NCBI GenBank assembly: GCA_035946615.1
Contig: DASYZB010000027.1
Coordinates: 1-64,000 of the forward strand
From: Verrucomicrobiia bacterium
GTDB taxonomy: Bacteria > Verrucomicrobiota > Verrucomicrobiia > Limisphaerales > UBA8199
Reading direction: 5' to 3'
DNA length: 64,000 bases
Made by a program: the position numbers and the translations under genes. Shown in pieces: positions 1 to 64,000 of this stretch (within the stretch, counting starts at the first letter, position 1; each line of letters starts with the position of its first letter). Under the pieces are notes generated by a model, which saw only the letters and a list, made by a program, of their open reading frames with translations, ran no database searches and was not told the DNA's origin.

Positions 1-1855
1 ACGTTTGCGCCGCCGCCTTGTCCACTTCCATCCAGGCCCGAGCGGCGCTCTCCATCCGAAACAGCCTCTCAGCATCGTTCCCGATGGTTTCCGCCCAAGT
101 GGCCGCAGACCGAGGGTCTGTGTGGCAAACGACGCCAACAAAAGCGGCCACTGCGGCATCCCGGCCCGAACCCGGGTCGAGCCCCTGAAGCCAGTTCGCC
201 GCTGCCACGGGGTCTTTTATCCCCCACCCGATCATCAGGTCTTGCAGCGATTGATCCTTGAGTTTCCCATCAGGAAACTGGCTTACCCAATCCGCAGCGG
301 ACGATGGGTCCGAGGCCGCCCACGAGGTCAGAATGCTTCCAACGGCGGTGTCCTGGACCTGACCCGCCGGCAAGCCAGCGGCGAAGGACGCCGCGTCGTC
401 CGGCGACCGCCGGGTCCATGCCAAAACGGCGCTCGAGACCGCGCCGCGCTGGGCGTCCCCGGCCAGAGCGTCAACCGCCCACCTTGCGGCGCTGGCCGGG
501 TCAGTCGAAGCCCATTGGCTGGCCAGTGTGCCCGCGAGGCTATCTTGCAGGCCCCCGGGCGGCTGGCTCAGGACAAATTGGGCGGCAGCGCTCGGATCGC
601 TGCCTCCCCATGATCTTACGACTTCCTGCATCGCCTGGCTGCGCTCATTACCAGCAGGTATTGTCCCTGCCCAAGCCGCCGCTGCAGCCGGATCACTCGA
701 TGCCCAGTTCCCGGCTACGGTGCCGATGATGCTGTCCTTGGCTCGCCCCGGGTCCAGCGAGAGAGCCAGCGCTGCCGTTGACTGAGGATCCGTCTGGCTC
801 CATTCCCCGGCCAGTCGCTGCAGCGCTCCGCTCTTGGCGGTATTGTTCGTAAGCTCGCTCACCCACGAGATTGCGCCGCTGATGTCGCTGTCCGACATTC
901 CGGAAGCCACACTGGCAATTGCCGCCTCCTGCAGTTGTCCTTGCGGCAGCGACAGGGCAAGCTGAGCCGCTGTGTTCGGGTCGCTGTACGCAAGCGAACC
1001 GCATAGTGCGCCCATCACCTCAGGCTTGCCCGACTGCTCAGGCAAGCTCTTGGCCCATTGAAGTGCGGCGATAGGAGCCTTCGTGGCCCAGGCAGAGGCT
1101 ATTGCGCCCAAGGTCGCCGGGTCTTTGATTCCGGCACTCGCTGCCGCTGCCGCAGCCGACGCCGGATCACCCGCCGACCACTGGCGAAACAGGATTGTCT
1201 GCAATCTCGAAATTTCCGGTGTGCCCTTGAGCGTTTTCAGAAATTCCAATGCAAGGTTGGGGTCCTGAGCCGCCAATGGACCCATGGAGGTCTGTAACAA
1301 CAGGGCTTTCTCGCGGCCGTTCGAAAGCCCCCTCAGCCAGTTCATCGCGCCTGCAGGGTCCTGCTCCATCGATCCCTGTACTACGGCATTCAACGCCGCC
1401 GAACGTTCACGGGACGCGGGTAGCGCCTGCGCGTACGCCAGCGCCCCTTTGCCATCAGACTGGGCCCATCGGGTGAGCAAGCGTGCAACCAAACCATGCC
1501 GCACATCGAGTTCGGGGCGGTCGGCCAGCTTCTTCAGCACCACCTCAAAATCAGCCGGATCAATCGCGTCGACCAGTTCTGCCAGAAGTCGCTCCCGGCG
1601 TTCGGCACGTCTTTCGGTTAAGATTGTTCCCAGCACGCCATCAACCTGGCTCGCAGTGATGCGGCCTGAAATTCGGGTCGCTCCGGCCTCAGCCGGTCTG
1701 GGGGGTTGTCTTCTCTGAAACACACGCATTCCCGCTTGTGACGCGCTCGCACCCCGACGGGCATCCTCTGGCGAACGCGGCAACCCGCGGCCAAGGAGGG
1801 CTCCCATCACCAAACCAATCAGAAGCGCGCTGGCGATTTTTGCATTTGGTTTCAC
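1..1855 (-). CDS. Membrane-anchored DP-repeat protein, C-terminus cut by window edge
   Basis: An open frame of 618 codons runs off the left end of the window with no stop. The GTG at 1855 is followed by a basic residue, a hydrophobic stretch (ASALLIGLVMGALLG) and then soluble sequence, so I read a signal anchor and an extracytoplasmic body. From about residue 60 the chain is built of imperfect units of roughly 32 residues with the pattern W-x-x-x-DP-x-AAA-x-W-x-x-x-LP-x-G, for example WASTDPASAARWA and WAASDPSSAADWV. This suggests a helical solenoid like TPR or HEAT. No catalytic motif is visible. Similar DP-repeat proteins are common in Verrucomicrobia and have no known function. An ATG at codon 17 would cut into the anchor, so GTG is preferred, although no clear Shine-Dalgarno site precedes it. 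It is the last gene of a minus-strand cluster starting at 5007. Confidence 0.85.
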   Translation of the reverse strand, partial: MKPNAKIASALLIGLVMGALLGRGLPRSPEDARRGASASQAGMRVFQRRQPPRPAEAGATRISGRITASQVDGVLGTILTERRAERRERLLAELVDAIDPADFEVVLKKLADRPELDVRHGLVARLLTRWAQSDGKGALAYAQALPASRERSAALNAVVQGSMEQDPAGAMNWLRGLSNGREKALLLQTSMGPLAAQDPNLALEFLKTLKGTPEISRLQTILFRQWSAGDPASAAAAAASAGIKDPATLGAIASAWATKAPIAALQWAKSLPEQSGKPEVMGALCGSLAYSDPNTAAQLALSLPQGQLQEAAIASVASGMSDSDISGAISWVSELTNNTAKSGALQRLAGEWSQTDPQSTAALALSLDPGRAKDSIIGTVAGNWASSDPAAAAAWAGTIPAGNERSQAMQEVVRSWGGSDPSAAAQFVLSQPPGGLQDSLAGTLASQWASTDPASAARWAVDALAGDAQRGAVSSAVLAWTRRSPDDAASFAAGLPAGQVQDTAVGSILTSWAASDPSSAADWVSQFPDGKLKDQSLQDLMIGWGIKDPVAAANWLQGLDPGSGRDAAVAAFVGVVCHTDPRSAATWAETIGNDAERLFRMESAARAWMEVDKAAAQT

Positions 1856-1903
1856 GAGCAGACCAAGGTTGCCGGACTGGTTTGGTTTCTTGCCGCCGAG
1901 CCT

Positions 1904-2401
1904 TCAAGCGCCCGTTGGGCGTGCCCGGTGCGCAGCAAAAAGTGTCTTGGCAGCGCCGACCATTCGCGCCCACTGCGCTGAGCCCCAGGGCTGCCAAATC
2001 ATGTTGATACTTCCCAAAAACCAATACAGCACCAGCAGTTGAAGCATCACCTCGGCAAACCCGCGCGGGAGCGGCAGGTTGTCAGTCAGCCGTCCCAGGC
2101 ACGGGCAGAGGTAAACACCGAGGAGGTAGCCTCCCCAATGGTAAAAGAGGAAGTTGCCGCTCAACCAGATTAGGACTAAGGAGCGCAGGAGGGTGTTCCG
2201 ATTGTTCAGGAGAAAGGCAGCCATTCCAATCTCCAACACCGCGGCGGACAGAATGAGAGGCCGGTATCCCACGTGAAGCAGTGCGTCCTGAACCTGAAGG
2301 ATCTTCACACTTCCCGCGGAGCTGTACACCTTCGTCAGCGCGGTGAGTATCAGCGTCCACGCGCTAAACCTAAAGAATGCTTCATGGTCTTTTGAACTCA
2401 T
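1904..2401 (-). CDS. MauE/DoxX-like integral membrane protein
   Basis: A protein of 165 residues with about four hydrophobic segments: near residues 10-30, 45-65, 72-98 and 115-135. A CPCLG motif in the loop after the third segment resembles the CxCFG-type motif of MauE/DoxX-family redox-associated membrane proteins, some of which support disulfide formation in exported partners. The start is well supported: GGAGGAGG lies a few bases upstream of the ATG at 2401. The gene begins 20 bp after the pseudopilin gene ends and lies just before the DP-repeat gene, so all are probably co-transcribed. The partner is not identifiable from sequence, but a Cys-containing secreted protein is encoded at 3420-3848. 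Family assignment is by motif and topology only. Confidence 0.6.
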   Translation of the reverse strand: MSSKDHEAFFRFSAWTLILTALTKVYSSAGSVKILQVQDALLHVGYRPLILSAAVLEIGMAAFLLNNRNTLLRSLVLIWLSGNFLFYHWGGYLLGVYLCPCLGRLTDNLPLPRGFAEVMLQLLVLYWFLGSINMIWQPWGSAQWARMVGAAKTLFAAHRARPTGA

Positions 2402-2421
2402 TGTTTTCCTCCTCCGCCTGT

Positions 2422-3252
2422 CTATTGGGAGGGCGAGCCAGCAATCTCTGGATGATCTTGGTTATCAATGCTCCAGGCCCGTCGAACAGAAACGTTGCTT
2501 CGGTCGAACAGTTGGTTTGATCGCAAATTCGCCGCGTGGCCATCGCAGAACCCCACATTCCACTTCCACGCATGGCGCTGCAGGGTTGCTTGGACAGCCG
2601 GATCGCCCGTAGGTTGACCTTGGAGATCTTCACGATAGAGGTTCAGATACAAAAACGGCGTGCTGAGATCCACACTCCCTCCAAGCGGCCACTGCATAAT
2701 ATCCAACGTCGAATCCGCGAACGCGATCATATCGCTGGGGTTGACAACTTGAGATTCCCGAGTCGGTATTTCAATGGCCTGCGCGTTCTCCGTGCCACCA
2801 AGCCCCCCATCGAGCGCTGACATCGGCTCCGGCCCATAGGCATTATAACCATAGCTCCCACGAGCAGGGGTCGTCATCCCTCTCCATGCAAGAGATCCAG
2901 CCGACAAAAACCCTCCTTGCACTCGATTGTACGACGGACAAGCGTAGAGCCCCCGTCCTGGTCCTAGGTACTTAGTGCCATCGGGAAAAGAGTAATTGTC
3001 CATGGGCCAGGAGGCTGCTGTGTAGGGTTGAAGTTCGGAAACCAAGCCGGGAAGAAGTGGGTAAGCGCCGGTGTCATGAACGTACATGCCCGTGCCGAGC
3101 ACGATTTGGCGCAAGTTGTTGCGGCAGTAGATGGAATCGGCTTGAGCGCGAGACCGATGCAGCACGGGGAGCAAGATTGCCGCAAGAACCGCAATGACCG
3201 CGATTACAACGAGCAGTTCAACGAGCGTAAAAGCTGTTTTAATTCTGCCCAC
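2422..3252 (-). CDS. Type II secretion/type IV pilus-like pseudopilin
   Basis: The protein carries a class III prepilin leader ending in Ala, then FTLVELLVVIAVIAVLAAIL, with Glu at +5 as in GspG/PilE-type subunits. The long C-terminal domain has Cys pairs and an F-C-DGHA motif near the end, typical of the H-X9-DG pseudopilins abundant in Verrucomicrobia and Planctomycetes. The protein would be cleaved by prepilin peptidase and anchored by its N-terminal helix. The frame stays open to 3429, but the ATG at 3324 lies inside an inverted repeat, and a short leader is usual. I therefore use the GTG at 3252 (VGRIKTA-FTLVE); 3258 (TTG) and 3324 remain possible. It lies in a minus-strand cluster between a secreted Cys protein and a MauE/DoxX-like gene. 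Confidence 0.85.
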   Translation of the reverse strand: MGRIKTAFTLVELLVVIAVIAVLAAILLPVLHRSRAQADSIYCRNNLRQIVLGTGMYVHDTGAYPLLPGLVSELQPYTAASWPMDNYSFPDGTKYLGPGRGLYACPSYNRVQGGFLSAGSLAWRGMTTPARGSYGYNAYGPEPMSALDGGLGGTENAQAIEIPTRESQVVNPSDMIAFADSTLDIMQWPLGGSVDLSTPFLYLNLYREDLQGQPTGDPAVQATLQRHAWKWNVGFCDGHAANLRSNQLFDRSNVSVRRAWSIDNQDHPEIAGSPSQ

Positions 3253-3312
3253 AAGCAAGCCGACCGGTTTTTCGAATTCAAAGCAACTTAATACACCAGA
3301 AGAGGGAGCACA

Positions 3313-3351
3313 CCTAAGCCGCATACCTTCGCAGGAGTCCTGCGGCTTAGG
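3313..3351. repeat. Nested inverted repeat between two cluster genes
   Basis: The outer arms CCTAAGCCGCA (3313-3323) and TGCGGCTTAGG (3341-3351) match perfectly over 11 bp. Inside, GCAGGA and TCCTGC can form an alternative small stem. It lies between the stop of the secreted-protein gene (3420) and the pseudopilin start. No T-run follows on the minus strand, so it may be an mRNA-processing or stability hairpin rather than an intrinsic terminator. Confidence 0.6.
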
Positions 3352-3419
3352 GAGTAGGCCATTCCCTGCGAATAGCCGGCCTTGACCCTTGACCTGACAA
3401 GACCCTAAGCTTCCAGCAG

Positions 3420-3848
3420 TCATTGACAAGCTTGCCCCCCCGTGGTGCCCCAGTTCACAGCACTAGTGGCTGAGAGTGTGAAGAGAGGTACCGCAAACCC
3501 ATTGCAATCAGCACTGTTGCTTTCCCATTCGGGGATGGAATCGGTGTGGCCTGATGGGTCCTGGAACTTCGCCGGACCGCTGCACCATGTGAGAGTAGCG
3601 GTAGTGGGCACATAGCTGGTATAGCCGCCAGCGCCTGAGCCTGAGGTGTAAGAATTCGCGTTTGCATACCAATCCGCCGTGGCGCTCACTTTGGAGTTAC
3701 TGCCATCGGCCCAAACGATTTCGTCAACCACGTTGCCAGAGTAAAAGCAGAGCCCAGTCGTCTGCGCGTAAAAGCAAGTGTTGGCATAACTGGCCGCAAC
3801 CAGTCCCCCCACCATGAGCGCCGTCTGCACCTTAAACTTGAATGTCAT
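3420..3848 (-). CDS. Small secreted Cys-containing protein, unknown function
   Basis: A 142-residue protein with a clear Sec signal peptide (basic start, then ALMVGGLVAASYA). The mature part is about 120 residues, rich in Ser, Thr, Gly, Tyr and Asn, with five Cys residues spread through it, two early ones nine residues apart. The start is supported by AAGGAAGGAG ahead of the ATG at 3848. Its first 17 bp overlap the end of the upstream gene (3832-5007), indicating translational coupling. I recognise no family. The Cys content plus a MauE/DoxX-like neighbour would fit a disulfide-bonded exported protein, but that is inference. Surface-coat subunit, pseudopilus substrate or secreted peptide are all open. 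Confidence 0.7.
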   Translation of the reverse strand: MTFKFKVQTALMVGGLVAASYANTCFYAQTTGLCFYSGNVVDEIVWADGSNSKVSATADWYANANSYTSGSGAGGYTSYVPTTATLTWCSGPAKFQDPSGHTDSIPEWESNSADCNGFAVPLFTLSATSAVNWGTTGGQACQ

Positions 3849-5007
3849 ATTCCAAGACTCCTTCCTTTAATGTTTTGTTGTTCTCCGTACGTTTCGCTCT
3901 CACCATGAGAGCGAAAATCAAAAAATTGAAAGTACCCCAGCCGGAATAAAGGGCCGCGGTGGCAGTCTTACCAGGAGGACGAGGAATCGACCTTGCGCCG
4001 TCAAGTCTGGTGATTAACAGATACGTTCCGTTCGTCTTCCACTCGTAAATTCCTCCGTTTGTGTACACGCGATTAACCCAAATATTCTGGGTGGAAAACG
4101 GGGCAATGGCGAAGGCTTCGTCAGGCAGCAAAGCGTCCTGCGTCTTCAGGTCCAGGATTTGCCACTCGTCGAGTTCGATTTCCCTCTCAGCCTGATTTTG
4201 CTGCTTCTTCAACCAGAAATTCGTAATCGTGGTTGGCAGCAATGAAGATTTCCGCGCGTCGCCATACCCGTAGCGAATCACGTAGCGGTTCGTTGCATTT
4301 GGAAAGCTGTAGCAAACCTCAAGGTGGTCCGGGCGCTGGCTGGGGGATTCGAAAAGGGCGCCCGTTACGCGCACCTGCTCCTGATCGAGCCTGGCGGCCA
4401 CCGTGAAGTGATTCGCGTCCCACTTAATCGCGCCAATATCCACATACATAACCCCCATATTCAGGACCTCGCGCAGAGGATCCAGCAAAGAGCGGCTCGT
4501 GTAAAAAATCGAGATGTCCTTGCCACGAGTCGAGGGATCCAGATCGTTCCAAGTTGTCAATTCCCCCCTTGGTTCAACAAGGGCGTGCTTGTGCCCCGAC
4601 CAGGACACCAATTGACCTGCAACCGCGAAATTTGTCTCATCATCGAGGGTGTTGATTCTGCGGAATAAAAGTCCATTGGTCTGCCATTTTGCCTGGAAGT
4701 ACTCGAACCTTGTGGACAGCGCGAAAGTGCCGTCTAAAGGGCGGGCGCCGCCGTCCATTGGGACCTTTTGCTGGAACACGAGGTTCTTGATGACAGGAGG
4801 CGAAGAGATGAACCGCTTGAACTGCTCGACAGCCGAGGGCGCGGCGGTCGAGATTTCGTCAGCTTTGGCTTTCGCCCGCAAAGCCAACCCTCCCGTCAGG
4901 ACAGCCAGAACCAGGCATCCGTGGACAACCGCGAAAGGGCGCTCCGACTGGCTGCCCACCGACGGGACCTGCGTCACCGGCCTGGGGAACCGGCCTGTTG
5001 CTGGCAC
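3832..5007 (-). CDS. Hypothetical exported protein with C-terminal membrane segment
   Basis: A 391-residue protein starting at GTG 5007. Residues about 25-48 form a signal or anchor segment ending in ALRAKA. The long middle region has no motif I recognise. A hydrophobic segment near residues 355-372 (FNFLIFALMV) is followed by a charged tail. It is the first gene of the minus-strand cluster, and its 3' end overlaps the start of the Cys-containing secreted protein by 17 bp, so the two are probably made together. The GTG has only a weak ribosome site; a start closer to the hydrophobic segment is possible. Codon use looks native. No function can be assigned. Confidence 0.65.
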   Translation of the reverse strand: MPATGRFPRPVTQVPSVGSQSERPFAVVHGCLVLAVLTGGLALRAKAKADEISTAAPSAVEQFKRFISSPPVIKNLVFQQKVPMDGGARPLDGTFALSTRFEYFQAKWQTNGLLFRRINTLDDETNFAVAGQLVSWSGHKHALVEPRGELTTWNDLDPSTRGKDISIFYTSRSLLDPLREVLNMGVMYVDIGAIKWDANHFTVAARLDQEQVRVTGALFESPSQRPDHLEVCYSFPNATNRYVIRYGYGDARKSSLLPTTITNFWLKKQQNQAEREIELDEWQILDLKTQDALLPDEAFAIAPFSTQNIWVNRVYTNGGIYEWKTNGTYLLITRLDGARSIPRPPGKTATAALYSGWGTFNFLIFALMVRAKRTENNKTLKEGVLEYDIQV

Positions 5008-5255
5008 TCCAGTTCACATTTGCCCATCGGTTGCATGAGAAAGGCTTTTAAGGCGTTCCTTTCTTAACGCAGTCGTGGGAATAGCGCAATGGGGTGTTTA
5101 ACCCATAAAACCCATAAACCCATAGAGAACCATTGCGCCGAAATAGGTAGAACGCGCAGGGCCGGAGGGAAATTTTTGGATAGTAATATCGCCATTGGAT
5201 GGGGTCAAACCATAGTTTGGTTTGGCAGGTTCTTGGTTCTTCGCTATTGAAGATC

Positions 5256-5453
5256 TTAAATGCCCAGCAGGGGCTGTGATGAGTCGGATTCATTGCGGTG
5301 GCGCATGTGCATGTGCAGCTTCGCATTGGCGGCTTTGGAACTGCCAAGGTGAACCTGAGCCGCAATCGCTTTGATCGACAGGGTGGTTTCCCGGCGCAAG
5401 CGCGCGGCCATATCAAGTTTAAGTGGGTCATTCTTGGGTCGGTTGCGAGCAGG
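5256..5453 (-). pseudogene. C-terminal remnant of a REP-associated tyrosine transposase-like gene
   Basis: One minus-strand frame reads RPKNDPLKLDMAARLRRETT and continues as a helix-turn-helix-like tail (SIKAIAAQVHLGSSKAANAK) before TAA at 5256. This resembles the C-terminal domain of Y1/REP-type transposases common in Verrucomicrobia. A TGA lies directly upstream in frame and no HUH catalytic domain is present, so this is a fragment. The rest of 5008-5703, nearly 700 bp, holds no convincing gene. A longer overlapping frame (5048-5503) has no protein-like character outside this stretch. Assignment is from remembered family pattern. Confidence 0.45.
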
Positions 5454-5703
5454 TCAATCTCATGCTCCGCGACGGCCTCACACTTCGCACATTTTAACTC
5501 CAACTGTTACGCCACAAAGCTCAATTCCACGCAGCCGTGCCCTGCCCTTTCCAGCTCCTTTCAAACCCATGCCGTAATCTGTCATCCTCCCCCCTTTTGG
5601 CCCGGTGGATCCGCCTAGGTTGCAGTTCCATCCGATAGGGGGGGGCAGGTGATGGTCCTGATGGTCCAAACTGACTTGCTGGCCAGCCGTTTGCCGGCAT
5701 AGC

Positions 5704-7032
5704 ATGAGCATTATGAAAACCCTGCGCAGACAATTCTTCATTGTTGCGGTTCTTTGTTCGATCGCCGCGGGCGCCCCCGCCGGGGATTTCCTGATCCGCG
5801 ACGGCGATCGCGTCGTGTTCCTGGGAGACAGCATCACGGAACAGCGCCTCTACACCACCTACATCGAGACGTACGCCCTTACCAGGCATCCCGAGTGGAA
5901 ACTCTGGTTTCGCAACGTTGGCTGGGGCGGCGACACCTCCTGGTTGAGACAGCGATCGCACCCGGAGGAGTCCAAGCTTTTTGCCGCCGATGCCACCAGC
6001 CAGCAGCAGATGGTTGAGGAAGCGGTGAAACACGGTTTGGAGCGGGATGTGCTCCCGCTGAGGCCGAGCCTGGTGACGATTGATTTCGGGATGAACGATC
6101 ACTCGTACCAGGCGTTTCGGGAAGACATCTTCAAGGCCTATGTCCGCAGCCAAACCGAGCTCGGCAAAGAGATCAAGGCCAGCGGATCGCGGGTGGCGTT
6201 TTTGACACCGCAACCGATTGAAGACAAGCGGCCCGATCCCGACCAGGACGTCCGGAACCAGTCTTTGCGCAAGTTTTCCGATGGCCTGAAAGAGGTTGCC
6301 GCCAAAGAAGGGGCGGCCTTCATTGATGAATTTGATCCCTACATGAAGATGCTGCTGCGGGAGCGTCCCAACAATCCCAATGGTTTTGTCGGCGGCGGCG
6401 ACGCAGTACATCCGGGACCCATCGGCCATACCGTGATGGCTTGGGCGATTTTGAAGGGACTCGGCGCGCCCGCCCTGGTTTCAAGGGTCCAGATCGATTG
6501 CGCGACCGGGAAAGCCGCGACGGATGCTTGCCGGGTCGAGAATCTCAAGGCGGCCAATAACACCGTCAGCTTTGAACGGCTGGACGACGCGCTGCCCATG
6601 CCCATTGACGAAAGAGCCGGACCGGCCCTGAAGCTGGCGCCGATCCTGGAAGATCTCGACCGCTTCGAACTCCAAATCAACGGTTTGGCCTCCGGCTCGT
6701 ATGAAGTCCGCATCGATGGCGAAGGGGCAGCAACCGCCACGAGCGAGCAACTGGCGAACGGATTGAACCTGGCCAACCGGGCCGGGCCGATCACGCAGCA
6801 AGCCCAACGGGTGCTGCGCCTGGTTTTTGAAAAGAACAATTTGTATTATACTCGATGGCGTGACGTTCAATTGTATTCGTTTCCTGAGTGGGCGCGAAGT
6901 CCGGAGCTTGATACCCGCAGGACGGCAGAGTTAGCAAGGCTGGATCGCCAGATCCAGGATAGCGAGGCGGACATTGATTCGGCGCGAAAGCCGGTCGGCC
7001 ATCGCTTCGAGATTAAGCCGCAAAACCAATAG
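5704..7032 (+). CDS. Exported SGNH/GDSL-family hydrolase
   Basis: A 442-residue protein with a signal peptide (RRQFFIVAVLCSIAAGAPAG). Block I is FLGDSITEQ with the nucleophile Ser43, then a Gly-rich block (GWGGD), a block III GMND, and a block V DAVHPGPIGH giving Asp233 and His236. All catalytic elements of SGNH esterases are therefore present. The C-terminal 180 residues hold a beta-rich extension and a charged helical end. The family deacylates carbohydrates, among other esters. The next gene downstream on the same strand is a GH123-like enzyme, so a role in breaking down decorated glycans is plausible but inferred. A second ATG at 5713 is an equally good start; no strong ribosome site is visible. 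Confidence 0.88.
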   Translation: MSIMKTLRRQFFIVAVLCSIAAGAPAGDFLIRDGDRVVFLGDSITEQRLYTTYIETYALTRHPEWKLWFRNVGWGGDTSWLRQRSHPEESKLFAADATSQQQMVEEAVKHGLERDVLPLRPSLVTIDFGMNDHSYQAFREDIFKAYVRSQTELGKEIKASGSRVAFLTPQPIEDKRPDPDQDVRNQSLRKFSDGLKEVAAKEGAAFIDEFDPYMKMLLRERPNNPNGFVGGGDAVHPGPIGHTVMAWAILKGLGAPALVSRVQIDCATGKAATDACRVENLKAANNTVSFERLDDALPMPIDERAGPALKLAPILEDLDRFELQINGLASGSYEVRIDGEGAATATSEQLANGLNLANRAGPITQQAQRVLRLVFEKNNLYYTRWRDVQLYSFPEWARSPELDTRRTAELARLDRQIQDSEADIDSARKPVGHRFEIKPQNQ

Positions 7033-7297
7033 GCGACGGCGAGAACCTCACCCCCTCGGCGCACGAAAACAATTCACGCGCCCAAAACTTCCGCCTTTCC
7101 ATGCCCGGATTCTTGTTCTCCAAGGCTAGGCTGAGCAGGCCGCGGTGCCTGCATCGTATTGAGCCTGTCACCCAGAGACCGCTCTTGCCACCGCTGGTGA
7201 AGGCACGCCTTGGCCCCCATTGGAAAATCTTGCAAAGCGGCAAGATCCCATTTTGTTTTGACAAACCCCACCAGTTGGCTTTACGGTCTCTTCACCA

Positions 7298-9544
7298 GTG
7301 GCGGAAAACACTCAAAAATGCGCCTTGGCTCAGAAAAACCAATTTTTCCTCCTCGGCGGACCCAAAAGCAATTTCTTGTCAGTAGTTCTACTGCTTGCTT
7401 CAGCCGGTTTATCCACACGCGGTCTTTCTCAAACCTACGCTACGCAGGTAACAGATGATACGTATAAGACCGGCAATCCAGGAATTGGAGAGTATCTGAG
7501 TTGCGAGGATGGCCGGGGCATTGGTTCCAATTCTGATTTCGGTTTCTCCAGTTTTACGGCCAGAGGGGTAGGAGGCGCCAAGGACAACCCCAATCTACCA
7601 ACCTCGCTGGCGCCTCAGGTTGCCTTGCCCAAGCTCGAATGTTTCGCAACGAGCGATATGGAGCGGGTCTTTGAAGACGGGTATGGATCGATGGGATCCA
7701 GCCAGAGCGCGCTTAACCTGTTCGGGCTGCGCAACGAAACCATTTCCGGCCAGTGCGTGTTCCTGGCCAATGAAGATTTGGAGGAGATGAAATTTTCAGT
7801 CAGCCCGCTTCAGCAGTCACAAGGCCCGGCTGTCTTTCCTGAACGGAATGTCCATTGGAGTTTTGTCGGGAGCATTTTCATCGAAAAAAACTCGCCCAAC
7901 CGGCAAAAGGGCGATCTCCTGCGCCCCGCTCCGGCATGGTTCCCCGATTATCTGAGCGAGGACTCAAAATGTGCCCTGCGAAAAGGAGCCCGCAAAGCCG
8001 CTTATCTGACTCTAAAAATAGCGCCGGAGACGCCCCCGGGCGAGTACCGGGCCACTTTGACTGCAACAGCGGGCAGTGTCAGGGCTTCCTTGCCGCTGGT
8101 TCTGCAGGTCTATCCGCTTGTCCTCCCCCAGGAACGCCATCTGTTGGTCTCAGAATGGTTCTCGACCTCTGAATTCCGAAAGCACCATCACCTGGACCCG
8201 TCCGACGAGGAGCGCTTTTATCGTCTCCTAAAGCTCTACGCGGAGAACATGACCGATCACCGGCAGAACGTCTTCCGCTTGGGCCTGGGATTGATCGAGG
8301 CCAGCGGCAGTGCGGAGGGCAAATTTCAATTTGATTTTTCACGCTTCGATAAGCAAGCCCAGGTATTCTGGGACACCCGCCGCATGGATTTGCTGGAGAC
8401 CGGTTTTGTTGCCCAGTTCGGCAGCGGTGGATGGTCGGGCAGCGAGATTTCTTTAAGCAGCTTCCCGATAAAGGAGGCCGATGGCCAGCGCATTTCCGTG
8501 TCCGGTGAGAAGTACCTGTCCCAATTCATTCCAGCCTTTGTCGGTCACCTGCGCGCCAAGGGCTGGCTGGCAAAGACCGTCTTCCACATTTGTGATGAGC
8601 CCTCCAACAACAACATCATGGCCTGGCGCAAAGCCTCCGACTTCGTGCACCGCCTGGCTCCCGAGTTGCGCCGCATCGATGCGATTGAGACTGCGCATTG
8701 CCTGGGCGCGCTCGAGGTTTGGGTGCCCAAGTTGGACCATCTGGCTACTTGGCAGGGTGATTATGAACAAGCCCAAAGCCAAGGCAATGAATTGTGGTTC
8801 TACACAGTAGGCATTTTTCAAGGCGGTTCGCTGCTTAACAAAACAGTGGATGTGCCCTTAATTGAGACGCGGCTTATGCACTGGCTCAACTACCGCTACA
8901 ACTTGCAGGGCTATCTGCACTGGGGGTTCAACGCCTGGACCGACGATCCCGTCAACGCCCCCGGCGAGCACCGGGGTGACGGCTGGCAGGTGTATCCCAG
9001 TAAAGATGGCCTGCTCAATTCACTACGCTGGGAGCAAATGCGCGCTGGCCTGCAAGACTACGAGTGCCTTTGGCTGCTGGAGAACAGGATTTCCCAAATC
9101 AGGGCAAACCTCTCATCACGTGTCGCCGCGCTCATCGATCCCCGTCAACGCGGCGTTGAAATCGCCATGCAAGTTGTGCCAGACTACTCCCATCATACGC
9201 GGAGCCCTGAGGTGCTCTACCAAGCCAGGCGTCAGGCGATTGAGGAGACGCTCACATTGGAGCAACCGCCGTGCGTGCTTGTCCAGACCACGCCGTTGGA
9301 ACATTCGCTCGTGGGCAAAGGCTGCGCCATCGACCTACATGGTTGGGCCGAGCCAGGAACGGTCCTAACCGCAAATGGACAGTCGGTCCCTGTCGCCGCC
9401 GATGGCTTGTTCTTGGGCCAATTGCCGCCTTCCGAAGACGGTAAAATCGTTCTGCAAGCGCAGGGGAAGAATGGAAAGAAGAGAATTGTGCGCCAATTCC
9501 TGCAAGCTGGAGTTCAGCCCCTTTCGACGACCCACGGCCCATGA
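7298..9544 (+). CDS. Exported GH123-like (DUF4091) glycoside hydrolase
   Basis: A 748-residue protein. After a short N-terminal region comes a hydrophobic export segment (NFLSVVLLLASAG). A beta-sandwich-like region leads into a TIM-barrel-type domain with HICDEPSNN, matching the acidic site region of GH123/DUF4091 enzymes, and later WGFNAWTDDPVNAP and GLQDYECLWLLE, also typical of that family. Known GH123 members are N-acetyl-beta-galactosaminidases using substrate-assisted catalysis; the substrate here is unknown. The start is the GTG at 7298; an in-frame start nearer the hydrophobic segment cannot be excluded. The 265 bp between it and the SGNH gene shows nothing I can name. A broken related gene lies at 40125-41165. 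Confidence 0.82.
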   Translation: MAENTQKCALAQKNQFFLLGGPKSNFLSVVLLLASAGLSTRGLSQTYATQVTDDTYKTGNPGIGEYLSCEDGRGIGSNSDFGFSSFTARGVGGAKDNPNLPTSLAPQVALPKLECFATSDMERVFEDGYGSMGSSQSALNLFGLRNETISGQCVFLANEDLEEMKFSVSPLQQSQGPAVFPERNVHWSFVGSIFIEKNSPNRQKGDLLRPAPAWFPDYLSEDSKCALRKGARKAAYLTLKIAPETPPGEYRATLTATAGSVRASLPLVLQVYPLVLPQERHLLVSEWFSTSEFRKHHHLDPSDEERFYRLLKLYAENMTDHRQNVFRLGLGLIEASGSAEGKFQFDFSRFDKQAQVFWDTRRMDLLETGFVAQFGSGGWSGSEISLSSFPIKEADGQRISVSGEKYLSQFIPAFVGHLRAKGWLAKTVFHICDEPSNNNIMAWRKASDFVHRLAPELRRIDAIETAHCLGALEVWVPKLDHLATWQGDYEQAQSQGNELWFYTVGIFQGGSLLNKTVDVPLIETRLMHWLNYRYNLQGYLHWGFNAWTDDPVNAPGEHRGDGWQVYPSKDGLLNSLRWEQMRAGLQDYECLWLLENRISQIRANLSSRVAALIDPRQRGVEIAMQVVPDYSHHTRSPEVLYQARRQAIEETLTLEQPPCVLVQTTPLEHSLVGKGCAIDLHGWAEPGTVLTANGQSVPVAADGLFLGQLPPSEDGKIVLQAQGKNGKKRIVRQFLQAGVQPLSTTHGP

Positions 9545-9571
9545 AGGTCTTACAACTAAGGTGTTTATCTC

Positions 9572-9733
9572 ATGACCGCACCGCTTGGGGTGAAATTGCC
9601 TGAACCACGCGGCGGGAAGGTTGAACTGGCAAGAGTCATCGGAGTCATCGAGGCTGCCAGAGGCGTTAGCTTCAAGGCGGCCGTGTTTATGTGCGGCTGC
9701 AATGAAGGATGCGCTGGCTTGCAGGGGAGATAG
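9572..9733 (+). CDS. Possible 53-residue protein
   Basis: ATG at 9572 is preceded by AAGGTG at a suitable distance and opens a 53-codon frame (MTAPLGVKLPEPRGGKVELA at the start) with a CGC-x4-C cluster near the end. The gap 9545-9755 otherwise holds nothing. No family is recognised. The frame is short and could be chance or the remains of a longer gene. Confidence 0.25.
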   Translation: MTAPLGVKLPEPRGGKVELARVIGVIEAARGVSFKAAVFMCGCNEGCAGLQGR

Positions 9734-9755
9734 GTAAGGCACCGTCTTGGCCTGC

Positions 9756-9932
9756 TCATTTTCCGAGGTACTTCCAGGGCTGGCGTATCCGGTCGAGCCG
9801 TTCGGCTTCGGACACCTCTCGCCGGGTTTGGCGTCGTCTGTCCTTGGCGCCGCCGGCGATGGCTTGTGGCACGCGCCAGGCCTCTCGGAAGAGATTCACG
9901 ATCGTCCGGTAGATGAATTCAAATATATACAT
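9756..9932 (-). CDS. Small protein downstream of pilT
   Basis: A 58-codon frame starts at ATG 9932, 29 bp after the pilT stop on the same strand. The N-terminus is aromatic and amphipathic (MYIFEFIYRTIVNLFREAWR). The C-terminal half is strongly charged and ends RLDRIRQPWKYLGK. The composition, clear N/C division and position behind pilT suggest a real gene whose product could sit on the membrane surface. A GGAGG sequence lies about 18 bases upstream, farther than usual and inside a palindrome. No family is recognised. Confidence 0.5.
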   Translation of the reverse strand: MYIFEFIYRTIVNLFREAWRVPQAIAGGAKDRRRQTRREVSEAERLDRIRQPWKYLGK

Positions 9933-9948
9933 AATTTGGTTTCGTTAG

Positions 9949-9962
9949 AGCCTCCGGAGGCT
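9949..9962. repeat. 14-bp perfect palindrome at the pilT stop
   Basis: AGCCTCCGGAGGCT spans the end of pilT and could form a short stem in the transcript between pilT and the 58-codon gene. No T-run follows. Confidence 0.5.
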
Positions 9963-11086
9963 TACCGCGCGACGTCAGGCTTGAGGAGGCCGCCGGCGGA
10001 GGGGGCAAAGCCGTGCATGTCCATTTCCACTCGGCTCCAGTTATTGGCATAGTGTTTGGCCGTTTCCACGGTCACGTAACCTCCCTTGAAAAGCTGCATC
10101 AAATACTGGTCGAAGCTATGCATGCCCTCATTCACTGAGGCTTCGATATTGCTGGCGAGGAGCGCCAGGTCGTTCCGGGCGACGGCGTCCTGGGTGCCGA
10201 TGTTGCGCTTGAGGATCTCCAGGCAGGGGATGCGTTTCCCGGCGCAGCTCGGGATGAGCCGCTGGCAGACCATCGCATTCAGGCTTCGGGCCAGCAGGGC
10301 GCTGGCGTTCGCCTGCTCCGGCGCCGGATAGAACTCCCGGATGCGGTCGATGGCGCGCGGCACGGAATCCGCATGCAGGGTAGTGAGCACCAGGTGACCG
10401 GTTTCGGCGGCTTGCATCGCAGCCAGGGCGCTTTCGGCATCGCGGACCTCGCCCAGGAATATCACCTCGGGGTCCTGGCGCACCGCGTTGCGAATCCCGT
10501 TGGCGAAAGATTCGGTATCGACGCCGACTTCGCGTTGTTCGAACTGGCATTTATCCTCTTCAAACAGATACTCGATGGGATCCTCGATGGTGATGATGCG
10601 CAACGCCAGGGTCTCGTTGAGTCGCTGCAAAAGGGCACGGATGGTCGTGCTCTTACCTTGGCCGGAGGCGCCGGTCACGATGAGCAGCCCACGCGGCTCT
10701 TTCACGAGGTCGGCGACGGTGTCCGGCAGTTCCAAGTCCTGCAGTTTGAGCATGTGCTGCGGCACGACCCGGAAGGAGCAGGACTGCTTGCCTTGTTGCT
10801 TGCTGAAATTGGCTCGATAGCGCACCTGCGCGCACAGAAAGCTCAAGTCCATCTCGTGTTGCTTCTCGATCCGATCGTAAATTGAGTTCGAAAACGCCTG
10901 GCGCAGCATCCTCATGACGTCATCATTGCCGGGCACCGGAAATTGCTCCGGGGCAATTCGCTGGAGTTTGCCGTCTTCGCGGATGGAGTAGCGGCGGTCA
11001 GCCTGCGTATGGAGATCGGTGGCCTTTTGGCCGGAACACCAAACGAGGATTTTCCCAAGCTCGCTTGTCGGATCAACACGTTCCAT
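9962..11086 (-). CDS. pilT: PilT/PilU-like secretion ATPase
   Basis: A 374-residue ATPase of the GspE/PilT superfamily. Visible motifs are a Walker A GASGQGKST at residues 139-147, the Asp-box region ITIEDPIEYLF, a Walker B with VIFLGEVRD, and the His box TTLHADS. Length and order match PilT retraction ATPases. The Walker A has Ala and Gln where GPTGSGKST is usual, which is tolerated in the family. The enzyme would power pilus retraction or disassembly at the inner membrane. No pilB or pilC lies adjacent; a GspF/PilC-like gene is at 57162 and a pseudopilin at 2422. The ATG at 11086 lacks a strong ribosome site, and a short frame ending 4 bp upstream may provide coupling. Confidence 0.93.
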   Translation of the reverse strand: MERVDPTSELGKILVWCSGQKATDLHTQADRRYSIREDGKLQRIAPEQFPVPGNDDVMRMLRQAFSNSIYDRIEKQHEMDLSFLCAQVRYRANFSKQQGKQSCSFRVVPQHMLKLQDLELPDTVADLVKEPRGLLIVTGASGQGKSTTIRALLQRLNETLALRIITIEDPIEYLFEEDKCQFEQREVGVDTESFANGIRNAVRQDPEVIFLGEVRDAESALAAMQAAETGHLVLTTLHADSVPRAIDRIREFYPAPEQANASALLARSLNAMVCQRLIPSCAGKRIPCLEILKRNIGTQDAVARNDLALLASNIEASVNEGMHSFDQYLMQLFKGGYVTVETAKHYANNWSRVEMDMHGFAPSAGGLLKPDVAR

Positions 11087-11090
11087 GATC

Positions 11091-11156
11091 TTAAGGTTCC
11101 AGCTTGAACCATGCCGCCGGGCTCTCCACCTCAGGTATGTTGCCTTTCAACACCAT
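11091..11156 (-). CDS. Possible 21-residue leader peptide ahead of pilT
   Basis: A short frame from ATG 11156 to TAA 11091 begins MVLKGNIPEVESPAAW and ends 4 bp before the pilT start codon. It lies inside a 115-bp sequence that recurs, decayed, at 16088-16204. It may couple translation into pilT. The evidence is position and the partial conservation of the peptide in the second copy. Confidence 0.3.
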   Translation of the reverse strand: MVLKGNIPEVESPAAWFKLEP

Positions 11157-11206
11157 AGGAATCTCGAAACGTTAATTCTGAGTATGCATTTCGTGCAAAG
11201 TGCATG
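11092..11206. repeat. Dispersed 115-bp repeat, copy A (upstream of pilT)
   Basis: This stretch aligns along its length with 16088-16204. Shared blocks include CAGCTTGAAC, ATGCCGCCGGG, GGTTGCC/TGTTGCC and GTGCAAAGT. I estimate about 70 percent identity by eye. The remaining gap to the response-regulator stop (11207-11316) holds nothing I recognise. Confidence 0.6.
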
Positions 11207-11316
11207 AAGGAGCGGAGTAAGGTGATCTGTGGGACTCACGCCGCTGGGCGCGTTGGTGCAAAACTCCCACGCTCGGTTGGGCTACCAGTGGCGAAAGCGC
11301 GCGTTTGGCAGAACGA

Positions 11317-12681
11317 TTATTCCAACCTGATTTTCTTGCGTTTGCGGTAGAGCGTCGCTTGATCAATTCCAAGCACCTCAGCCGCTTCGGCTAGGTTGGA
11401 GGTTCGTTCCAGGACTTTGCGCAGGTGCGCTTCCTCCAACCGTTCCAAGGAAATCAAGGAACCAACCTGCAGCGAAGCGTCGCTGCCATTGCCTCCGGCT
11501 ACGGGCAGGCCGCGTAATTCGGCAGGGAGGTCTTCCAAGAGAATCCTGGTTCCTTTGGCCATGATCACAGCCCGTTCGATCGCGTTGCGCAGCTCACGAA
11601 GGTTACCCGGCCACACGTAGGCAAGAATAGCGGCGGAGGCCTCTTCGGAAAAACCATCGAGGCGGCGTCCACAGAGGGCGGCAAAATGTTTGAAGTAATG
11701 TTCGGCAAAACGAATAAGGTCGCCTGGACGCTGCCGCAGCGGAGGCATCTCCGCTGTGATCACGTTGAGCCGAAAATAGAGGTCTTCACGGAAGGCGCCC
11801 TCGGCGACGCGCTTTTTGAGATCCTGGCTGGTAGCAGCAATGATGCGCACGTCGGCCTGGCGGGTAACATTTTCGCCCACCCGCTCGTATTCACGTTCTT
11901 GCAGAAGCCGAAGCAACTTAGGCTGGATTTCCAATGGCAGGTCGCCGATCTCGTCGAGGAAGAGTGTTCCGCCCTGGGAGGCTTTAACTTTGCCCCAATG
12001 GTCGCGCAGAGCGCCGGTGAACGCACCTTTGACGTGGCCGAACAGTTCGCTTTCCAGCAGTTCCCGGGACAAACTCGGACAGCTCACGGTGATAAAAGGT
12101 TTATTGGCCAGATGGCTTTGCTGGTGAACGGCGTGGGCGACCACACTCTTGCCGGTGCCGCTTTCGCCCAAGATCAGAATCGAGGCGGGTGTTTTCGCCG
12201 CCCGCAGCAGCGTGTCGATTGCCTCCTTCACGAGTGGCGCGCTTGATCCCAGCAGAATTTCAGGACTCTGAGCTTTGCTGTCCTTAACCTCCCGTTCCAA
12301 CCGTTCGATATTCTGGTTGAGTTGGTGGAAGCGCTGCACTCGGGCGAGCACCAGGTGAAACTGTTCGCGGGTGAAGGGCTTTTCCAGAAAATCCACCGCG
12401 CCGCGCCGCATGGCCTCGACTGCGTTTTTCACACTGCCTTGGGCGGTAAAAATGATCACCGGCAGATTGGGTTGGCGCTGGAGAATCTGCTCCAGGATGT
12501 CGAGGCCGTTTTCCGGCCCAAGGTTTAGATCCAGAAGAACTGAATCGAACTTCCCTTCCTTTAGCTCCCTGAGGCCTAACTCTCCCGAGCAGGCGGCCTC
12601 CGCGTAATGGCCCTCGCCGTCGATGAGCAGGCACGTCGCGTCTCGGAACGTCTTGTCGTCGTCGATGACCAGGAAGTCCAT
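11317..12681 (-). CDS. NtrC-family sigma54-dependent response regulator
   Basis: A 454-residue protein. The N-terminal receiver domain (LVIDDD, phospho-acceptor in LLDLNL, conserved Lys in EKPF) is joined to an AAA+ domain with Walker A GESGTGKS, the sigma54-contacting GAFTGA loop, Walker [13 protein letters not shown] and the R-finger region. A Fis-type HTH follows ([20 protein letters not shown]). It would activate sigma54 promoters when phosphorylated. It follows two sensor-kinase genes in tight order. The frame opens at TTG 12696, overlapping the upstream stop, but ATG 12681 puts MDFLVIDDD at the start as usual, so I chose that. The pilT gene follows 230 bp downstream. Targets are not visible. 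Confidence 0.93.
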
Positions 12682-12692
12682 AGGATTTCGGA

Positions 12693-13814
12693 TCAATGCT
12701 GGACGGTCGCGCGGGGCAAGCGAAAGACGAAGGTGGCGCCGTGGCCCAGGGTGCTTTCACACGCCAATTCACCATGCATCGCCAGCACCAGCTTCTTGAC
12801 GATGCTCAGTCCCAGCCCGGTGGAAGGTTCGCCGCCGGTGGGCCGTGCGGAAAGGCGGCCATAGCGTCGGAACATGCGAGTTTTATCCTTTTCGCTGAAC
12901 CCTGGGCCTTCGTCCTGAACCTGGCAGTCCACATACCTGGCACCCGGCGGGCAGACCGTGAGGCGAATCTGCTTGCCGGGAGGAGAGAACTTGATGGCAT
13001 TGGAAAGGAGATTATCGAGCACCTGATTGAGGGCGGCGCTATCGGCTTGCACGAGCGCGCCGTTGCTGGCCGGGATAACGGCCTCGACGGCGAGTTGTTT
13101 CCGTTTGGCCGATTCCTGATGTTGCTGGACCGCGCGCGCCGCGGCGTCCGAGAGGTTCAGCGACTCGGTCTTGATGCTCAGGCCATGGTCGGCCGAAGCA
13201 TTGGCCAAAAACTCCTTCACGAAAGCGAGCATTTGGCTGCTCGAATGCGAGATGTTTTCGGCCATCAACCGAAGCTTCGGATCCGCCATCGCCTCGGTAC
13301 GGTCGCGGAGCAATTGGGCGCTCATGTCCATGCCACCCAAATGGTTTTTGAGGTCGTGGGTCAGGATACCGAGCAACTCATCCCGGTCCTCGGCGAGTTG
13401 CATGAGTTCGTCGCGGGCCCTTTTAAGGGCCAGGTGGGTTCGGACACGGGTCACCAACTCGGCGTGGTTGAAGGGCTTGGTGATGTAGTCCACGCCGCCG
13501 CTTTCCAGCGCGCGAACGATCAAGCCCTTGTCGTCGGCCGAGGAAAGGAAAATGATGGGAAGCTCCGCCCAATCCGGGTTCTCGCGAATGCGGCGGCAGA
13601 CCTCGAATCCATCCATTTCCGGCATCAGCAGGTCGAGCAGGATGAGGTCGGGTCGGCGAACCGTCAGGCGTTGGAAGGCTTGGAACCCGCTGGTCGCGGG
13701 CAGAATCTCGAAACCGAGTTTGCCCAAGGCGGCGCCAACGATCTGGATGTTGGACTCCTGGTCGTCGACGACCAGCAGGCAGCCAGTGTTTGTTTCGGCC
13801 AAAGGGGCGTTCAT
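12693..13814 (-). CDS. Receiver-histidine kinase fusion
   Basis: A 373-residue protein. A receiver domain comes first ([10 protein letters not shown], acceptor Asp in [11 protein letters not shown], Lys in TKPF), then a short coiled coil, a HisKA region with [11 protein letters not shown], and an HATPase domain with the N box ([11 protein letters not shown]), G1 DEGPGF and G2 GLGLSIVKK. There is no membrane segment, so it is a cytosolic relay kinase. The longer frame to 13961 is spurious: the ATG at 13814 overlaps the TGA of the upstream hybrid kinase (ATGA), a classic coupling arrangement. A likely route runs from the hybrid kinase through this receiver and kinase to the sigma54 regulator next in line; that order of phosphotransfer is inference. 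Confidence 0.93.
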
Positions 13815-15601
13815 GCCGGTTGCAGTTGGGCCTGGACCACGGAACTCTCGATGGAGTGAACGAGTTTGGGGAACGCAGCGAGATGACGTTCCATTTGGCT
13901 GATGGCATAGCCGTCGGCCAAAGTGGTGAGCGTGGCGGCATAAGTGATCAGCGGGGCACATTGGGCCTGCTGTCCGAGGAGGAAGAGGTTGTGAGCAAAG
14001 GCCCGAGTTTCATTAACCGCCAGACTGTCACGCAGCACCGGCCATTCGGTTGCTTCCTGGCTGCGCAGTTCAAGAGCGAGTTCCTGCCAATGAGCGGCCT
14101 GGTAGGGCGAGGGGATGGGAACGCTTTTGAAGGTCTCTACGACATTCTGGGCGTCCAGTCCTTTCTCGGGCGCCGAGCGCTGGAGAAATTGGCCAAGCGT
14201 TAGAAAGAGCGTTTGTCGCGAGAAGGGCTTGCGGATGTAGCCGCTGAATTGGTTTTGCAGTTCCCGCTCTTCACCCACCTTACTCGATGCGGTGACCGCA
14301 ATGACTGGCAACGACACCAGACTGGCTTGCTTGCGGATCTCCACCAAGGTCGTTTGCCCGTCCATTACCGGCATTCGGATATCGAGCAACACCACGTCGG
14401 GTCGGTCCGTTTTCAGATACTCCAACGCCCCACAGCCGTTATTGGCAAAGACGACTTGATGATGGGTCTTTTCAAATATCCCAGCCATCAGGGCACGGTT
14501 GGTCTGGTTGTCATCCACCACCAATAGCGTAGCCGGCACGAAGTCATTGAAGTCCACTGCCTCGCCCGGTTCGGCGTGATCACCCACGGGCAAGCGCCCC
14601 GAGACGGGAACATCCGCGAACCGCAAGCGGAAGATCGTGCCTTGGCCAACTTTGCTTTCCACGGCAAGGCTGCCGCCCATCAACTCGGTGAGGCGCTTAA
14701 CGATAGTCAGCCCGATACCGGTTCCCTCGTTTTCCGCCGTTGGGCGAGAATCAGCTTGAACGAAAGGCTTGAAAATTTCCTCCAGCTTGGCAGCCGGGAT
14801 TCCGATGCCGGTATCCTCAACCTCGAGCAACAGCGTGCCGCTGCGACTGTCTCCCCGGCTTTCCCAGGAGACACGCGTTTTAACACAGCCCCGGTCTGTG
14901 AATTTAATGGCATTGCTGAGCAAGTTTACCAGCACCTGGCGCAGTCGCAGGCGATCCAGCAACAAGGCACGCGGCAGGTTGGGTGAGAGCTCGAACTGAA
15001 GCTGGAGCGATTTTATTACGGCCTGCTGCCCGAAAACGGTGCGGAGGAACTCACACGAATCGTGCATGTCCGTCGGATCGGGATGCAATTCCAACTTCCC
15101 GGCTTCGAGCTTGGATAGGTCGAGAATGTCGTTGATCAGATGCAGCAACGCCGCGCCGCTGTCGCGAATGGCCCGCACATATTGTGCTTGCTTGGGGGTC
15201 AATCCGTCCGGCTCCAACAGTTCGCTAAAGCCGAGGATCGCGTTCATGGGGCTGCGAATCTCATGGCTCATGTTGGCCAGGAAGGCGCTCTTCTCCCGGA
15301 CGGCCTGTTCCGCGTGGAGCTTCTCTTCCAGCAATTCCCGGCGCGCTCGCTCCTGGTAATAATCAATCCGGTAAAAGTACAAGGCGAACAATCCGGCCCC
15401 GACCCCAAGCAACCCGGCCACCCAGGTGATTTGCTGGAGGTGTTTCATTGACTTCCCAACCTGCTCAGCCACCACCGACGCTTCCACGCTATGCGCGAAG
15501 CGACTCCACGCCAAAGCCCCGGATATGACGCTCGCCACCGTGACGACTAGCCAGAAGATGGCCAATGGTCCGATAATTCCATGTCGGAATCGGTAGATCA
15601 T
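13811..15601 (-). CDS. Membrane hybrid histidine kinase with receiver and HPt-like tail
   Basis: A 596-residue protein when started at ATG 15601, which has AGGGAAG just upstream; the frame stays open to 15670. There are two TM segments (about residues 10-28 and 58-77) around a short periplasmic loop, then HisKA with SHEIRSPMN (His113), and an HATPase domain with GTGIGL. A receiver domain follows (VVDDNQTNR, LLDIRMPVMDG, Lys in RKPFS). The last 85 residues contain AFAHNLFLLG followed by YAATL and FPKLV, similar in layout to an HPt domain but without the usual Lys-Gly pair. With this, a complete phosphorelay could be present. The small periplasmic loop gives no hint of the signal. Confidence 0.92.
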   Translation of the reverse strand: MIYRFRHGIIGPLAIFWLVVTVASVISGALAWSRFAHSVEASVVAEQVGKSMKHLQQITWVAGLLGVGAGLFALYFYRIDYYQERARRELLEEKLHAEQAVREKSAFLANMSHEIRSPMNAILGFSELLEPDGLTPKQAQYVRAIRDSGAALLHLINDILDLSKLEAGKLELHPDPTDMHDSCEFLRTVFGQQAVIKSLQLQFELSPNLPRALLLDRLRLRQVLVNLLSNAIKFTDRGCVKTRVSWESRGDSRSGTLLLEVEDTGIGIPAAKLEEIFKPFVQADSRPTAENEGTGIGLTIVKRLTELMGGSLAVESKVGQGTIFRLRFADVPVSGRLPVGDHAEPGEAVDFNDFVPATLLVVDDNQTNRALMAGIFEKTHHQVVFANNGCGALEYLKTDRPDVVLLDIRMPVMDGQTTLVEIRKQASLVSLPVIAVTASSKVGEERELQNQFSGYIRKPFSRQTLFLTLGQFLQRSAPEKGLDAQNVVETFKSVPIPSPYQAAHWQELALELRSQEATEWPVLRDSLAVNETRAFAHNLFLLGQQAQCAPLITYAATLTTLADGYAISQMERHLAAFPKLVHSIESSVVQAQLQPA

Positions 15602-15688
15602 GCGCTTCCCTGCGTCGAGTCGAGCGCACAGGCGTCCGGCCAATGAAGGTGCTATTATCATATCATGCAAAATGCAGGGTGGATAGAG

Positions 15689-15902
15689 CTATCTGTTCCA
15701 AAGGCTCCGCGTTGGGACCCAGCTATCGTGCTGACCTTCCGATATATTCAAACACAGTCGTCTTCGAAACCCAACCGGATGCGCGTTGAGGGCCAGCCCC
15801 ACAAATCCGTTCGCCCGGCGCGAGCCCCAAAGCGTAGTAAGGGTCAGCCATGAAGTCACCAAACGTCAGAGCCTGGTTCTTTGTGTCAGTTTTCACGGTC
15901 AT
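15689..15902 (-). pseudogene. Frameshifted small conserved protein
   Basis: The reading begins MTVKTDTKNQALTFGDFMAD and after a one-base shift near GCTTTGGGGCTCGC continues SRRANGFVGLALNAHPVGF. Together these match a small verrucomicrobial family that I recall as having TKNQ-LTFGDF and KRRA-G-V-LA-NAH blocks. The shift breaks the frame, so it is a pseudogene. The rest of 15602-16534 holds repeat copy B (16088-16204) and no gene that I can support. Confidence 0.45.
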
Positions 15903-16087
15903 TTCGCTCATCCAGCTAGAGAAAGGCCATTCGGACGCTGGTTTCTTCAAGCGACTAGTTTAAAGCCAGTTGCACTCTTCAGGATGGTGTTAGCTCGACA
16001 TGGAGGAACGCACAGACCGTGCAATTCGCACGAGGGCCAATTCCTCGACCGTGCGTCTTGCACAGCAGATCGTGGAGAACGGCGTTG

Positions 16088-16204
16088 TAAGGTTTCAGCT
16101 TGAACTATGCCGCCGGGTTTCATCCGCTTCCGGTAGGTTGCCATTCAAGGCAGTGGGTATATCGAAGACCCGATCCTATCGATGTCTTCTGTGCAAAGTA
16201 CATG
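16088..16204. repeat. Dispersed 115-bp repeat, copy B
   Basis: This is the partner of 11092-11206 in the same orientation. The short frame seen in copy A is recognisable here (GNLPEAD, then AAG-FKL after a shift) but is interrupted by a frameshift and a TAG where copy A has TGG. It is therefore either a dead copy or a non-coding element with coincidental similarity. Confidence 0.55.
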
Positions 16205-16534
16205 GCGGGCCTAGCTAAAGTCGAGCGATTTGCACGATTTTACTCACGGATTGCAACCGGGCGCAAAGCCTATTCTATGTGGACTCAGTTAAACCCCAGC
16301 CAGTTGGAACTTCGGAGACACGGACGGCACCACACCTGCTCGGGATAAAGCGAGGCTAAGTTCAGCAAAACGACGGTCGTCGCCGGAGCCGTTGGCGGGT
16401 AAGCGCGGCGGCTCACGGCTCAGAAAAATCGCCAGCTTGATCGAGAGGCATCGATTCTCGCGGCAAAGTGAAAACGTCAACCTGTCGCCCGTAGTCACCT
16501 AAAAGCGAATAACAGCTAAAAAAGTGTGAAAACC

Positions 16535-17308
16535 ATGCCAGACCTATCCGCCTTAACCAAAATAATCCCCGCCATTGTGGTGGTGCTCATCCTGGTGGCA
16601 ATCATCTTGCCGCAGGCCATGCGGATTCTGCGCGAATACGAGCGCGGTGTTATTTTCCGCCTCGGCAAATTGCTCGGGGCCAAGGGGCCGGGTTTGATTA
16701 TTCTCATCCCGATTGTGGACCGCATGGTGAAGATGGACCTGCGCGTGGTAACCATCGACGTCTCGAAGCAAGAGATTATGACCCGTGACAACGTGCCCGC
16801 TACGGTGGATGCGGTGGTCTATTTTCGGGTCGTGGACCCGATGGCCGCAGTGGTCAAGGTGGAGAATTTTTGGAAGGCCACTTCGTTGATCGCGCAGACC
16901 ACCCTGAGGAGCGTGCTGGGCCAGGCCCCGTTGGACGACCTGCTCTCCCAGCGTGATGTGATCAATCAGAAGTTGCAGGAGATTATCGACCGCCAAACCG
17001 AGCCGTGGGGCATCAAGGTGACCGCCGTCGAGGTGAAGGACGTGGCGCTGCCCGACAGCATGAAGCGGGCGATGGCCAAACAAGCGGAGGCCGAACGGGA
17101 GCGCCGGGCAAAGATTGTCAACGCCGAAGGCGAGTTTCAAGCGGCCGAGAAAATGGTGCAGGCGGCCGCCCTGATCAGCAAAGAGCCCATCGCGCTCCAA
17201 CTCCGCTTCCTTCAGACCATGCGCGAGATTGCGAGCGAGCACAACACCACCACCTTCCTGCCGGTGCCGATTGATCTGTTCGCCCCGTTCCTGAAGGGAA
17301 AGGCGTAG
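16535..17308 (+). CDS. Slipin (SPFH/stomatin-like membrane protein)
   Basis: About 257 residues. An N-terminal TM segment ([14 protein letters not shown]) is followed by the SPFH/band-7 domain with [34 protein letters not shown] and the [17 protein letters not shown] helix, matching slipins. The C-terminus ends in LPVPIDLF, also typical. These proteins form oligomers in the inner membrane and organise or protect membrane domains. A GTG at 16526 in the same frame is an alternative start. Slipins often pair with an NfeD gene, but none is adjacent here. A small coiled-coil gene follows after 18 bp. Confidence 0.92.
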
Positions 17309-17326
17309 CCGCCACCATCGACAATC

Positions 17327-17623
17327 ATGACTTATGAATCAGTTTTTCGCCTTACCGAAGGGCGCGGGGAGTCAAGCCTGCCTCCTCCACTGATTTCAAC
17401 CCATGAAGGAAGCGTTCGAGGCGCTCATATTGTAGTTGAGTGCGTTCCGGAGGAACTTGAGCAGTCTCAACTCAACCACCTCAAAGAGGAGGTGGAGAAC
17501 ACCAACAGGAAGTTCTCGGAATGGGCCGCCAAGAATAATGCAGAAATCCTGCGGCAGCTACGAGAGCGGGTGGCGGCCCGAGAGCAGTTGGAGAATTTGA
17601 GAAACAGGCGGAGGTTCGACTAA
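17327..17623 (+). CDS. Small coiled-coil hypothetical protein
   Basis: A 98-residue frame 18 bp behind the slipin gene. The N-terminal half is mixed and beta-like. The second half (from about residue 45) is a charged helix rich in Glu, Arg and Asn (LNHLKEEVENTNRKF) and probably a coiled coil. No known domain. Close spacing and codon use support translation with the slipin gene. A weak ribosome site leaves the start uncertain. Confidence 0.5.
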   Translation: MTYESVFRLTEGRGESSLPPPLISTHEGSVRGAHIVVECVPEELEQSQLNHLKEEVENTNRKFSEWAAKNNAEILRQLRERVAAREQLENLRNRRRFD

Positions 17624-17779
17624 CGAGAGAGAGCTGGAAACGAAATGGATGCTAAAATCCTCCTAACCAGCGTCTCCACTTCCTGAATGATCCCCCAACA
17701 AGACAGCATGACTTGGCGACGACCTGATCGCGGCGCGGTTGCGGTTCCCAGACTGCGGGCATGGCTCGTTTTTCAAGTC

Positions 17780-17920
17780 GAGGAGAGCGAACGACATCCT
17801 GGGCCTTACACCCGGGTGCTGAATTTCACGCCCTACTACCATTGGCGATGGAAGCATGCCCTGCACCACGCCAGCGCGGGCAACCTGGACGGGCGCGGCG
17901 CCGGCGAGCCAACCAGGTGA
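17780..17920 (+). pseudogene. Fatty acid desaturase remnant
   Basis: The frame reads LNFTPYYHWRWKHALHHASA then GNLDGRGAGE, which closely resembles the second His-box region of membrane fatty acid desaturases (H-x-x-HH followed by G-LD-RG). The other His boxes and the TM segments are missing, and the sequence before it does not match. This is a fragment. The remainder of the 417-bp gap 17624-18040 shows nothing further. Confidence 0.5.
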
Positions 17921-18040
17921 TAAAGGGAAGCGTGCCATCATGGCTCCACTGTGGCATATTCTAAGGAAATGGGGCGTCCTGTGTGAACTGAGGGAATCAT
18001 CCTGAATACTGCGTCCGGAAAAGGAATCAGCCTGGAGGGG

Positions 18041-21000
18041 TTGCTGAGCAGAGTGGCTGAGCACGTGCAGGTGCGCCCTCCGCCAGAGGAACCGCCGCTG
18101 CGGGGAGAAGTCTTCAGCCTCGAACAACTCGTCCAGCACGCCAAGACCCTGGCCGAGAATCATCCCGTCGTCACCCGGCGAGGAGCCAACCGGTTGCTGG
18201 CGCGGCTAGGTGAAAATGAGCAGGTTTTAAGCACCTACAATCGGGCGACCCAGGCCGTGGACCAATCCCGGCGCGTTACCCACGCGGCTGAATGGCTGCT
18301 CGATAATTTTTACCTGATCGAAGAGCAAATCCAGATGGCTCGAAGACATTTGCCCCGCGGGTACAGCCGGGAGTTGCCGCGCCTCATTTCGGGTCCTTCG
18401 GCCAGGTTGCCGCGGGTCTACGACCTGGTGCTCGAACTGATTTCGCATGTCGATGCTCAGATTGATGCCGGACCGCTGCGCGCCTTCATCGCGGCCTATC
18501 AAACCGTATCGACCTTGAAACTGGGCGAGCTGTGGGCCATTCCCATCATGCTCCGGCTGGCCTTGATTGAGAATTTGCGGCGGGTCACCTCGCGCCTGAC
18601 GATCGGCCGGCAGGAGCGCAATCTCGCCGACTTCTGGGTTGAGCGCCTGCAGGAAATGTCCAAGGAGAATCCCGCGCACCTCGTCGTCGTGGTGGCCGAG
18701 ATGGCGCAGTCCACGCTGCCTTTGTCGAGCGCCTTCGTGGCGGAGTTTTCGCAACGCTTGTCGCGCCAAAGCCCGGCGATGCACCTGGCGCGGACCTGGC
18801 TGGAGCAGCGGCTTACTGAGCAAGGGCTCTCCATAGAACAACTGGTCCATCTGGAGAGTCAGAATCAGGCCGCCGACCAGGTCTCCGTGAGCCACACGAT
18901 CAACAGTCTGCGCTTTCTAGGCGCCCTCGACTGGCGCGAGTTTGTGGAGGCCATGAGCCCGGTCGATCAGATGCTCCGCCTCGATCCCTCAGGGGTTTAC
19001 GGGAAGATGGATTTCTTCACCCGCGACCGCTACCGCCATTCCGTCGAGACCATTTCCCGCTACAGCAAACTCGCTGAATCGGAGCTGGCGCGCCAGGCCG
19101 TCCAACTGGCCGAAGCCGGTGCGCGGGAAAAGGGCTTTCAAGACCGGAGTGCTCATGTGGGTTTTTACTTGATCGACAAAGGCCTGGCAGCGCTGGAAAA
19201 AGCGGCCGACATGCGAGAGCCCTGGCGGACCGCCTTCGAACGGCGTATCCGGTCCTTTCCGCTGGCGTTCTATACAGGCGGAGTTTTCCTGCTCACGGCG
19301 GTGGGGAGTCTGGGACTAATGCGCCAGGCGCAAGCGCTCGAGATGCAGTGGTGGAAGCTGCTATTCTTCAGCCTCGTATTCCTGCTCTGTTCCAGCCAAT
19401 TAGCCGTGGCGTTGATGAATTGGCTTTCCACCCTGCTGGTCAAACCGCGCCTGCTGCCGCGTTTGGATTTCTCGACCGGCATCGCGGCGGAGTGCGCCAC
19501 CATGGTGGTCGTGCCGACGATGCTGACGAACGCCCTGGCGGTCGACCGGCTCATCGAGAGTTTGGAGATTCACTACCTGGCCAATCGCGACCAGAATTTG
19601 CGCTTTGGGTTGCTGACTGATTATCAGGACGCAGCGGAGGAGAGCTGTCCGCAAGACGCCTCGTTGCTCCAGCGGGTTTGCTCGGGTGTCGAAATGCTCA
19701 ACGCCAAATACCAATCCGACCGGTCTAACATTTTCTTCCTCTTCCACCGGCCACGCCGCTGGAACAAAACCGAAGGTCGCTGGATGGGTTATGAGCGCAA
19801 GCGGGGCAAGCTGACTGAGTTCAATGCCCTGCTCCGCGGCGGCTCCCGAGACCGCTTTGCCCAAATCGTCGGCGATACCACGATCCTGCCAGCCATCAAA
19901 TTCGTTATTACGCTCGACACCGATACCCAGCTTCCCCGCGATGCCGCCCGGCAGCTCGCTGGAACGATGGCGCATCCGCTGAACCGACCCCAGTTCGATC
20001 CCGCGAAGGGCGTGGTAACCGAAGGTTACGGCATCCTGCAGCCGCGGGTGGGAGTGAGCCTGCCCTGTGCCGGACGTTCCTGGTTTGTCAAACTGTTCGC
20101 CGGCGACGTTGGGATCGACCCATACACGCGGGCGGTTTCAGACGTTTACCAGGATGTTTTTCAGGAAGGATCGTTTATTGGCAAGGGGATCTATGACGTG
20201 GATGTATTCCAACAGGCCGTCGCCGGCCGTTTCCCCGAAAACACCGTTCTTAGCCATGATTTGATCGAGTCCTGCCATGCTCGCTCAGGGCTGGTCAGCG
20301 ACGTGGAGTTGTACGAAGAATATCCCACCCGTTACAACACGGAGGCCAATCGGCGGCATCGCTGGATTCGCGGTGATTGGCAAATCGCCCAGTGGCTGTT
20401 GCCCCGTGTTCCTGGGCCGGATGCCCGCCGCGTCGCTAACCCCCTGTCCGGCTTGTCGCAATGGAAGATCCTGGACAATCTCCGGCGCAGCCTTGTCCCT
20501 GCCGGCTTGCTGCTGCTGCTGCTCGGCAGTTGGATACTGGTCCCGGGCCTCGGTTCGATCGGCCCCGTGTTGGCCCTGTTGATCATCACCCTGCCAGCCT
20601 GCTTGTCGGGGATCGTCGAAGTGTTTCGCAAGCGGCGGGAAGTATCGCTTGGGCTGCACGCGCGCGGGCTGGCTGGGGTGTTCGGGCGCCAGCTTGGCCA
20701 GGCCTTTCTCACATTCGTCTTCCTGCCCTACGACGCGTTCATCAGCCTGGATGCCGTGGTTCGCACGCTGGTGCGATTGGTGTTTACGCGCAAACGTCTG
20801 TTGGAATGGCAAACCGCCGGCGAGGCCGAACACGCCGCCCGCAGCGATCTCTTGGAGTTCTATTCGACTATGTGGATCGGCCCGGCCGTCAGCGTCGCCT
20901 GCGCCGCTTTCCTGGGTTGGCTGCAGCCCGGGCAATTGCCGTTCGCCGCGCTCATCCTGGGTCTTTGGCTGGCTTCTCCCTTGATCGCCTGGCGTATCAG

Positions 21001-24000
21001 CCAGCCGATCGAGCCTTCGTCGGCGCCGGAGCTAAAGCCCAGGCAAGTGGCCTTCCTTCGGCGAAGGGCCCGCAAGACATGGCGTTTCTTTGAAACGTTC
21101 ATTACCGCACAAGAAAACTGGCTGCCCCCGGATAATTTCCAGGAAGAGCCCGAGCCGGTTCTGGCTTCTCGCACGTCTCCGACCAACATGGGATTGGCCC
21201 TGCTGGCCTACCTGGCGGCGCGCGACTTCGGCTATCTGTCAGTGGGTCAACTCCTGCGGAGGACGGAGGATGCCCTCAGTGCCATGCAACGCCTCGAACG
21301 ACACCGTGGTCACTTCTTCAATTGGTATGATACCCGTACCCTCAAGCCCCTGCTTCCGCTCTATGTTTCCAGCGTGGACAGCGGTAATCTCGCAGGGCAT
21401 TTATTGACCTTGGGTCCTGGACTGGCGGAGTTAAACAACCAACCCATCCTCGCACCTCAAGTTTTTGTTGGTCTCTCCGACACGGTGGGCATACTCCAGG
21501 AACTGGCCGTCCGAAATCCAGACCTGGAGCATCTCAAGACGGATCTGGCGCAGCCGCCGGAAACCCTCAGCGCCGGAGTTGACTTGCTGCGGCGGACGGC
21601 CGAGCGGGCCGCCAGATGGGCGGCTGCGCTCAAGCGGGGAACTGGAGAGGAAGTGAAATGGTGGGTCGCATCTCTCGAACGAAGCTGCCGCGAGCATCTG
21701 GAAGATGTGCTGTTCCTGGCGCCGTGGTTGAGCTTGGCGTCCGGGTCTGGAGCGCAGATTCCTCACAAAGCCGAATCGGGCCAAATTGGTGCTACGCTCC
21801 CGGCGAAGCTCGCCGCGCTCGATCTGGCGCCCAGTTTGCGCCAGGTGGCAGAATTGGATGAAACACTTTGTCCACTGCTCGAAAAGGCGTTGCAAACCCA
21901 TAGCGCCAAGCCTGCCTCAGACGGGAACCTGGAAGAGGCGGCGCAGCTTAACCCATGGTTGCGCTGTCTCCAGGAAGCCAGCCGCCGCGCCCGCCAGCGC
22001 ATCCTGACACTGGAAACCTTGGAGAGGCAAACCGCCGCGATGGCCGAGATGGACTTCAGCTTTTTGTTCGATCCGGTGCGCAAGCTCTTCTCGATCGGCT
22101 TCAATGTTAGCGAACGCCGCAGTGACGCCAGCTATTATGATCTGCTGGCGTCGGAGGCTCGTTTATGCAGCTATGCTGCCATTGCGCAAGGGCAGGTTTC
22201 GCAGGACCACTGGTTTTCCTTGGGCCGCTTGCTGGTGGAGGTCGGGGGCGATCCGGTGTTGGCCTCGTGGAGCGGGTCAATGTTTGAGTATTTGATGCCG
22301 CTGCTGGTGATGCCCGACTATGAAAACACACTGCTGGGTCAAACGTGTATCGGGGCCGTCCGGCAGCAGATCCAGTACGGGCGGCTGCGGGGCATTCCTT
22401 GGGGTGTTTCCGAATCTGGCTACAATCGAACCGACGCTCACTTGAATTATCAGTACCGCGCCTTTGGGGTGCCGGGCCTGGGTTTGAAGCGCGGCTTGAG
22501 CGAGGATCTGGTGATCGCCCCTTATGCGACGGTGATGGCACTGATGGTAGCGCCGCGGGAGGCCTGCGACAACCTTGAACAACTCGCCCTGGATGGCCGC
22601 GAGGGAACCTACGGATTTTACGAGGCGGTGGATTATACTCCCTCGCGCTTGCCCCCGGGCCAGTCCAGCGTCACCATCCGCTCGTTTATGGCCCATCACC
22701 AAGGGATGAGCCTGCTGGCCCTGGCGCATCGTATGCTGGATCGTCCCATGCAACGGCGCTTCCTGTCGTGCCCTGCTTTCCGGGCCGCTGACTTGCTCTT
22801 GCAGGAACGGGTCCCCAACACCACCGCCAAGGTGCTCTCCACCGAGTATGAATTGGTCGAATCGCGCAGGTTTGGCGGCGATGGCGAGGGCCTCATGCGC
22901 GTCTTCACCGACCCCGATCTGCACGCGCCCGAAGTCCACCTCTTGTCCAACGGCCGCTATCACGTGATGGTCAGCAGTGCTGGCGGCGGTTATAGCCGCT
23001 GGCGGGACCTCGCCGTCACCCGTTGGCGTGAGGATGCCACTCGCGATTGCTGGGGCACTTTTATCTATTTGCGCGATGTGGCCACGGGCGAATTCTGGTC
23101 CGCCGCTCACCAGCCGTGCCGGCCCGCCACCAAACGCTATGAGGCCATCTTCACCCAAGCGCGCGCCGAATTCCGCCAGCACTACGCCAGCCTGGAAATC
23201 CATACCGAAATCAGTGTCTCTCCCGAAGACGACATCGAGTTGCGCCGCGTGATTCTCACCAACCATTCACACGCCCAGCGCATTATCGAACTAACCAGCT
23301 ATTCCGAGGTGGTGCTCGCTGCCTCGGCTGCGGACGCGTCTCATCCGGCCTTCAGCAACCTGTTCGTGCAAACTGAGTTCGTGGGGCTCCGTCCGGCAGT
23401 TCTTTGCACCCGCCGCCCCCGCGCGGAAGGGGAAAAGCCGCCCTGGTTCTTTAGCATCCTGGTAGGTCAGGATGGCGAGCCGGGCGAGGTCTCCTGCGAA
23501 ACCGACCGTGCCAGGTTCATAGGCAGAGGCAGGACCTTGGCCGAGCCAGCCGCTTTGCAGACGATTTCGCCGCTGTCTAACACCGTCGGTTCTGTTCTGG
23601 ACCCCATCGCCTCGTTACGGCGCACGGTGACATTAACGCCCCACGGGACCACGCGCGTCGATCTGATCATGGGCATGGCCGAGAGCCGGGAGGCGGCGCT
23701 GGGGCTGGTGGAAAAATACTACAACCCCCGCATGGCTGATCGGGCCCTCGACCTCGCCTGGACCCACAGTCAGGTCACCCTCCGCCACATCAATGCCTCC
23801 GAAGCCGATGCGCAACTCTATGCTCGGTTGGCCGGTGCCTTGGTTTATGCCAATCCCGCTCGCCGCGCCGCTTCCGGCGTGTTGCTGAATAACCGCCGCG
23901 GGCAAAGCGGACTTTGGGGCTACGGCATCTCCGGTGACCTGCCGATCGTCCTACTCCGCGTCAGCGACCCCGCGCGGCTTGACCTCCTCCAGCAACTTCT

Positions 24001-26761
24001 CCAGGCCCACTCCTACTGGCGGATGAAAGGGTTGCCGGTCGATCTGGTGATTCTGAATGAAGACGTTTCGGTGTATCGCCAGCCCTTGCACGACCAAATT
24101 CTTAGCCTGATTGCCTCTGGCATCGAAGCCCAAGTGCTCGATAAGTCGGGTGGCATCTTTGTCCGACGCCTGGATCAGGTCTCGAGCGAAGACCGTGTGC
24201 TACTTCAATCAGTCGCGCGCCTCGTGCTGGCCGACGAGAACGGAACACTGCGAGAACAGTTGGAACAGCCGGCGGCCGTCGAACCGAAGGCCCCGGTCCT
24301 CACGCCAAATCATTACCCGGTCCGCGCTTCGCCTAAGCCGCTCCCGCCGCGAGAATTGATTTTTCATAACGGCCTGGGTGGCTTCACCCCGGACGGACGA
24401 GAATACGTCATTACGCTGTCAGCCGACCAGGCAACCCCCGCGCCCTGGGTGAATGTCCTGGCCAATCCCTACTTCGGAACGGTTATTTCGGAGAACGGCA
24501 GCGCTTACACCTGGGTTGAAAATTGCCACGAGTTTCGCTTGACGCCCTGGAATAATGATCCCATCAGCGATTCTACGGGTGAAGCCTTCTACATTCGGGA
24601 TGAGCAGACCGGACAATTCTGGTCACCGACCCCGTCGCCTGCCCGCGGCACAACACCCTACGTTATCCGCCACGGCTTCGGTTATTGCGTGTTTGAACAC
24701 ACCGAACACGGCATCGCCTCCGAGTTGACCGTTTACGTGGCGATGGACGCGCCAGTGAAGTTCGCGGCTTTTAAACTGCGCAATGTTTCCGGCCGGCCAC
24801 GCCAGATCTCGCTTACCGGCTACTGGGAATGGGTTCTGGGAGAACTTCGCCACAAGACCTCGCTGCACGTGCAGACCGAGGTGGAAACGAAAACCGGCGC
24901 CTTGCTGGCACGCAATCCTTTCAATACGGAGTTCGCCGAACGGATCGCCTTCGTGGACGCCAGTGATTCGAAGCGAACCTTCACCGGCGATCGGAGGGAA
25001 TTTCTTGGTCGAAACGGCAGCCTCTCCGACCCCAGAGCCCTGAAGCGGACACGGCTTTCAGGAAAAACCGGAGCGGGGTTGGACCCTTGCGGCGCGGTGC
25101 AAGTGACTTTTGATTTGGCCCCCGGACAGCAACGGGAAACCAGCTTCCGGCTTGGGGTGGGCCGGAACATCGCTGACGTGCAAACACTGGTTCGCCGATT
25201 CCACTCAGCGGAGGCCAGCCGCGGCGCCCTCGAAGGCGTTTGGCAATATTGGAACCGAACACTCGGCGCAGTGCAGGTTGAAACCCCGGACCTTTCCGTG
25301 AACGTGCTGGCCAACGGGTGGCTGCTGTATCAGACCTTGAGCAGCCGCCTGTGGGCCCGAACCGGGTTTTATCAATCGGGGGGAGCATTTGGTTTCCGCG
25401 ACCAATTGCAGGATGTCACGGCGCTGGTTTATGCCGAGCCGGCCCTCACCCGCGAACATCTCTTGCGCGCGGCGGCGCATCAGTTCCGCGAAGGCGATGT
25501 GCAGCATTGGTGGCATCCTACCGCCGGGCGCGGCGTGCGCACTCACTTCTCCGATGACTTCTTGTGGCTGCCTTACGCCGCTTGCCGCTACATCGCATGC
25601 GTGGCCGACACCGGCGTGCTGGATGAGTTGGTTCCCTTTCTGGAAGGCCGGCCCCTTAAAGCCGAGGAGGAGTCGTACTACGATTTGCCCCAACGCTCCG
25701 AAGAGTCCGCCACGCTCTATCAACACTGCGTTCGCGCCATTGAACATGGACTCACCTTCGGCCCGCATGGCCTGCCTCTCATGGGTTGCGGGGACTGGAA
25801 CGATGGAATGAATCTGGTGGGCAAAGACGGGCGCGGAGAAAGCGTTTGGCTGGCGTTTTTTCTCTATGACGTGCTGATGCGGTTTGGCGATTTGGCGCGC
25901 CAGCGCAACGATACTCCATTTGCTGAGCGCTGCCTCGCCCAGGCGCGGCAACTGCAACAAAACATCGAGCAACACGCCTGGGACGGCCAGTGGTATCGCC
26001 GTGCGTATTTCGACAACGGCGAACCTTTGGGCTCGCACATGAATCCAGAATGTCAGATTGATTCCCTGTCGCAAAGCTGGGCGGTTATCAGCCGTGCGGC
26101 TAATCCCCAGCGCGCATCCCAGGCCATGGAGGCTGTGAGCGAACGGCTTGTCCGTCGCGAGGCCGGGTTGATCCAGCTTTTCGATCCGCCTTTCGATCAC
26201 TCCTCCCTTAACCCGGGCTACATCAAGGCTTACATCCCCGGCGTGCGAGAAAATGGCGGCCAATACACCCATGGCGCGGTTTGGGCCATCATGGCCTTCG
26301 CGCTGATGGGAGACACCGACCGGGCTTGGGACCTATTTGCCTTGCTCAATCCCCTCCATCACGGCGCCACCGCGAGCCAAATTGCAACCTACAAAGTCGA
26401 ACCCTATGTCGTGGCCGCCGACGTTTATAGCGTCGCACCTCATACCGGCCGAGGCGGTTGGACGTGGTATACGGGGTCTGCCGGTTGGATGTACCGCCTT
26501 CTGCTGGAAACGCTGCTGGGCGTGAATCTGGAAGGCAATCAACTGCGCCTGACCCCCAGCCTTCCGAAGGCGTGGAACACGTTCAGCGTCCATTACCGCT
26601 ATCGCCAAACCCAATACCACATTCGCATCACCCGGACTCCTGGCGCCTTTGCGGGTAACTGCCGGCTATGGCTCGATGGCCAAGCTCTTCCTGGTAACAC
26701 CTTTCCTTTGCTGGATGACTACCAGGAACATTCTGTCGAAATGCGCATTGCCAAGGGATAG
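18041..26761 (+). CDS. ndvB: Cyclic beta-1,2-glucan synthase (NdvB-like)
   Basis: A single frame of 2906 residues, close to the roughly 2800-2900 of rhizobial NdvB/ChvB. An N-terminal cytosolic region is followed by TM segments near residues 406-465. A GT84 glycosyltransferase domain has LDTDTQLPRD at about residue 624, and more TM helices lie near 820-855, 885-915 and 945-985. Two large beta-sandwich regions precede the C-terminal GH94 phosphorylase-type domain with GDWNDGMN at about 2584-2591, where Asp acts as the catalytic acid. The enzyme initiates, extends, trims and cyclises beta-1,2-glucan from UDP-glucose, which then acts in the periplasm in osmoprotection. The TTG at 18041 is a poor start: the frame is open back to 17987, and a CTG at 18002 has AGGGA in a good position, so the true N-terminus may be about 13 residues longer. 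Confidence 0.93.
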   Translation: MLSRVAEHVQVRPPPEEPPLRGEVFSLEQLVQHAKTLAENHPVVTRRGANRLLARLGENEQVLSTYNRATQAVDQSRRVTHAAEWLLDNFYLIEEQIQMARRHLPRGYSRELPRLISGPSARLPRVYDLVLELISHVDAQIDAGPLRAFIAAYQTVSTLKLGELWAIPIMLRLALIENLRRVTSRLTIGRQERNLADFWVERLQEMSKENPAHLVVVVAEMAQSTLPLSSAFVAEFSQRLSRQSPAMHLARTWLEQRLTEQGLSIEQLVHLESQNQAADQVSVSHTINSLRFLGALDWREFVEAMSPVDQMLRLDPSGVYGKMDFFTRDRYRHSVETISRYSKLAESELARQAVQLAEAGAREKGFQDRSAHVGFYLIDKGLAALEKAADMREPWRTAFERRIRSFPLAFYTGGVFLLTAVGSLGLMRQAQALEMQWWKLLFFSLVFLLCSSQLAVALMNWLSTLLVKPRLLPRLDFSTGIAAECATMVVVPTMLTNALAVDRLIESLEIHYLANRDQNLRFGLLTDYQDAAEESCPQDASLLQRVCSGVEMLNAKYQSDRSNIFFLFHRPRRWNKTEGRWMGYERKRGKLTEFNALLRGGSRDRFAQIVGDTTILPAIKFVITLDTDTQLPRDAARQLAGTMAHPLNRPQFDPAKGVVTEGYGILQPRVGVSLPCAGRSWFVKLFAGDVGIDPYTRAVSDVYQDVFQEGSFIGKGIYDVDVFQQAVAGRFPENTVLSHDLIESCHARSGLVSDVELYEEYPTRYNTEANRRHRWIRGDWQIAQWLLPRVPGPDARRVANPLSGLSQWKILDNLRRSLVPAGLLLLLLGSWILVPGLGSIGPVLALLIITLPACLSGIVEVFRKRREVSLGLHARGLAGVFGRQLGQAFLTFVFLPYDAFISLDAVVRTLVRLVFTRKRLLEWQTAGEAEHAARSDLLEFYSTMWIGPAVSVACAAFLGWLQPGQLPFAALILGLWLASPLIAWRISQPIEPSSAPELKPRQVAFLRRRARKTWRFFETFITAQENWLPPDNFQEEPEPVLASRTSPTNMGLALLAYLAARDFGYLSVGQLLRRTEDALSAMQRLERHRGHFFNWYDTRTLKPLLPLYVSSVDSGNLAGHLLTLGPGLAELNNQPILAPQVFVGLSDTVGILQELAVRNPDLEHLKTDLAQPPETLSAGVDLLRRTAERAARWAAALKRGTGEEVKWWVASLERSCREHLEDVLFLAPWLSLASGSGAQIPHKAESGQIGATLPAKLAALDLAPSLRQVAELDETLCPLLEKALQTHSAKPASDGNLEEAAQLNPWLRCLQEASRRARQRILTLETLERQTAAMAEMDFSFLFDPVRKLFSIGFNVSERRSDASYYDLLASEARLCSYAAIAQGQVSQDHWFSLGRLLVEVGGDPVLASWSGSMFEYLMPLLVMPDYENTLLGQTCIGAVRQQIQYGRLRGIPWGVSESGYNRTDAHLNYQYRAFGVPGLGLKRGLSEDLVIAPYATVMALMVAPREACDNLEQLALDGREGTYGFYEAVDYTPSRLPPGQSSVTIRSFMAHHQGMSLLALAHRMLDRPMQRRFLSCPAFRAADLLLQERVPNTTAKVLSTEYELVESRRFGGDGEGLMRVFTDPDLHAPEVHLLSNGRYHVMVSSAGGGYSRWRDLAVTRWREDATRDCWGTFIYLRDVATGEFWSAAHQPCRPATKRYEAIFTQARAEFRQHYASLEIHTEISVSPEDDIELRRVILTNHSHAQRIIELTSYSEVVLAASAADASHPAFSNLFVQTEFVGLRPAVLCTRRPRAEGEKPPWFFSILVGQDGEPGEVSCETDRARFIGRGRTLAEPAALQTISPLSNTVGSVLDPIASLRRTVTLTPHGTTRVDLIMGMAESREAALGLVEKYYNPRMADRALDLAWTHSQVTLRHINASEADAQLYARLAGALVYANPARRAASGVLLNNRRGQSGLWGYGISGDLPIVLLRVSDPARLDLLQQLLQAHSYWRMKGLPVDLVILNEDVSVYRQPLHDQILSLIASGIEAQVLDKSGGIFVRRLDQVSSEDRVLLQSVARLVLADENGTLREQLEQPAAVEPKAPVLTPNHYPVRASPKPLPPRELIFHNGLGGFTPDGREYVITLSADQATPAPWVNVLANPYFGTVISENGSAYTWVENCHEFRLTPWNNDPISDSTGEAFYIRDEQTGQFWSPTPSPARGTTPYVIRHGFGYCVFEHTEHGIASELTVYVAMDAPVKFAAFKLRNVSGRPRQISLTGYWEWVLGELRHKTSLHVQTEVETKTGALLARNPFNTEFAERIAFVDASDSKRTFTGDRREFLGRNGSLSDPRALKRTRLSGKTGAGLDPCGAVQVTFDLAPGQQRETSFRLGVGRNIADVQTLVRRFHSAEASRGALEGVWQYWNRTLGAVQVETPDLSVNVLANGWLLYQTLSSRLWARTGFYQSGGAFGFRDQLQDVTALVYAEPALTREHLLRAAAHQFREGDVQHWWHPTAGRGVRTHFSDDFLWLPYAACRYIACVADTGVLDELVPFLEGRPLKAEEESYYDLPQRSEESATLYQHCVRAIEHGLTFGPHGLPLMGCGDWNDGMNLVGKDGRGESVWLAFFLYDVLMRFGDLARQRNDTPFAERCLAQARQLQQNIEQHAWDGQWYRRAYFDNGEPLGSHMNPECQIDSLSQSWAVISRAANPQRASQAMEAVSERLVRREAGLIQLFDPPFDHSSLNPGYIKAYIPGVRENGGQYTHGAVWAIMAFALMGDTDRAWDLFALLNPLHHGATASQIATYKVEPYVVAADVYSVAPHTGRGGWTWYTGSAGWMYRLLLETLLGVNLEGNQLRLTPSLPKAWNTFSVHYRYRQTQYHIRITRTPGAFAGNCRLWLDGQALPGNTFPLLDDYQEHSVEMRIAKG

Positions 26762-26851
26762 CTTGCTCCACGAATCCCGAATGGGAGCTTGCAATCCCCT
26801 CGGTCCGGGAGCATGGTTGAGTCCCTTTCAAAGCCGCAGGTGAACAAAAAC

Positions 26852-26998
26852 ATGAGGCGAAAAGTAAATATCATGGGCGACAAGTCTCCTAAAGCAGTGA
26901 ACAAGCAAGCCACGCAGAAACAGGTCAAAGCCAGCAGCGACCGGCTTACAAAGCAGCAAGCCATTGCGGCGAAGCAAGTGGCCGGCAAGAAGAGCTAG
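26852..26998 (+). CDS. Small basic Lys/Gln/Ala-rich protein
   Basis: A 48-residue protein if started at ATG 26852, which has AGGTGA eight bases upstream; an internal ATG at 26873 gives MGDKSPKAVNKQATQKQ. The sequence is almost entirely Lys, Gln, Ala and Ser and ends AAKQVAGKKS. Tiny proteins starting MGDKSPK recur in many bacteria, including Verrucomicrobia, with no established role; nucleic-acid binding is plausible from charge only. It follows ndvB by 90 bp. Confidence 0.7.
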   Translation: MRRKVNIMGDKSPKAVNKQATQKQVKASSDRLTKQQAIAAKQVAGKKS

Positions 26999-27153
26999 CT
27001 ACGGTCTCCCGGAGGTCGGTGCCTGCGCGCGGGATGCAGAAGTTTACGTAATGCCGACTCCGGAAACATTCTGGAGCTGCAGGCATGCGCGCGGTTTGTT
27101 TCGAAGCGCGCGACGTTCCCGCCCGCGGCCATCTCACCGCTGCAAAGCGGCCA

Positions 27154-27282
27154 TCAAAGGCGAGGGTGTGCGCGTCCCATGTAAAAAAGCATAACTCCTA
27201 CAAGCGCGCTGACCATGAGGCCGACGGCAAGCACCGCAAACTTGATTTTCGCTCTTCGCTGACGCTCGAATGGGGCTCTCAT
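27154..27282 (-). CDS. Small single-TM protein downstream of bL35
   Basis: A 42-residue frame starting 31 bp after the bL35 stop. It has a basic N-terminus (MRAPFERQRRAKIKF) and one TM segment (AVLAVGLMVSALVGVMLFY), ending GRAHPRL. This positive-inside plan is that of small membrane proteins. No ribosome site stands out. The remainder of the gap 26999-27313 holds nothing else I can identify. Confidence 0.45.
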   Translation of the reverse strand: MRAPFERQRRAKIKFAVLAVGLMVSALVGVMLFYMGRAHPRL

Positions 27283-27313
27283 AAGTCGCTCATTTTAACG
27301 GGGTCATGCCCTG

Positions 27314-27523
27314 TTAGTGGCTGAACGGCAGATTTTGCACGATACGGTAAATGTCCGTCGATCCAAGGATCGAAGCCTTCCGCAGCGACCGTCGGCGCTT
27401 TGGCCCTTTGCCTTGCAGTAAATGCCGTCGGCCAGCTCCGTGGAACAGCACTTTCCCCGTAGCGGTTATCCTGAAACGTTTAGCTACAGATTTCCTGGTT
27501 TTAATTCCTTTGGGCCGTCTCAT
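27314..27523 (-). CDS. rpmI: 50S ribosomal protein bL35
   Basis: A 69-residue basic protein with the bL35 signature KTRKSVAKRFRITATGKV and the GRRHLL block, then the Lys/Arg-rich linker and a C-terminal part ending VQNLPFSH in place of the usual RMLPY-like end. An AAGGA ribosome site precedes the ATG. In most bacteria rpmI lies between infC and rplT; here neither is near, and it follows an RNA polymerase omega gene. It may be a relocated or second copy. The 'PKGIKTRKS' start with an extra Gly is slightly unusual. Confidence 0.88.
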   Translation of the reverse strand: MRRPKGIKTRKSVAKRFRITATGKVLFHGAGRRHLLQGKGPKRRRSLRKASILGSTDIYRIVQNLPFSH

Positions 27524-27541
27524 ATGGTTTCCTTGCTTTGG

Positions 27542-27814
27542 CTAAGTCCTTGTCCAGTGCTGAGGCCGCCGACGGTGCTTTCCCGTCGGACGAGTCAGTT
27601 CCGGCATCTCGGACATTTCCCAGCCCATTCTGTCCTCGATGATTTCACGCAAGGCAATGTCCGCGGCGCTGAGATTGGCAATATCCGCCACGAGTGGCCT
27701 GCCCCTGTCTCCACCGCCGTAGTTTAACTGGCGGACGCGTTGTGAAACCAGGTTGACCAGGACGTTGGGGTTAAGGACTTTCTCCAGGGCTTGTTTGACA
27801 AGAGTAGCATTCAT
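27542..27814 (-). CDS. rpoZ: RNA polymerase omega subunit
   Basis: A 90-residue protein with NPNVLVNLVSQRVRQL, then RPLVAD and ADIALREIIEDRMGWE, matching the omega fold (helix 1, basic VSxRVRQL, A-DIAL helix). The C-terminus is basic. It would bind the beta-prime subunit and aid polymerase assembly. The start codon overlaps the stop of the preceding gene (ATGA), so translation is coupled. The gene order groEL, hypothetical, rpoZ, rpmI groups housekeeping functions under one likely transcript. Confidence 0.75.
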   Translation of the reverse strand: MNATLVKQALEKVLNPNVLVNLVSQRVRQLNYGGGDRGRPLVADIANLSAADIALREIIEDRMGWEMSEMPELTRPTGKHRRRPQHWTRT

Positions 27815-28047
27815 ATCTTTTGTGATTTGGCATCTGCAGCCTCAGTAGGCATGGGCTCGGGGACCACTGCATCATGATCGATGTCCGGATAGTCCTCATT
27901 CAATTCTGCAGCCAGCCGCTCGCCTCTTCCTTCTCGAAGAGCTTTGTCCCAGTTCCGATAGCTCCGGTGAGGCTGCACTTCCAATGGATAGCGTGCGTTT
28001 TCATACGACTCGCGTTTGGGACGAAACTGTTCGCTCGTATTGATCAT
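27811..28047 (-). CDS. Small acidic-tailed hypothetical protein
   Basis: A 78-residue protein starting at ATG 28047 (MINTSEQFRPKRESYENARY). The middle is charged and aromatic. The C-terminus is acidic (NEDYPDIDHDAVVPEP) and probably disordered. No family is recognised. The longer frame to 28158 runs into the groEL 3' region and is not favoured. Its stop overlaps the rpoZ start by 4 bp, the best evidence that it is real. Confidence 0.55.
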   Translation of the reverse strand: MINTSEQFRPKRESYENARYPLEVQPHRSYRNWDKALREGRGERLAAELNEDYPDIDHDAVVPEPMPTEAADAKSQKI

Positions 28048-28132
28048 TCGGCAGAGACGGCCACGGTCGAGCGAGGCTGGCGCCCGCCAACCTCGGTCGC
28101 GGTTTGCCGTTCCTGCCGGAACGGCGGCTTGC

Positions 28133-28159
28133 TCAATAATCCATGCCGCCCATGCCACC
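28133..28159 (-). other. Untranslated GGM-type groEL tail behind an amber codon
   Basis: Directly after the groEL TAG (28160-28162), the same frame continues GGT GGC ATG GGC GGC ATG GAT TAT TGA, i.e. GGMGGMDY then stop. This is the conserved C-terminal tail of GroEL, here cut off from the protein by one stop codon. Confidence 0.8.
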
Positions 28160-29773
<1,614 letters not shown>

Positions 29774-29801
29774 TTAGTAACCAGTTGATTGTTGAAAGTT
29801 G

Positions 29802-29821
29802 ACCCCGAAAGCTTTCGGGGT
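29802..29821. repeat. 20-bp perfect palindrome between groES and groEL
   Basis: The arms ACCCCGAAAG and CTTTCGGGGT meet with no loop base between them. The transcript could form a compact stem just after the groES stop. It may serve as a processing or partial termination site setting the GroES:GroEL ratio. No T-run is present. Confidence 0.55.
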
Positions 29822-29827
29822 TGATCA

Positions 29828-30121
29828 TTACTCGATCACGGCGAGGACATCCTCAGAATTGAGGATCTTGTATTCCTTGCCATCGAGCTTGATTTCAGTG
29901 CCGCCATATCTGGCAACCAACAGGTGGTCGCCTTTTTTCATTTCAAAGGGAACCTTCTTGCCGTTGTCATCCGTTTTCCCCGTTCCGAGGGCCACTACGC
30001 GGCTTTCCATCGGCTTTTCTTTGGCGGTGTCGGGGATAACAATCCCGCCTTTTTTGATTTCCTTCTCTTCGACAGCTTCCACGAGGATTCGGTCGCCAAC
30101 GGGTCTAATGTTCAGTGTCAT
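29828..30121 (-). CDS. groS: Co-chaperonin GroES (10 kDa)
   Basis: A 97-residue protein with PVGDRILVEAVEEKE, the mobile-loop region KKGGIVIPDTAKEK (GIVIP contacts GroEL), GDHLLVARYGGTEIKLDGKEY and the final DVLAVIE. It caps the GroEL ring. It is the first gene of the minus-strand groES-groEL-hypothetical-rpoZ-rpmI run. No CIRCE inverted repeat (TTAGCACTC type) is visible in the 120 bp upstream, so HrcA control is not supported by the sequence here. Confidence 0.97.
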   Translation of the reverse strand: MTLNIRPVGDRILVEAVEEKEIKKGGIVIPDTAKEKPMESRVVALGTGKTDDNGKKVPFEMKKGDHLLVARYGGTEIKLDGKEYKILNSEDVLAVIE

Positions 30122-30354
30122 ATTCTATCTCAGTTAGAAATTATCCAAACACCTCTCAGCAGAGCAGGTGCCACATATCGCAAGTTGATAGCAACGAGCT
30201 GGTGGCTAGTGACTTGCTGCCGATTTAGGTAACTTTACCCGCCTTCCTGGAAGGTCCTCCCGTTGCAATTTGCACTCCCATCGCCGTGAACATCATGCTT
30301 TTTGCAACTCGCCCGGCAGTCGCCGACGTGGTGATAACGAGCGTTGTCGGCAAT

Positions 30355-30483
30355 CCCGCCACGCCGGGCAGCGCTGGTCAACTTGGGCATGTAGGCGTTC
30401 AAATAAATGCGGTCGATACATTCCAATTCCGGGACCCCATGTTTGCGCTGGAGTTCAGCGACGCTCGGCGGTACGGTTTTCAT
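30355..30483 (-). pseudogene. N-terminal remnant of a conserved unknown protein
   Basis: The frame begins MKTVPPSVAELQRKHGVPEL and continues ECIDRIYLNAYMPKLTS before losing protein-like character. The ECIDR-x-YLN-x-Y-x-PKL block is familiar from the start of a family of several hundred residues with no assigned role. Here only about 40 residues remain. The rest of the 606-bp gap 30122-30727 carries an open minus frame of uncertain meaning (30540-30727) and nothing else I can support. Confidence 0.35.
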
Positions 30484-30727
30484 CGGTTCCGGTTGGGCGT
30501 TTGTTACTTGTCCCTGGCGAATTGCTAGTGGATTTGCCAGCAAAACCACGCTGGCGACATGTGGACGCGCATCTCGTCCTTAGTCAAAGGGATTTGTCCC
30601 GCCTGCAGGCTACGAAATAGGGGAGCCGTCGCGAGGGCCACCGGCGCCATTTGCAAATTACTCTTCTGCAGCAGACCGCCAAACTGCGCTGCCAACGATG
30701 CCAGCCGTCTCTTGTTTTGGCGCGCCT

Positions 30728-32197
30728 CTACCCTACCTCCCAACCCGGGCGGTAGGTTTCCTTGAGGAACTTGTCGGCCGCAGGCGCGTTGGTTGCTTTC
30801 ATGGCTGGGGCGTCCCAATAGAGCTTCTGTCCAACCCGCATTGCAACGAGTCCCAGCAGGCCCACTTCGGTCAGCGCCGCGCCGTATTCGAAATTGGAGC
30901 TGGCGGGCTTGCCGCCTTTGCACGCATCGAGCCAATCGCGATGATGGCCTTTCGAGCGAGCCAAAGTCTTCGGGGGCCTTTTATAGGCCTCGTCCTTTGA
31001 CCCGGGCAGAAGCACGGGCCGTCCACCCCAACCGGCGCAGGTGAGCATGCCCTTGTCGCCAATGAACAGCGTGCCGTTGCCGTTGGCCCCCAATTGATCG
31101 TCGGGTTCGAGCCCTTCGGGGCGGGGCGGCATCAGCCCGCCATCATACCAGGTGAATGTCACCGGGGGCATGTTGCCGCGCGGACCAAACTTGTAGGTGT
31201 AAATGCCCCCGGGCGGGGCGATGTAGGAATCCACCCCGCCGACTCCATGGGCTTCGATCGAAAGTGGAACGCGCAAGTCCAGGGCCCAGCAAGCAGGGTC
31301 AAAGTTATGACAAAAGAAGTCGCCAATGGGGGCTGTGCCGAAATCCCAGAAATCGCGCCAGGAAACGGGATTATAGGCCTTGCTGTAAGGGCGGGTATCG
31401 CGGGTGCCCAGCCAGAGGTCCCAATTGACTCCTTTGGGAATCGGTTCGGACGGAGGCCTGCCGGAGGCCAAATCCTTGTTCCAGCGGCTGGCGCTGGTCC
31501 AGGCGCTGACTTCGCGCACATCGCCAATGGCCCCAGCCCAAATCATTTCACAGGTGGTCCGGATAAAGTCGCCGGAGTGGCCATGATTGCCGAGTTGGGT
31601 GGCCACACCCGTCTCCTTGGCGACCCGCGCGACCAACCGCGCTTCCCACACATTATGCGTGAGGGGCTTTTCGCAATAGACATGCTTGCCTTGCTTCATC
31701 GCGGTCACCGATACATACGCGTGGTTGTGGTCGGGCGTCGCGCACAGGATTGCGTCAATGGCTTTCTCCTTATCGAACATCTCGCGAAAATCTTCGTAGG
31801 GGGCGACCTTGTAATTCGGGGTTTTTCCCGAGTAATGCTTTTCGATTTCACTTTTGAGCGGAAGACGGCCCGCATTGCTCCTGTAATAAAAGCCGTGAAG
31901 GTCCTGGAATTCGACCGGGTCGGCCACGGCGATGATCTGCGCGTCATCGAGGTAAAAAAGGGCGTGGGTATTGGTCTGGCCCTGCCCCCCGCAGCCGATA
32001 ATGGCGATGTTGACCTTTTCGCTGGGGGCGACAAAGCGCGGCCCTCCAAGGACGTGGCGTGGCACGATGCTGATACCCGCCGCGACCATGGCACTGGTGC
32101 GGATAAAGGCGCGCCGGGTTACCGGGCTGGAGGGTTGGGATGAGCGAGTTGTGCTGGGGCATTTCATAAAGGCATCGAAACACTTTCCGGGATTCAT
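30728..32197 (-). CDS. Tat-exported Gfo/Idh/MocA-family oxidoreductase
   Basis: About 489 residues. A twin-arginine signal (TRRAFIRTSAMVAAG) precedes a Rossmann domain with IAIIGCGGQG, ADP and the conserved EKPLT, the Lys-containing motif of this family. The C-terminal alpha/beta domain has CHNFDPACWAL. Family members oxidise or epimerise sugars and related compounds using NAD(P); the substrate here is unknown. Periplasmic, Tat-exported versions with bound cofactor are frequent in Verrucomicrobia and Planctomycetes. The ATG at 32197 or the later ATG at 32167 could be the start; TTG 32206 is less likely. It is transcribed away from the Kdp operon. Confidence 0.9.
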   Translation of the reverse strand: MNPGKCFDAFMKCPSTTRSSQPSSPVTRRAFIRTSAMVAAGISIVPRHVLGGPRFVAPSEKVNIAIIGCGGQGQTNTHALFYLDDAQIIAVADPVEFQDLHGFYYRSNAGRLPLKSEIEKHYSGKTPNYKVAPYEDFREMFDKEKAIDAILCATPDHNHAYVSVTAMKQGKHVYCEKPLTHNVWEARLVARVAKETGVATQLGNHGHSGDFIRTTCEMIWAGAIGDVREVSAWTSASRWNKDLASGRPPSEPIPKGVNWDLWLGTRDTRPYSKAYNPVSWRDFWDFGTAPIGDFFCHNFDPACWALDLRVPLSIEAHGVGGVDSYIAPPGGIYTYKFGPRGNMPPVTFTWYDGGLMPPRPEGLEPDDQLGANGNGTLFIGDKGMLTCAGWGGRPVLLPGSKDEAYKRPPKTLARSKGHHRDWLDACKGGKPASSNFEYGAALTEVGLLGLVAMRVGQKLYWDAPAMKATNAPAADKFLKETYRPGWEVG

Positions 32198-32363
32198 TTC
32201 AAGCAAAACAGCTTTGCGCTTTCTTAACGGATCGGCCCGCTCTCTTTATTAGGCTTAACCGGATTGCTGCAGCAGGGTGGCAGCATGAACGAACAAACTA
32301 ATGTCCCTTGCTCGCAACGGCGCCATCATAGCGCAGCAGCGGCTGGACTGACCGGGAGCGCCA

Positions 32364-32447
32364 ATGTCTGATCTCATTTTTATTTCCATTGTCGTTGTGT
32401 TTTTCCTCGTCAGCGGACTTTACGTTAAGTTCTGCGAAAAACTCTAA
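32364..32447 (+). CDS. 27-residue membrane peptide upstream of kdpF
   Basis: ATG 32364 has GGGAG just upstream and opens a 27-codon frame: MSDLIFISIVVVFFLVSGLY, then VKFCEKL. It is a single hydrophobic helix with a short basic, Cys-containing end. Similar tiny frames lie before kdpF in other Kdp operons (recalled). It is separated from kdpF by 11 bp and is probably co-translated. Its role is unknown; a Kdp-associated accessory peptide is the obvious guess. Confidence 0.65.
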   Translation: MSDLIFISIVVVFFLVSGLYVKFCEKL

Positions 32448-32458
32448 CTGGAGTGAAC

Positions 32459-32542
32459 ATGGAAAACATCCTTGTTGGGATCATCGCCTTGTTGCTGTTC
32501 ATCTACCTTTTTGTGGCGATGATTCGCCCCGAACAGTTCTGA
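32459..32542 (+). CDS. kdpF: KdpF potassium-pump small subunit
   Basis: A 27-residue hydrophobic peptide (MENILVGIIALLLFIYLFVA, then MIRPEQF). It matches KdpF in length, in the single TM helix and in the RPE-F end. KdpF stabilises the KdpABC complex. GGAG precedes the start at a good distance. It lies directly between the 27-residue frame and kdpA. Confidence 0.9.
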   Translation: MENILVGIIALLLFIYLFVAMIRPEQF

Positions 32543-32579
32543 GCAGGGCAGGGCCACAAATACCGTATCCAGAGCGACT

Positions 32580-34496
32580 ATGCATTCGATTGATTGGTTG
32601 CAACTTTGTTTGTATGTGGGGGCGTTAGCGCTCATCACCAAACCGATGGGGCTTTACCTGGTCCAGGTCCTCGATGCCAATGGCCGGACCTGGCTGGACC
32701 CCATCATCAAACCCTTTGAGCGACTCACCTATCGGCTGATAGGGGCCAACCCCGAAAAGGAGCAGGATTGGAAAGAATATGCGTTTGCCATGCTGCTCTT
32801 CAGCCTGGTGAGTTGCTTGTTTACTTACGCAATTCTGCGGTTGCAACAGTGGCTGCCGCTGAACCCGCAGCGCCTGGGGCCGGTCAGTCCGGACCTGGCG
32901 TTCAACACGGCGGTTAGTTTTACCACCAACACCAACTGGCAGAACTACGGAGGCGAGTCCACGATGTCCTATTTGTCGCAGATGGTGGGCCTGGTCATTC
33001 ACAACTTTGCTTCAGCCGCGGTTGGCATCGCTCTAGCCGCTGCCCTGGTGCGCGGCATCGCGCGGCATTCGGCCGCAACCATTGGCAATTTTTGGGGGGA
33101 CTTGATGCGCACCACCTATTACCTGCTGCTGCCTATCTGCCTGGTTTTTGCCGTTTTCCTGGTCTCGCAGGGCATGCTTCAAAACTTCAAGCCCTACACA
33201 AAGGCCAAGCTCATCGAACCATTTACCGTGCAGGTCCCCAAAACGGATGACAAAGGCCAGCCGGTTACAACAAATATCGCTGTGCTGGTACAGACGCCCA
33301 AACTGGACGCAGCCGGAAACCCGCTCATGGCCAATGGCGTCGCCGTGATGATCGACGTTCCCAAGCTCGACGACAAGGGCCAGCCGGTCATGACCAACGT
33401 GCCGGTTATGGTGGACCAAAAAATCGAGGAACAGGTGATTGCCCAGGGACCGGTGGCTTCTCAAGTAGCCATCAAGATGCTGGGGACCAACGGCGGAGGT
33501 TTTATGAACGCCAACGCGGCGCACCCGTTCGAAAATCCCACGCCGCTGTCGAATTTCATTCAAATGCTCTCGATCTTTTCGATTGGGAGCGGCCTGACTT
33601 ATTACCTGGGCCGGATGGTGAAGAACCAGGCGCATGGGTGGTCCGTGTGGGCCGCGATGACGGTTCTATTTCTGGCTGGTGCCTTGTTATGCTGGCACTC
33701 CGAGGCGGCGGGCAATCCGCTCCACCAGCAACTCGGAGTTTCAGCCGCTGATGGAAACATGGAAGGCAAAGAGGTCCGCTTCGGCATTTTCAATTCGGCC
33801 CTGTTCGCCACCATCACCACCGATGCTTCGTGTGGCGCGGTCAACTCGATGCACGATTCCTTTACCCCCCTGGGCGGGTTCGTTCCCCTGTTCAACATCC
33901 AGCTTGGCGAGATCATCTTTGGGGGCGTGGGGGCCGGCCTTTACGGGATGCTGGTATTCGTGGTGCTGGCCGTGTTTATCGCCGGCCTCATGGTGGGGCG
34001 AACACCAGAGTATCTTGGCAAGAAAATCCAATCGTACGAAGTAAAGATGTCGATGCTGGCGCCGTTGGTGCTGGCGGTTTCCATTCTGGGTTTTGCCGCC
34101 TGGGCCTCGGTTAGCGCGTGGGGCCTGGCAGGGTTGAACAACAACGGCCCGCACGGATTGAGTGAAATTCTTTACGCATCCAGCTCGACAAACGGCAATA
34201 ATGGGAGCGCCTTTGCGGGTCTCAGCGGCAATACTCCCTGGTACAACACCACACTGGGATTGGCCATGTTGATTGGACGGTTCCTGATGATCGTTCCCAT
34301 CATGGGCCTGGCCGGCTCTCTCGCCCGCAAAAAGATTGCACCGCCCAGCGCCGGCACTTTCCCCGTATCCGGCTTTACCTTTGTCGTATTACTGCTCGGA
34401 ACCATTCTCCTGGTCGGCGCCCTCAACTTTCTCCCGGGACTGACGTTGGGACCCATCGTCGAGCATTTTCTCATGGGTAAAGGACAACTCTTTTAG
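32580..34496 (+). CDS. kdpA: KdpA potassium-translocating subunit with a repeat insertion
   Basis: A 638-residue channel-like subunit; the usual length is about 560. Selectivity-filter regions are visible: [49 protein letters not shown] and the final [13 protein letters not shown] region. Between GMLQNFKPY and [18 protein letters not shown] lies an extra stretch of about 65-70 residues (about 216-281) with three copies of a 20-21-residue unit, each PK-x-D-x-x-G-x-P. This sits in the extracytoplasmic loop before the second filter. The rest aligns well with KdpA. It is followed after 8 bp by kdpB. Confidence 0.96.
33234..33422 (+). repeat. Three tandem 20-21-codon repeats inside kdpA
   Basis: The units begin [26 protein letters not shown] and [13 protein letters not shown] and each ends in a V-rich strand (IAVLVQT, VAVMIDV, VPVMVDQ). 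Units 1 and 3 are more alike than either is to unit 2. They are in frame with kdpA. Confidence 0.85.
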
Positions 34497-34504
34497 GGAA
34501 CACT

Positions 34505-36745
34505 ATGCAGCAAAAACCTCCGTCTCTCTTTGATTGGAACATTGCCGGACCGGCAATCGGGGACTCGTTTCGCAAACTGGACCCGCGGTTGATGGTTAAG
34601 AACCCGGTCATGTTCGTTACCATGGTCGGCGCGATTCTGACCACCGCCGGCATCTTTACTGGCGCAGCCGCCGAGCGCTGTTTCATCACGCAATTGGCCA
34701 TTTGGCTCTGGTTCACCGTGCTTTTCGCAAACTTCGCCGAAGCGGTGGCCGAAGGGCGAGGCAAGGCGCAAGCGGAGAGCCTGCGCAAAGCGCGCAAGGA
34801 TACTATAGCCCGGCGCCTTCGCGATAAACGGGAGGAAAAGGCGCCCGCGACCCTGTTGCAGAAGGGCGACCTCGTCGTGTGCGAGGCTGGCGACACAATT
34901 CCAGCCGACGGTGAAGTAGTCGAAGGCATCGCCAGTGTGGATGAGTCGGCCATCACGGGTGAATCGGCGCCGGTCATTCGCGAAAGCGGCGGCGACCGCA
35001 GCGCGGTCACAGGCGGCACGCGGGTCATCAGCGATCGTATCGTGCTCCGGGTGACGCAGGAGAAAGGCCAGGCCTTTCTAGACCGGATGATTGCGATGGT
35101 TGAAGGGGCCAGCCGCCAAAAGACTCCCAACGAAATCGCCCTGACTATCCTCTTGGCGGCCCTGACATTTATCTTCCTGCTGGTCTGTGTGACGCTGAAA
35201 CCGTTTGGCATTTATTCGGGCGTGCTCTTCTCGGTGCCGGTGCTGGTGGCGTTGCTGGTATGCCTGATCCCCACCACCATTGGCGGTTTGCTCAGCGCCA
35301 TCGGCATCAGCGGCATTGACCGCCTCATCCGCCGCAATGTAATGGCCACCAGCGGACGCGCTGTGGAAGCCGCCGGGGATGTGGATGTGCTGCTGTTGGA
35401 CAAAACCGGCACCATCACCCTGGGCAACCGCATGGCGACGGATTTCATTCCTGCGCCAGGGGTCGCCCCGGAGCGCCTCGCCGATGCCGCTCAACTCGCT
35501 TCCCTCGCTGATGAAACCCCGGAAGGCCGCTCGGTTGTCGTTTTGGCCAAGCAACGGTTCAATCTGCGCGCCCGGGAAGTAGCCGAAACGCACGCGAAAT
35601 TTGTCCCGTTTACGGCCCAAACACGGATGAGCGGCGTTGATTTCTATGCCGGGCCACACGACTCAGATGCCGGCCAGGAGCAAAATCGCCAAGGAGGTGG
35701 CGGAGTTGCTTTAGTAGCGGCGATGCCGGTGGCGCGGGTTACAGAGGAGTCTGCATCATGCGCTACAACGGTAAGCTGCAGAGGCCTCTCCCTCGCCCTT
35801 TCAGAAGGGGCCGAAGGGGAGAGGGGTCCCTCCACCTGCAATCCACCCCAGGCTCCTCAGAGCATACGGACCATTCGCAAAGGCGCAGCCGAGGCCATGC
35901 GGGCGCACCTCGAGCGGTTGGGCGGGAGGTTTCCACAGGCTGTCACTCAAGCGGTTGATGAAATCTCGCGCTCGGGCGGCACGCCGCTGGTCGTTTCAGA
36001 CGGCCCCGAGGTTTTGGGTGTTATTCACCTCAAGGACGTCGTTAAGGGCGGCATCAAGGAACGGTTCGCTCAACTGCGCAAGATGGGCATTCGCACCGTG
36101 ATGATTACCGGCGATAATCCGCAGACAGCCGCCGCTATTGCCGCCGAGGCCAGGGTCGATGACTTCATCGCCCAGGCAACTCCCGAAGCCAAGCTCAAGC
36201 GCATCCGCAGCGAACAGGCCGCCGGCCACTTGGTCGCCATGACCGGGGACGGCACCAACGACGCCCCGGCCCTGGCCCAGGCCGACGTCGGCGTAGCCAT
36301 GAATACAGGAACACAGGCCGCCCGCGAGGCCGGTAATATGGTGGATTTGGACAGCAATCCGACCAAGCTCATTGAGATCGTCGAAATCGGAAAGCAACTG
36401 CTCATCACTCGCGGTTCCCTGACCACGTTCAGCATCGCCAATGATGTCGCCAAATACTTCGCCATCGTGCCCGCGATGCTGATGGCCACCTTTCCGGCTA
36501 TTGCTCCATTGAACCTCATGCGCCTGCAGAGCCCAGCCAGCGCCATCCTCAGCGCAGTCATTTTCAACGCGGTCATCATCATCGCCCTCATCCCGCTGGC
36601 ACTGCGCGGGGTAGCTTATAAACCGATGGGGGCCCTGGCGATTCTCCAACGCAACCTGCTCATTTACGGGTTAGGCGGCGTTATCATCCCGTTCATCGGG
36701 ATCAAAATCATCGATGTGCTCATCACCTCTCTGAGGCTGGCCTAA
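34505..36745 (+). CDS. kdpB: KdpB P-type ATPase subunit with in-frame insertion
   Basis: A 746-residue P-type ATPase; the usual length is about 680. Motifs are TGESAPV, the phosphorylation site [10 protein letters not shown] with Asp299, [36 protein letters not shown] and the Kdp-specific [18 protein letters not shown]. In the nucleotide-binding domain, [12 protein letters not shown] is followed by about 76 extra codons (381-456) before IRKGAAEAM; other KdpB proteins have only a few residues there. The insertion is low-complexity, Gly/Ala/Ser-rich, with three Cys, and contains a palindromic element. ATP drives K+ uptake through KdpA at low external potassium. The motifs are intact, so the pump may still work if the insertion forms a loop. 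Confidence 0.95.
35645..35872 (+). other. In-frame insertion in the kdpB nucleotide-binding domain
   Basis: Codons 381-456 have no counterpart in KdpB proteins known to me (for example E. coli, where MSGI-N is followed within a few residues by MIRKGS). The inserted reading includes [16 protein letters not shown] and [11 protein letters not shown]. The 5' part is Gly/Ala-rich and the 3' part is formed by the palindromic repeat. Confidence 0.8.
35785..35824. repeat. Palindromic element within kdpB
   Basis: The outer arms CCTCTCCC (35785-35792) and GGGAGAGG (35817-35824) pair perfectly. Inner blocks GCCCTTTC and GAAGGGGC pair with one mismatch around a short loop. The CCTCTCCC...GGGAGAGG pattern is typical of dispersed intergenic palindromes in many GC-rich bacteria. 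Confidence 0.75.
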
Positions 36746-36752
36746 CAATCTT

Positions 36753-37373
36753 ATGAAAAACTTCTTTGCCGAACTTCGCAGCTCGATCGTGACCACGCTG
36801 GTTCTTGCGGTGGTCTGTTGCGGGCTTTACCCGCTGGCCGTTTTCGGAATTGCCCAGGTCTTCTTTCGAGACCGCGCCAATGGCAGCCTCATTGTTGAAC
36901 CGGACGGAACGGTGCGCGGCTCACGGCTGATCGGGCAGCAGTTTACAGCAGACAAGTATTTCCACTCACGCCCCTCCTCGGCGGGCAATAGCTATGATGC
37001 CGCCAATTCCAGCGGGAGCAACCTGGGCCCAACCTCGCAGAAACTACGGGAGGCCATAGCTCAAAACGTCGCCGATTATCGCTCACAAAACGGCCTGGCA
37101 ACCAATGCCGCGGTTCCGGCCGATGCGGTTACGGGCTCAGGCAGCGGGCTGGACCCGCATATCAGCCTGCAAAACGCTGAACTCCAGGCCGCCCGCATCG
37201 CCAAAGCGCGCGGGCTTCCATTGGAGAAAGTGCGGGACCTTATCGGGCAGTACATCGATCCCGCCTCCCTGGGAGTGCTGGGCGAACCGGGTGTGAATGT
37301 GTTGGAATTAAACCTGGCCTTGGACGCCGCCGTTCCCTTGACCGGAGCAAAATCTGTAGCACAAGCCCGATGA
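36753..37373 (+). CDS. kdpC: KdpC potassium-pump subunit
   Basis: A 206-residue protein with one N-terminal TM helix (TTLVLAVVCCGLYPLAVFG) and a periplasmic domain with SRLIGQQF, YFHSRPSSAG-N-YD, SSGSNLGPTS, VTGSGSGLDPHIS and a final NVLELNLALD. This is the full KdpC pattern. KdpC assists ATP binding and complex assembly. It starts 7 bp after kdpB, and its TGA overlaps the next ATG. Confidence 0.97.
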   Translation: MKNFFAELRSSIVTTLVLAVVCCGLYPLAVFGIAQVFFRDRANGSLIVEPDGTVRGSRLIGQQFTADKYFHSRPSSAGNSYDAANSSGSNLGPTSQKLREAIAQNVADYRSQNGLATNAAVPADAVTGSGSGLDPHISLQNAELQAARIAKARGLPLEKVRDLIGQYIDPASLGVLGEPGVNVLELNLALDAAVPLTGAKSVAQAR

Positions 37374-37900
37374 AACCATCGCTTTGGGGTATGGAACCTA
37401 CAACACACCTCGCAGAGGCGAGCTCGGCAAGTCCCTGTTTGTCCCCTTGCGCCAAGGTCTTGTCTGGAAACCGGGGGAATCCTGTCCGCAGAATTCTTTT
37501 GGCCACAGATTTCTCGCCAGCTTCTCTCAAAGCGGCTGAGCGCGCTATCGCGCTGGCGAGCCAATGCGGGGCCACGCTGACAATTCTCCACGTCATCAAT
37601 ATCAATGCGCAACCGGCGCGTGGGGAGTTAGGCACGGCTGAAGAGCTCATGAAACAACGCTGGGCCGAAGGCTCCGTCCAAATGGGCCGTTTGGCGTGGT
37701 CCTTGAGCGGCCAGGTCGAGGCGCAAACGCTGATCGAGGAGGGATTGCCTTGGGAGAAAATCGTCGAGAAGAGCGGCGATTTCGATCTGTTGATTCTAGG
37801 CAAAAGCAGCGCCCAGCCAGGCTGGAGGCCCTTTTCACAGCACACGGTCCGGCGGGTGATTCGAAATGCCGCCCGCCCTCTGCTGGTGGTTCCCGCATAA
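37370..37900 (+). CDS. Universal stress protein (UspA family) in the kdp operon
   Basis: The ATG overlaps the kdpC stop (ATGA), so it belongs to the operon. Of 176 residues, the first 38 are non-conserved. The Usp domain starts VRRILLATDFSPAS (Asp at the nucleotide site), then LTILHVI, and ends ADLLILG-type (FDLLILGKSS) and VRRVIRNAARPLLVVPA. The G-2X-G-9X-G ATP motif appears incomplete, since the GKSS region replaces it. In many bacteria KdpD carries a Usp domain that binds c-di-AMP or another ligand; here no kdpD or kdpE is adjacent, so a stand-alone Usp may play a sensing role (inference). Confidence 0.88.
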   Translation: MKPSLWGMEPTTHLAEASSASPCLSPCAKVLSGNRGNPVRRILLATDFSPASLKAAERAIALASQCGATLTILHVININAQPARGELGTAEELMKQRWAEGSVQMGRLAWSLSGQVEAQTLIEEGLPWEKIVEKSGDFDLLILGKSSAQPGWRPFSQHTVRRVIRNAARPLLVVPA

Positions 37901-37930
37901 AAAGCAGGTGCTGCGTGCTGGATTGGGCAG

Positions 37931-39811
37931 CTATTCGATCTCGCATTCCAGAGCGGTAGCGGATAGCGGAGGCAGAGTGATGCTGTTGGCCTGCGGCATT
38001 AGTTGCACAATTCTTACCCGCTCTGGTTCATTCCAGTGATTCATCACGTCCGGCTGCCCCGCATTGAGAACATCGCAAACCGCCTCCGCTTTTACCGCGC
38101 GCGCGCGGCCAGCGAATCCGTCGAAGGCGAAGGACCAGTTGAGCGGCTGCCGTTTCAGATTGACGGCAAAGATAGCCAGGGATTTTTTGTCGAGTGACTC
38201 GCAGGCGAACAGGTCCGGGCCGGAGTTGGGCTGGACCAATGTTAAAGGAAGCGGCCTGGCATGGCGCGCGTAGAGCTGCATGATGTAATAGCTGGGCCGC
38301 TTGAGCAGGCCGAACCCTGCGGCGGAGGTTTCGTAAATTGCGCCGCAGTAGCTGTTGGCCATATTAGAGCGGCAGGCGATCTCCACTTTATCTGAGTGGC
38401 GCATGACGACATGGAGGTAGCGCGCGTTCATTAAGGCCCCCGCAAGCGTCATCATCCTGGCACGGCCCAGGCCCCAACTGCCGCCATCAATGTTCCATTC
38501 GGTTACGGCGATCTTAACCTGGCCACACCCCGGAATGCCATCGAGCATTTGCGCCAAATTCTGGAAGTCCTGGTCGCACTCGGCGAGGTTCTGGGTGTAA
38601 TGATGCGGTGCGATGTAATCCAGACCGGCGCCCACCCGGTCGAGCAGTTTACGCGTTGGCAACGAGCTGAGGATGGCAATCGCCGGGTCCGCCTGCCGCA
38701 TTAACCGCAAGAATTCGCCAATCGCATCCAGATAATGTGGATCATCCCCGCTTATCTCGTTGCCGATCTGCCAATACTTCACCCGGTAGGATGCGGGATG
38801 CCCGTTGGACGCCCGTTTCGCCCCCCACTTTGACTGGGCGCTCCCATTACAATACTCGACTAGTTCGCCGGCACTTTGAGCCCCGTCCGCGAAGCTCACA
38901 CAGATGAGCGGTTCGACAGCCGTTAATTGGCAAAACTGGCAGAATTCGTCGATGCCCACGTCATTGGGATCGATACGGCCCCAGTTCTTGTTAGGAAACG
39001 GGACCCGCTGGTCGCGATCTCCAATGCCGTTCTTCCAGCGATACGCCCCGGGGTCCACGGCGGAGCCGCCCCAGCGCACGATGGACGGGTGCACTTCCCT
39101 CGTGGCCTCGATGACATCCTGGCGCCAGCCCTCAAGATTGTCGCCCGGCATTAACGAAAGTTTATCCGCCCACAAGTGCCCCTCTCCTTCGACGTGCAAT
39201 TCGAACACCACGCGGTCGGTCCCGCCGATTGAAGCCAATTGCAACGCCTGTTTTTGCCACTGTTTCGAAAATGCTGAGAGCGGCGCTGATGCCAATGTCA
39301 GCCAATTCTCGGTGGGCAGGGGCACTTTCAATCTCACAGTGGCTTTGAGGTGTGGGCTATCCGACCTGAAAAAGCCCGTGAACTCATAACTCATCCCCTT
39401 TTTTACAGCCAATCCGGATTGGGTCAGGGTTCCGGGGCGTGACGCAGTAGCCGTGACTTTGGCGCTGCGCGCGCCATTGAATGGGTTTTCGGCATCGTAA
39501 CCCCAGGTTGGATTGGAATCCCATTGCCGGTCACAGATATCAAGGGACCCGTCGTAATAGCACCAATCGGCTGCGCGCGTGACTCCTTCAAAGGAACGGT
39601 CATTGAGCATTTGCGCCCACATCCCCGGCACAACATCATCGAGCAATTCGATAAAATTACCGAATAGCTTTGGGTCAATCCGGCCCGCGTGAAGGGGTTG
39701 GGCTCGAATGATGGTGTTGCGAGTCGATGGCTCTTCGGCTCTCGCCGGCAAACGCGGTGAGAGGACCGCAAGGCAGAGGACCAGCAGCTCAAGGCGCGCT
39801 TTATTTTTCAT
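37931..39811 (-). CDS. Exported GH51 alpha-L-arabinofuranosidase
   Basis: A 626-residue protein with a signal peptide ending around LPARAEE. An N-terminal GH51 segment (IDPKLFGNFIE) is followed by an inserted carbohydrate-binding-like beta domain (about residues 85-220). The TIM barrel carries acid/base Glu352 in QIGNEI and nucleophile Glu438 in TEWN. The C-terminal beta domain ends LPPLSATALE. It removes arabinofuranosyl side chains from plant arabinans or arabinoxylans. It faces the kdp operon tail-to-tail, with 30 bp between. Confidence 0.92.
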   Translation of the reverse strand: MKNKARLELLVLCLAVLSPRLPARAEEPSTRNTIIRAQPLHAGRIDPKLFGNFIELLDDVVPGMWAQMLNDRSFEGVTRAADWCYYDGSLDICDRQWDSNPTWGYDAENPFNGARSAKVTATASRPGTLTQSGLAVKKGMSYEFTGFFRSDSPHLKATVRLKVPLPTENWLTLASAPLSAFSKQWQKQALQLASIGGTDRVVFELHVEGEGHLWADKLSLMPGDNLEGWRQDVIEATREVHPSIVRWGGSAVDPGAYRWKNGIGDRDQRVPFPNKNWGRIDPNDVGIDEFCQFCQLTAVEPLICVSFADGAQSAGELVEYCNGSAQSKWGAKRASNGHPASYRVKYWQIGNEISGDDPHYLDAIGEFLRLMRQADPAIAILSSLPTRKLLDRVGAGLDYIAPHHYTQNLAECDQDFQNLAQMLDGIPGCGQVKIAVTEWNIDGGSWGLGRARMMTLAGALMNARYLHVVMRHSDKVEIACRSNMANSYCGAIYETSAAGFGLLKRPSYYIMQLYARHARPLPLTLVQPNSGPDLFACESLDKKSLAIFAVNLKRQPLNWSFAFDGFAGRARAVKAEAVCDVLNAGQPDVMNHWNEPERVRIVQLMPQANSITLPPLSATALECEIE

Positions 39812-40124
39812 GATGATAACCTAATTGATGGCCTAACGGCAGCACAGCAGCAACTCTGAACCCGACACTCTGAACCCGAAGGACGTCGCGAACAAATCAC
39901 GCTAAGATGATTGACAACCAATCCTGTCTGGCTAGTCTTCGCGCAACCGACCGAGAACTCTCATGAGACTTATGAGAAACTGCGCCCTCTTCTCGCCCCT
40001 GCACCACTGCCGCCCAAGCCAGAAATCGGTTTCCACATCAAAGAAGACGCCGTCCCTTACAAGGTCGGAAAGCGGTCCGTCTTACGCTCCTGATGCACCA
40101 CGCGCGCCACAGCCTCACAACGAC
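39812..40124. other. Gap between GH51 gene and GH123 remnant
   Basis: 313 bp. No RNA gene, terminator or convincing frame is seen. A 60-codon plus frame (39911-40093) has no ribosome site and no family pattern. Part of this may be worn-down coding DNA from the neighbouring pseudogene. Confidence 0.4.
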
Positions 40125-41165
40125 TCAATCGCGCGCGCAATTTGATCGCGCCGGCTCTCGATGGGACCGCCGTCCTTGGTGAACTCCGTCATACTCCGTC
40201 GTGCACACATACCACCAGAAACGCTCCTGGAATTTTCTCCGCGCATCGGAAGGTTCCGGTTGGTACTGGTCGGAGATTGAGCACCAGAGATTGGGCCCGC
40301 CCATCAGACCGGGTTCGACGCGTTTGGTGATCATCCGCGTGATGCCAGGAGAATACTCTTTAAGTTTGCCAAAGCCCTTTTGCAGAAACGGGAATTGGTC
40401 CTCACTCGGCTCATCGAACCAGGAAATATAGGCATCGTCGAGCCACCCCTTGGCTCGGAGATGCGACTCCAGTTGCCGGCAATAAGAACCCAGCAACAGC
40501 GGGTATTCCGGCGAGGTCTCGCCGAAACCGCCAAGGCTCGGCTGCGAGAGTTCGTAAAAGGTGCCTCCCCCCAGCCCCGGCACCCGCACCGAAAAGGAGT
40601 TGAAATGATACGTGTCCATGGTCTGCGCCATCGCCTTGTCCCAAGCGCTGAAGTCAAACGCCGGACGTAACTGGTCAGCGGGCAGACACGGTTCTTTGCG
40701 CGACTCCTGCTCAAAATCGCCCCCTTTGGCCAATTCCTCGCCCGTACCCGCGTCCTGCAGGGAGATATCATCGAACCAGACCAGCCCGAGCTTGTCTCCC
40801 GAGTCCGTCCACAGGGTGCCCATGAGGTTCAGGCGGACGTACTTTGCGCCCGCGGGAAAGTCCGTCACGACATAATCGGCGGATTGCCAATGGCCGTCTC
40901 CAGTTATGGCAAAGTCTCGATTCCGTCCCGAAATCCACCGTTTGTTGGCATCGTAATGATTCAGCGACACCATAAACCGGTGGCCCGGAACCGCCGTCCG
41001 ATACCAGCCCCTCAGATGCAGACCCTTGGGGGGTATGGCGATTAAAGGCTCGTAGGTGACCACGACATTCTGGTTGACCTTGTCGTCATAGATCAGCAGG
41101 GCCGTCTTGCCGGAGTGAACCTCGTTGTGCACCAGGGAGGCGCGCCGCGAGTCCCATTGAACAGG
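40125..41165 (-). pseudogene. Truncated GH123-like (DUF4091) gene
   Basis: The reading VQWDSRRASLVHNEVHSGK onward encodes a carbohydrate-binding-like N-terminal part, then a GH123-type segment with LRAKGWLDDAYISWFDEPSE, closely parallel to LRAKGWLAKTVFHICDEPSN in the intact gene at 7298-9544. A stop lies just upstream of the first codons and there is no signal peptide. Downstream the frame fails after FWWYVCTTEYD: the tail GRRSHREPARSNCARD is out-of-frame reading, while another frame gives MTEFTKDGGPIESRRDQIA before a stop. Both ends are therefore missing or shifted. It lies behind the GH51 gene, suggesting a former glycan-use locus. Confidence 0.65.
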
Positions 41166-41288
41166 AGAAAACTAGCCTGCTAGCCTGCATTTTTCAGCAC
41201 TCGCCAGAAGCGGGCGCATGGTCCATCTTTAGGACTTTCGGAACTGGAACTGTGGTCAAACCGGACAGAATCGCTGGCGCTTTACAAA

Positions 41289-42302
41289 ATGCCGTGCATG
41301 AATGACCAGGTTTTAAATCGCGCCGACAAACAACCTGTGGCGGAGGGCAACACCCAGCCCGCCTGTCGCGCGGTCATTGACGTGGGCACCAACTCAATCA
41401 AACTGCTGGTGGCCCGGGCCAGCGGCCACTGCGTCAACCCGGTGTTCGAGCAAAGCCATCAGACCCGCCTCGGAGGGCAAGGTTTCTATCAAAGCCACCG
41501 ACTCCAGCCCGGTCCGATCAGCCAGAGCGCCGCGGCGGTGGCACAGTTCGCCACGCGGGCGCGGGAGTTGGGGGCGGGCAGCATTCGAGTCATTGCCACC
41601 AGCGCAGCGCGGGACGCGCAGAATGCCGCCGAGCTGGTAACGGCTATCCACGAGGCCAGCGGGTTGGACCTCGAAATCATCTCCGGCCAACAGGAAGCCG
41701 ATTGGGTTTTTCGCGGGGTGACCACCGACCCGCGGTTGTCAAGCCAACTGCTGCTGCTGGTGGATGTCGGCGGTGGCAGCAGCGAGTTTATTCTGGGGCG
41801 CGGCGAGCAAAAGGATTTTGCCTGCAGTTTCGCGCTGGGCACGGTGCGTCTGATGGAAAAAATAGCGCACAGCGACCCGCCACAACCCGGTGAACTGGCC
41901 GCATGCCGTGCGTGGGTGAAATCGTTCCTGCAACGCGAAGTAGAGCCGGCACTCAACCCGCTTCTAGCTCGGGAACGAGAGAGAGATGGCGCCGATGGTA
42001 AGATTCAACTCATCAGCACGGGGGGAACGGCCAGCATCTTGGGCTGCATGGAAGCGAAGCTGGAGAGCTTCAATCGGGAGCGCCTTGAAGCGACATCCAT
42101 TACCCTCGACCGGTTGCGATGGCACAATGAGCACCTTTGGAGCCTGCCCTTGGAGGCGCGGAGGCATGTTCAGGGTCTGCCCCCCAACCGCGCGGATGTG
42201 ATTCTGACCGGAACCATCATTTACGAAGCAATACTCCAACAGTTCGGATTCGGCCAACTGCGCATCAGCACGCGGGGGCTGCGGTTTGCCGCAGTGCTTT
42301 GA
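41289..42302 (+). CDS. Ppx/GppA-family phosphatase
   Basis: A 337-residue protein of the ASKHA fold. It has the first phosphate loop IDVGTNSIKLLVA, the ATSAARDA block, and the second loop VDVGGGSSEFILG. Later ISTGGTASILG and RADVILTG are typical of exopolyphosphatase/pppGpp phosphatase proteins. It lacks the C-terminal HD domain of long Ppx forms, so it is of the short type. Substrate may be polyphosphate or (p)ppGpp. ATG 41298 is an alternative start. A palindromic element lies directly downstream. Confidence 0.92.
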   Translation: MPCMNDQVLNRADKQPVAEGNTQPACRAVIDVGTNSIKLLVARASGHCVNPVFEQSHQTRLGGQGFYQSHRLQPGPISQSAAAVAQFATRARELGAGSIRVIATSAARDAQNAAELVTAIHEASGLDLEIISGQQEADWVFRGVTTDPRLSSQLLLLVDVGGGSSEFILGRGEQKDFACSFALGTVRLMEKIAHSDPPQPGELAACRAWVKSFLQREVEPALNPLLARERERDGADGKIQLISTGGTASILGCMEAKLESFNRERLEATSITLDRLRWHNEHLWSLPLEARRHVQGLPPNRADVILTGTIIYEAILQQFGFGQLRISTRGLRFAAVL

Positions 42303-42305
42303 GCG

Positions 42306-42491
42306 GGGCTAATGACAGAGCCGAAGCAACGAGCCGCCATTCCTGAGTGTAGGAGACGACGTAAGCAGTCTCTGATCAGCAACTTCCGGGTGAACCAAAG
42401 GCGGCCGGCTGACAATCTTGATCAGTGCCCTAATGGGCGACTCCTTACGTCATCTCCTACAAAGGTTTGGAACTGACCTTGTCATTAGCCC
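42306..42491. mobile_element. Palindromic element with terminal inverted repeats, copy 1
   Basis: A 186-bp element flanked by perfect 11-bp terminal repeats GGGCTAATGAC (42306-42316) and GTCATTAGCCC (42481-42491). Inside are long arms TGTAGGAGACGACGTAAG (42348-42365) and its complement at 42444-42461 with one mismatch. There is no coding capacity. A related copy is at 50288-50465. The layout is that of a MITE or REP-type element moved by an enzyme encoded elsewhere. It lies between the phosphatase gene and copA and covers the false N-terminal extension of copA. Confidence 0.8.
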
Positions 42492-42564
42492 TCCGCCCGC
42501 GGACGAAGCGCGCTCCGCTGGGGTTGGAATCCAACCCAAACCTGGCGTAAGGTTAAAAGTGCCG

Positions 42565-44907
42565 ATGAGAATTATGCCGACTGAACCACTCATCCCATTA
42601 AACGAGACACAGCTTAAACAGCCCGGGCCGGGGCCCGTTACCGAGCTGGAGATTACCGGTATGACGTGCGGCAATTGCGCGCGGCACGTGGCGCAGGCCA
42701 TTGAAGGCGTCAAAGGGGTGGAGGGGGCTTTTGTAAATCTGGACGCGCATCATGCCACGGTACGGTGGACGGCTGCCGCGCCTCAAGACACAACGGCGCT
42801 GGTTCAAGCAGTCCAGCAGGAGGGTTATGGGGCAACTATCGTCGAGCACGCCCAACCGGAGCACAAGCATGAGCACCTTGCGGGATGGCGGCTGAATATC
42901 TGGTTGGGTGTTCCCATCACGGTTTTTTTGGTTCTGGGCGAATGGGTATTTGGCTTAGGGCTGGCACGGTGGTTTCAATGGATGTCCTTCGCGCTGTCAG
43001 GAGTGGTCCAGGTTTTTGCCGGCGCCCGTTTTTATCGCGGAGCTTGGACGCAACTCAAGGCAGGCAACTCGAACATGGACACGCTGGTAGCGCTGGGCTC
43101 GACGACCGCGTTCGCCTACAGCGCCTGGGCCTTGCGGAGCGGCCAGGTGGTTCATATTTATTTCATGGAAGCAGCGGCGATTATTACCCTCATCAGCGTG
43201 GGACATTGGGTAGAATCCCGGGTCAGCGTGCGCGCATCGAGCGCTTTGCGCAACTTGCTGGACCTGGCGCCCGCGATGGCCCGGCGCAGGAACAGCGATG
43301 GCGCCGAGACCGAGGTCCCGGTGGGCGCGCTTGCACAGGGGGATTTAATCGCTTTGCGTCCAGGCGACCGGGTGCCTGTGGACGGCTTGGTGTTGGAAGG
43401 CCATTCGGCGGTGGATGAATCGATGCTGACGGGTGAATCGGCAGCGGTGGATAAGAAGCCGGGGGCTGAGCTCTACACCGGCACCGTGAACCTGAACGGG
43501 CGCCTGCTGATGCGCGTGAACGCCACCGGCGAGCAGACGGCCCTGGCGCACATCATCGCCGCGGTTCAACGGGCACAGAATAGCCGCGCCAATATTCAGC
43601 GGTTGGGGGATCGGGTCAGCAGCGTGTTCGTGCCGATAGTTGTTCTCATTGCTTTGGCTGCCGGGCTTTGGTGGGGCTTGGCGCCCCAATCAGCAACCCT
43701 GGCTCATCAATGGCTCGCTCAGTTCCTCTGGCACGCTCCGCTGCCGGTTGGCCCTCTGGCTGCCGGCTTCATCAGCGCCGCGGCGGTCCTGATTATCGCC
43801 TGCCCCTGCGCCATGGGCTTGGCCACTCCCGCCGCCATTATGGCAGGCTCCAATGCCGCCGCACAACGCGGGATTCTCATCCGCGACGGCGTCGCCCTCG
43901 AAAAGGCCGGCCAGGTGACCGCTGTGGTTTTCGATAAAACCGGCACGCTGACATTAGGCAAGCCGGCTTTGGCACAGTCCTGGGAACCGCCAGTCCAGGA
44001 GAGCCAACCCTCAGCCAATCCAGCGGGGCTGTCCGGAAACAGCCGCGCTTGGGCCGCTGCACTGGCCCGGCACTCGACACATCCCATCAGCCGGGTGCTG
44101 GCAGAAGCTTCTTCAGCGAACATGGATTTGAGCGATTGGCAGGAAATTCAGGGCGCCGGTGTCCAGGGGCGGTTCGTCAATAGCATCGATCGGGCCGCAT
44201 CGGCCCCTCTGGCTCGCTTAGGTTCGTTGGCCTGGTTGGCTGAATCAGGCGTGGACCTCGAACCCGGAAGGAGTTTTGTCCAGGAATGGTCCAGCCAGGG
44301 GGCGACAATAGCAGGTCTGGCTTTGGGAGGCTCTTTGGCCGGCCTGTTTGCAGTGCGTGATAGACTCAAACCCGGCGCGCGTGAAGTGATTGAGCGACTC
44401 GATGCTGAAGGGTTCAAAACGTATCTCGTTACTGGCGATAATGCCCTGACCGCATCGAGTATTGCCCAAGAGGCCGGCATTCGACCTGAGCATGTTTTTG
44501 CCCAGGTCCGCCCCGAGCGTAAGGGTGAATTAGTGGCGCGCCTGCAGAAGCAGGGCGAGCGGGTGGCGTTTGTGGGGGATGGCATCAACGATGCCCCTGC
44601 CCTCGAACAGGCAGACCTCGGCATAGCCGTTAGCCGCGCCAGTGATATTGCCCGTGAAGCGGCGGATATTATCCTCCTGAAATCGGAAATCGAGGCAGTC
44701 CCGGAAAGCCTTGGTTTGGCCCGGGCCACCTTGAGGACGATAAAGCAGAATCTGTTCTGGGCCTTCTTTTACAATGCCGTTGGCATTCCCCTGGCCGCGC
44801 TAGGTTTCTTGAGTCCGATTTTGTGCGCTGCCGCGATGGGCATGTCCGACCTGGTGGTGATAGGGAATGCGTTACGGCTCAGGGGATGGCGGTTGCGAAA
44901 CCGGTAG
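42565..44907 (+). CDS. copA: Copper-exporting P1B-type ATPase
   Basis: A 780-residue protein. One N-terminal heavy-metal domain has GMTCGNC (from residue 32), followed by a His-rich stretch (EHAQPEHKHEH). Paired TM helices come next, then TGESAAV, the membrane metal site ACPCAMG (Cys413 and Cys415), the phosphorylation site DKTGTLTLGK (Asp457), the HP motif in HSTHPISR, and GDGINDAPALEQAD. CPC with these motifs indicates Cu(I) export. The frame is open to 42418 but that part lies in the palindromic element, so I chose ATG 42565; ATG 42574 is also possible. It is convergent with ilvB. Confidence 0.95.
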   Translation: MRIMPTEPLIPLNETQLKQPGPGPVTELEITGMTCGNCARHVAQAIEGVKGVEGAFVNLDAHHATVRWTAAAPQDTTALVQAVQQEGYGATIVEHAQPEHKHEHLAGWRLNIWLGVPITVFLVLGEWVFGLGLARWFQWMSFALSGVVQVFAGARFYRGAWTQLKAGNSNMDTLVALGSTTAFAYSAWALRSGQVVHIYFMEAAAIITLISVGHWVESRVSVRASSALRNLLDLAPAMARRRNSDGAETEVPVGALAQGDLIALRPGDRVPVDGLVLEGHSAVDESMLTGESAAVDKKPGAELYTGTVNLNGRLLMRVNATGEQTALAHIIAAVQRAQNSRANIQRLGDRVSSVFVPIVVLIALAAGLWWGLAPQSATLAHQWLAQFLWHAPLPVGPLAAGFISAAAVLIIACPCAMGLATPAAIMAGSNAAAQRGILIRDGVALEKAGQVTAVVFDKTGTLTLGKPALAQSWEPPVQESQPSANPAGLSGNSRAWAAALARHSTHPISRVLAEASSANMDLSDWQEIQGAGVQGRFVNSIDRAASAPLARLGSLAWLAESGVDLEPGRSFVQEWSSQGATIAGLALGGSLAGLFAVRDRLKPGAREVIERLDAEGFKTYLVTGDNALTASSIAQEAGIRPEHVFAQVRPERKGELVARLQKQGERVAFVGDGINDAPALEQADLGIAVSRASDIAREAADIILLKSEIEAVPESLGLARATLRTIKQNLFWAFFYNAVGIPLAALGFLSPILCAAAMGMSDLVVIGNALRLRGWRLRNR

Positions 44908-44935
44908 CCGCCCAAGAGCAATTCGATACTGTATT

Positions 44936-46804
44936 TCAGGCCTGCCAAATCATGTCGGCAACCGTCTTGCCGGCTGGGATGAAAGGCAGCACGTGCTCGG
45001 TGTACGGCACCACGATGTCAAGCACGTAGGGTTCCTCGGCATCGAGCATCCGCTGCAAGGCCGGGCGCAAGTCCTTCCGGTACACCACCCGCTCACATTT
45101 GACGTTGAAACTGTTGCACACCGCGACGTAATCGGGGTAAATCTGCTGGCGGTTGTCCGGGTCCCCAAGGTAAGTGTGGCCGCGGTTGCCTTTATAGAAT
45201 TTATCCTCCCACTGCATCACCATGCCCAGGTGCTGGTTATTCAGGATAATTGCCTTGGCAGCGATCTTTTCAATGTGCGCTGTGGCCAACTCCTGCACGT
45301 TCATCAGGAACGAGCCGTCGCCGTCGATATCAACGACCTGCCGGTTTGGGCAAGCCACCTTTGCGCCCAGGGCGGCGGGGTAGCCGTAGCCCATGGCGCC
45401 CAGCCCGGCGCTGGTCAAAAGCTGGCGGGGTGATTTGAATTTATAGAATTGGGCGGCCCACATCTGGTGCTGGCCGACGCCGGTAGTGATAATCGCCTCG
45501 CCATGGGTCAGCTCATACAGGGCCTCGATGGCCATTTGCGGGAGGATAACCTCTTTCTCGCGCCCCTTGAGGTGGTCGCGCATGTGCTGCGACTTCATCA
45601 CTTCGTCGCTCACCACGTAGCCAAAAGGGGCCTTGGCTTTCCAGGACTCGAGCTGCTTGTGCCAGGCGGTGAACTTCTTCTCGATCGGGCGTTCAGTAAC
45701 CATCTGGAGCAGCCGTCCAAGGGCGCACTTCACGTCGCTGACGATCGGCAGATTGGCCGGTTTGTTCTTATTGATCTCCGACGGATCAATATCCAGGTGT
45801 ACAATAGTGCCGGTTTCGCAGAACTTATCCACCCTGCCTGTGACGCGGTCATCGAAGCGCACACCGAAAGCCAGCAGCAAATCGGCTCCGGGCGCGATTT
45901 GATTCATTGGGTCGGTGAAGCTTTTGCGCCGCTCGAACTCGCCGTTGACGGCCCAATTGGCAAAAGCCGCCCCATGCATCCCGAGCCAGCGCAAGGAGAG
46001 GCGGTGCGACTCCGGAAATGCCCCGCAACCCATGATGGTGGTGGTGACCGGAATTTGGGCGGCTTCGGCAAACCGGCGCAGTTCATCGCTCGCGTTGCCG
46101 GTAATAATGCCACCCCCGGCATAGAAGAGAGGCCGCTCGGATTTTTCGATCAGCCCGATAATCTCGTTCAGCTCGATGTCACTGGCCTTTCGCGCGGGGT
46201 TATAACCCCGCATGTGGACCTCGCTTGGGAAGACCGGTTGGGTACGCGCCTGCTGGACGTTTTTGGGCAGGTCGATCAGCACCGGCCCGGGCCGGCCCGT
46301 TTGCGCGATGTGAAACGCTTCTTTCACAACGCGCGGAATATCGTTGATGTCGGTAATCAAATAGCTGTGCTTCACCACCGGCAGGGTCATACCGTAAATA
46401 TCAGTCTCCTGGAACCCCCCTTTGCCGATCATGGCCTGGGGCACCTGGCCGGTAATGGCTACCAACGGCACCGAGTCCATATAGGCGTCCGCGATGCCGG
46501 TGACGAGGTTGGTCGCCCCGGGCCCGCTGGTCGCCATGCACACCCCGGCCCGGCCAGTCGCCCGCGCGTAACCATCGGCCGCAAAGGCGCCTCCTTGCTC
46601 GTGCCGCGGCAGAACCGTGCGGATTTTCTTCGAGCGGGTTAGTGCCTGGTGAATTTCCATGCTCGCTCCGCCGGGATAGGCGAAGATGGTATCCACCCCT
46701 TCTCGTTCGAGGGCGTTCACGAGGATTTCGCTGCCGGACATGGGTGGCCCAAGCTCCACGCCTTTGTCGGCGGCTTTACTGGCGGTCTTTATAGTTTTGT
46801 TCAT
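44936..46804 (-). CDS. ilvB: Acetolactate synthase large subunit
   Basis: A 622-residue ThDP enzyme. It has [13 protein letters not shown], the catalytic Glu in [25 protein letters not shown], the FAD-binding middle domain, and the ThDP motif [15 protein letters not shown]...NNQHLG. It condenses two pyruvates, or pyruvate and 2-oxobutyrate, in the valine, leucine and isoleucine pathway. The frame is open to 46876, but that extension crosses the upstream terminator; [15 protein letters not shown] at 46804 is the sensible start. No ilvN regulatory subunit gene lies alongside, so that subunit must be elsewhere. Expression appears controlled by the attenuator at 46861-47000. Confidence 0.96.
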
Positions 46805-46860
46805 GTTCTGTTTGCAATTGCGGCTGAGCCCCGAGTTTTTCCGGGAGAGCGGTCGCAAGT

Positions 46861-46900
46861 GCATAAAAAAACCCACGACCGTTTCCAGCCGTGGGTTTTT
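46861..46900 (-). terminator. ilvB attenuator terminator
   Basis: On the minus strand the stem AAAAACCCACG (46900-46890) pairs perfectly with CGTGGGTTTTT (46877-46867) over a 12-nt loop and runs into further T residues. It lies about 60 nt before the ilvB ATG and downstream of a Leu/Val-rich leader frame, so it is an internal attenuator rather than the end of a gene. Confidence 0.9.
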
Positions 46901-46927
46901 GTCGAAATCCAGTTCAGCTTCGACAAA
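46898..46927 (-). promoter_or_regulatory. ilvB antiterminator stem
   Basis: TTTGTCGAA (46927-46919) and TTCGACAAA (46906-46898) form a 9-bp perfect stem on the minus strand. Its 3' arm shares bases 46898-46900 with the start of the terminator stem, so both cannot be fully formed together. The 5' arm lies in the last codons of the leader frame, just before its stop at 46914, so a ribosome at the stop would cover it. Confidence 0.75.
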
Positions 46928-47000
46928 GCCCTACGGCGTCGTCACTTACGACGACGACCAGCAACAGAGCAACTTGCCGAATGCTTAACACAACTAACAC
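46914..47000 (-). CDS. ilvL: ilv leader peptide (attenuation)
   Basis: A 28-codon frame from GTG 47000, or 25 codons from GTG 46991, which has AAGGTG six bases upstream. It contains the run ALLLVVVV (codons GCT CTG TTG CTG GTC GTC GTC GTA), with further Val, Leu and Ile codons before it (VLVVLSI). It ends at TGA 46914. Such runs of regulatory branched-chain codons ahead of a terminator are the hallmark of ilv and leu leaders. Scarce charged Leu or Val tRNA would stall the ribosome on this run and favour the antiterminator. Confidence 0.85.
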
Positions 47001-47053
47001 CTTAATAAAAGGGCCCTGGCGGGTCAAGAAGATCTGCAAAAAATTAATCTCCT

Positions 47054-48715
47054 TCAGAGTCCCAGGAGCTTTTCCAGTTCGGGTTTGATGAAGACCAGGT
47101 CAATCGCACCTCGCACTACCCCGCCAATCAGCCAAGGGTTGAGGCCCGCTTCCTTTATCATCTCGCGGAGACGAACGCGCAAGCGGTCGCGGACCTGCTC
47201 GCGGAGCGGGCGGTCCATCTGCTCGAGCTTCAGCCCGTTGAGCGCCGTATCAATGGGCCGAATCGTCTCGGGTGTGTACTGTATCGGCCCAAAGGAGGTC
47301 TCTTGCTGAAGGAACTGCTGCGCCTTCTGGCGGCCAAGATCGTAATCATGGTCCCGATAGCGCCGGTCGAAAAATCCCGCAAAGGCGCAAAGCTCGGCCC
47401 CAGCCAATTCGTTCTGGCCGGCGGTGATGCCAAAGATGGTCATCTCGTCGCGAGAGGCAAGGCTGGCTGCCTTTTCCAAAGTCAGAATCGAATCGATCCA
47501 AACATCGCGCGTTGTTGCGGGCAGTCGGTTGTAATCGGACAGGAATTGTGCGCGCAGTCGAGCGCGGGCTTGATCGAGGGTCTCCGGCGCACGCCCGTTG
47601 CTCACCGGTGATTCGGTGGAGAACAAGCCGGGGAGCAGGGCGCTGGCCGCGTGTTGCAGAACAGCGGCGCGCTGATTGGCTTCGGGAAGGGGCTCGCGCA
47701 GCCAATCCCGCAGTTGCTCGGCCCGCCGGTTGAAGAGCGCCACTTGCGAGTTCACCGCTTCGGCCGTCACCCAATCCTGAAAACGCGCCTGGTCGAAAAT
47801 CGAGCCGGCCAGGCGCAGGGCCGTATTGCGGAAATTGGCCTGGCCGGCATTGAATGAGCCGCTGGCGGTCGAGGTCTTTGGACCGTGCGCAATGAACAGG
47901 TAGAAGCGGTTATCGACATCGAGATGGCCATCGATTTGATCGACCAGGTTTTTGGCCAGGCCCAATGGTTCGTTTTGAAACGTGCCTCCGTCCGTGTAGG
48001 CGAAAGCGCAGGCGCCGGTCAGGGGTGTAATGGGAGCTGGGTTGGTGTAGTCGGCGGCCTGGCGTTGCACCTCAATGACCCGGAACGCAAAGGGAAATGC
48101 GCCGCAGGATACTGCCGCGTTGCGCAGGGGGTCCCAAACCGCAAGAGCATCGTCCTGTGCATTCATCGCATCGAGGCGGACAGCCAGTTGATCCTGATGG
48201 CGCGTATAGATGAATTGTCCGGCAGGCCGGAGGGCGAGGCCGCAATCGACTCCGTTGAGGTTGGCCAGCGCCAGCCCCAGGTGCAACCGGGCCGCGCAGG
48301 CCGAGTGGCGAATGGGCGCAGGCGACGGCCCATTTTCGTAGCGAGCTGTGAGATAGCGCTTGGAAATATCAATTACAGATTGGGATGAGAAGATGGATTG
48401 GGACGGGTCATCCTGCCCATGCATCGCCAGGAGGGATTCAAGGTCCGCATCGATCACCCATGGGCTGTAGAGGGCATTCGAATAGGGACCGTCCAGGGAA
48501 TTTCTTTCAAACAAGAGCTTCTGGGCCGCAATGGTCGCACTCATGCCACCCGCCGAGGCGCCAGTGAGCACGTCGATGAAGAGCCTGCGTTCGGCGGGTG
48601 TGTCCGGGTTTTGGTTGTGCTGGCCGATGGCGTGAATGATTTCATAAAGCACGCCGGCCTCGAAACTGCCGAGCGATACCGCCCCCGAGATTGTGATGGC
48701 AAGGCGCTTGGACAT
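47054..48715 (-). CDS. Patatin-like phospholipase family protein
   Basis: A 553-residue protein. The oxyanion region is GAVSLGSFEAGVL, the nucleophile motif GASAGG gives Ser54, and the dyad Asp lies in YTDGGTFQNEP. These are the three patatin elements. The N-terminal 330 residues form the hydrolase. The C-terminal part is helical with no known motif. There is no signal peptide, so it is probably cytosolic or membrane-peripheral and acts on lipid acyl esters. It follows rsmD by 15 bp. Confidence 0.88.
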   Translation of the reverse strand: MSKRLAITISGAVSLGSFEAGVLYEIIHAIGQHNQNPDTPAERRLFIDVLTGASAGGMSATIAAQKLLFERNSLDGPYSNALYSPWVIDADLESLLAMHGQDDPSQSIFSSQSVIDISKRYLTARYENGPSPAPIRHSACAARLHLGLALANLNGVDCGLALRPAGQFIYTRHQDQLAVRLDAMNAQDDALAVWDPLRNAAVSCGAFPFAFRVIEVQRQAADYTNPAPITPLTGACAFAYTDGGTFQNEPLGLAKNLVDQIDGHLDVDNRFYLFIAHGPKTSTASGSFNAGQANFRNTALRLAGSIFDQARFQDWVTAEAVNSQVALFNRRAEQLRDWLREPLPEANQRAAVLQHAASALLPGLFSTESPVSNGRAPETLDQARARLRAQFLSDYNRLPATTRDVWIDSILTLEKAASLASRDEMTIFGITAGQNELAGAELCAFAGFFDRRYRDHDYDLGRQKAQQFLQQETSFGPIQYTPETIRPIDTALNGLKLEQMDRPLREQVRDRLRVRLREMIKEAGLNPWLIGGVVRGAIDLVFIKPELEKLLGL

Positions 48716-48730
48716 GAGAGGTGCGGACTT

Positions 48731-49309
48731 TCAAATCCGCGGACTGAGGAACCGCATCATGCTGTCACCGTGCCGAAGGGTTTTTTCCTCATGCCATTTG
48801 TGTGGAATGGTGAGGGTGTCGCGCCGGGCATGACCCAGGACGAAAAGGCCGCCCGGGCAAAACAGTTGAGGCAAATTGGCATCATCCAACAAGTGCTGGG
48901 CCTGCGAGGTCGAGCGCCGATTGAGATTCTTTTCGCCATAAGGCGGGTCGGCGATAATGAAATCGAAACGTTCTCCCGCCGCCGCCAGTTGGCCCACCGC
49001 CGCAAAGGCGTCCTGCACGCGGACCTGGAAGGTTTCCGGTCCAAAACCGGTATTTTGGAAATTATCTCGCAGGACATCCGCATGGCGCGAAGATTTCTCG
49101 ACGCAGACAACCGAAAGGGCGCCCCGGCTGAGGCATTCAAGGCTGAGCGCGCCGGTGCCGGCAAACAGTTCGAGAACGCGCGCCCCGGCCACGCGCGCCC
49201 CGAGGCTATTAAAGACCGCCTGTTTCACCAGGTCGGGCGTCGGCCGGACCTCAAGGCCCTTGGGCGCTTTCAGCAGCCTCCGCGCGGCTTTGCCACCAGT
49301 AATGCGCAT
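48731..49309 (-). CDS. rsmD: 16S rRNA (guanine-N2) methyltransferase RsmD
   Basis: A 192-residue protein from ATG 49309 (MRITGGKAARRLLKAP, the usual RsmD start). It has RPTPDLVKQAVFNSL, the AdoMet motif VLELFAGTGALSLE and the catalytic DPPYGE. It methylates G966 of 16S rRNA (E. coli numbering) in the small ribosomal subunit. The frame to 49543 is a false extension into the upstream esterase gene, whose stop lies 8 bp before the start. In many bacteria coaD follows; here a patatin gene follows instead. Confidence 0.95.
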   Translation of the reverse strand: MRITGGKAARRLLKAPKGLEVRPTPDLVKQAVFNSLGARVAGARVLELFAGTGALSLECLSRGALSVVCVEKSSRHADVLRDNFQNTGFGPETFQVRVQDAFAAVGQLAAAGERFDFIIADPPYGEKNLNRRSTSQAQHLLDDANLPQLFCPGGLFVLGHARRDTLTIPHKWHEEKTLRHGDSMMRFLSPRI

Positions 49310-49317
49310 GAGGGACT

Positions 49318-50196
49318 TTAGCCCGAAGGGGTGAAGTGCAGAGCCAGCCAGAACACCAAGTCGCGCGTCCAGGGATGCCTGGCCGCCGGATTCCATTTGG
49401 CGGTGCCTAATCCCATCCCGTGCCCGCCTTTTTGATAGATGTGCAAATCGAAAGGCACACCGGCTCGGCGCAGCGCTTCGGCGAACAGCAGGGCATTCTC
49501 GACAGGCACGACAGGGTCTTCCCAGGTGTGCCAGATGAAACAAGGCGGGGTCTCCTTGGTCACCTGCGTCTCGTTTGATAAGAATCGCACCAGCTCCGGA
49601 GAAGGATTGTCTCCCAATAAATTATGTTTCGTCCCTTGGTGGGTGTATTGGCCCATCGTAATGACGGCGTAACAGAGAATCCCCAGGTCCGGGCGTGAAC
49701 TCTGGCGCTCGATTGGGTCGGTGGCATCCGGCTTGCCGTAGTCAAAGTGAGTCAACAACGTCGAGGCCAGATGTCCCCCGGCAGAAGAGCCCATAATTCC
49801 AATGCGATGGGGGTCTAGATTCCATTCTCGCGCCCGGGCACGCACGGTGCGCAGGGCGCGGGCCGCGTCTTCGAGCATGGCCGGATGGCGGTATCCTGCC
49901 GAGCCCAGGCGATACTTCAGAACAAAACCGGCGATGCCCTGTTCGTTGAGGAAGCGCGCGTAATCGACCCCTTCATGCGATGCGAGCATACCGTAACCAC
50001 CCCCCGGGCAAATCACGATGGCAGCGCCGTTGGCCTTCGCCGGCTCCGGCAAATACGGCGTCAAAGTCGGGATGTCCTTCTCCTCTTTCCCTAATGCGCC
50101 CGGAGCCCCGTTCGGCCAGAGAGGAAACGATTCCGCAGCCAGGGAAGAGAGTACGCACGATAATCCGAGAAAAAGGAACACAAAGGCGGTCTTCAT
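49318..50196 (-). CDS. Exported alpha/beta-hydrolase (acetyl-esterase-like)
   Basis: A 292-residue protein with signal peptide FVFLFLGLSCVLSSLAAES. It has the oxyanion motif CPGGGYG, nucleophile GSSAGGH, Asp in WHTWEDPVVP and His in GGHGMGLG. It matches the exported BD-FAE/axe-type esterases that remove acetyl or other acyl groups from polysaccharides. It begins the small minus-strand run with rsmD and patatin. The exact substrate cannot be read from the sequence. Confidence 0.9.
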   Translation of the reverse strand: MKTAFVFLFLGLSCVLSSLAAESFPLWPNGAPGALGKEEKDIPTLTPYLPEPAKANGAAIVICPGGGYGMLASHEGVDYARFLNEQGIAGFVLKYRLGSAGYRHPAMLEDAARALRTVRARAREWNLDPHRIGIMGSSAGGHLASTLLTHFDYGKPDATDPIERQSSRPDLGILCYAVITMGQYTHQGTKHNLLGDNPSPELVRFLSNETQVTKETPPCFIWHTWEDPVVPVENALLFAEALRRAGVPFDLHIYQKGGHGMGLGTAKWNPAARHPWTRDLVFWLALHFTPSG

Positions 50197-50287
50197 TAAG
50201 GCTGAAGCTTATCCATGGCGCGTCCAAAGTCGAGCGCCGGCGTTTTGGCTCGTTAGCGTTCCCTGTGCTGGATCGCCAGACCGAGGA

Positions 50288-50465
50288 GGGCTAATGACAA
50301 AGTCGAAGCCCATTCCTGAGTGTAGGAGACGACGTAAGGAGTCTCTGATAGCAACTCCCGGGTGAAGCCAAAGGCGACCAGCCGGCAATCTTGATCAGAG
50401 ACTCGACTCCTTACGTCGTCTCCTAACGTCTCCTGCAAAGGTTGGGAACCGACCTTTTCACTGGC
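50288..50465. mobile_element. Palindromic element, copy 2
   Basis: It shares with 42306-42491 the left end GGGCTAATGACA, ATTCCTGAG, the arm TGTAGGAGACGACGTAAG, CAATCTTGATCAG and CTCCTTACGTCGTCTCCTA. The right end is worn: the terminal repeat is only weakly present, and a short extra block (AACGTCTCCTGC) follows the right inner arm. It lies between the esterase gene and acs, in intergenic DNA. Confidence 0.75.
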
Positions 50466-50548
50466 AGATCGCCCGAATGCCTTGGCCCACGGCTCCACAG
50501 TTGACGGCGCACACCCTGTCGCCTATATGGGGGTGAACCATCGCTGAT

Positions 50549-52558
<2,010 letters not shown>

Positions 52559-52688
52559 CCCTGAACGAGGTTTGCAGCGCCTTCCCGCATCACATCGGAC
52601 TCAATTGACTTGGGAATCGCCGGGAGTCATTATGCCCGCCGTTCCGCATGAAAAAGTCCTCTCAGTCAAAACCCCAAGGGGCGCCATC

Positions 52689-53714
52689 ATGAATACACCA
52701 ACCACTCTCAACCGCCGCGATTTTCTGCGGGTCACTGCCCTGGCCACTGCCGCCATGCCGCTGGCATCCAGCGCGGCCAATTCTCCGGAGCCTGCGCCGG
52801 CCAAGGGCAAACCCAAGGTGGGTTGTTTAAGCTGGTGCTTTCACGATTTTTCTCCCGGAGTGGACCCCGAGCGGGCTATCGATACTGTCGGGGAGTTGGG
52901 CTTCGACGGCATCGAATTGATCGTGACCGCGAGCCGGGACCTCAAAGGCTTCTGGACCGATACCCGGGTGGACCATTACAAGCAGAAGCTGGAACAGAAT
53001 AAACTGCAAGTGTCACAGTTCGTCCTGTTCCAGCCGGTAGTCGAAGGGCTTTCGAGCCGGAAACCGGATGAGCGCGAGCTGGCATTGGACCACTTCGAGG
53101 CAGGCTGCCGCATCGGGCAAAGGCTGGGCGCGCGCCTTATCAATATCGTGGCGCCCTGGGCGCGCGAGTTGCGAGGGCCTGGCGATTATTTGCCGCGTTA
53201 TTACGAACTACCTCATCCCAAGCCAGGCGAAAAGTTCCACATCGACATTGCCTCTGGTTTTGATTGGGACAGCGTCTGGGCTGGATACGTCGAAACGACC
53301 AGGGCCTGCCTGGAGCGGGCCAAGGCGCATGATTTGAAATTCTCCATCGAGCAGCACACTCATACGCTAATGCCCGAGGCCGCCTCATTCCGCCGGCTCT
53401 GGGATGAGATTCGCGACCCGGCTCTTGGGTACAACCTCGACGCCGGCTGGACCATGTTGCAGCGCGAATACCCGCCTGTGGCCGTTTACAAGGTGCGCCA
53501 CCAACTCCTGAATCTCCATATGCGTGACATCGACGGCCTGATGCGCAGATTCCCAATGATTGGCGACGGAGTCATGGATTTCAAAGCCATTGTCGATGCC
53601 CTGAAGGATGTCGGCTTCGATGGGTTTGCTTCCATCGAACAGGATAAAAATCCCGGTGACATGAAGGAGACCTGCCGCCGTTACCTGAGGATGATGCGAG
53701 AGTATATTGGGTAG
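52689..53714 (+). CDS. Tat-exported sugar-isomerase/epimerase-like TIM-barrel protein
   Basis: 341 residues from ATG 52689. A twin-arginine signal (NRRDFLRVTALATAAMP) precedes an AP-endonuclease-2/xylose-isomerase-like barrel with GCLSWCFHDF, GFDGIELIV, IEQHTHT, NLDAGW, LHMRDIDG and ASIEQD. Glu, His and Asp residues at these barrel ends would bind a divalent metal. Family members isomerise or epimerise sugars or inositols. The frame is open to 52572, but that part lacks the Tat pattern at its start. Confidence 0.88.
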   Translation: MNTPTTLNRRDFLRVTALATAAMPLASSAANSPEPAPAKGKPKVGCLSWCFHDFSPGVDPERAIDTVGELGFDGIELIVTASRDLKGFWTDTRVDHYKQKLEQNKLQVSQFVLFQPVVEGLSSRKPDERELALDHFEAGCRIGQRLGARLINIVAPWARELRGPGDYLPRYYELPHPKPGEKFHIDIASGFDWDSVWAGYVETTRACLERAKAHDLKFSIEQHTHTLMPEAASFRRLWDEIRDPALGYNLDAGWTMLQREYPPVAVYKVRHQLLNLHMRDIDGLMRRFPMIGDGVMDFKAIVDALKDVGFDGFASIEQDKNPGDMKETCRRYLRMMREYIG

Positions 53715-53904
53715 CTGTTGTTGCCTTTTATCCACGCTGCGCAAATCCAGGAAGCTTCGCTGCGGTAACTCGGTTCACACGCCTCATTTCTGCCTTGGCG
53801 CCCGGCGGCAGGGGTCTTGCTCTGCTTATGTCGAGGCGATTCTCGCCGTGCCAAGGATTGGTGTTTCTTTTCCCTTCTGCGGCACAGGCCAGGCCGCCTC
53901 GCTT

Positions 53905-54819
53905 ATGAAAACAGGCTATTTGATCGATATGGACGGCGTCATTTACCGCGAGAATCACCTCGTCCCGGGCGCAAAGGATTTCGTCGAGGCGCTCATCATG
54001 AACGGCGCGCCGTTTATTTTTTTAACCAACAATTCCGCGCCTACCCCAGAGGACCTCGCCGTGCGTCTTGGGCACTTGGGCATTCCAGGGCTTTCGCCGA
54101 GGCATTTTTATACTTCCGCGCTGAACACAGCGGATTTTCTCAATGAAACCCATCCGGCCTGCACTGTATTTGTCATTGGAGAAGGGGGGCTGCTGACGGC
54201 TTTACATGGACATAAGATAGCAAATGACGCCATTCATCCCAGCTACGTTGTAGTGGGCGAGGGGGCGGCCTCGTTGGAAAAACTGGCCAAGGCCCATTCG
54301 TGCATTGAGCGGGGCGCGCGGCTCCTGGCGACGAACCCCGACAACTGGTGCCCTGTCTCCAGCGACGGGACGCGACCGGGGGCCGGCGCCACCGCTGCGT
54401 TTCTCGAAGCCAGCACCGGGCGGCGCGCCTATTACCTGGGGAAACCCAATGGCTACATGTTCCATCGCGCCCGCCGCAAACTCACGGACATGGCCGGCGG
54501 CGCCAAACTCGATGAGACTGTGGTCATAGGTGACACCATGGAGACAGACATCCGGGGCGCGGTTGAGGCCGGTCTGCAATCCTACCTGGTCTTGAGCGGC
54601 TCCACTCGTATCGAGAACGTCATTGACTACGTCTATCAGCCGACGCGGGTGCTGCGAAGTGTGGCGGACCTCATCGAGGAGATGAATTCAGGCAAACCCT
54701 CCAGCCGCCTGGACAGCCCGGTTTTCTCTCAAACGGCCTCGACCGGTGCTCGCTTTGGAAACCGGCATCAAACCGACTCCCAGCATCCCCACAAGCCGCG
54801 CCCGCCTATGGCGAGATAG
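53905..54819 (+). CDS. HAD-family phosphatase, NagD type
   Basis: 304 residues from ATG 53905. It has motif I DMDGVIY (nucleophile Asp), motif II FLTNNS, the NagD cap region with LLATNPDNWCP, YYLGKPN and motif IV GDTMETDI. Members dephosphorylate sugar phosphates or nucleotides. The C-terminal 40 residues are low-complexity and not part of the fold. The longer frame to 53707 has a Cys-rich start unlike any family member, so it is not used. Upstream 53715-53904 holds nothing identifiable. Confidence 0.92.
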   Translation: MKTGYLIDMDGVIYRENHLVPGAKDFVEALIMNGAPFIFLTNNSAPTPEDLAVRLGHLGIPGLSPRHFYTSALNTADFLNETHPACTVFVIGEGGLLTALHGHKIANDAIHPSYVVVGEGAASLEKLAKAHSCIERGARLLATNPDNWCPVSSDGTRPGAGATAAFLEASTGRRAYYLGKPNGYMFHRARRKLTDMAGGAKLDETVVIGDTMETDIRGAVEAGLQSYLVLSGSTRIENVIDYVYQPTRVLRSVADLIEEMNSGKPSSRLDSPVFSQTASTGARFGNRHQTDSQHPHKPRPPMAR

Positions 54820-54928
54820 TAGGGCCGAGTTCCGCGAGGTTTGCTTCTGTGAAGAACCCCTGTACCTATTTCACCCCATTTTAAAAGTGCGAAGGGGGTT
54901 GGAGGTTTTTTGCAGAAAAAGGAGTCTT

Positions 54929-55609
54929 ATGCGAAAGACCAATTTGTATCGAATCATGGCAGCCAGCGGCTTGGCGGCTGCCGTTTTGGCCACTGAGACC
55001 GGCTGCCGTCAACTTCCGGGCACGTCGGGAGAGCAAGGGGCGGCCATCGGGGGTGTGGGGGGAGCGGCGACGGGCGCCCTGGTTGGCGGCGAACATCATC
55101 GGTTATTGGGCGCATTGCTGGGCGGCGCCGTGGGCGCGGGCGGTGGCTATCTGATTGGCGCAAATAAAGACCAGATCATGGGCCACGATACGAGCGCGGC
55201 GCAACAGGCCGTTGCCAACGCACAAACCCACCCGGCTACTCCCCAAATGGCCTTGAACGCCCCGACCGCCGACCTCAATGGAGACGGCTTTGTCACAATG
55301 GATGAAGTTGTGGCCATGAAGCGCGCTGGTTTGTCAGATCAGCAAATGCTCCAACGGTTGCAGGCTACGGGACAAGTGTTTGAATTGACACCCGAGCAGC
55401 AGGACTATTTGCGCAACAACGGCGTTGATCAATATGTGATCGATCAAATGCCGCAGATTAACCGGAATGTGCGCGATCAATTGATGGCCCAACCGCCGGG
55501 GGCGCCGACGCCCAACAGCTATTTGAACCAACCGGTGCCGCCACCTCCCGGACCAGCCCCATCCGCCCCCGCTGTTCCGCCGCCCACTGCTCCCCCGCCG
55601 CATTATTAA
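54929..55609 (+). CDS. Glycine-zipper protein with EF-hand and Pro-rich tail
   Basis: 226 residues. AAGGAG precedes the ATG at 54929. The N-terminus is a signal segment ending at a Cys (AAAVLATETGC), a possible lipobox though not a canonical one. Then comes a glycine zipper (AIGGVGGAATGALVGG and LLGGAVGAGGGYLIGAN), which usually inserts in membranes. A single EF-hand-like loop DLNGDGFVTMDE follows, then helices. The last 45 residues are Pro/Ala-rich. It probably sits in the outer envelope. Function is not assignable. Confidence 0.75.
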   Translation: MRKTNLYRIMAASGLAAAVLATETGCRQLPGTSGEQGAAIGGVGGAATGALVGGEHHRLLGALLGGAVGAGGGYLIGANKDQIMGHDTSAAQQAVANAQTHPATPQMALNAPTADLNGDGFVTMDEVVAMKRAGLSDQQMLQRLQATGQVFELTPEQQDYLRNNGVDQYVIDQMPQINRNVRDQLMAQPPGAPTPNSYLNQPVPPPPGPAPSAPAVPPPTAPPPHY

Positions 55610-55616
55610 GAGCAGG

Positions 55617-55916
55617 TCAGCTTTGAGCTATGCGCCGCAAGTAATCGAAGCTGTAGATGCCGGTGTTATGACCATCGGCCCAGGCAGGTTGGAGGGCATA
55701 GGCGCCAATTCGGATTAGCGCGCGCAACTCGAACGACGAGGGCCTCAGGGGTTGCTCCGGGCCTTTGTAGAGATTGCCCATGACATCGCGTTCGCCCTTG
55801 CACCCGGCGCAAGGGCAGGCGCGGCGGAGTTTTCCCAGTGGGATATACGTCTCCGTGCCGTCCTCCCATTTGATGGCGAGTTCGTTGCCGACGGATTGAA
55901 TGTCGAGTGGCAGCAT
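55617..55916 (-). CDS. DUF971-domain protein
   Basis: 99 residues from ATG 55916. It has ELAIKWEDGTETYIPLGKLR, the Cys-containing block CPCAGCKGE, and the closing GHNTGIYSFDYLRRIA, together diagnostic of DUF971 (related to the N-domain of gamma-butyrobetaine hydroxylase and often linked to Fe-S or metal biology). The frame to 56204 is a false extension into the aminotransferase gene, which ends 10 bp upstream. Role unknown. Confidence 0.88.
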   Translation of the reverse strand: MLPLDIQSVGNELAIKWEDGTETYIPLGKLRRACPCAGCKGERDVMGNLYKGPEQPLRPSSFELRALIRIGAYALQPAWADGHNTGIYSFDYLRRIAQS

Positions 55917-55926
55917 GACTCCCGGT

Positions 55927-57078
55927 TCAGAGCAATTCGAGCAGACGATGCAACTCCTCGTCCGTGTTGTAAAAATGCGGCGAGAGCCGAATGTACTTTG
56001 TGCCCGTCCTATCCACGCGCAACGAAGTGACGATATTGGCTTGAAGGAGCTTTTGATGAAGCGGGGCCAGGTCTTTCCCGGGCTGATGGAACGAGGTGAT
56101 GCCGCCGGTATTCTCGGGCGGAACGTCCGCGTGCAAAACGGTGTATCCTTTGGCCTGAAGCGCGGGGGCGAGCCAGGCCCTTTTGCGAAGCAATTCTTTG
56201 GCAATATTTTCTATACCCAGTTCGAGCAGCAACTCCATTGCAGCTTTCAGCCCCACCAAACCCAGGAGATTCTGCGTGCCTGCTTCGTACTTGGCCGCGC
56301 CACTGCGAAGAACGATTTTTTCCTGAGCAACGAAATCCGGGCACTGGACGTTATGCCAGCCATAGACCGGCGGGTTAAGCCGGTCCTGGATGGAATGGCG
56401 CACGTACATAACACCGGCCCCGCAGGGGCCAAGCAGCCATTTGTGCGCGTCGGCGGCCAAAAGGTCCACCTGTTCGGTTGGCATAGGGAAAGCCCCTAGC
56501 GTCTGAATCGCATCGAGGCAGAAAAGAATTCGCCGCTCGCGCAGGAGCCGGCCAATGGTTTGAAAATCGAGCCGGTAACCGCTGACAAAATGGCAGGAGG
56601 CCAGAGCGACCAGCCTTGTGTTTTCATCGACCTGGCCCAGCACGTCTTTGGGGCGGATGGCGCCCAGGCCACGGGTATTCATCAGGCGCACCTCCACTCC
56701 TTGTTCAGCCAGGGCCATCCAAGGATAAACATTGGAAGGATAATCTTCGAAATAAATCAGGATGTTGTCGCCCCGCCGCAATTTGAGTCCGCTGGCGAAA
56801 AAGCTCAACGCCAGCGAGGTGGGGCCCACTAAGGCGACTTCCTCGGGTTGGCAGTGCAGCAACTGGGCCGCCAGACTGCGGGCTTGGGTCAGGATGGCCG
56901 GATAAACGAATGCCTCCTGATCTCCTGTAGCGCCTTGCCGGGCAAAAGAAGCGACTGCTTCGCACACCCTCCGCGATAAAGGGCAAACGGCCGCGTGCGC
57001 CAGGAAGACCTTGTGCTGCGTGACCGGAAATTCACGCCGGCGCAATTCTTCCTTGGAGAGCAGGTCGGTTAATGTCAT
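55927..57078 (-). CDS. Class V aminotransferase (cysteine desulfurase-like)
   Basis: 383 residues of fold-type I PLP enzyme. The PLP lysine is in ADAHKWLLGP and the cofactor Asp in FCLDAIQTLG. ALVGPTSLAL and GAAKYEAGTQN are further class V features. The Cys loop expected of true desulfurases is not evident, so isopenicillin-epimerase-like or another beta-eliminating activity is equally possible. A DUF971 gene follows closely and might cooperate in sulfur or metal chemistry (inference). Confidence 0.85.
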   Translation of the reverse strand: MTLTDLLSKEELRRREFPVTQHKVFLAHAAVCPLSRRVCEAVASFARQGATGDQEAFVYPAILTQARSLAAQLLHCQPEEVALVGPTSLALSFFASGLKLRRGDNILIYFEDYPSNVYPWMALAEQGVEVRLMNTRGLGAIRPKDVLGQVDENTRLVALASCHFVSGYRLDFQTIGRLLRERRILFCLDAIQTLGAFPMPTEQVDLLAADAHKWLLGPCGAGVMYVRHSIQDRLNPPVYGWHNVQCPDFVAQEKIVLRSGAAKYEAGTQNLLGLVGLKAAMELLLELGIENIAKELLRKRAWLAPALQAKGYTVLHADVPPENTGGITSFHQPGKDLAPLHQKLLQANIVTSLRVDRTGTKYIRLSPHFYNTDEELHRLLELL

Positions 57079-57161
57079 CGCAAAAAAATACGCAAGACCC
57101 TGGCGTGCTGTCCAGAGCCGTCCACATCCGCCGAAATCCCCTTAAAGAATTCTAGCGATTT

Positions 57162-58163
57162 TCAAAATCCACCGGCTGCTGCGACCTGGTGAAAATAATC
57201 GACGTAAAATCTAATCACCCAAAACGCGATAAGGGCCATCACACACAAATAAATGGCCCGTGGGACCCATTGCGTCACTGTATGGAGCTTGCGCGACCCT
57301 TCATCCTGATAATAGCCGTGCAGCCGCCGGAGGGTTTCGTCCAGCTTTCCACTGATCTCGCCAGTGGCGTATTGGTTGACGAACAAGTCTGGAAAACTCG
57401 CTGAGGCCCGCACGGCTTCTGCCGGGGTCTGCCCCGCGTCCACGAGCGGGCGCCAGGAAAGGACCAGGCGGCGCAGGGCGGGCGAGCCACTAGCAGCCCC
57501 AGCCAGCTCCCATGCCTCGATGATAGTCACCCCGGCGCTTAGGAGCGCTTCCAGAGCGGCCGAGAGGCGGGCGAGAGCCAAATAGCGCCGTGCAGTTCCT
57601 AAAAGGGGCAGAGGATTAAGCAGACGCTCTATCCAGCCGCGCCAGCCCTCGCCATGGCGGCTTTGGACCGTATAAATCATCAGGCCAACGGCGGCGTAAA
57701 TTGGAAGCAGCACGCCTACGGTTTGAGATAAGAAGCTGAACCAAGTGCCCGCCCGGAACCAGCGCACGAAGGCAAAGATAAAAATCGCAAAGTGAAACAG
57801 AAAGACCGGGTAGGCCAAATCGGCCAGCATCTGGCGGGCGACTCGGGCCCGATCCTGGTAATAATCGGCCAGCAGGCGGAAACTGGCATCGAGCCTTCCG
57901 CTCTGCTCGCCTGCGCTGAGCAAAGCGATATCGAAGGAGGGCAGCCAGGCAGGAAGGGCCTCAAGAGAGTCCGTGAACGAGTTCCCGTCCGCGATGTGTT
58001 TAAGCAGTTCGCCAACCGGCCTGCGGTATGCCGGCCCGGGAGGATTCTGGCTTAGCTGTCGCAGGGCCGCCGGCAGCCCAATCCCGGCGCCAGTGAGCTG
58101 ATAAAGCTGGTGATAAAACTCCGCTCTCTGCCTGAGTTGGCCGGGTGTAAAAATGAGCGGCAT
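57162..58163 (-). CDS. GspF/PilC-like inner-membrane platform protein
   Basis: 333 residues from ATG 58163. It has two related halves, each with a helical T2SSF domain. The first half has GAGIGLPAALRQL and LLSAGEQSGRLDASF; the second has LLSAGVTIIEAWELA and YATGEISGKLDETLRRL. TM segments lie near residues 115-135, 150-170 and 300-320. Such proteins form the platform for pilus or type II secretion ATPases. It stands alone, so it may serve the pilus/pseudopilus parts encoded at 2422 and 9962 (inference). Confidence 0.88.
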   Translation of the reverse strand: MPLIFTPGQLRQRAEFYHQLYQLTGAGIGLPAALRQLSQNPPGPAYRRPVGELLKHIADGNSFTDSLEALPAWLPSFDIALLSAGEQSGRLDASFRLLADYYQDRARVARQMLADLAYPVFLFHFAIFIFAFVRWFRAGTWFSFLSQTVGVLLPIYAAVGLMIYTVQSRHGEGWRGWIERLLNPLPLLGTARRYLALARLSAALEALLSAGVTIIEAWELAGAASGSPALRRLVLSWRPLVDAGQTPAEAVRASASFPDLFVNQYATGEISGKLDETLRRLHGYYQDEGSRKLHTVTQWVPRAIYLCVMALIAFWVIRFYVDYFHQVAAAGGF

Positions 58164-58209
58164 CGCATGTCCGGCAGACCCGGGCCATAGCATTCCGCGC
58201 CGCAGCCCT

Positions 58210-58542
58210 TTAGGCCGCTACACGGTCGAAACTGGCTTTGAGGTCCTTTTTAGTGCGCAAACCGACCATTTGGTTTGCGACCTGGCCCTGTTGGAACAGA
58301 AGCAAGGTCGGGATCGAGTGGATGCCATACTCGGCAGCCAGCCCTTGGTGTTCGTCAATATTGACTTTAGCGATTCGGACCCGGCCATCATATTCCTGGG
58401 CCAGTTCATCCAAAATTGGCGCCAGCATCTTGCAAGGGCCGCACCACTCCGCCCAAAAATCCACTAGAACCGGTTTTTCCGATTCCAGCACTTCTTTGGA
58501 AAAGTTGTCCTGCGTTAGTGAAACAATTCTGGGATCAGCCAT
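58210..58542 (-). CDS. trxA: Thioredoxin
   Basis: 110 residues with the active site WAEWCGPCKML, the cis-Pro loop SIPTLLLF and GxxxKxxL near the end. This is a standard cytosolic thioredoxin with no signal peptide. It reduces disulfides in ribonucleotide reductase and other partners. It begins 97 bp after the tail-anchored protein gene and ends 47 bp before gspF-like. Confidence 0.97.
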   Translation of the reverse strand: MADPRIVSLTQDNFSKEVLESEKPVLVDFWAEWCGPCKMLAPILDELAQEYDGRVRIAKVNIDEHQGLAAEYGIHSIPTLLLFQQGQVANQMVGLRTKKDLKASFDRVAA

Positions 58543-58639
58543 ATGAAATAATCAGCGGTTCAGCGTTCGACATGTTAGGGCCAATTGGCAATCGGCGACT
58601 TTGTCACAGGCCCTTGGTTCAGAAGGTTCCCTCACGCCC

Positions 58640-59059
58640 TCAATTCGGAAGCATAAAGATGCAATAGGCGGTCGAAAGAGCCGCTGCCAGCCCAATGAAC
58701 GCCGCAGCCACGGCCAGAATTTTATCCACCGGGCTGATGGCCGGCATGACGGACATCATGGGCGCTGGACGTGGGGCCGGAGGCGCTGCTGGCCTGGGGA
58801 CGCCGGCTGCGGTGGGTGCGGCGCTGGCCCTTGGTGCGGCCGCTGGGGCCGCTCCGCGTGCCGGAGCCGCAGCGGCAGCCGGGGCTGCAGCGGCGGCTGC
58901 GGGTCCGCCCGGAGGCAGTGTGGGCAACTTGATCGTCGGAGCGGCCGAGGGTTTAGGCGGCAAATTGATCCGGACAGTCTCCTTCTTAGGTTGGACCTTT
59001 CCGGTTTCTTTTTTCGGCGGAACAGCGCCAGCCGGGATATTAGGAATGTTCTCAGCCAT
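58640..59059 (-). CDS. Ala/Pro-rich tail-anchored hypothetical protein
   Basis: 139 residues from ATG 59059. The start is PKKET-rich (VPPKKETGKVQPKKETVRIN), repeating the PKKET unit. The middle is a long Ala/Pro linker. A single TM helix forms the C-terminus (KILAVAAAFIGLAAALSTAY). The plan is that of a cytosolic, disordered arm anchored at its tail. Such proteins recur in Verrucomicrobia (recalled). No function is known. The longer frame to 59107 runs into the HepT remnant. Confidence 0.72.
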   Translation of the reverse strand: MAENIPNIPAGAVPPKKETGKVQPKKETVRINLPPKPSAAPTIKLPTLPPGGPAAAAAAPAAAAAPARGAAPAAAPRASAAPTAAGVPRPAAPPAPRPAPMMSVMPAISPVDKILAVAAAFIGLAAALSTAYCIFMLPN

Positions 59060-59103
59060 AACAATATTACTGCCTTTCAAGCTAAAAGCCCGCGAGGCAG
59101 GTG

Positions 59104-59296
59104 TCAAACTCTTATTCGCATTCGTCTCCTCCTGCTTCTTTCTGCAGCTTCCCCAATGATCTCGAACTTGCGATTCACCGCCTCATACTTTTCTTCGTTC
59201 GCTTTGAATTCTTCCAAAGAAACTCCGTCGGTGAAAACGCCGCACAGACCTGGCCGCTTCAAGGATATCCTCCAGGTAGGCCTCATCCCTCCGCAT
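59104..59296 (-). pseudogene. HepT-like toxin remnant, frameshifted
   Basis: From ATG 59296 the reading MRRDEAYLEDILEAARSVRR matches the start of HepT RNases. After a shift, a second frame gives SLEEFKANEEKYEAVNRKFE then IIGEAA, the next HepT block. The catalytic RxxxxY region and the C-terminus are absent. It overlaps the end of the MntA-like remnant, as in intact MntA/HepT pairs. Confidence 0.6.
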
Positions 59297-59468
59297 AAAT
59301 GGGCGTCGCCGTTGTCAGAATTGAATGTTTGCGGTACCGGTTGCGGCTCCTCTCGATGCCGCGCCGGCTCACTGGGTCCACCGGGCGGCCAAACATGTCC
59401 GCCAGCTTCGCCTGCATATCCGCCCAATCAAGCAGCGTCGGATGGGCGTCAGCCCGAAGCGTGCTGAG
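59283..59468 (-). pseudogene. MntA-like nucleotidyltransferase C-terminal remnant
   Basis: After an in-frame TGA (59469-59471) the frame reads LLDWADMQAKLADMFGRPVD, then PVSRRGIERSRN and an end at TGA 59283. The L-x-x-LFGRPVDLV-type block is the C-terminal part of minimal nucleotidyltransferases that act as antitoxins to HepT. The GSxxRG catalytic part is missing. Confidence 0.55.
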
Positions 59469-59550
59469 TCAGCCATTCATTGCACTCGCCAGCATTATTC
59501 TCCATAAGTAGCTAATAGCTATACGAACCGTTTTAGTTTGAAGTTTCACC

Positions 59551-60561
59551 ATGCGCCATATTTTCAATTGCGCAGTTCGCCGCAAGAGGTTGAACCGATG
59601 GACCTTAGTGGCAGCAGTTTTGGCTTTATCGGGGAATGCGGGAACCCTAATTGCCGTCGGGGAGGATAACGGTCCGCCGGTTTGGGCATATCCGGTCGAT
59701 GCTGGGGGCCTGAAGGCGCCCCGCGATAACGGGGCTTTGCGACGTGTTCCCGATAGCAAGCTGGGCTTCAGCCTTAGCCAGGTATCTGACGGCTTCTTTT
59801 CTCCCGACTGGCACCCCCAGGACCATCCGCCCATGCCTGAAATTGTCGCGCGCGGCAAAAAGCCGGACGTGCTCGCCTGCGGCTATTGTCACCGTGCCGA
59901 GGGAACCGGAGGTCCGGAAAACACGAGTCTGGCCGCGCTCCCGGCGATCTACATTGTGCAACAGATGGCGGACTTCAAGAGCGGAGCGCGAAGGACCTCG
60001 GTGCCCCAAAGAGGTCCGCCCAAAGCAATGATTGCGCTGGCCAAAGCCGCCTCCACGGAAGACTCCGAAGCAGCGGCAGCTTATTTTTCCACTCTGAAAT
60101 TGAAATCGATTATTCAGGTCATTGAAACCAATACCGTGCCCAAGACCCACGCGCATGGCTGGCATTTAGTGGATTTGAAAAACGGCGAAACGGAGCCGAT
60201 TGGCCAAAGGATTATCGAGGTGCCGGAGAACTTGGAACAGTTTATCAGCCGGGATTCACGCTCGCGTTTCATAGCGTACGTCCCCATCGGCAGCATTGAG
60301 AAAGGCAAAGCGCTGGCCACGACGGGAGGGCAGGGCCGGACAGTGCAGTGCGCCATCTGTCATGGCCCCGGCCTCAAAGGACTGGGGCCCATTCCAGGCA
60401 TTGCCGGTCGTTCGCCCAGTTACCTCGTGCGCCAGCTCTATGATTTCAAACACGGTGCGCGAGCCGGAATCGGAAGCGCCTTGATGAAACCCACCGTCGA
60501 GAAGCTTGCGATCGAGGACATGACTGCCCTTGCAGCTTACGCAGCATCGCAACCGCCATGA
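59551..60561 (+). CDS. Exported dihaem cytochrome c
   Basis: 336 residues with an N-terminal export segment (RWTLVAAVLALSGNAG). It has two haem sites: CGYCH at residues 110-114 and CAICH at 267-271. Each is followed by the Pro/Met-type sequence of small c-type domains, and YLVRQLYDFKHGAR in the second domain resembles cytochrome c4 or c553. It would carry electrons in the periplasm. No oxidase or dehydrogenase gene is adjacent. The HepT/MntA remnants lie upstream. Confidence 0.92.
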   Translation: MRHIFNCAVRRKRLNRWTLVAAVLALSGNAGTLIAVGEDNGPPVWAYPVDAGGLKAPRDNGALRRVPDSKLGFSLSQVSDGFFSPDWHPQDHPPMPEIVARGKKPDVLACGYCHRAEGTGGPENTSLAALPAIYIVQQMADFKSGARRTSVPQRGPPKAMIALAKAASTEDSEAAAAYFSTLKLKSIIQVIETNTVPKTHAHGWHLVDLKNGETEPIGQRIIEVPENLEQFISRDSRSRFIAYVPIGSIEKGKALATTGGQGRTVQCAICHGPGLKGLGPIPGIAGRSPSYLVRQLYDFKHGARAGIGSALMKPTVEKLAIEDMTALAAYAASQPP

Positions 60562-60608
60562 AACCAAGACACGAATTTGACGAATTTACACGAACCCCGA
60601 AAACTTTT

Positions 60609-60769
60609 TAACCGCAGCGAGCGCCGGAGCAAGCGTCCCTCGGGGTGTAGAGGGCGGTGTGTCCACTGGCGCCGAGGAAAAATGCGCGCCCGTCGGGCAA
60701 TAGAAACGCGGCCCCGGTTTCGCCGTTGGTAAACACCTTGACGGGAAGGTCCGCATCCCTAATCCAGTC
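60609..60769 (-). pseudogene. Kelch-type/galactose-oxidase-like fragment
   Basis: The frame reads WIRDADLPVKVFTNGETGAA and FLLPDGRAFFLGASGHTALY before losing match and stopping at TAA. The G-x-x-x-LLPDGRAFF-GA-GHTALYTP pattern is a beta-propeller strand pair seen in kelch-like proteins of this phylum (recalled). Only one blade remains. Confidence 0.4.
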
Positions 60770-60777
60770 CTAGGCTC

Positions 60778-61245
60778 TTAGCGTGCTGTTCCTTTCGCCA
60801 GTCGCTTTCGGAGGCGCAACGTGCGTTCGAGGATGGGGAGAACAGCCTTGTCTTTGTCTCTTGCTGCGGCCCGTTTGCTGGCGATTACTCGGGCCAGGGG
60901 AAGAATGTGTAGCGAGACACCTTCCAATTTGCCTAACCGGCAGTGCCGCCATTCCTTCTCAAATGATCGCAGACCGTCGGGTTGGAAGATGGCATTGACT
61001 TGGGTCTCGTCGCTCAATTGGTACAGGGTTCGGGCGCGGATCGTCCCGCCAAGACGCTGAACGATAGTCAGCAGGCGAACATACTGACGCTCAGGAAGGT
61101 GGACCCAAAAGTCGTAATCCAGCGTCATCAGGGGCGCCCCCTGCTCGATAGCTGCCATCGCTCCAATGAGGATGAACTTTATTTTTTCCTGGTGGAGCCC
61201 TTTAAGGAATAGGCCGAGCGGGCTGTCTTGATGCTGAAGTGGCAT
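60778..61245 (-). CDS. Nucleotidyltransferase-fold protein (DUF6036-like)
   Basis: 155 residues from ATG 61245. KFILIGAMAAIEQGAPLMTL then DYDFWV gives the shortened nucleotidyltransferase core: a G-A region followed by T-D-x-D-x-WV. The second half has VSLHILPLARVIASKRAA and KDKAVLPIL, also typical. These proteins often form part of toxin-antitoxin pairs or serve as orphan enzymes. The first Asp position reads LDYDF, so the D-x-D metal pair appears present. A short overlapping frame upstream may be its partner. Confidence 0.6.
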   Translation of the reverse strand: MPLQHQDSPLGLFLKGLHQEKIKFILIGAMAAIEQGAPLMTLDYDFWVHLPERQYVRLLTIVQRLGGTIRARTLYQLSDETQVNAIFQPDGLRSFEKEWRHCRLGKLEGVSLHILPLARVIASKRAAARDKDKAVLPILERTLRLRKRLAKGTAR

Positions 61246-61304
61246 CGTTCTTGTGGGGACATGGCGAAGCAAAGGGCGTGCTGCCACCGCTCATGCTCAT
61301 CCAT
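61179..61304 (-). CDS. Possible small partner of the nucleotidyltransferase gene
   Basis: A 41-codon frame from ATG 61304 (MDEHERWQHALCFAMSPQER) overlapping the nucleotidyltransferase start by about 67 bp in another frame. The ERW-AL-F-AMSPQER pattern is reminiscent of small helical partners encoded before such genes, and the frame is open further to 61382. The long overlap makes translation of the full frame doubtful. Confidence 0.3.
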   Translation of the reverse strand: MDEHERWQHALCFAMSPQERCHFSIKTARSAYSLKGSTRKK

Positions 61305-61452
61305 CCCGCGAGTCTTTTTAAGGCGACGGAAAATGCGCGCCGCGAGATCCTGCGTGTTTTTGCTCTTCTGCTTTACCAGCACAGAGCCAACCTGCCTCCA
61401 AAGGCAGGGGACGGCAAGCCCGAAGACGCTCCCAAAAGCCCGCTCAAGAGGT

Positions 61453-63006
61453 TCAATTGTGCGACGCCCGGTAAAACCCGGCCGGCGCGTTCGGGGGAAG
61501 AGTATTGGTAAACGATGTCAACGGTGTGGTTGCGTGGTTGGTGAAGAGCGTCGTCCAACCTGCCGGATTACCGAGGTTTTGAGCAAATTGAATGGTATAG
61601 GCATATCCTGGCTCAGTCGGCAAATCGAAGCGGAGTTGTCCACCCGGAAGCAAGCTTGCATTCATCAATCTCAGGGAAGCATTTCTCAGGCCGGAGGCGA
61701 GTGTCTGCGCCGCCAAGTCAAGATTTGTATTGACAAGACTTTCTGGAAAACTGCCGGCCAGGGTGCCCGCGTCTGCCGTCAACAGATTGTTCTGAATATT
61801 CGTAATAGTTTGCGAGTCCGCCCCAAGCCCCGTCAGCGCGTCCAGCAGGCCAGCAGGCAATCCGTTGGTGGAAATCTGCGTTTGCAAAGCGATGGCGTCA
61901 TTGGTGGTGACCATCGCGCCCTGAAACCCATCGGATTCAAACTGAGCCACCACATTGGACCTGAGCGCCGGTTCCTGGTCAAAGAGCGCCGCCAGTTGGG
62001 CCTCGAACTGCGCCGCGGCGTTCATCTGAGCCGTGTCCCAGAAGGAATTGCCCGCAAAGGCCGCCCCTTGAGCCCGATTGAGGGAACTGGTGAGGGCCGC
62101 GTCATACCCGGCGGTCAGCGAAAGATTGGTGAGCCACGCGTTGTAATCATCCGCTTCAAGCTGGGTGATACCGTTGCCTGCGGCAAGGGGGGTGACTGGC
62201 AGCGGCGCCGCCTGTGAAATCACGGTATAATTCGTATCGAGGGGGTCCAGGAAGTCCTGGTCCAGATCATTCGCCAAGGCAAGGATGACTACCGAAGCCT
62301 GCAGGAACTCCAGGCGCTCCGCAGGCGCCTCATTGTTGGCCTGGGCGGCCAGCAGGTTGGAAAGTGTCCTCGAAGCTGACAACTGCGCATAAAGATCGGA
62401 TTTTTGAGCCGCGCTGAGCCGCGCCGGCGTGTTAGCCGGCGTCAGTGACAATGAATACGACCAGGTTCCTTCCCCATCCCCGGAACCATTCCCCTGGGCC
62501 ATGAGGGCGTGCAGTGCGTACAGGTTTGACGAAATGGTGCCGTTTGCCAGCATCGTCCCGTTGGAATTGTCAATGCCGTCGAAGGTGACGTGGCCGAGTA
62601 TATCCTGGGTGGTTGTAACGGTAGATTCGAACTGATAATGGAACGAGTTCGTGATTTTGAAGAGGATATAAACAGATGTTGTGCCGACGGCACTGGTGCT
62701 TGGTTCACCCAGATAGTTGCCGGCCACCACGCGAAGCCTGCCCGCGCCATTGAACTCCGTCCCGAAGAGGTAATTAATCCATTGCGCGGCGGATGCCGCG
62801 CTCCCGTCGAGTTGACTGTAGCAGGACCCTGAAGCGCTGAAGTCATCCAGATCGGAGTTGGTTTGATAGTCACCATCCCCCTCGACCGCAATCACAGTAA
62901 AAGAACTGGCGCTGCCAAGAACGTCGGGTACCGGAACGGGTTGCGCCCACATGTGGAAGGGCACGAAGCCCCCAATGAGGATTTGGATGAGGTGGTTGAT
63001 TTTCAT
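61453..63006 (-). CDS. Large secreted protein with verrucomicrobial-type C-terminal domain
   Basis: 517 residues with a signal peptide (HLIQILIGGFVPFHMWA). The N-terminal 170 residues are beta-rich with a long Ser/Thr/Asn content. The middle is helical (residues 190-420) with many Ala, Leu and Gln. The last 60 residues (GQLRFDLPTEPGYAYTIQFA then NL-NPAGWTTLF and GFYRA at the end) match a short domain at the C-terminus of many secreted verrucomicrobial proteins (Y-I-x-x-S-x-NL-x-W...FYR pattern). No enzyme motif. It precedes a protease gene in reverse order. Confidence 0.7.
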   Translation of the reverse strand: MKINHLIQILIGGFVPFHMWAQPVPVPDVLGSASSFTVIAVEGDGDYQTNSDLDDFSASGSCYSQLDGSAASAAQWINYLFGTEFNGAGRLRVVAGNYLGEPSTSAVGTTSVYILFKITNSFHYQFESTVTTTQDILGHVTFDGIDNSNGTMLANGTISSNLYALHALMAQGNGSGDGEGTWSYSLSLTPANTPARLSAAQKSDLYAQLSASRTLSNLLAAQANNEAPAERLEFLQASVVILALANDLDQDFLDPLDTNYTVISQAAPLPVTPLAAGNGITQLEADDYNAWLTNLSLTAGYDAALTSSLNRAQGAAFAGNSFWDTAQMNAAAQFEAQLAALFDQEPALRSNVVAQFESDGFQGAMVTTNDAIALQTQISTNGLPAGLLDALTGLGADSQTITNIQNNLLTADAGTLAGSFPESLVNTNLDLAAQTLASGLRNASLRLMNASLLPGGQLRFDLPTEPGYAYTIQFAQNLGNPAGWTTLFTNHATTPLTSFTNTLPPNAPAGFYRASHN

Positions 63007-63115
63007 ATTTTCTCAAACTTTCGCGCTCAAAACGACTGAAGCGAAGCATCCCCGGGCGTCATTCGTTGGGTGTAGGTTGCTTAATTCCATTCGCGTTGTG
63101 TCTAGCTTGACCAGA

Positions 63116-64000
63116 TTAATGGCCGACCGTGGCTGTGGCGCCCAGGGTGGTAATGGTCATCGGTTTGGAGATGGTCAGTGTTTCGGAACTCGATCCAGAA
63201 GTCTTGATAAAGAGAGTCCCTTTCGTGGCGACAGCGTTGGTGGCCTCCGTGATGGTTTTGAACGGCGCATCATAACTGCCGTTCCTAGTGGAACCGGTGT
63301 AGTTGAAGTCAACAAACACCGGTCCGGCATACCCCTCGAGCGCTCGAATCATCGCCGCTCCGTTCGGTGTGCCCCAGCCGGTGCATAGGTCGTAACCCAC
63401 GGCCGCGTTGAATTGGCTGGGACTTCCCGGCCAAAAATTGTTTCCAACCGTGATGTCGTGGAAACAGTTGTTATATTGGCTCCCCTCGCCGATCGCATAG
63501 CAAGCAGGGGCGACAAACCCGACCGCAGGTTTTCCGTCCGCGGCGGCCTGCTGATTGACCAGGGCGGTAAAGCCGGCCCAAAGCGGCGCGGCGATGCTAG
63601 TGCCCTCAAAATTTCCTGATAGACCATTAAAATAATTGACCCAGACATTAACGGCTACCAGGGCGACGTCGGGAATGTTACGCTGGGACGTCGATCCGCC
63701 GACCGCCGGCAGATTGACACCTTGCTGCCAGCCGGGAACCGAGTAACTGCTGCTGACCCCGCCACCGCTTCCCCAATAGCCACCACCGGGCACACCTCCG
63801 TTTTGGCCCCATCCAGGGTTTTGAAACCCCGAATTCCACACGGTCTCCGAAACGTAATTGCTTGCGGTCGCGTCCATAATTAACTGGGTCCCTCCCACGC
63901 TGGTAACGTAGCGAGAGTCGCTGGGCGCCGTGATAGGCACCGTATAAGCGTCGCCGTCGCCGGAGGCTTGAAAAAAGGATTGTCCTTGAGCGGCCATCGT
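63116..64000 (-). CDS. Sedolisin-type (S53) serine protease, N-terminus outside window
   Basis: The frame continues past the window edge; the visible part is the C-terminal 295 residues. It starts with AAQGQSFFQASGDGDA, the sedolisin S-GD block around the oxyanion Asp, then VTSVGGTQL. The catalytic Ser lies in EGTSIAAPLWAGF, and the calcium-site region HDITVGNN-FWPGS follows, with Gly-Asp-type loops. After GWGTPNG, about 60 residues resemble the start of a right-handed parallel beta-helix repeat (GSYDAPFKTITEA, GTLFIKTSG). These proteases are exported and acid-active. The catalytic Glu and Asp are not in the window. Confidence 0.85.
   Translation of the reverse strand, partial: TMAAQGQSFFQASGDGDAYTVPITAPSDSRYVTSVGGTQLIMDATASNYVSETVWNSGFQNPGWGQNGGVPGGGYWGSGGGVSSSYSVPGWQQGVNLPAVGGSTSQRNIPDVALVAVNVWVNYFNGLSGNFEGTSIAAPLWAGFTALVNQQAAADGKPAVGFVAPACYAIGEGSQYNNCFHDITVGNNFWPGSPSQFNAAVGYDLCTGWGTPNGAAMIRALEGYAGPVFVDFNYTGSTRNGSYDAPFKTITEATNAVATKGTLFIKTSGSSSETLTISKPMTITTLGATATVGH

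Follow-up and report, generated by a model that had tools for sequence, protein, structure and literature searches.

The leader region of ilvB

The window analysed here, a stretch of 64,000 nucleotides from a Verrucomicrobiia bacterium, carries on its minus strand the gene ilvB (44936-46804), which encodes the 622-aa large subunit of acetolactate synthase, the enzyme with which the shared pathway to the branched-chain amino acids begins (TIGR00118; 693 bits, cut-off 538). Upstream of this gene and on the same strand, a predicted sigma-70-type promoter (46999-47027), made of TTGACC (47027-47022), a 17-bp spacer and TAAGGT (47004-46999), precedes a leader ORF of 25 codons (46914-46991, from GTG46991 to TGA46914). 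Direct reading recovers what a first-pass annotation of this DNA had described, namely the codons GCT CTG TTG CTG GTC GTC GTC GTA (46970-46947), or ALLLVVVV, the leader stop at TGA 46916-46914, and a 9-bp stem between 46919-46927 and 46898-46906.

Three segments of the leader RNA can enter into alternative pairings, each of them supported by folding and covariation. Segment 1 (UUCGGCAA, 46974-46981) forms a protector helix with 46919-46926. Segment 2 (GCCGUAGGGCUUUGUCGAA, 46919-46937), the 5′ arm of the antiterminator, lies inside the leader ORF, just before TGA46914, and is thus within reach of a ribosome at the leader stop, as proposed earlier. Segment 3 (UUCGACAAAAACCCACGGC, 46888-46906), the 3′ arm of the antiterminator, contains the terminator 5′ arm CCCACGGC. 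In the antiterminator, GCCGU-GGG-UUUGUCGAA (46937-46919) pairs with UUCGACAAA-CCC-ACGGC (46906-46888). The intrinsic terminator (46865-46895), supported by folding and by its pairing over 95 sequences, reads CCCACGGCUG-GAAA-CGGUCGUGGG (46895-46872) and is followed by a run of seven U residues (46871-46865). The hairpin and T-run formerly placed at 46867-46900 do exist, but the stem described as 11 bp is a 10-bp core with a GAAA loop, extended by A-U pairs. The whole leader RNA of 127 nt folds with -59.7 kcal/mol, which corresponds to z -6.3 relative to 200 dinucleotide shuffles.

Conservation of the element and its boundaries

The host, already suspected to be a Verrucomicrobium, belongs to a subdivision 3-like lineage of Verrucomicrobiota; its nearest named relatives are subdivision 3-type MAGs, and its order appears to be equivalent to Pedosphaerales. 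Across the host family and order, 97 complete ilvB upstream regions were read, representing about 50 family-level groups, and 96 of them carry the element, a count that sets aside one region cut off by a contig end (L174). The loss of leader codons and stems among relatives, which would have spoken against an attenuator, is therefore not what the comparison gives. Our alignment (A1) comprises 95 sequences, and does not include one further sequence that also carries the element (L096). The leader frame is open in all 95, insertions and deletions within its variable part add up to multiples of three in 93, and the stop keeps the same alignment position in 86. Codons -14 to -11 encode Val, Leu or Ile in 81-86% of the sequences (Val alone in 65-81%), a proportion that falls to 2-9% at codons -9 to -7, so that the regulatory codons conserved across the group are chiefly those for Val. 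The in-frame indels and this codon profile rule out a chance ORF. Every aligned sequence also has an intrinsic terminator followed by a U-run.

The hairpin also lies about 150 bp past the end of a patatin-like gene (47054-48715) on the same strand, whose transcripts it would stop too, and it might be taken as merely the terminator of that gene, next to an accidentally Val-rich frame. This explanation is very improbable, and the hairpin's identity as the patatin-like gene's terminator was rejected, because the upstream gene is not conserved: it was missing at every locus examined in relatives, although these keep the element, and unlike it the promoter, the leader frame and the covarying alternative helices are all conserved.

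A covariance model built from A1 was run on 286 genomes sampled across the class. Of the roughly 52 order members among them, 48 gave a match, counting one weak match (G092, E 1e-3), whereas matches outside the order are far weaker or absent. Nor was the element seen in the ilvB upstream regions of 21 genomes from other orders of the class, and sister orders are mostly without it. A generic scan of 77 ilvB upstream regions from other orders and phyla was positive only in L007 and L014, with thresholds so strict that L006, which carries the element, was missed. The same detector gave 0 of 80 positives inside ilvB and none on reverse-complemented upstream regions, and these empty controls, together with the presence of the element in 96 of 97 upstream regions, exclude a chance origin.

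Two particular cases may be mentioned. The one exception among the 97 upstream regions is that of the single-contig genome G082 (L146, contig C1), a member of the order that lacks the ilvB element, while a relative of the same genus (G031, L121) keeps a divergent copy; the absence is apparently a loss. In L014, from a Gemmatimonadota MAG, the region upstream of ilvB holds a leader rich in Val codons (MTHQITTSHIAITTAVVGRVVVLVPM) and a terminator, probably an attenuator in a further phylum.

Three competing helices

Covariation over the 95 sequences supports each of the alternative structures. In the antiterminator, 11 of 17 pairs have changed on both sides, with 35 such cells against 11.8 in shuffles; the protector helix between segments 1 and 2 has 54 both-side-changed cells against 21.7; and 97.5% of the terminator cells are paired. 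The covariation score of each of the three helices was reached by none of 500 shuffles, which leave the relatedness of the sequences in place; sliding the helix partners also lowers the score. The compensating switch of segments is clearest in individual sequences: the terminator arm CCCACGACC goes with a segment 2 of GGTCGGG in L122 and L140, and CCCGCGGC goes with GCCGCCGGG in L126.

Folding RNAs cut to mimic each ribosome position, a check akin to the masking suggested by the first-pass annotation, switches the structure as predicted. The full leader RNA folds into protector plus terminator; the RNA from 46940 to just short of the terminator 3′ arm (46882-46940) folds into the long antiterminator (-25 kcal/mol); and the RNA from 46904 onward folds into the terminator. 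Across the group, the same cuts give the antiterminator helices in 82 of 95 sequences and the terminator in all 95.

The overlap between antiterminator and terminator had been placed at 46898-46900; it exists, but it takes in the whole terminator 5′ arm. The three-nucleotide overlap was discarded as the whole switch, since the inner 9-bp helix and the terminator coexist in the fold of 46865-46940; in these models, the competition with the terminator comes from two outer helices, GCCGU:ACGGC and GGG:CCC. As soon as the terminator 3′ arm has been made, the terminator together with the inner helix of segments 2 and 3 is favoured over the full antiterminator by 8.3 kcal/mol (mean advantage over the 95 sequences, 7.5 kcal/mol), and antitermination would therefore have to be kinetic, set by the order of synthesis and not by equilibrium.

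The position of the regulatory codons agrees with such a switch. The last conserved Val codon (46949-46947) sits 9 nt before segment 2, and the footprint of a ribosome extends about 12 nt downstream of the start of the A-site codon. From these two distances, a stall at the last Val codon would free segment 2, and by the same geometry a ribosome at the leader stop would cover it.

Promoter and start of the leader

A motif TTGAC-N16-18-TAnnnT lies upstream of the leader in 83 of 94 windows from the group, against a mean of 1.3 and a maximum of 4 in shuffles, and in 70 of those 83 the first in-frame ATG or GTG occurs 6-10 nt past the -10 box. In the host, GTG46991 sits 7 nt downstream of the predicted -10 TAAGGT. 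The usual distance from a -10 box to the transcription start is about 7 nt, and because this spacing of the start codon recurs order-wide, the leader ORF of ilvB is probably leaderless or nearly so. Between the two starts considered previously, GTG46991 is the one homologous to the ATG of relatives; GTG47000 overlaps the predicted -10 and was rejected.

A probable ribosome-mediated attenuator

The region has a short leader ORF in which codons for the end-product amino acids abound, an intrinsic terminator lying between this ORF and ilvB, and, on the strength of covariation and folds, an antiterminator that excludes the terminator and a protector that excludes the antiterminator. It thereby presents all sequence-testable features of known ribosome-mediated attenuation, with the regulation itself predicted. 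Every component of the ilv attenuator proposed in the first-pass annotation was found, conserved and covarying, and we hold with high confidence that this is a putative ribosome-mediated transcription attenuator for ilvB, sensing charged tRNA-Val and probably tRNA-Leu.

As we envisage it, RNA polymerase would start at GTG46991 or a few bases from it, and a ribosome would begin on the leader. With plentiful Val-tRNA, this ribosome would reach TGA46914 and cover segment 2, and the terminator would form before ilvB. A ribosome stalled on the Leu and Val codons (46967-46947) would instead hold segment 1 and leave segment 2 free to pair with segment 3, which contains the terminator 5′ arm, so that the polymerase would read through. 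Should the leader not be translated, segments 1 and 2 would pair and the terminator would form again. In this scheme, what is observed is the anatomy, its conservation and the covariation of all three helices that compete; that the promoter is used, that the leader is translated, and that ribosomes stall and the polymerase reads on are predictions.

Attenuator-like anatomy can mislead: in Streptomyces coelicolor, where ilvB is regulated otherwise than by classical attenuation, altering the ilvB leader codons suspected of a regulatory role was reportedly without effect (PMC1262725). Leader translation might likewise control ilvB translation or the access of Rho, leaving a minor part to the choice between terminator and antiterminator, and the full antiterminator is indeed thermodynamically weaker than the terminator. 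We nevertheless consider this other route unlikely in the extreme, if marginally less so than the patatin-gene explanation, given the U-run terminator in all 95 aligned sequences, the covariation of its 5′ arm with segment 2, and the roughly 110 nt that separate the leader stop from the ilvB start. Transcription attenuation thus remains our preferred reading of the locus.

Known attenuators and novelty

The attenuators of enterobacterial ilvB, ilvG and leu (ilvL, leuL) also combine runs of Val and Leu codons with mutually exclusive protector, antiterminator and terminator helices. The enterobacterial leaders possess 5′ UTRs with ribosome-binding sites, whereas the promoter spacing in the host is too tight for one. 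The closest layout among known systems is that of Corynebacterium glutamicum ilvBNC, where a leader with Val codons (ilvL, MTIIRLVVVTARRLP) precedes ilvB, the transcription start is one nucleotide from the leader start, and terminator, antiterminator and anti-antiterminator hairpins occur (PMC11857589). That system belongs to another phylum, no sequence relation to it is evident or was sought, and the host ilvB stands apart from ilvN and ilvC. The Sinorhizobium meliloti trpL attenuator RNA (rnTrpL) starts at the leader start codon (PMC7298713), as predicted for the host, although it senses Trp and belongs to another operon and phylum. Both systems are precedents for a leaderless leader ORF (PMC11857589, PMC7298713).

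No leader family of Rfam 15 matched at its gathering threshold (best sub-threshold score, His_leader, 21.3 bits against 49), and a literature search found no amino acid attenuator described in Verrucomicrobiota, which is weak evidence as it covered open papers only. The element is a lineage-wide new family of a known mechanism, the principle being familiar and the family uncatalogued, and it is a candidate for Rfam. More tentatively, it may represent a class of near-leaderless attenuators in Verrucomicrobiota, order-wide and not yet catalogued, that would couple the loading of ribosomes to the first transcribed bases and serve ilvB and leuA, with look-alikes before a methyltransferase gene in other orders. 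Its occurrence in about 50 family-level groups, yet largely not in sister orders, offers a clean set for studying the origins of attenuators, and the spacing of its promoter would allow leaderless initiation on a regulatory ORF to be tested throughout the order.

Other leaders in the host and its class

The host genome carries leuA, with LeuA_dimer and HMGL domains, on another contig (C60). Its poly-Leu leader (L219 / L228, G000:C60; MNRNPGLLLLSSALLLSCAAAGF) has the same -10 TAAGGT as ilvB, followed 7 nt later by a GTG start (15605), with the leuA match beginning at 15865, and folding gives an antiterminator and a terminator. A poly-Leu attenuator of its own, of the design seen at ilvB, is thus predicted for leuA. 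Comparable leuA leaders occur in L211, L213 and L214. Away from the ilvB contig, ilvN lies together with ilvC, the latter named by eye from its sequence, and no attenuator was seen when the region upstream of ilvN was read by eye. One genome would thus keep ilvB and leuA under separate attenuators, with ilvN-ilvC not visibly attenuated.

In other families of the class, a model (R1) finds leaders rich in Val, Ser and Ala codons, with a similar terminator, before a gene for a SAM-dependent methyltransferase: L199 (G251), L200 (G203), L201 (G286), L203 (G264), L204 (G205), L206 (G295) and L208 (G190). The G251 leader resembles that genome's own ilvB attenuator (L198) and adjoins two methionine-biosynthesis-like genes, named by eye. 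In another family, a leader (MKLTLVVLLVKVVVVVVTSNEFARA) and a terminator precede a divergent acetolactate-synthase-like gene (L205, G232:C19).
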